From Gemmatimonadota bacterium (lineage in GTDB: Bacteria; Latescibacterota; UBA2968; UBA8231), in the NCBI GenBank assembly GCA_002712305.1, contig PATE01000022.1, positions 1-21,328 of the forward strand: a stretch of 21,328 bases of DNA. The letters run 5' to 3'. The first letter of the stretch is position 1, and each line of letters opens with the position of its first letter. Below, piece after piece: positions 1 through 21,328 of this stretch. A model generated the notes under the pieces. That model was not told the DNA's origin and did no database searches. It was given only the letters and a program-made list of their open reading frames with translations. A program made the position numbers and the translations under genes.

Positions 1-45
1 GTAGTCTTCGTCTGCGCTGATCTTACTCTTTTCGTCCGAAGTCAT
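1..45 (-). CDS. 5' end of a leftward gene, product unknown (partial)
   Basis: Reading leftward, an ATG at 45-43 opens a frame that stays open to the window edge and gives MTSDEKSKISADEDY. It is preceded by a near-perfect Shine-Dalgarno sequence, AGGAGGAAG (complement of 52-60), 6-7 bases before the ATG, which is the strongest translation signal in this half of the window. The first 15 residues are hydrophilic and acidic, so there is no N-terminal signal peptide or membrane anchor within the visible part. The family cannot be identified from so little. The gene is divergent from the PhyH-Ldh2 operon, and both must be transcribed from the roughly 210-bp gap between them. Confidence 0.7.
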   Translation of the reverse strand, partial: MTSDEKSKISADEDY

Positions 46-259
46 GATTTGCTTCCTCCTGTGACCGAATTTTCCCCGCAAGTGCGCCGGCTCGAGCGTC
101 TGTGAAGGATCTTCGTTGGGCTATGGGTTTTCGCAAACCAAAATCTCCACCAGCGGTGGCCCAGGAGACGCGTCGGAGATTTGCTAAGCTGGTTCGAACT
201 GACTATAAAAGCTGGTTGCAGCCGGGGGTGTCAACTCGAATCGGAGAAGCGATTTATCT
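46..259. other. Divergent intergenic region with two small hairpins
   Basis: This gap separates the leftward partial gene from the rightward PhyH gene. It contains two short perfect inverted repeats: GGTTT-TCGC-AAACC at 126-139 and CCACC-AGC-GGTGG at 147-159. Both lie upstream of the rightward promoter at 181-209 and could be operator sites for either gene. Short repeats of this size also arise by chance, so the regulatory role is only a possibility. No small gene is visible here. Confidence 0.4.
181..209 (+). promoter_or_regulatory. Candidate sigma-70 promoter for PhyH-Ldh2 operon
   Basis: A -35-like TTGCTA (181-186) is separated by exactly 17 bp from a -10-like TATAAA (204-209). They match the consensus at 4/6 and 5/6 positions. 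Transcription would start near 216, about 44 nt before the GTG start at 260. An A+T-rich -10 stands out against the G+C-rich surroundings. The assignment rests on sequence match and spacing only. Confidence 0.5.
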
Positions 260-1105
260 GTGACAGAACAAGAAGCACGGTTCTTTGACGTCTTCGGTTA
301 TCTGACCTTCCCCGGCCTCTTCGCTCGTGAGTCCGAGGAAATCACCGAGGCCTTCGAAGCGGTGTGGGCGGAGCACGGCGGCGGCCACAACCAACGGCCC
401 CACGATCACGAGCGGAACTCGGCCCTGCTGCCCTTCATTGACAGACATCCATATCTTTGCTCGCTGCTCGACGACGAGCGTGTTGAGAGCATTGGTGCGG
501 CACTGCTCGGAGAGGACTTCAACTACATGTCGAGCGACGGCAACTACTTCGTGGGGGACACGGTCTGGCACTCGGATGGCTACCAGCGTGCGCCAGGCTA
601 CCGTTCGATCAAGCTGGCCTTCTACCTCGACACAGTAGGCCGCGACAGCGGCTGCCTCCGCGTCGTGCCTGGAAGTCAGGAAATGGGTGACTCCTACGCT
701 GAAGGGGTACACAAGACGATCGCTACGTCGGGTTCCAATCGCACCGAGCAGGACTGGGGCATCCCCGGCACCGATGTCCCCGCCCTTGCCCTCGAAGCGG
801 AGCCCGGTGATCTGGTGGTTTTCAACCACCGCCTCAAGCACGCCTCCTTCGGGGGCAGCACGAGTCGGCGCATGTTCACGATCAACCTGCAGCAGCGGTT
901 TCTCGAACAGGACGAGGAGTTGCTGCGAGAGTGCATCGCCAGCCTGGCGGGCTTCTGGTATGAAAGTGTGTATACCCCTCTGATGGTGCAAAGCGCCGGA
1001 CCGGGCCGCATGCGCCATCTGGAGCAGCGCCTGGCCCACGCCGACCACCTGCCCCGTCTGGTGGCAAAGGCGAGGCAAGAGATGAGCGAGCCGAGTCGCT
1101 TCTGA
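260..1105 (+). CDS. PhyH-family Fe(II)/2-oxoglutarate dioxygenase (A)
   Basis: This 281-residue protein has the phytanoyl-CoA dioxygenase (PhyH) double-stranded beta-helix layout. The iron-binding HxD is in VWHSDGY (H104, D106). The distal histidine is in RLKHASF (H194), and an arginine nine to ten residues later (R203/R204) is placed to bind 2-oxoglutarate. LRVVPGSQ (133-140) is the usual turn before the second strand set. The family uses Fe(II), O2 and 2-oxoglutarate to hydroxylate small molecules, and most bacterial members do not act on phytanoyl-CoA. The start is GTG with GGAGAAG about 11 nt upstream; no better ATG exists. It is cytoplasmic, with no signal peptide. The Ldh2 gene starts one base after its stop, so the two are translationally coupled and may act consecutively, the oxygenase making a hydroxyl that the dehydrogenase oxidises. 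The substrate is unknown. Confidence 0.88.
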   Translation: MTEQEARFFDVFGYLTFPGLFARESEEITEAFEAVWAEHGGGHNQRPHDHERNSALLPFIDRHPYLCSLLDDERVESIGAALLGEDFNYMSSDGNYFVGDTVWHSDGYQRAPGYRSIKLAFYLDTVGRDSGCLRVVPGSQEMGDSYAEGVHKTIATSGSNRTEQDWGIPGTDVPALALEAEPGDLVVFNHRLKHASFGGSTSRRMFTINLQQRFLEQDEELLRECIASLAGFWYESVYTPLMVQSAGPGRMRHLEQRLAHADHLPRLVAKARQEMSEPSRF

Positions 1106-1106
1106 C

Positions 1107-2102
1107 ATGGCGAGCAATAACAAACCTCCCGTCGCCGGCATCCGCGTCCCACCGCCTCAGTTGCGCGCCTTCGTCGCCGACCTGTTTTCACGAGTTGACA
1201 TGCCACCGGATCGCTGTGCAGAGATGGCCGACTATCTTGTGCGCAGCGACCTGAGATGCGTCTTCAGCCACGGTACCAGTCAGGCTCCCGGCTACGCCCG
1301 TGCCATGCGAGAAGGCAGAATCAACCCGGCTCCAGAGATCAGTGTCATCGAGGACTCTGCGGCGGCCACCGTCGTCGACGGTGACGGCAGCCTCGGCTAC
1401 TTCGCCTGCCACGAAGCGATGAAGATCACGATTCGGAAAGCCCTGACCACGGGAACCGCTGCCGCCACGACGACCAATCACCACCACTTTGGTGCGGCGG
1501 GAACCTGGTCTCGCTGTGCCCTCGAAAGCGACTGCATCGGCCTGGCAGTCTCGTCGAATCGGTTCGTTCCCAATCCCGAAAGGTCCGTCCTCGATGCAGT
1601 CACCTGGGGACCATTCAGTATCGCCGTCCCCGCCGGCGAGCAGCCGCCCTTCGTCTTCGACGGTGGTGGCTTTGACCTGCCGTACTCGGAGGAGCGCTTC
1701 GGGGAGGCGCCCAGCCCCTTCTTCAAGGGGTTCGGAGTCAATGTGGCCGTAACCATCCTCGGAGGTCTCCTCGCCGGCATTTACCGGCAGGAGTTGATGG
1801 AGTCACGCGAGGGCTGGCAGTCCAACCAGGGAGCCTTCGTGGCCGTCTTCAACGTTTCCCATTTCATGCGTGTCGATGACTTCAAGGCAGAGATGGACCG
1901 CTACATCAACGACGTGGGCAAGACGATACCACTCCCCGGTTCCGATGAGGCGGTACTACCTGGCGGTCTTGAGCACCGCTGGCAACTGGAGAACAAGAGG
2001 GACGGCATCCCCGTCAGCGAAAGACACAGGGAGAGGTTGGAAGAGGCAGCCGAAGAGTTCGGTGTAAAAGCGCCCTTCGACGGCTGTCAGCCTTTCGGCT
2101 AG
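1107..2102 (+). CDS. Ldh2 family malate/L-lactate/ureidoglycolate-type dehydrogenase
   Basis: This 331-residue protein belongs to the Ldh2 (type-2 malate/L-lactate dehydrogenase) superfamily, which includes YbiC, AllD and DpkA-type enzymes. Members use NAD(P)H to interconvert 2-hydroxy (or 2-amino/imino) acids and 2-oxo acids and do not have a Rossmann fold. Seen directly: the SHG motif (54-56) with a preceding arginine (R50), the NHHHFGAAGTW segment (124-134), SNRFVPNP (150-157), and KGFGVNVAVTILGG (207-220), which matches the family's KG-G-A helix. The usual LLPLGG stretch before that helix is replaced by LPYSEERFGEAP, so substrate or cofactor specificity may differ. It starts one base after the PhyH stop. 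Its stop codon shares CTAG with the stop of the convergent CBM9-like gene. Physiological substrate unknown; a hydroxylated product of the adjacent oxygenase is a reasonable guess. Confidence 0.85.
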   Translation: MASNNKPPVAGIRVPPPQLRAFVADLFSRVDMPPDRCAEMADYLVRSDLRCVFSHGTSQAPGYARAMREGRINPAPEISVIEDSAAATVVDGDGSLGYFACHEAMKITIRKALTTGTAAATTTNHHHFGAAGTWSRCALESDCIGLAVSSNRFVPNPERSVLDAVTWGPFSIAVPAGEQPPFVFDGGGFDLPYSEERFGEAPSPFFKGFGVNVAVTILGGLLAGIYRQELMESREGWQSNQGAFVAVFNVSHFMRVDDFKAEMDRYINDVGKTIPLPGSDEAVLPGGLEHRWQLENKRDGIPVSERHRERLEEAAEEFGVKAPFDGCQPFG

Positions 2103-2866
2103 TCTGCCGTAGGCGTCGCCATCTTCACAGCCACCGAATCGGCGGAGAAGTGCACGATACCGAAGCGTTCGGGAACGTGGTATCGGGGCTGCGGCGTGCC
2201 CGTGTTCGACCACTGGCTGTACTGGGCGTTCACCTTGCCGCCGATGCGGTACAGGTTGAGACGCCATATGTCTCCCGGTTTGGGAGGCACATTCGGGGCG
2301 GTGTCGACGAATGAATCGAAGGGAATAGCGATCTCGGTGACAAAGCCGGTGTCCTCATCGGTATCGTCGTTGAGGGTGCCGTCGATCTGCGTGGCCGTCG
2401 ACAGTTTCGACGTGTAGGCGCCAGTTGGCTCCGAGAGTTGGAAACGGTCGAGGATGGTGCCCAGGACGTTGACCTCGAAGTTGTAGTAGTGACGGATATG
2501 GCTTGTGTCGGGCATGATGAAGATCTCGACGCAGTCATCCTGGGAGACCGGCGCATCGCGGTCGGTGTGGACGGCCGAGATGTGCCTGTCATCGGCTACG
2601 AAGGAGATGTAGAGATTGGCGTCGTCCCACAGCAGCCGCGCTTCGGTCTGCTCCTTGTCACCTGCTTCCCACCAGGGGAAGACGAAATCACCGACTGCCG
2701 CTGCCGCACCCCAGGAGGGTTCGTCGATGCGGCCATCGATCACGATCGGACCGGTGGCGCGCATGATGGTGTGCTCGGGCAGGTCGGCAACTTGTTCGGT
2801 GGCGCAGACCACGGCGGGCGTCATCAGCAAGGTTGCGACGATCAAGGTTGTCAGACGGGCTCTCAT
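2099..2866 (-). CDS. Secreted CBM9/DOMON-like carbohydrate-binding protein
   Basis: This 255-residue protein starts with a clear Sec signal peptide: Arg-rich start, hydrophobic stretch LIVATLLMTPAVV, probable signal-peptidase I cleavage after VCA at residue 22. The mature part resembles the carbohydrate-binding module family 9 / DOMON-like beta-sandwich. TGPIVIDGRIDEPSW (39-52) is the hallmark opening of this fold. LLWDDANLYISFVADD (78-93) and CVEIFIMPD (112-120) continue it. CBM9-like domains bind sugar ends and are common as accessory domains in environmental bacteria; here the domain stands alone. C21 is not in a lipobox (V-V-C), so lipidation is unlikely. Its ATG overlaps the stop of the upstream TIM-barrel gene by ATGA, so it depends on that gene for transcription and probably translation. 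It is the only obviously exported non-membrane protein in the window. Binding partner unknown. Confidence 0.8.
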   Translation of the reverse strand: MRARLTTLIVATLLMTPAVVCATEQVADLPEHTIMRATGPIVIDGRIDEPSWGAAAAVGDFVFPWWEAGDKEQTEARLLWDDANLYISFVADDRHISAVHTDRDAPVSQDDCVEIFIMPDTSHIRHYYNFEVNVLGTILDRFQLSEPTGAYTSKLSTATQIDGTLNDDTDEDTGFVTEIAIPFDSFVDTAPNVPPKPGDIWRLNLYRIGGKVNAQYSQWSNTGTPQPRYHVPERFGIVHFSADSVAVKMATPTAD

Positions 2867-4335
2867 GTCACAGCGCCCTCTCTCGCGGTTTCGTTCTGGG
2901 CTGCATACAGGTCATATTCAACGATAAGCTCGACGTCGTCGATGCTGATTTCTCCCTCGAGGCTCGCCGGCCTCTCCCGCAGAGCGAACTGTAGCGTATT
3001 GGTTCCTCTCACCGGGCGCACGGTGTTCAACTCGAATTCCATCCACGTGCCGATGTAGGCGTCGTGCCATCGCGGATAACGACGGCAGGGCTCCGAAGCG
3101 AGGCAGACGCCATTGAGGCGCACATCGAAGACGTCGGCGGGCACGAGATCGGCGACGTTGATCTTCAAGCGTATCCGGCCGATGCGCTCGTTCGCCGGAT
3201 CGTCGCAGATCGTGAACGAAATCTCGTGTGTCTTGTCTGCATCTGCCTTGATGGCAACAGGCAGCTCGGCGTCGTAGACGAAGCGGGCCGGATTCTCCGC
3301 ACGCTGACGCAGGAAGTAGTGCTTGGTGCCCTCCCGGGTCAGATCAGGGTCGCCGAGCTCGGTGAGGATCTGCCGCTGCACTTGCTCAAGGGGCCAATCC
3401 ATGAACCACGTACACAGGCCGTCGACGTCCGCTTGCCAGAAGTTGGCAGCCGCCGCTCTCATCTTCTCCGTCGACATGTGCTCGATGTTGGTGTTGATGC
3501 GGCTGCCGTCGAGGTAGTAGGGCTGTAGAATCCCGTAGACGGAGGTGTCCTGTCGGTGGGCGGCTTCCACGATCCAGTCGATGGGCATCTGGGAATCGAG
3601 GAAGAAGCATGAGTAGGACGAAGGAATGAGGAAATCGACGAGGCCTTCGTTCAACCAGGTGTCGACGTCGAGGCCGGCTCGCTGATTCAGGTCCGGGCTC
3701 GGATACACCCGCGCACCGAGCAAACCCGCATCTCCGGATCGACCCCTGACGGCGGTGGCGCAATCGCGTACGAAGTCAGTCAGCACGGATGCCTGTGCGG
3801 GCGCTTCGTCCGGGTTGAGGCAATGTGCGCAGCCTCCGGGAGCGGCCGAGAAGTCCAACTCCACCGCTTCGGTGTTGTAGGCAGTGGCCAGTTCTTCCAC
3901 GACGGAGCGTTGGTGGTCGCGCACTTCGGAATGGACGAAACCGCGCCCACCGTTTCCCACACTGTGATCTGGGTCCATCCCTCCATACTCTCCCAGTCTC
4001 AGACTGGCGATAAAGTCCATGTTCTTCTCATGGGCCCGGTCGATGAGGACCTGAAGAGGGTCGAGACCACGGGCCGTCAGGCTCTGCATGTTCTCCCAGC
4101 AGCGCCACTCGTAGGCGTTCTGAAAAGGCATGCGATCAGACCCCCATTGGAGTCCGACTTTCGACGGGTAGAACAGACCATCGGCCCGCGAGACGCCGTA
4201 GCTGAAGGTGTCGACGGAGGTGCCAGCGACCTCGTCGATGGGTGACCAGGCGTCCTCCATCCGCATCGGCGGATCGTAGACGAACAGATAGTAGTGACGG
4301 GCGTCGTTGAAGTAGATGGTGCGGCGCTGTCGCAT
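2863..4335 (-). CDS. TIM-barrel glycoside-hydrolase-like protein 1 (GHL10-like)
   Basis: With the start chosen here the protein has 490 residues and no signal peptide. The N-terminal part (about 1-340) is a TIM-barrel of the type grouped with glycosyl-hydrolase-like families such as GHL10. Barrel-strand motifs include DFIASLRLGE, AVELDFSAAPGG (about 157-168) and GLVDFLIPSSYS. The acidic E-L-D of the central strand is the likely catalytic or substrate site. The C-terminal part is a beta-sandwich ending in DDVELIVEYD. The protein is clearly paralogous to the one at 12580-14166, although this copy is shorter. A GTG at 4368 and an ATG at 4362 in the same frame lack a ribosome binding site. The ATG at 4335 has AAGGGTGG about 7 nt upstream, so I prefer it. 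The stop overlaps the CBM9-like start by four bases. Hydrolase activity is inferred from fold motifs only; the substrate is unknown. Confidence 0.72.
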   Translation of the reverse strand: MRQRRTIYFNDARHYYLFVYDPPMRMEDAWSPIDEVAGTSVDTFSYGVSRADGLFYPSKVGLQWGSDRMPFQNAYEWRCWENMQSLTARGLDPLQVLIDRAHEKNMDFIASLRLGEYGGMDPDHSVGNGGRGFVHSEVRDHQRSVVEELATAYNTEAVELDFSAAPGGCAHCLNPDEAPAQASVLTDFVRDCATAVRGRSGDAGLLGARVYPSPDLNQRAGLDVDTWLNEGLVDFLIPSSYSCFFLDSQMPIDWIVEAAHRQDTSVYGILQPYYLDGSRINTNIEHMSTEKMRAAAANFWQADVDGLCTWFMDWPLEQVQRQILTELGDPDLTREGTKHYFLRQRAENPARFVYDAELPVAIKADADKTHEISFTICDDPANERIGRIRLKINVADLVPADVFDVRLNGVCLASEPCRRYPRWHDAYIGTWMEFELNTVRPVRGTNTLQFALRERPASLEGEISIDDVELIVEYDLYAAQNETAREGAVT

Positions 4336-4368
4336 GGCGATCCACCCTTGCTGATTTGACATAGGCAC

Positions 4369-4458
4369 TTGGCACCCAGAAAGTAGGGCACTTCGAGAGG
4401 TTCGGGCCAGCGTGTGTCGGTCGGCGCACGTTCATGGGATGGATGGTTCTGATAGCTG
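4369..4458. promoter_or_regulatory. Divergent control region with a GGCACTT direct repeat
   Basis: This gap drives the leftward hydrolase-CBM9 pair and the rightward transporter-led cluster. The heptamer GGCACTT occurs twice in the same orientation, at 4364-4370 and 4387-4393. The 23-bp offset is about two helical turns, which could suit a dimeric regulator. No convincing -35/-10 pair is visible. The repeat may be chance, and the role of this region rests mainly on gene orientation. Confidence 0.35.
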
Positions 4459-7116
4459 ATGCCCCGAGATACGAGCGAAAAACGCAAGCGCCAGTATCAG
4501 GAGATCAACGAGTACCGCGATCTCCTACAAGCGCCAGACCGCTTCGAGTCCGGGTTCACGGCCAAGACCATCGTCGGCGTCCTCTTCATCGCCTTCATCA
4601 TGACGCCTGGACAGATGTATCTGTCTCTGGTGACCGGGATCGGCATCGGCGAGGCGGCTCAGTGGGTGACGGTCATCCTCTTTCTGGAGATCGCCAAGCG
4701 ATCTTTCACGACGCTGCGCCGGCAGGAGATCTTCCTGCTCACGTACGTGGCCTCGCAGCTGATCGTGCGCGCGGAGACGGGGACTTTTCTGCAGCTGATC
4801 TGGCGCCAGTATTTCGTCGGCTCCAAAGAGGCTGTGCGTTTCGGGCTGCAGGAGAAACTCGTCAACCTCAAATTCATGGGGTACAGCTGGTTCTCTCCGT
4901 CGCCGGACTCGGCAGCGATCGTCGAGCGCACCTTCTTCCACGTCGACTGGGCGCTGCCGATCGGTCTGCTGGTCATGGGCATCATCGTTGCCAGGGTGAC
5001 CTGGTTCACCTCCGGGTACGTCCTGTTTCGCCTGGTATCGGACCGCGAGCAGCTGCCCTTTCCCACCGCCCCGCAGTCAGCGTTGGCGTCGATGGCCCTG
5101 GCCGAGGAGAGCGGGTCGGAGGAACAGACGTGGAAATGGCCTTGCTTTCTCATTGGTGCCACCATCGGCATGGTATTCGGTCTGATCTACGTGGGGGTCC
5201 CCGCCCTGACCGAGACCTTTGCGGGCAAGAAGGTGACGGTCCTGCCCATCCCCTTCGCCGACCTGACGCCGATGCTGGGACGATTCGTGGGGGCGACGCC
5301 GATCGCCATCAGTTTCTCTCTGGCCCCGATCTTCGCCGGTTTGCTGCTGCCGTTCTGGAGCGTCATGGGATCCTTCGCAGGGGTTCTGCTGTTCATGATC
5401 ACGTCGCCGCTATTACACCACTACGGTTTCATGCCGCGGTGGGTGCCGGGAATGGGGGCCGTGCAGACGCAGATCGTGGCCGGCGTCGATTTCTGGCAAC
5501 CCTTCGGGATGGGCATCACACTGGCGGTCGCCGTCATCAGCATTACGCAGGTCATCCGGGCTGGACGGGAGCGTCGTGAAGACCGGGCCGGCGCCGCACG
5601 CTCCGAGCCGGGCATGTGCAAGCATCCCGATTGTCACCAGGATGCCCAGGTCCGCGGCTATTGCATCAAGCACCTCGGTCGCGGCGACTTCCCGCTGTGG
5701 ATCTGCCTCACCCTGTTCTTTGTTGCGGCGGCCTACCCGATCGTGCTGGCCAAGACTCTGTTTCCCCTGCTTGTGAGCACAAGTCTGCTCGTCGTCATCC
5801 TCCTGCTGGCCTTCGTCTACGCGCCGATCATGTCTTTCGTCTCGGCGCGACTTGACGGATTGATCGGGCAGAACATCCAGATTCCGCATCTGCACGAGGC
5901 AGCCGTGTTCATGACCGGCTACCGAGGCGTGGAGATCTGGTTCGTGCCGCTGGCAGGCTCCGACTTCGGAGGCGGAGCAGAGACGTTTCGCATCGTCGAA
6001 CTCACGGGGATGCGTTTCACGAGTCTGCTGAAAGCGGAACTCGTGATGATACCGATCGTGCTCGGAGCCAGTCTCATGTACTGGAGCTTTCTGTGGAGGC
6101 TGGCTCCCATTCCATCAGATGCCTACCCGTACGTGCAGACATTCTGGCCGGCGCGTGCCTTCCAGGAGGCGGTGAGGTATTCGGCGACCCAGTACAGTCA
6201 GATGTGGCGTGCGGGCGAGCAGGTCGAAGGGGAGTTGGTCGCTCCCGGCGAGGTGGTGTGGAGTCCTGCCAATCTGCGCGACAACTCGCTGTATTACTGG
6301 CGGGTACGGCTTTCGGACGAGTTGGGTGTAAGGAATCCCGATCTCCGCGAATACGGACCGTGGTCGAGGACCGGTCATTTCTACACTGACTTTACCGGAG
6401 CGGGCGACGTACCCGCCCCGGTGATCGCCGTTGCCTCAGATGAGAATGAGAGGACAGCGCACCTGCCGGGGGTCGAGTTGACAGGGCCGGCGCCGGGAGC
6501 GACGGTGGTGACCCACGAGACCTACCTGCGAGTGAGGGTGCCCGCCGATTGGGACGAACGACTGGCGGTCGTGTTCGAATTGGACACGGATCCCGATTTT
6601 GATGGCGGCTTCTTCCAGGGATCCACGGACAGGCCTGTGTTCTTCGAGATCTACTGGAAGGACCTGCGCTTTACGGGTGACAATAAGGACGACGATCACG
6701 ACGGTCGCATCGACGAGGAATACCTGAATCAGAAGGATGATGACGGGGATGGCTTCATCGATGAGGACCTGCACCACCCAATCCGCGGAGAGAAATGGCC
6801 GATCCTGGTACTGGGAGCCGTGTTCGGACTCGGGTTCTACGCAATCCTGGGCATCTTCGGTATGCCCATGTTCTTCATCTGGGGATATATCCGCGCCGTG
6901 GCATCTGCGGGGGCTGCTACCTTCTTCACGTTGATCACGGAAGTGATCGGGGCCCTGCTGGCGAAGTACTATTTCTGGCCGCGGTATGGCACCCAGCAGT
7001 GGCGTCAGTACGCTATGGTTCTGGCCGTCGGCTTCGGCGTTGGGATATCGCTGGTCGGAATGGTCTGCGCCTCCGTGCTCATGGTTTCCAAGGGAGTATC
7101 ACCGACGAGTTTTTGA
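4459..7116 (+). CDS. OPT/DUF6785-like multi-pass transporter with FN3-like and Ca-loop insert
   Basis: This 885-residue membrane protein has about a dozen hydrophobic segments (for example 36-60, 163-182, 228-250, 280-318, 350-366, 413-459, 525-545, 781-800, 851-876). The cytoplasmic-type REQLPFPTAP motif (196-205) resembles the E-x-L-x-F/Y-P signature of the oligopeptide-transporter-like DUF6785 group and matches HERLQYP in the membrane protein at 18497-20431. Two features are unusual. A Cys/His cluster, CX4CX9CX2H (C387, C392, C402, H405), sits in a loop and could bind zinc. A soluble insert of about 230 residues (550-780) lies between late membrane segments: a fibronectin-III-like piece with LYYWRVRLSD and GPWSRTGHFYT, a second beta-rich piece, then two acidic loops, DDDHDGRIDEE (744-754) and DDDGDGFIDED (760-770), of the EF-hand/thrombospondin-3 type. 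It heads a rightward cluster with a phosphoesterase and two PhyH enzymes. The ribosome binding site is weak. Transport function is by family resemblance; the cargo is unknown. Confidence 0.75.
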   Translation: MPRDTSEKRKRQYQEINEYRDLLQAPDRFESGFTAKTIVGVLFIAFIMTPGQMYLSLVTGIGIGEAAQWVTVILFLEIAKRSFTTLRRQEIFLLTYVASQLIVRAETGTFLQLIWRQYFVGSKEAVRFGLQEKLVNLKFMGYSWFSPSPDSAAIVERTFFHVDWALPIGLLVMGIIVARVTWFTSGYVLFRLVSDREQLPFPTAPQSALASMALAEESGSEEQTWKWPCFLIGATIGMVFGLIYVGVPALTETFAGKKVTVLPIPFADLTPMLGRFVGATPIAISFSLAPIFAGLLLPFWSVMGSFAGVLLFMITSPLLHHYGFMPRWVPGMGAVQTQIVAGVDFWQPFGMGITLAVAVISITQVIRAGRERREDRAGAARSEPGMCKHPDCHQDAQVRGYCIKHLGRGDFPLWICLTLFFVAAAYPIVLAKTLFPLLVSTSLLVVILLLAFVYAPIMSFVSARLDGLIGQNIQIPHLHEAAVFMTGYRGVEIWFVPLAGSDFGGGAETFRIVELTGMRFTSLLKAELVMIPIVLGASLMYWSFLWRLAPIPSDAYPYVQTFWPARAFQEAVRYSATQYSQMWRAGEQVEGELVAPGEVVWSPANLRDNSLYYWRVRLSDELGVRNPDLREYGPWSRTGHFYTDFTGAGDVPAPVIAVASDENERTAHLPGVELTGPAPGATVVTHETYLRVRVPADWDERLAVVFELDTDPDFDGGFFQGSTDRPVFFEIYWKDLRFTGDNKDDDHDGRIDEEYLNQKDDDGDGFIDEDLHHPIRGEKWPILVLGAVFGLGFYAILGIFGMPMFFIWGYIRAVASAGAATFFTLITEVIGALLAKYYFWPRYGTQQWRQYAMVLAVGFGVGISLVGMVCASVLMVSKGVSPTSF

Positions 7117-7133
7117 CTTCAACCGAGGCAAGA

Positions 7134-7229
7134 ATGGGACAGTGTCGACGTATCAGCGAGCCGGTTGTTCTCGAGCACGGATGGGGCAGAGGAACGTACG
7201 TTCGTTTCACGATTCCGCACCTCATCTAG
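7134..7229 (+). CDS. Candidate 31-residue small ORF before the phosphoesterase
   Basis: An ATG at 7134 has GAGG six bases upstream and opens a 31-codon frame (MGQCRRISEPVV...TIPHLI) ending in TAG at 7227-7229. It lies between the transporter stop and the phosphoesterase start on the same strand. It has no recognisable domain and no membrane segment. It could be a leader peptide, a small accessory protein, or a remnant of a longer reading frame. The ribosome binding site and position support it; its length alone does not. Confidence 0.25.
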   Translation: MGQCRRISEPVVLEHGWGRGTYVRFTIPHLI

Positions 7230-7265
7230 GAGATGTCCGTGTTATTCCTTCAACCCTTACAAGGG
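7192..7265 (+). promoter_or_regulatory. Three evenly spaced palindromes upstream of phosphoesterase
   Basis: In the 159-bp gap before the phosphoesterase there are three perfect inverted repeats. They are GAACGTACGTTC (7192-7203), CATCT-AGG-AGATG (7223-7235) and CCCTT-AC-AAGGG (7254-7265). Their centres are about 31 bp apart, close to three helical turns. The last overlaps the ribosome binding site AAGGGAGA used by the GTG at 7276. The three sequences differ, so they are not copies of one operator. They may be protein-binding sites, RNA hairpins limiting translation, or coincidence. Confidence 0.35.
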
Positions 7266-7275
7266 AGATGAACGA

Positions 7276-8133
7276 GTGCCGGCCAGCGACCTGACCATCA
7301 TCCACCTGTCCGAGTTGCACTTCCACACCGAAGGTATCCGTCACCTCGAACACCTGGACAGCTACACCGAGGTCGAGAACACGCTTGACCATCTGCGGCG
7401 ATACGCGCCCGTGCCGAGCCTATTCGTCATCACGGGAGATCTGGTCATGGGGGCGCGCAACGCCGAAGCAGGCTACCCCAACGTCAAGAGGCTGGTGGAG
7501 CAGATGGAGGCGGAGTTTGGCGTTCCGGTTCTGCTGGCGCTGGGCAACGGTGACACGAACGAGCCATTCCGCCGCATCGTGCTCGGCGAAACCGGACCGA
7601 TTACCTCGACCCGCTACTACCACAGTCACGTCATCGATGGACCCAAGGTCATCGTCCTCGACTCGCATGCCGATGGTGAACACTTCGGGGAGTTCGATCA
7701 CGAACAACTGGACTGGTTGAGCGCCGAACTAACGGCCTCACCCGATATGGACGTTCTTCTCGCCTTTCACCACCCACCTGGCAAGGTCGTATTTGGCCGC
7801 GACGAGGAAGACGTCATCAATGCGCCGCGACTGGCCGGGATCATGGCGGGTCACAATGTCATAGGCATCCTCAATGGCCATTTCCATATGTCCTATCTGA
7901 GCAACTTTGCGGGTGTTCCCGCCGCCATCGCCAACGGCGTGTGCACGACGATCACATGGTCCCATGAGAAGCAGATGATCCACGAACGCACCGGTGGTGG
8001 CTACAACATCGTCCATGTCCGGGATCGCAAGATGCATGTCCGTTTCATCGACGTGACCAGCCAGAGACCGACGCTGAGATGGGAAGATCCGAAGTGGGAT
8101 GAGATGAGAGCTGAGCGACAGGCCAGGGGTTGA
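7276..8133 (+). CDS. Calcineurin-like metallophosphoesterase 1, variant active site
   Basis: This 285-residue protein has the five-motif order of the calcineurin-like phosphoesterase superfamily (CpdA/GpdQ-like): first metal motif in HLSELHFH, TGDLV (D55), LGNGDTNEP (N91, D93), FHHPPG (H165, H166) and NGHFHM (H202, H204). Two positions differ from the usual forms. Motif I normally reads D-x-H but has E13-L-H15, and GNHD/E reads GNGD, losing the histidine thought to assist catalysis. The metal-binding end of the protein (HHPP, GHFH) is intact, so it may still bind metal with altered activity or act on an unusual phosphoester. I chose the GTG at 7276 because AAGGGAGA lies 7 nt upstream and the domain begins at once. 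An ATG at 7165 would add about 37 low-complexity residues with no ribosome binding site. It sits between a transporter and two PhyH oxygenases. Substrate unknown. Confidence 0.82.
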   Translation: MPASDLTIIHLSELHFHTEGIRHLEHLDSYTEVENTLDHLRRYAPVPSLFVITGDLVMGARNAEAGYPNVKRLVEQMEAEFGVPVLLALGNGDTNEPFRRIVLGETGPITSTRYYHSHVIDGPKVIVLDSHADGEHFGEFDHEQLDWLSAELTASPDMDVLLAFHHPPGKVVFGRDEEDVINAPRLAGIMAGHNVIGILNGHFHMSYLSNFAGVPAAIANGVCTTITWSHEKQMIHERTGGGYNIVHVRDRKMHVRFIDVTSQRPTLRWEDPKWDEMRAERQARG

Positions 8134-8192
8134 TTGCCTATTATTCGACCACTGGAACAGCGCTGTAACCGTCAAAGGATGGAGCAACGGAT

Positions 8193-9209
8193 ATGACGAC
8201 AGTGACAAGATCTCCGGCAGGCACGCAGGCGCCAGCAGGGCACACCCTTTTAGAGGGCCAAATAGAGGCCTACAAACGCGATGGGTTCATCATCATCGAG
8301 GACGTGCTGCAGGGGGATGAGTTGTCTCGAGTTCAAGCCGCTTTCGAGAAGGCCCAGGCCGTGACCCGCCTCGACTGGGAAGCGGGGAGGGCCAAGGGTA
8401 AAGGCGTGTCGGAAAATGGTGAGTATTATGCCTCTGGCACCTTCCACGGCAGGAAATATTTCGACATCTATCCCCTCCATCTACTCGAGCAGGACGACGC
8501 GTGTGTCGAGGTGATCGCTCATCCACAGCTCTTCCCGTTTCTTAGCGCCAGCGTCGGCGAGGACGTTCAAACGGCGACGATCCAGGTCCGGGTTCTGGAG
8601 CCGCAGACGGCACAAGACGCACAGGAGGAGGGGGGGTATGTCAATTGGCACCGGGACCACAGCAGCGACGAAGAGTGGCGGTTCTCTGGGCGGCCACTCA
8701 ACACCAAGGTCCTCCTCTACCTGACCGATGTTGGTGAGGATGACGGCTGTACGGCTTGCGTACCCGGCTCGCATCTGTGGGATCGCCGGCCAGATCACCT
8801 GGTCTACAAGGGCATGGGTGGCGGAGACAACCAGGCGACGAAGGTCTGCGACCAGCGCGACATGCCGGGCATGGTTGCCGCCGAGGTGAAGGCGGGTAGC
8901 GCCTTTCTGTTCAACACGCGGCTGTGGCATACGACACTGCCCAACACGGGAGACCGGGATCGTTGGTGCGTGATCACGCTCTACTGTCCGTTCTACCAGA
9001 AACAGCCAGGGGTGACGATCGAGGCCGCCGTCGCGCTGGAAGCGGTGGGCCAACTCAATACACCCGAGCGCAGACAGCTGTTCGGCCTCGACATGATGTC
9101 GACAAGCAAGAACCCGTACAAGCGGCTGGCACAGCACGATGGCAGCGACACCGATGACCGAATGTTCAAAGGGGTGCGCCCACCAACACTCGGAGAGCCG
9201 CTGAAGTGA
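8193..9209 (+). CDS. PhyH-family Fe(II)/2-oxoglutarate dioxygenase (B)
   Basis: This 338-residue PhyH-type oxygenase is longer than the other two in the window. The iron ligands are H153 and D155 in NWHRDHS and H246 in RLWHTTLPN; R255 or R257 is placed for 2-oxoglutarate binding. GEDDGCTACVPGSH (181-194) is the family's conserved turn. The N-terminal IEAYKRDGFIIIEDVL segment (24-39) is the usual opening helix-strand of the fold. About 70 residues follow the last ligand, a longer C-terminal tail than the minimal domain. The ATG at 8193 has AAGGATGGAG about 8 nt upstream, a good ribosome binding site. It lies 59 nt after the phosphoesterase and 13 nt before oxygenase C, so B and C are almost certainly co-transcribed. 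The sequences of A, B and C are diverged, which suggests different substrates or positions of attack. Substrate unknown. Confidence 0.87.
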   Translation: MTTVTRSPAGTQAPAGHTLLEGQIEAYKRDGFIIIEDVLQGDELSRVQAAFEKAQAVTRLDWEAGRAKGKGVSENGEYYASGTFHGRKYFDIYPLHLLEQDDACVEVIAHPQLFPFLSASVGEDVQTATIQVRVLEPQTAQDAQEEGGYVNWHRDHSSDEEWRFSGRPLNTKVLLYLTDVGEDDGCTACVPGSHLWDRRPDHLVYKGMGGGDNQATKVCDQRDMPGMVAAEVKAGSAFLFNTRLWHTTLPNTGDRDRWCVITLYCPFYQKQPGVTIEAAVALEAVGQLNTPERRQLFGLDMMSTSKNPYKRLAQHDGSDTDDRMFKGVRPPTLGEPLK

Positions 9210-9222
9210 GGCACCTCGACTG

Positions 9223-10068
9223 ATGCAGACGTTCAAGACGGGCCCCAGCCCACAGCAGCTGCAGGACATGGACCGGGACCTGGCGTTCTATCCCAGTACC
9301 ACCCAGAGCCTCCGGGTGCTCTCCACAGAGCAGATCGAATCGTTCAACAGGCTTGGTTACCTCAAGGGCCTGCCGGTGTTCGACGCCGACGAGATCGGCG
9401 AGCATCGTCAGTACTTCGACCGATTGCTGGCCGATACCATGGCAGCGGGTGGCACCAGCTACGCCATCTCATCGGCCCATCTGAAGTGCGGCCGTGTGTA
9501 CGACCTGATGCGTGACTCGAGTCTCGTAACCTACGCCCAGGACATTCTGGGCCCAGACATCGTCGGCCTGGCATCACAGTTCTTTTGCAAGATGCCCCAC
9601 GATCCGGTGGCCATTTCCTGGCACCAGGACGCCAGCTACTGGCCGCTGACACCGTCGAAGACCGTCACGATCTGGCTGGCCATCGATGACGCTGACACGC
9701 ACAACTCCTGCATGCGCTTCATCGCCGGCTCACATGTACAGGGCCATCTGGAGTACCGCCAGAGCACCGAAGCGGATAACAACCTGTTCAACCAGACCGC
9801 TCTCGATGTCGAGCGTTACGGCGAGTGTGTGGATGTTGAGCTGAAGGCAGGGGAGATCTCCATGCACTCCGACCTCCTGCTACACAGCTCCGAGGCGAAC
9901 GCTTCTGCCCGCAGGCGCTGTGGCCTGACGGTGCGATACTGCGCACTCGACGTTTGTGCCATTCCGGGATTCGGTTGGGCCGAGGAGGGTGTCGTGATCA
10001 GCGGCGAAGATCCAACAGGACACTGGGGAAATCCACCGCGCCCCTCGCGTGATCTGGTGATCGCTTAG
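9223..10068 (+). CDS. PhyH-family Fe(II)/2-oxoglutarate dioxygenase (C)
   Basis: This 281-residue PhyH-family oxygenase carries H134 and D136 in SWHQDASYWPL, the distal H221 in LLLHSSEAN, and R231/R232 for 2-oxoglutarate. MRFIAGSH (164-171) is the conserved turn. The S-W-H-Q-D-x-x-Y-W form is common among bacterial PhyH proteins of secondary and osmolyte metabolism, including ectoine-hydroxylase-like groups. That resemblance does not fix a substrate. The ATG lies 13 nt after the oxygenase B stop with GAGG about 10 nt upstream. It is the last gene of the rightward cluster and faces the leftward phosphoesterase 2. The 92-bp convergent gap (10069-10160) has no clear intrinsic terminator. Two adjacent but dissimilar oxygenases suggest consecutive oxidations of one compound or a heteromeric pairing. 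Confidence 0.87.
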   Translation: MQTFKTGPSPQQLQDMDRDLAFYPSTTQSLRVLSTEQIESFNRLGYLKGLPVFDADEIGEHRQYFDRLLADTMAAGGTSYAISSAHLKCGRVYDLMRDSSLVTYAQDILGPDIVGLASQFFCKMPHDPVAISWHQDASYWPLTPSKTVTIWLAIDDADTHNSCMRFIAGSHVQGHLEYRQSTEADNNLFNQTALDVERYGECVDVELKAGEISMHSDLLLHSSEANASARRRCGLTVRYCALDVCAIPGFGWAEEGVVISGEDPTGHWGNPPRPSRDLVIA

Positions 10069-10160
10069 TGCTGCGTGGCGAAGGTCCTACGGTATAGGGC
10101 GCGATCTACACCACTGAAGCACCTAGCCGCCAGAAGACCAGCTCATTCAGCCGGCAGCTG

Positions 10161-11045
10161 TTAAAGGGGCTGGAATTCGACCAGGCGGCGCCCGCCTTCG
10201 AACCCCGGAGCGCCCACATACTGCACGGCGCGGGTGTTGATGGCGTCGGCATGGGCGAAATGCACGTGGCCGCAGAAGACGGCCACCACATTCGGCGCTG
10301 TCGTCACCGCCTCGACGAACTCGAGGGTCTCGGGCGTATCCTCACTGACCTGCCAGGCGACCCGACTCTGTGTCGACCAGTCCGGGTCACCCATCATCGG
10401 CGGTGATCCCAGCATCTCGATGACCGCGTCGCGTAGTGTTGGCAGGCTCAGAGGCCAGTGGAACAACAGGACCGTCGGTTGGCCCTGCTGCAGTTGCGCG
10501 TTAACGAAGTCGACCTGCTTGCGCGACAGCTGCGGAACGGAGTTGTCGACACTGACAAAACGAATTCCGCCGATGTCTCGGGCGTTGCAGTCCGGGTCGC
10601 CATTGTGCAGCGGCTGTAGCGCTGCCAGTCTCGTCAGCCGTATCTCGGCGTTGACCGGCTCGTCGGTGTAGTGCACGTCGTGATTGCCGCTCGTGTAGAT
10701 GGCTGGCACACCCAACTGTGTGATTTGCTCAATGACGAACTCGACCGAGGCTGGTGACGGGAAGTGGATGATGTCTCCGGTCAATGCCAGCAGGTCCAGG
10801 TCCTGGGTGGCTGCCAGTGCCATCGACTGCCGGAAGGGCTTTGCAGGGTCTGGCTCAGTGCCCCTCTCTCGATGATACTCTTCAATGCGTTTGGTGTATT
10901 CGACGCACCCCTGGAATCTTTCACCATCCCGCTCGTCGTAGAAGCGCAGATGGGTATCGGTGAGATGCAGCATGCGAACCGGTCTGGTCAGACCTTCCAG
11001 CCGAATCACCGCGCTGTCGTCTGTGAAGCTGTGAGTAGCCTTCAT
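10161..11045 (-). CDS. Calcineurin-like metallophosphoesterase 2, canonical motifs
   Basis: This 294-residue cytoplasmic protein has a complete calcineurin-type active site: LTDTHL (D30, H32), LTGDIIHF (D91), SGNHDVHY (N121, H122, D123), LFHWPL (H196) and CGHVHF (H260, H262). These bind two metal ions and hydrolyse phosphomono- or diesters. The GpdQ/CpdA group of phosphodiesterases is the closest general type I can name. The ATG at 11045 is chosen because the domain starts about 25 residues later. The same frame is open further upstream to 11231, but that stretch is Arg/Gly/Ser-rich, overlaps the regulator gene and has no ribosome binding site. The gene follows the GntR/LacI regulator on the same strand by 145 nt, so it may be co-transcribed and controlled by it. 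It shows little sequence identity to phosphoesterase 1, and unlike that protein it has all catalytic residues. Confidence 0.85.
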   Translation of the reverse strand: MKATHSFTDDSAVIRLEGLTRPVRMLHLTDTHLRFYDERDGERFQGCVEYTKRIEEYHRERGTEPDPAKPFRQSMALAATQDLDLLALTGDIIHFPSPASVEFVIEQITQLGVPAIYTSGNHDVHYTDEPVNAEIRLTRLAALQPLHNGDPDCNARDIGGIRFVSVDNSVPQLSRKQVDFVNAQLQQGQPTVLLFHWPLSLPTLRDAVIEMLGSPPMMGDPDWSTQSRVAWQVSEDTPETLEFVEAVTTAPNVVAVFCGHVHFAHADAINTRAVQYVGAPGFEGGRRLVEFQPL

Positions 11046-11056
11046 CCTCGACGCGC

Positions 11057-11188
11057 TCAACGGCCACCGCTCCGAATGTTGTGGTTGACTGCGACCTGTG
11101 CCGCTGCCACAAGCCTGCGCTCTACCTTGCCCTCGGCCCCGAAGCCGGGATCTGCAGACACATACCGGTCCTTGGCATCGAGCCACAT
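11057..11188 (-). CDS. Candidate 43-residue ORF between regulator and phosphoesterase 2
   Basis: Between the regulator stop and the phosphoesterase start, a leftward frame runs from ATG at 11188 to TGA at 11057-11059. It encodes 43 residues beginning MWLDAKDRYVSADPGFGAEG. Its composition looks more like protein than the neighbouring frames. It ends 11 nt before the phosphoesterase ATG, which would allow coupling. There is no good ribosome binding site, and the frame also runs upstream inside the regulator gene. It may be a small gene, a relic, or chance. Confidence 0.2.
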   Translation of the reverse strand: MWLDAKDRYVSADPGFGAEGKVERRLVAAAQVAVNHNIRSGGR

Positions 11189-11190
11189 GA

Positions 11191-12309
11191 TCAGGGTTTC
11201 GAACCGGAGCGACTGGCCTGCCCGGCGCCACAGGTTTTTCTCACGAGCACATCGACGCCAATGATCTCATGACGCCGCTCGGAACCTCCTTGCCTCTCGA
11301 TGCGTTGGAGCAGGATATCCAGAGCCAGGTCAGCCATCAATCGGAAGTCTTTCCTGACAGTCGTTAGGATGGGCTCGGGTCCCTGTGCGTGTCGTAGATC
11401 CCCAACGCCCACAATCGCCATCTGTCCGGGAACGTCCACGCCATTGCTGGAGCACCATGAGAGGACGTCTCTGGCGGCGAAGTCCGAATGGGCGAACACG
11501 CTTGTTGCGCCACTCGCCAAGACGGCGGGCATACGATCCGCGATGTCGGACCTTCTGAAGGTCAGGTCGGGTGAGTGTGGCAGCCCATGGTCTTCGAGAG
11601 CGGTCCGGTATCCCCTGTCCATTTCGAGGATGGCAGGACTGGGTGGGTTGTCGACAAAAATGATGCGCTCGTGCCCGAGACCGATCAGGTATTCAGTGCC
11701 GGCGTAACCCCCCTTGAATTGATCGGCGACGACGCTGTCTGTTTCGGTCCCTGCCACGACTCTGTCTACCAGAACAAAAGGAACACCTGATTCCTCAAGG
11801 GCATGGATGACGCCCTGATTGCTGCGCGGGTTCTCGACGACTGCGGGCGTGAGGAGGATCCCCTGGACATCGTGGTTCATCAGCGTTGACACGAATCCGA
11901 GCTGCCGTTCCAGGCTGTTGTCGGCCGAACACACGAGCAAGTTCCAGCCGACGGACTTGCGGTCTTCCAAGGCGGCGGACAGATGCGAGAACAACTCGGA
12001 GGACATGCCTTCGGTGAGCGACTGTCCGATGTAGCCGATCAGACCCGTCTCGTGCGAAACGGCAGGCGCCACGTAGGTCCCCTTGCCGTGCCGCCTGGAG
12101 ACCAGGCCGGCATGTCCCAGCGTCTCGAAGACACGCCTCACCGTCATCCGGCTGATCTTCAGGTCTTTGGCCAGCTGATTCTCGGAGGGCAGCTGGGTAT
12201 CTGGCGGGAGTTCACCACTGCTGATTTGTTGCGAGAAATGAGCGACGAGCTGGTCGTGGATAGTTACAATGCTGTCGCGCTTGAGCGTGATATCAGACCC
12301 GGTGTGCAT
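11191..12309 (-). CDS. GntR/LacI chimeric transcriptional regulator (AraR-type)
   Basis: This 372-residue regulator has a GntR winged-helix DNA-binding domain at 12-80, with IHDQLVAHFSQQI, LPSENQLAKDL, ISRMTVRRVF and HGKGTYV. A LacI/ribose-binding-protein-type effector domain follows (about 88-357), with IGYIGQSL, DVQGILLTP, FVLVDRVV, GHERIIFVDN and VFAHSDFAARDV. GntR fused to a LacI effector domain is the architecture of Bacillus subtilis AraR, which releases DNA when it binds a sugar. By family the protein is therefore a sugar-responsive repressor, though the sugar is unknown. The ATG has GAGGAAG just upstream, a strong ribosome binding site. Its own promoter overlaps an AraR-like palindrome, so autoregulation is likely. 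After the normal LacI-type end (VRKTCG) there is a short polar tail. Downstream on the same strand is phosphoesterase 2. Confidence 0.88.
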   Translation of the reverse strand: MHTGSDITLKRDSIVTIHDQLVAHFSQQISSGELPPDTQLPSENQLAKDLKISRMTVRRVFETLGHAGLVSRRHGKGTYVAPAVSHETGLIGYIGQSLTEGMSSELFSHLSAALEDRKSVGWNLLVCSADNSLERQLGFVSTLMNHDVQGILLTPAVVENPRSNQGVIHALEESGVPFVLVDRVVAGTETDSVVADQFKGGYAGTEYLIGLGHERIIFVDNPPSPAILEMDRGYRTALEDHGLPHSPDLTFRRSDIADRMPAVLASGATSVFAHSDFAARDVLSWCSSNGVDVPGQMAIVGVGDLRHAQGPEPILTTVRKDFRLMADLALDILLQRIERQGGSERRHEIIGVDVLVRKTCGAGQASRSGSKP

Positions 12310-12373
12310 GCTACTTCCTCAAAACTTCAGTTGTCCAGATCGGACGTATCCGGTCTCTATCACTCGTAGTGTC

Positions 12374-12385
12374 TTGTGTATACAA
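12374..12385. promoter_or_regulatory. Candidate AraR-like operator TTGT-N4-ACAA
   Basis: TTGTGTATACAA is an inverted TTGT/ACAA pair with a 4-nt spacer, the same half-sites and spacing as the B. subtilis AraR box core (TTGTACGTACAA). It lies 65 bp upstream of the regulator start, in an intergenic region that is A+T-rich by the standards of this window, and it overlaps the -10 of the candidate regulator promoter. It also lies 40 bp upstream of a short rightward ORF. Binding is inferred from regulator family and site form. Confidence 0.55.
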
Positions 12386-12405
12386 CTCCAGCAACCTATT
12401 GAAAA
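12377..12405 (-). promoter_or_regulatory. Candidate promoter of the regulator gene
   Basis: Reading leftward, TTTTCA (complement of 12400-12405) and TATACA (complement of 12377-12382) are 17 bp apart, each matching the sigma-70 consensus at 4/6 positions. Transcription would start near 12370, leaving a leader of about 60 nt before the ATG at 12309. The -10 lies inside the TTGT-N4-ACAA palindrome, so a bound repressor would block it. Confidence 0.4.
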
Positions 12406-12424
12406 TAAAGAAGAAGGTCAACAG

Positions 12425-12478
12425 ATGACCGACCGCACCCAGCACCGAGGTACAGATGCCAAGCTCCCGTGGCTGTGA
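12425..12478 (+). CDS. Candidate 17-residue ORF divergent from the regulator
   Basis: An ATG at 12425 is preceded by AGAAGG, 7 nt upstream, and opens MTDRTQHRGTDAKLPWL before TGA at 12476-12478. The good ribosome binding site and the divergent position across the operator are what a regulated target gene would show. The frame closes almost at once. It may be a leader peptide or the 5' stub of a lost gene. Nothing in the sequence identifies it. Confidence 0.22.
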   Translation: MTDRTQHRGTDAKLPWL

Positions 12479-12491
12479 ACGCAGCCGCCGT

Positions 12492-12570
12492 CGCGGACCT
12501 CCGGATAACGACACCGGTGATCTGGCTTACCAACTCTCACGCCCTATGTGAGGAGGGCTTGAGGTCCGCG
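12492..12570 (-). other. 79-nt element closed by a 10-bp perfect inverted repeat
   Basis: CGCGGACCTC (12492-12501) and GAGGTCCGCG (12561-12570) are perfect 10-base complements. The 59 nt between them contain further pairings: CCGG/CCGG across AT-rich bases (12501-12517), and either CTCAC/GTGAG (12536-12540 with 12548-12552) or GCCCT/AGGGC (12541-12545 with 12554-12558). Folded RNA would be a three-way junction with two competing inner hairpins. It sits just after the stop of hydrolase 2 and before the regulator promoter. No U-run follows on either strand, so it is not a standard intrinsic terminator. It does not look like a tRNA. It may be a 3'-UTR structure, a small RNA, or a mobile-element footprint. 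Confidence 0.5.
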
Positions 12571-12579
12571 CTGCAGTTC

Positions 12580-14166
12580 CTAGTAACGCACCACGAGCTC
12601 GACGTCCGTGAGGATCAGGGCCGCTCCGACGAGCGGATTCCGATCTTGAACAGCGATCCCCACCTCATGCTCACCCGGCGTCACCTTTGAGTCGGTGAGG
12701 TCCCAGCTCAGCCACACTGCACTGCTTTGTTCGCCGATATCTCGCCAACGTGGCGGCGGCAGAAAGGCTCCACCCGGGGGTGAGGGATTGTCGAGCCTGC
12801 AGTGGTCGATCATCGGAGGCGTCAACGGCTCCGCGTCCCACGTGACCTGCACAGCGTCGCCGTTCGACCATTCGTTCACCCGCAGTCGCAGTTGTAGCAG
12901 CGCCGGCTTGTGGGCGTCGAAATCGTCGGCCAATTCCAGGGTGATGGTGGGGCCCTCGCCTGTCAGTGTCTGGATTAGGTCGACGGGCACCTGACCATAG
13001 AGTCTATCGATCCGGAAGGCGCCGCGCCAGGCCCCTTCTCGTTGAATGTATCTGTGAGTGGCCGCATAAATCTTGTCTTCAGAATCCAGCGTGTCTGGCG
13101 AACCGATCGTCGTGAGCAGCGGTCGTTTCGAATCGCGATTTGCGTGCCAGTTGAAGACGTAGATTCCCGAGGCGCCGGCGCGATGGTAGCGGCTGGCGAT
13201 CGCTTTGGTGCGCAGGTGGTCCTTCTCATCCTGCTCTTCCGGGCCGACGAAGGGATCGGGTAGGTTGCTGTCGAAACCGGGGTAGACCAGGACATCCGTA
13301 CCCTCGCACAGCCCGGCAAATCCGGCGACATCGACGCTTGCATCCGTCACCGCATTGCCCGCCGGGATGAGGATGTCGACGAGACCCTCCTCGATCCAGG
13401 TGGGGATGTCGTAGCCGATTTGGCGGCACATCTCCAGTGAGCCTGCCACACGAGCTGCCAGGTACACTGGTCGCCCGCGCTCCTTCCCCAGTGCTTCCGT
13501 CATGCGCCGGATAGCGCGCTGCAAATCCGTTAACAGGTAGCGCAGCCGGTAACCTTCGTGATCGGGGAAGTGGAAGGCGTGACGTTGCCAGTCGAGCTCG
13601 ACACCATCCCAGTCATAGCGCCGGCAAACCTCTTCGACGTGGGCGAAGCGGCGCTGTCTGATCTGGGGCACGGCCATGTTCCACGACAGGGCGAACCACT
13701 CCGACGTGCGGTCGCCCAACACCCACTCCGGGTGCTCATACCGTAATGGTTCGACGCGATGCGCCCTGTTCAGTGCCCCCAGGTCACTGACCTGGGCGCC
13801 GCCAAAGTGGTTGTCGTTCATGCGGATGGAGGCGTAGACATCGAGGCCGAGCTCGTGTCCACGGGCGATCAGGGCCTGCTGCGGATCTTCGCCGCGGTCG
13901 TACATCTGCAGAATATTCTCGGTGCCGTTGTAGGCCGAAGCACTCGCGTACGGTCGATCTCGCTCCTGTCCGATGAACTCCACCACTTCGCTGGGCCAAC
14001 GAGATCCACGGCCGCCGGCACTCCAGAACAGAGCGCCCACCTGGGTGTCCTCAAGTGGGGCATACACCTTCTCGACAAACGCGTCGAGTGACTGCGGCGT
14101 CGGCGAGTATCCGTGGGGCGCGCCATCCCAGTTGTATATGATCTGATAGTCCGGTGGAATCGGCAT
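12580..14166 (-). CDS. TIM-barrel glycoside-hydrolase-like protein 2 (GHL10-like)
   Basis: This 528-residue protein is a paralogue of the one at 2863-4335. Shared landmarks are DVYASIRMNDNHFGG (109-123), DGVELDWQRH (187-196), YLAARV then PTWIEEGLVDILIPAG (255-270), and the beta-sandwich end DVELVVRY. The barrel strand ending in E-L-D-W provides the likely acid residues, and the following RHxFHFP is typical of a substrate-facing loop in this group. This copy has the longer N-terminal barrel region and keeps the W and R/H residues that copy 1 has changed (D-F-S-A-A). There is no signal peptide, so it probably acts inside the cell. The ATG lies 6 nt after the aldo/keto reductase stop, which indicates one transcript. 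Glycoside hydrolysis is inferred from fold and context; it could equally be a non-catalytic or lyase relative. Confidence 0.75.
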   Translation of the reverse strand: MPIPPDYQIIYNWDGAPHGYSPTPQSLDAFVEKVYAPLEDTQVGALFWSAGGRGSRWPSEVVEFIGQERDRPYASASAYNGTENILQMYDRGEDPQQALIARGHELGLDVYASIRMNDNHFGGAQVSDLGALNRAHRVEPLRYEHPEWVLGDRTSEWFALSWNMAVPQIRQRRFAHVEEVCRRYDWDGVELDWQRHAFHFPDHEGYRLRYLLTDLQRAIRRMTEALGKERGRPVYLAARVAGSLEMCRQIGYDIPTWIEEGLVDILIPAGNAVTDASVDVAGFAGLCEGTDVLVYPGFDSNLPDPFVGPEEQDEKDHLRTKAIASRYHRAGASGIYVFNWHANRDSKRPLLTTIGSPDTLDSEDKIYAATHRYIQREGAWRGAFRIDRLYGQVPVDLIQTLTGEGPTITLELADDFDAHKPALLQLRLRVNEWSNGDAVQVTWDAEPLTPPMIDHCRLDNPSPPGGAFLPPPRWRDIGEQSSAVWLSWDLTDSKVTPGEHEVGIAVQDRNPLVGAALILTDVELVVRY

Positions 14167-14172
14167 CGGTTC

Positions 14173-15036
14173 TCAGTCTTCCGGGCGCAGTCGGTGCAGC
14201 GCATCCAACAACTGCGGAGAAAGCGGAGGGGCCTGGGCCCGTCTGGCATTCTCGCGCGCGTGCGATGGGTCGGTGGTGCCGATGATGGCGGAGCTGATCA
14301 CCGGGTGGGACAGGGTAAAGCGCAACGAACATTCGAGCGGGTCGTCCCACGCCCCATCTTCGGCCAACAGGGAACGCACCGGGTCCCAGTAGGGACCGGC
14401 ATGGAACTGCGGCGAGTCTTCGGGCAACAGCCGGGCGTTGGCGATGGGGCGTTTGGCGACCACGCCCAAGCCGGCGCCCTGGGCGGCGGGAAGCACCGCG
14501 TCGAGGGCGGTCTGATTCAGGATGTTGAACGTCACCTGAATCGCGTCGAAGACGCCCATGGAGATGGCCTGCAGAGCGTCTTCATCGTCGCCGCTGTAGC
14601 CGGTGTAGCGCACCTTGCCCGCATCGCGAGCTCGCAGCAGGGCGTCCGTCGCCTCGCCGGCACGCAGAATGTCGGCCGAACACGTATGCAGGAAGACGAG
14701 ATCAAGGCACTCGAGGCCCATTCGTTCGAGCGAACGGTCGATGCTTCTCTCGATGACGGGGCGTGAGTACTCCTCTCCCTGTTCGCCATCGGTGATGCAG
14801 CCACACTTGGTTGCGATGACGAACTCGCCGATGCGGTTGCCCAGATAGCGGCCGATAAGCTCTTCGCTGTGGGCGTAGCAATCGGCCGTGTCGATGAAGG
14901 TGATGCCCAGATTCAGCAGGCCGTCGAAAACGGCTTCAATCCGTTCGAGGGGAGCGCCATCGCCAATGCGAGCAGCACCGAATCCATGGCGACTGACCTG
15001 GAGGTCGGTCGAGCCGAGTCTGACAAGAGATTCCAA
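14173..15036 (-). CDS. Aldo/keto reductase, TTG start
   Basis: This 287-residue NAD(P)H-dependent aldo/keto reductase has the full catalytic tetrad: D49 and Y54 in FIDTADCYAHSE, K77 in IATKCG and H117 in LVFLHTC. VRLGSTDLQVSRHGFGAARIG is the canonical first strand of the family, and SSAIIGTTD is the late NADP-binding turn. I start it at TTG (15036) because GGAGGTGA, an almost perfect match to the 16S anti-Shine-Dalgarno, lies 7 nt before it and the canonical opening follows directly. An ATG at 15096 would add 20 residues of uncharacteristic sequence. The strong ribosome binding site offsets the weak start codon. It is followed by hydrolase 2 after 6 nt and preceded by the sialidase-fold gene 118 nt away. 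Likely role: reduction or oxidation of a sugar or hydroxy compound made by the neighbours. Confidence 0.88.
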   Translation of the reverse strand: MESLVRLGSTDLQVSRHGFGAARIGDGAPLERIEAVFDGLLNLGITFIDTADCYAHSEELIGRYLGNRIGEFVIATKCGCITDGEQGEEYSRPVIERSIDRSLERMGLECLDLVFLHTCSADILRAGEATDALLRARDAGKVRYTGYSGDDEDALQAISMGVFDAIQVTFNILNQTALDAVLPAAQGAGLGVVAKRPIANARLLPEDSPQFHAGPYWDPVRSLLAEDGAWDDPLECSLRFTLSHPVISSAIIGTTDPSHARENARRAQAPPLSPQLLDALHRLRPED

Positions 15037-15154
15037 TGAATCACCTCCCTCGAGATCGCAGAGTTCGCTACGAAAGTTGCGTCGAAGATAGCCCAACCGT
15101 GGATTGAATCCCAGTGGCTGTGGGTGGCACCGTCACATGCAGCGTTCGGAAGCG

Positions 15155-16183
15155 TCACAACCGCCATCTGGTGGCCATGAGGCAGGTCTTTTCCCCGGGT
15201 TCATGCACTTGATAATAGACGGTGATGATGGATTCGTCGGCGAGCTGTGCTGAGGCAGGGTAACCCAGATCATCATTCGGTGCAGCCTGCATGACACGCT
15301 CGTTTTTGGAATCCCATGTTACGCCCTCATCGTCGCTGAGGCACGCTCGCTGCCCAAACGGATCCAGCCGTCGCCCGTATACGACCAGCAGACGGTCGTC
15401 CTGCAGGCGGGTCAGGGGAGGTGGAAAACCGAGCATCGGTGTCAACCGGGCAGGTGTCCAGGTGCGTCCCCCGTCATCGCTGTCGGCTTGATACAGGAAG
15501 CGTTCACTCATGTGGTCGCCGCCAACGCGGAACAGGCCGACGAGCTTGCCGCTGGCCGTTTCTACCAGGTGCGGCTCTCCGAGTCCGCGGTGAGCTGTTG
15601 CTGGCGGATGATTCACAGTGCCGATCACGTTCCAGGTACGGCCGTCGTCCGTCGACTCTTCGGCAACGATGGCGCGCTCGCCATCGATTTTGCCGACGCC
15701 CAGGTAGAGGATTCTGCCATCGCGCAGTTGCACCGGCCCATGGGGTGCCGACGCGTTGACTCGAATGGGATCGCCCCAGGTGCGACCACCATCCTCGGAG
15801 CGCAGGACCCAGTTCCCCAGATACTGCTCTCGCGTCTCGGTGGTGAGTGTGGTGCCGTAGTCGCGGTAGGCGGGGTTCGACTCGAAGCTGGTTGCACTGA
15901 ACCAACTGACCAGGATCGTACCCCGGGCGGTCTCGATGATGCCGGCGTCGCGGTCGTCGATAGGGGAATCTCGGATGATCTGTGGAGCGCTCCACGTATC
16001 GCCATCGTCACTGCTACGAACCAGATGCGTCTTGCCCCAGGGACAGATATGCTCTTCGCGATCACCGGAGAACACGGCCAACAGTTCGCCGGCTCTCGTT
16101 CGGGTGATCGTCGGCCAACCGATGTATCGCCCGGGTTGCTTGCAAATCACTCGGGTCCACACCGCTTCCACGGGTCTCGTCAT
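15155..16183 (-). CDS. Asp-box sialidase-fold (BNR) protein
   Basis: This 342-residue six-bladed-propeller protein has five Asp-boxes (S-x-D-x-G-x-T-W type) at 58-64, 129-136, 177-184, 235-242 and 283-290. That is the hallmark of the sialidase superfamily. True sialidases carry an Arg-Ile-Pro near the N terminus as the first arginine of the catalytic triad; here the equivalent stretch reads YIGWPTI, without that arginine. Sialic acid cleavage is therefore doubtful, and another glycoside or simple sugar binding is more likely. No signal peptide is present, unlike most secreted sialidases, so it probably acts inside the cell. The ATG at 16183 has AGGAG 7 nt upstream. An upstream start at 16204 lacks this. 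It heads the leftward set with the aldo/keto reductase and hydrolase 2, and is divergent from the GH32/43-like gene across 118 bp. Confidence 0.85.
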   Translation of the reverse strand: MTRPVEAVWTRVICKQPGRYIGWPTITRTRAGELLAVFSGDREEHICPWGKTHLVRSSDDGDTWSAPQIIRDSPIDDRDAGIIETARGTILVSWFSATSFESNPAYRDYGTTLTTETREQYLGNWVLRSEDGGRTWGDPIRVNASAPHGPVQLRDGRILYLGVGKIDGERAIVAEESTDDGRTWNVIGTVNHPPATAHRGLGEPHLVETASGKLVGLFRVGGDHMSERFLYQADSDDGGRTWTPARLTPMLGFPPPLTRLQDDRLLVVYGRRLDPFGQRACLSDDEGVTWDSKNERVMQAAPNDDLGYPASAQLADESIITVYYQVHEPGEKTCLMATRWRL

Positions 16184-16301
16184 CTCTAGTCTCCTCTTGA
16201 CCAACGCGCTGCCATGCTTTGCCCTTGCCCGAACTCCATCCTAGCTTACCGAAGCGCTCCACGAACCCAAGTTCCGGACTGGACGGCCGAAGATCACGCG
16301 C

Positions 16302-17762
16302 ATGATCGACCCACAGCGAAACAGGCAACTGTTCCTGAACGACGACGCTGTCGAGTCGATGTCCGGTCTGCGGCGCATTCTGCATCAGCCCATCAACAGC
16401 ACGCCCGTGATCATCCCCGACCGCTCAAGAGGAGAGCGGGCCGTGCAAAGCGCCAGCGTCCCACAATGGAATCCTGAGACCGATCGATGGGAGTGGTGGT
16501 ACAAGGGATTCACCACATATACCGATGAGTACGTGCCCCTCCATGCGACGTCCGCAGATGGCGTCTGCTGGGAGGAGACGGAAGTGGGATTGTACGAGTG
16601 GAACGGCAAGCGGGCCAACAACGTTGCCTTTGCGTCAGCCAAGTCGAACCTGTGCCACGTGATTCGCGATGATGTCGATCCGGACCCGCAGCGTCGCTAC
16701 AAGGGACTCTTTAGTGACGAACAGCACATGGACCGCTATCCGGGGGTATCGGCGGACGGTTTCCACTGGGACATTTCTGGCGGACCACCCATTCCCAGTC
16801 ACGACACTTCGACTCTCGTCTACGACGAGGTGGGCCAACGCTATCTCGCCATCGTCAAGCACCGGACTGAGTGGGGCCGGTCCGCCTTTCTGGCCACAAG
16901 CACGGATTTCATCCACTGGTCAGATCCCGAGCTCGTGATGCACACCGACGAGCTCGACCAGCAGAATCGCAAGCAGCGAATCCAGGCCGTCGTCGATGAT
17001 CTCGCCTACCTGTCTCCCCCGGTTGTCGATGGCCGGGAGTACCTTGCGCAACTCTACATGATGCCCGTGCTGCCCTACGAAGGCCTCTATGTCGGCTTCC
17101 CGCTGATCTTCAACCCTTCCGGTGCCGATACGGCGCAGAACAATCACACCGGGCTGAACCAGGTGGAGCTGGCCGTCTCGCGTGATGCTCGAGCATGGGA
17201 ACGGGTCGCCGACCGCGCCATCTTCGTCGGTGTCCAGCCGTGGAACGGCGGCGCCAACTTCGGCACAGCCCAGGTGGCTCTCTGCGGGGTGCCGATCGTC
17301 CGTGACGAGGAGATCTGGGTCTATTACATCGCCTGCCGTCATCGCGGCCACCGCGACCTGTTCGCGCACATGGATCCGTCGATCTACAACGACGAATTCT
17401 TCGATCCCACCACCGTCATCTGCCTGGCCAGGTTGCGACGGGACGGTTTCGTCTCCCTCGATCCGGTCGACTCATCTGGAGGCGATCTGCTGTCCAAGGC
17501 CTTCGACTGGACCGGCGGAAGCCTGCTCGTGAATGCGGACGTGAAGGCGGGGGGGCAGGTCGCGGTCGAGGTGGTGGAAGCGAGCAGCCTGAATCCACTT
17601 CCAGGTTGGTCGACCGATGACTGCCAGCCACTGTGCGAAGATGATCTCGCCTGCGAGGTCAAGTGGAGACCGAGTACCGCACGTACACCACTCGGTGACA
17701 CACCGGTTCGTCTGAGATTTCACCTGCGCCAGGCCAGCCTGTATTCCTTCTGGTTGTCTTAG
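16302..17762 (+). CDS. GH32/GH43-like beta-propeller glycosidase-like protein
   Basis: This 486-residue protein has repeated propeller turns of the S-x-D-x-x-x-W type (SADGVCWEE 84-92, SADGFHWD 150-157, STDFIHWS 200-207, SRDARAWER 293-301), as in the five-bladed GH32/GH43/GH68 folds. A C-terminal beta-sandwich (about 384-486) includes LLVNADVKAGGQVAVEVVEA and ends LRQASLYSFWLS, a conserved ending of a glycosidase-like family frequent in Planctomycetota and related phyla. FLNDD near the N terminus could supply the acid corresponding to the GH32 WMNDPNG aspartate, although that motif itself is absent. No signal peptide is seen, so it is probably intracellular. The ATG has only a weak upstream GAAGA. 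It is divergent from the sialidase-fold gene, consistent with a shared control region at 16184-16301. The glycan substrate is unknown. Confidence 0.72.
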   Translation: MIDPQRNRQLFLNDDAVESMSGLRRILHQPINSTPVIIPDRSRGERAVQSASVPQWNPETDRWEWWYKGFTTYTDEYVPLHATSADGVCWEETEVGLYEWNGKRANNVAFASAKSNLCHVIRDDVDPDPQRRYKGLFSDEQHMDRYPGVSADGFHWDISGGPPIPSHDTSTLVYDEVGQRYLAIVKHRTEWGRSAFLATSTDFIHWSDPELVMHTDELDQQNRKQRIQAVVDDLAYLSPPVVDGREYLAQLYMMPVLPYEGLYVGFPLIFNPSGADTAQNNHTGLNQVELAVSRDARAWERVADRAIFVGVQPWNGGANFGTAQVALCGVPIVRDEEIWVYYIACRHRGHRDLFAHMDPSIYNDEFFDPTTVICLARLRRDGFVSLDPVDSSGGDLLSKAFDWTGGSLLVNADVKAGGQVAVEVVEASSLNPLPGWSTDDCQPLCEDDLACEVKWRPSTARTPLGDTPVRLRFHLRQASLYSFWLS

Positions 17763-17764
17763 AA

Positions 17765-17835
17765 GACGTCCTCAATCTGCTCTCTACCCGAGCGTCTCAC
17801 CCGGGGGGCTCGGAGATCTCAAAGCGACGTCCTCA
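17765..17835. repeat. 10-bp direct repeat flanking the convergent junction
   Basis: GACGTCCTCA occurs twice in the same orientation, at 17765-17774 and 17826-17835, with 51 nt between. The right copy ends on the stop codon of the pentapeptide-repeat gene, and the left copy starts just after the stop of the propeller gene. Perfect short direct repeats on each side of a segment can mark an insertion or deletion event, or slippage. Ten bases are too few to be sure. Confidence 0.4.
17788..17813. terminator. Weak bidirectional hairpin between convergent genes
   Basis: CCGAGC (17788-17793) pairs with GCTCGG (17808-17813) around a 14-nt loop in the 70-bp gap between convergent genes. No T-run follows on either strand, so it is not a standard intrinsic terminator. 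The position is right for stopping both transcripts. Confidence 0.3.
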
Positions 17836-18375
17836 GAAGGTGGACGCAGGTCGCTCCAGCAGGTGCGGGCAGTGTTGTTCTGCCAGACTCAGGCGCTCGT
17901 TCAACTCGGTAAGCCACAACGAGCCGACGCTGCACAACTGCTCGATCGTCAGGTTCCGGGCGTTGTACACGAGCGTGCTGCCCAGATTGGCGCCAGACAG
18001 ATCCGCGTCTTCGAGATCTGCGTTGTACAGAACCCCACTACGCAGGTCGACGCCCCCCAGCTTGGCTCGCCGCAGGTCGCCACCGGTGAGCTTGGTGCCT
18101 CTGAGGTCGGCTGCTGTGAGGTCGGCTCCGCACAGCATGGCGCTTTCCAGATTGGCGCTGCTCAGATTGGCGCCACTCAGGTTGGCGTTACTCAGGTCTG
18201 CGCTGTGCAGGATGGCGACGTCGAGGATGGCACCCGACAGGTCTATGTTGCAGAGGCGGGCGTGGCGCAGATGAGCCACGCGCAGATCGGGGACGATGTC
18301 GGGGTGGTCCTGTCGCCACTGGTTCCAGTTTTCAGATCCCGTCTTCAACAGGGCTATGTGCTCAGGATTGGCCAT
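17833..18375 (-). CDS. Pentapeptide-repeat protein
   Basis: This 180-residue protein is built of about 22 A(D/N)LXX pentapeptide repeats (residues about 30-138), for example ADLSNANLSGANLSSANL and ADLTAADLRGTKL. These fold into a right-handed quadrilateral beta-helix. The N-terminal capping segment NPEHIALLKTGSENWNQW is the common cap of free-standing members. After the helix there is a short C-terminal alpha-helical region with two cysteines (C148, C169). Some family members mimic DNA and inhibit gyrase (Qnr, MfpA), but most have unknown roles. The sequence lacks the loop insertions typical of Qnr, so no resistance function is claimed. The ATG at 18375 has only GAGAG nearby. It converges with the propeller gene and lies downstream of the DUF6785 membrane protein, separated by 121 bp. 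Confidence 0.85.
   Translation of the reverse strand: MANPEHIALLKTGSENWNQWRQDHPDIVPDLRVAHLRHARLCNIDLSGAILDVAILHSADLSNANLSGANLSSANLESAMLCGADLTAADLRGTKLTGGDLRRAKLGGVDLRSGVLYNADLEDADLSGANLGSTLVYNARNLTIEQLCSVGSLWLTELNERLSLAEQHCPHLLERPASTF
17962..18288 (-). repeat. 15-nt imperfect tandem repeats encoding pentapeptides
   Basis: The DNA of the pentapeptide region shows imperfect 15-nt tandem units on the plus strand of the form TTGGCGCxxCTCAG (clearest at 18150-18200). They encode the A(D/N)LXX repeats. Such repeats can expand or contract by slippage, so copy number may vary between strains. Confidence 0.7.
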
Positions 18376-18496
18376 GGTCTCTCAACTGGCAGGCGGTAAG
18401 CCTGGAGTAACGTGAGTCACCATGCCATTGTCTCCCCAGTTCCTGAAGCAACATCGTAGGAAGTGAAATGAACGGGGTTCGTGGACGCCCTTTGCA

Positions 18497-20431
18497 TTAC
18501 TCATAGATCAGCTTGTACACCTGATTGCCCGTCATCCCGGTGAAGTAGTCGACGATCACCCAGAAGCCCATCGAAACAAACTGACCAATGACGAGGCCCA
18601 CGAAGAATGGTTTGCCCTTCTGGTAGAGTCCAGGGCCCCCATACTTCAGAATGAGCCCCTTGATCAGCCACGACAGGAAGACACTCAGCATGATCGCATC
18701 CGTCATCCACATCGAGCTGATGGGCAGGCTCATCGGATGAATCGGAAACCCAAGATAGCGCTGTCTGAGCCACATCAGCAGTCCCATCAAGCCGCCACCA
18801 TAGGCAGTCCAGATCCATCCTGTCCAGTTGGGGCCTGCCGGGTTCAGTATGTTCCGGGAGGTGAAATTGAAGGGATAGTGTACGAGGCCCCGGAAGAAAC
18901 CGCTCAGATTAATCGCGCCATGGCTATACCCCAGGGCCACCTGCATCCAGATCGACCCGATCGCACTGACCAGAACTGCCACCAGAATGGCCCACAGCAG
19001 TACGCGCCGCCGACCGCCGATGTGTTCTTCGGCGAGCTTCAGGGCGTTGGCGCAAGCAGCCATCAGGAAAATGCGCAACTCCCCAGCCCACACGAAGGTG
19101 TAGCCCAGAGCGGTTACTCCTTGCCCGCCCAGGGCTTCTACCCCGAAACCGGAGACCATGAAATTCCCCGGGTTCATCGGCGCCCTGGTGATGAAGAAGC
19201 CGCCCTCGGCCACCATGCGTGTGAGACCGATGAAGATCACGAAGGCAACGAAGAGGGTCAGGCCCGCTGCCCACGGAGCCAGGCCCGTCTGGCACAGCCA
19301 CCACCACATGAATCCACTGCCTCCCAGCAGAGTGAAGACGGCGGTTCGGTACGACATCATTTCGGCGCTGTCATCGACCTGATCATCGCCGCGAAAAGCC
19401 TTGCGGAAGACGGCGCGCAGGTGTCGGCGGCCCATCCAGAGACCCCAGAACACGAAGACGAACATGGCCCCCATGCTCTGGTGACCCAGCAGTGGCACAG
19501 TGACCCATTCCATGTGCTCGTTGCTGGAGACCCCCAGGTATTCGAGCGTGCCTTCCTGCATCTTGGCGATGAGGTTGATCAGCCAGATCCCCAGGGAGAT
19601 GTCCCGACTCAGAAAGTACGTGAAGCCAACCGTCGCGAAGCTCAGAGACGGCAGCACATAGGTGGTGCGGGGGAAAAAGGGCAGGGCCGTATCCAGCGGG
19701 ATGTCAGGTACACTGGGGTCGTAGTCGTGTAGGGCGATGAAACAACCGACGGTGAAGGGAATGCTCACTCCAATCCAGAAGGAGAAGTAGCGAAACAGTG
19801 GCGGCAGCAATCGCCCCTTCTCCTGGGCGATCAAAGCCAGCGATGGCTGCATCAGCGGATACTGCAAGCGCTCGTGCTGCATCCACTGCTGCCGGAGGAT
19901 GACCATCGCCGCGATCATCACCATATACAGCGCCAGCAGAAACGGCGCCCAGGCCATCAGCGAGGGGAGCCACGCATCCCAGGCGATTGCACCCTGAGGA
20001 TTCCCCTCGTAGAAGTCCTGGATCGCCCTCGGATCCTGGGGGACCAGCCAGTCGGGGACGTGCGGCATGAACACGTCCGCCCACCTGTTCTCGGGCGTGG
20101 CGTAGTAGCGGGCGCCCGTCAAATACGGAATGAAGAAGGACGTGAGCCCCATGGACGGGATCGTGGCCGCCGCCAGCGCCATGATGTAAACGAGGGTGAC
20201 TTCAGCAGTGGAAAGGTGCCAGGGGCGGCGCAACCAACCCATCACGGGGTTCAGCACCGCCACCAGAACGAACAGAATGAACAGCGCGATCGGGGAAGCG
20301 AAATCCCGGGCCATGCCGCTTCCGCGCACGATGTTGTCCCCGAGAATCACGCCGAGGCCGACGAACAGACTTACCGCCGTCCCGATCACGAACGCACGTC
20401 TGGTCACACCTTCAGATGGCCCTTGAATCAC
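18497..20431 (-). CDS. DUF6785/DUF6784 multi-pass membrane protein
   Basis: This 644-residue membrane protein has about 12-14 hydrophobic segments (for example 12-31, 45-63, 73-98, 152-178, 214-235). It has the layout of the DUF6785 family with a C-terminal DUF6784 region: RRRVLLWAILVAV near 480, a Gly-rich GWIWTAYGGGLMG, then HPMSLPISSMW and IKGLILKYGGPGLYQKGKPF close to the C terminus. The HERLQYPLMQPS motif (186-197) matches REQLPFPTAP in the larger membrane protein at 4459-7116, so both belong to one transporter-like superfamily. This copy lacks the Cys/His loop and the beta-sandwich/Ca-loop insert. The GTG start is two bases after the stop of the upstream acetyltransferase gene, so translation is coupled. 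Cargo unknown; an oligopeptide-transporter-like role is inferred from distant resemblance. Confidence 0.82.
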   Translation of the reverse strand: MIQGPSEGVTRRAFVIGTAVSLFVGLGVILGDNIVRGSGMARDFASPIALFILFVLVAVLNPVMGWLRRPWHLSTAEVTLVYIMALAAATIPSMGLTSFFIPYLTGARYYATPENRWADVFMPHVPDWLVPQDPRAIQDFYEGNPQGAIAWDAWLPSLMAWAPFLLALYMVMIAAMVILRQQWMQHERLQYPLMQPSLALIAQEKGRLLPPLFRYFSFWIGVSIPFTVGCFIALHDYDPSVPDIPLDTALPFFPRTTYVLPSLSFATVGFTYFLSRDISLGIWLINLIAKMQEGTLEYLGVSSNEHMEWVTVPLLGHQSMGAMFVFVFWGLWMGRRHLRAVFRKAFRGDDQVDDSAEMMSYRTAVFTLLGGSGFMWWWLCQTGLAPWAAGLTLFVAFVIFIGLTRMVAEGGFFITRAPMNPGNFMVSGFGVEALGGQGVTALGYTFVWAGELRIFLMAACANALKLAEEHIGGRRRVLLWAILVAVLVSAIGSIWMQVALGYSHGAINLSGFFRGLVHYPFNFTSRNILNPAGPNWTGWIWTAYGGGLMGLLMWLRQRYLGFPIHPMSLPISSMWMTDAIMLSVFLSWLIKGLILKYGGPGLYQKGKPFFVGLVIGQFVSMGFWVIVDYFTGMTGNQVYKLIYE

Positions 20432-20433
20432 GG

Positions 20434-21328
20434 CTAGTACACGTCCTGGGCACAGCGCGAGGCACCGGTGTCAGGGAAGACGAGAGGCAGCGCGGCTTCA
20501 CCGCCAGCCCCGGTAGTGATGCCCCCTTCTTCAACGAGCCCTGGCAGGCGTCGCCCATTGTAGATCAAGGAGCACAGATCTCCAGTGTGGGTTTCCAGCT
20601 GCAGCGTCTCGCCCCGCCCCACCGTCAGCATCCTCCCGTCTTCGCGAAACGTGATCTCCACCCGGAGACCTGCTGCGGCCGATCGACGTTCCAAGAGCGG
20701 GCGAATCGTCTCGATGTAGAGACTCGGGTCCTGCACCCGCAGCCAGATCTCGGCGTGCCCGGTCTGGTCTTCCACAAGCAGGCGCTCGATCGAGGGGCGC
20801 ATGGGATGACCGGTAGACAGCGCCAACTGCGCGGTCTCTATCCCCCGATCTCGCCACTGTCGCAAGGTCGAGCAGAGCAACCTGAAGGCGTCCATCTCCG
20901 CTCCCGGCAGACAGGCCCATTCACCGACTGTGGCCGTGTGCGGATCAGCTTCGAGCACGCCAACGTAGGCGACCGGAATTTCCGGTCCAGTGACGCGAAA
21001 AGTCATCGGCTGCGGAGGGGCGAAGAGCTTGGGAAGATGCTGCAGTCTGCGCTCCCAGAAAGGCACGGTCCGCGACCAGGAACCGCTGACCTGGCCCACG
21101 TACTGCGCATCGTAGATCCGGTGGAGGGCCTGGGCATCGGAGGGGGAGGCCGATCTCACGGTGGCTCGTACAGCTGCGGACTCAGGACACGCCGCGTCAT
21201 CGTCCAGGTTCAGGTTGACGAGCGGCAGGCGCAGCCTCGGCGTTTCGATGATCGCCTTTCTGTAGCCCAAGCGGCGGTAGAAGTCGAAGCGCTCGGGCGA
21301 GGTGTGGAGGCAGGAAAGGGCCAAGCGG
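20434..21328 (-). CDS. Eis-like GNAT acetyltransferase with SCP2-like C-terminus (5' truncated by window)
   Basis: The frame is open to the right edge, so the true start lies outside the window; a TTG at 21324 is internal. SCLHTSPERFDFYRRLGYRKA is the acetyl-CoA-domain end (helix followed by the typical FYRRLGY) of a GNAT fold. A second GNAT-like part (about 50-190 of the visible protein) follows. A C-terminal region with VEITFREDGRMLTVGRGE resembles the sterol-carrier-protein-2-like domain of Eis-type enzymes. This tandem-GNAT plus SCP2 layout is that of Eis-type N-acetyltransferases, which acetylate amines. Family members include aminoglycoside-modifying enzymes, but most environmental homologues have unknown substrates. 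The DUF6785 gene starts two bases after its TAG stop, so the acetyltransferase and membrane protein are probably one operon. Confidence 0.7.
   Translation of the reverse strand, partial: RLALSCLHTSPERFDFYRRLGYRKAIIETPRLRLPLVNLNLDDDAACPESAAVRATVRSASPSDAQALHRIYDAQYVGQVSGSWSRTVPFWERRLQHLPKLFAPPQPMTFRVTGPEIPVAYVGVLEADPHTATVGEWACLPGAEMDAFRLLCSTLRQWRDRGIETAQLALSTGHPMRPSIERLLVEDQTGHAEIWLRVQDPSLYIETIRPLLERRSAAAGLRVEITFREDGRMLTVGRGETLQLETHTGDLCSLIYNGRRLPGLVEEGGITTGAGGEAALPLVFPDTGASRCAQDVY

Follow-up and report, generated by a model that had tools for sequence, protein, structure and literature searches.

An OPT-like membrane protein from Latescibacterota carries an FN3-type insert with its two halves in swapped order

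Large soluble domains are rarely built into the membrane core of a secondary transporter, and a literature search for an OPT/YSL protein with an FN3 insert found none. In the OPT/YSL transporter YS1 of barley, the core and scaffold domains are connected by the arm helix H7, which forms part of the wall of the substrate pocket close to the outer face; a tyrosine on H7 appears to cap the pocket, and an elevator movement has been proposed (PMC9691689). For tandem domains, TNfn3 included, simulations have shown that the terminal part of one domain can co-fold with the first part of its successor as a circular permutant, and that longer linkers favor such folding across tandem domains (PMC4862688). 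The analysis described here connects two families of unknown function, the P0001 family and DUF6785, with an FtsX-type partner and with the OPT superfamily, which includes proton-coupled importers of peptides and of metal chelates such as iron chelates.

The window (21,328 nucleotides of contig PATE01000022.1, the whole stretch of DNA that was analyzed) encodes on its forward strand P0001, a putative OPT-like transporter of 885 amino acids with a periplasmic-type insert (positions 4459 to 7116), delineated from its open reading frame and translation and from its ortholog. A first-pass annotation had read this gene as an 885-residue membrane protein with an OPT-like transporter core and an unusual architecture. 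The reading frame and the motifs that it named are indeed found at the places given, and the results below support the core, as a probable divergent member of the OPT superfamily, as well as the unusual architecture. The ortholog, in Latescibacterota UBA8231, is the closest match outside the source genome (92% identity). Whole-gene dN/dS between the two is 0.12, and 0.09 across the membrane core; P0001 and its ortholog are under purifying selection.

A relative of P0001 was present in 58 of the 64 genomes of the phylum that were searched, and the source genome itself has five. Two contigs labeled Gemmatimonadaceae/Gemmatimonadetes (L018 and L020) appear to come from the same family as the source Latescibacterota genome and are probably misnamed records. 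Viral contigs and plasmids were also searched for P0001 relatives, and none were found. P0001 had no match above threshold in Pfam, NCBIfam, or PDB, and PDB sequence searches with P0001, a relative, the family profile, and the native or rotated insert profile returned no match.

Similarity to the OPT superfamily emerged from weaker profile matches that recur in order. Searched alone against Pfam OPT (PF03169, curated cut-off 25.8 bits), the C-terminal piece of P0001 aligned over residues 784 to 871 (6808 to 7071, forward strand) with OPT positions 533 to 620, at 16.3 bits and an E value of 0.0041. When 30 related genomes were searched, the P0001 family was matched repeatedly at fixed profile positions: OPT 526 to 622 aligned directly after the insert, consistently among family members; OPT 134 to 413 was matched upstream of the insert site in an insert-free member; and OPT 99 to 239 was matched in some DUF6785 relatives. 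Across members of these two related families the three segments are thus collinear over the membrane core. In the genome search two relatives scored above the OPT cut-off, with 35.1 and 27.5 bits; the L059 match was not reproduced by hmmscan, and P0001 and the other scanned members fell below the cut-off. Mapped by hand from the coordinates, the intervening OPT positions 413 to 526 (113 positions) correspond to P0001 residues ~463 to 577 together with the insert, which is therefore an addition to the OPT core. By these profile matches P0001 is probably a divergent member of the OPT superfamily, though alone it lies below the OPT cut-off.

The window also encodes a DUF6785/DUF6784 protein (18497 to 20431, reverse strand; Pfam 410 bits), which is distantly OPT-like and, as the first-pass annotation had noted, has no such insert. 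Profile comparison of the P0001 family with DUF6785 showed a weak similarity, with an hhalign probability of 39% and an E value of 3e-4, and a direct DUF6785 (PF20581) search of P0001 gave no match. The source genome has ~16 DUF6785 genes (17 places), a large expansion of an uncharacterized OPT-like family, and one of these genes carries an in-frame TAG (C92:20824-21414).

In relatives, the P0001-like gene usually follows a gene of ~1500 residues that combines a PA domain with a peptidase-like region and an FtsX permease domain; the FtsX signature was found upstream in 37 of the 43 relatives with enough flanking sequence, and a DUF6785 gene often stands beside the P0001-like gene. A conserved three-gene module, consisting of DUF6785, the ~1500-residue PA/M28-like-FtsX protein, and the P0001-like protein, was observed on five contigs (L051 2207-11875, L052 2280-11658, L054 5214-13701, L056 5904-15729, and L057 1415-10391), and no ABC ATPase gene was seen beside it on any of these. 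Inspected by eye, the M28 metal/zinc ligands of the partner proteins (L051 to L058) look lost, suggesting an FtsX permease with a pseudo-peptidase fused to it. No FtsX-type partner gene accompanies P0001 or its ortholog; in both, the gene order is CBM9 - GHL10 - transporter, within a glycan-type catabolic cluster. This makes P0001 an orphan copy, with its insert kept under selection. A role of the insert solely in binding the neighboring FtsX protein was rejected, because the orphan copies keep the insert under selection.

The near-constant pairing with the FtsX/pseudo-peptidase gene would also be expected if proteins of the P0001 family did not transport anything and instead acted as a membrane scaffold or an assembly factor for their FtsX-type partner. 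We regard this as unlikely, since most of the core is covered by OPT matches in collinear order and since P0001 and its ortholog stand under purifying selection in a catabolic cluster that lacks the partner.

The insert itself comprises residues 578 to 779 (6190 to 6795), about 200 soluble residues between membrane segments; by hydropathy, the flanking hydrophobic segments end at ~546 and resume at ~781. The first-pass annotation had assigned residues 550 to 780 to an FN3-like insert. The soluble FN3-type insert is supported, and the first ~28 residues of that span (550 to 577) are better described as a conserved membrane-proximal segment that also occurs in insert-free relatives. The latter (660 to 685 residues) keep the segment up to 577 and bridge the site with ~11 to 19 residues.

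Two FN3-type halves can be distinguished within the insert. The first (residues 578 to 643; 6190 to 6387, forward strand) resembles the C-terminal half of an FN3 domain, strands E-F-G, and contains the motifs LYYWRVRLSD (residues 611 to 620; 6289 to 6318) and GPWSRTGHFYT (residues 633 to 643; 6355 to 6387). Compared with canonical FN3s it reached an hhalign probability of 97.5, and in relatives it was matched by positions 63 to 101 of Ig_Rha78A_N (PF25788), with a best E value of 2.6e-4 in one member and a best score of 22.1 bits, below the curated cut-off of 27.4. It is followed by a linker (6388 to 6462, forward strand) that varies in length among relatives, and then by a second half (residues 669 to 733; 6463 to 6657, forward strand) that aligns in register with the N-terminal strands A-B-C-C' (score 23.1). 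Of the two, the first half has by far the stronger score; the second alone has an hhalign probability of only 14 to 16%, and fn3 (PF00041) did not match the insert. The halves are constrained (dN/dS against the ortholog of 0.19 and 0.30) and the linker is relaxed (0.61). One relative (L020 4417-7359) has ~90 extra residues inside the second FN3 half.

The order of the halves was evaluated against ordinary FN3 domains from large proteins of the same phylum. These reference domains are fn3/Ig_Rha78A_N by Pfam, one of them above both cut-offs, and have the canonical order; they were collected with a profile containing both halves, and the matches used covered the first half only (model positions 87 to 160). 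In profile-profile comparison (hhalign) the insert in its native order scored 70.8 over 43 columns, versus 83.1 over 97 columns, collinear throughout, after rotation. When the columns of the second half were shuffled 300 times, the rotated score was 71.5 ± 0.96 (maximum 77.5) and none of the 300 reached 83.1; reversal of the second half, as a control, gave 71.5. The second half alone scored 23.1 versus a null of 9.6 ± 1.8 (maximum 19.7, 300 shuffles), and 143 decoy windows of an unrelated soluble protein reached at most 15.2. As a statistical result, therefore, the halves stand in swapped order: instead of the canonical seven strands A to G, the insert runs E-F-G and then A-B-C-C'. With Pfam, the Ig_Rha78A_N match on rotated inserts was not extended into the second half; the swap is visible only in profile-profile comparison.

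The simplest reading of these alignments is that the insert would be a naturally circularly permuted FN3 domain, because neither half has room for its missing strands: only ~10 to 20 residues separate the first half from the conserved membrane-proximal segment upstream, and in the loop-free class only ~10 separate the second half from the next helix downstream. The pattern of selection on halves versus linker agrees with a single permuted domain. Structure predictions were of very low confidence, both for the insert as a single sequence (pLDDT 32) and for full P0001 with five close relatives (AlphaFold, pLDDT 31), and the fold proposed here is accordingly that suggested by the alignments.

The same halves could also be the remains of two FN3 domains in tandem, each cut short at its outer end, with two incomplete, unpacked half domains serving only as a spacer for the acidic loops. 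As such an origin would predict, the first half begins and the second half ends with sequence resembling the C'-E junction. We nevertheless consider the reading doubtful: a half sandwich should not be stable on its own, selection constrains the two halves but not the linker, and both halves were found in every insert-bearing subfamily. Moreover, since simulated tandem-domain ends, those of TNfn3 among them, can fold together as a circular permutant (PMC4862688), a tandem FN3 insertion would itself offer a route to the permuted domain.

Behind the second half lie two acidic loops, DNKDDDHDGRIDEE (residues 741 to 754; 6679 to 6720, forward strand) and NQKDDDGDGFIDED (residues 757 to 770; 6727 to 6768, forward strand). 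The first-pass annotation had pointed to two D-x-D-x-D-G loops between membrane segments, and both are borne out, with acids conserved in 20 relatives. Residues D744, D746, D752, E753, E754, D760 to D762, D764, G765, D768, E769, and D770 are invariant in all 20 loop-bearing relatives, and D748 is kept in 19 of the 20, the remaining one having an unread residue. At least two D-x-[DN]-x-D-G matches occurred in 0.015% of 20,000 composition shuffles of P0001. The loop region (residues 738 to 779) is the most constrained part of the insert, with a dN/dS of 0.05 versus the ortholog. Of the two loop types suggested earlier, EF-hand and thrombospondin type 3 (TSP3), the pattern D-x-D-x-D-G-x-x-D-E fits the latter better; the EF-hand reading was rejected on spacing, as a glutamate is needed at position 12, where P0001 has Y755/L771. 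Pfam gave no TSP3 or EF-hand match to the loops. By their pattern the loops are of calcium type, and they may bind calcium. A Cys/His knuckle, C387-x4-C392-x9-C402-x2-H405 (5617 to 5673, forward strand), is present in the K/R-rich loop 366 to 412 in all 20 members of the loop-bearing clade; it has a weak Zf_WRKY19 match below cut-off and is a possible metal site.

Across the family the insert occurs in four states: none; FN3; FN3 with acidic loops; and FN3 with acidic loops plus two PDZ domains within loop 1. With the insert and knuckle columns left out of the tree building, these states require three changes on the tree, the minimum possible, and the knuckle changes on the branch on which the acidic loops change. 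The PDZ matches are significant in the PDZ clade (PDZ_6, 1e-8 to 1e-10), and this one clade (L056 5904-9149 and L034 to L040) has the PDZ pair set inside the first acidic loop. Relatives are placed as if each part of the insert had been added once, on a tree that gives no direction and cannot separate gain from loss; the lack of an insert in OPT and DUF6785 proteins suggests that it was gained rather than lost.

The position of the insert relative to the membrane was approached through YS1 and the charge of the loops. The last membrane helix before the insert (6025 to 6096, forward strand; hydropathy) would be the equivalent of YS1 TM10, as mapped from the OPT positions and PMC9691689. The following segment, PIPSDAYPYVQTFWPARAFQEAVRYSAT (residues 550 to 577; 6106 to 6189, forward strand), resembles an arm helix, is conserved in insert-free relatives, and would be the equivalent of H7: with the insert removed it lies ~130 residues from the C-terminus, as H7 does in HvYS1 (an estimate from residue numbers). 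Since the segment matches the distance of H7 from the C-terminus, the insert would lie over the outward cavity. The density of K/R is 0.18 to 0.36 in the presumed inner loops and 0.03 to 0.06 in the H7 region and other outer loops, which assigns residues 1 to 36, 79 to 89, 366 to 412, and 837 to 853 to the inside and the region ahead of the insert to the outside; the mean net charge of the insert is -14.7. The K/R distribution and the analogy with YS1 support an extracytoplasmic insert, as the first-pass annotation had it, and place the insert probably outside the cell, after the H7-equivalent segment. The weak point of this sidedness is the stretch 783 to 838, where the membrane crossings are uncertain and one fewer would make the insert cytoplasmic.

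Specifically, if residues 783 to 817 crossed once rather than twice, the K/R-rich loop 838 to 853, taken as inside, would put the insert inside as well, where it might be regulatory. FN3 domains, TSP3-like loops, and PDZ domains are, however, characteristic of extracytoplasmic bacterial proteins. A cytoplasmic insert is also improbable given its acidity, the K/R-poor H7 region, and the 'W' topology of OPT/YS1, in which the pocket-lining H7 is outside (PMC9691689).

The first-pass annotation had further expected separate beta-sandwiches, and two full, independent ones with strands too divergent to see would suit the ~160 residues that the insert has apart from its acidic loops (roughly what two small sandwiches need), but this is very unlikely, as neither half has space for a full FN3 within the upstream and downstream margins given above and each half aligns in register to a different part of a single domain, which together they would make up in swapped order.

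We therefore lean, with somewhat more confidence than doubt, toward an OPT-type elevator importer with a circularly permuted FN3 insert that acts as a docking platform or lid. P0001 would be a secondary importer of the OPT superfamily, probably with the elevator movement proposed for barley YS1. The chain would enter a single FN3-type beta-sandwich at strand E and run through E-F-G; a loose linker of ~25 residues would then cross the domain to A-B-C-C', and after C' the chain would return to the membrane by way of the two calcium-type acidic loops, which calcium may stiffen. Opening the fold at the C'-E loop would bring both ends to one end of the sandwich, so that the insert would fit a short loop between membrane helices. 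Located on the outer face directly after the H7-equivalent segment, the sandwich would most likely serve as a docking platform, or as a lid, at the opening of the cavity of an OPT-type importer. In most relatives it may bind the neighboring pseudo-peptidase/FtsX protein, and in the orphan P0001 a diffusible periplasmic partner or substrate. Compared with substrate capture, which the first-pass annotation had suggested, a function in docking or as a lid is no less likely, because nearly all relatives adjoin an FtsX-type gene.

The insert would sit at a hinge that maps to the substrate pocket, and for each module a single phylum contains both relatives that have it and relatives that lack it. 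On balance, we would picture a permuted FN3, opened at C'-E, behind the pocket-capping arm helix of an OPT-type elevator transporter, which then became a landing site for calcium loops and a PDZ pair. If so, the family records the stepwise gain of a periplasmic docking head by a transporter, and the way the head is fitted, as a permuted sandwich whose ends meet, is testable.

Each part of P0001 can be set against a described system. Like thrombospondin type 3 loops, its acidic loops are in tandem and keep the D-x-D-x-D-G-x-x-D-E spacing, but they have no cysteines. As in bacterial FN3/Ig_Rha78A_N domains (PF00041, PF25788), both halves of the insert align in register with canonical Latescibacterota FN3s; in contrast to them, the halves are swapped, a single domain stands in a loop of a membrane protein, and scores stay below the curated cut-offs. 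The DUF6785/DUF6784 proteins (PF20581, PF20580) share with the P0001 family a core of similar size and, in relatives, the same operon, but lack the insert. With the OPT/YSL transporters (PF03169; barley YS1, PMC9691689) the P0001 family has in common collinear matches on both sides of the insert and the estimated distance of the arm-helix segment from the C-terminus, whereas it differs from them in a similarity mostly below the curated cut-off and in a soluble insert of 150 to 390 residues after the arm helix.
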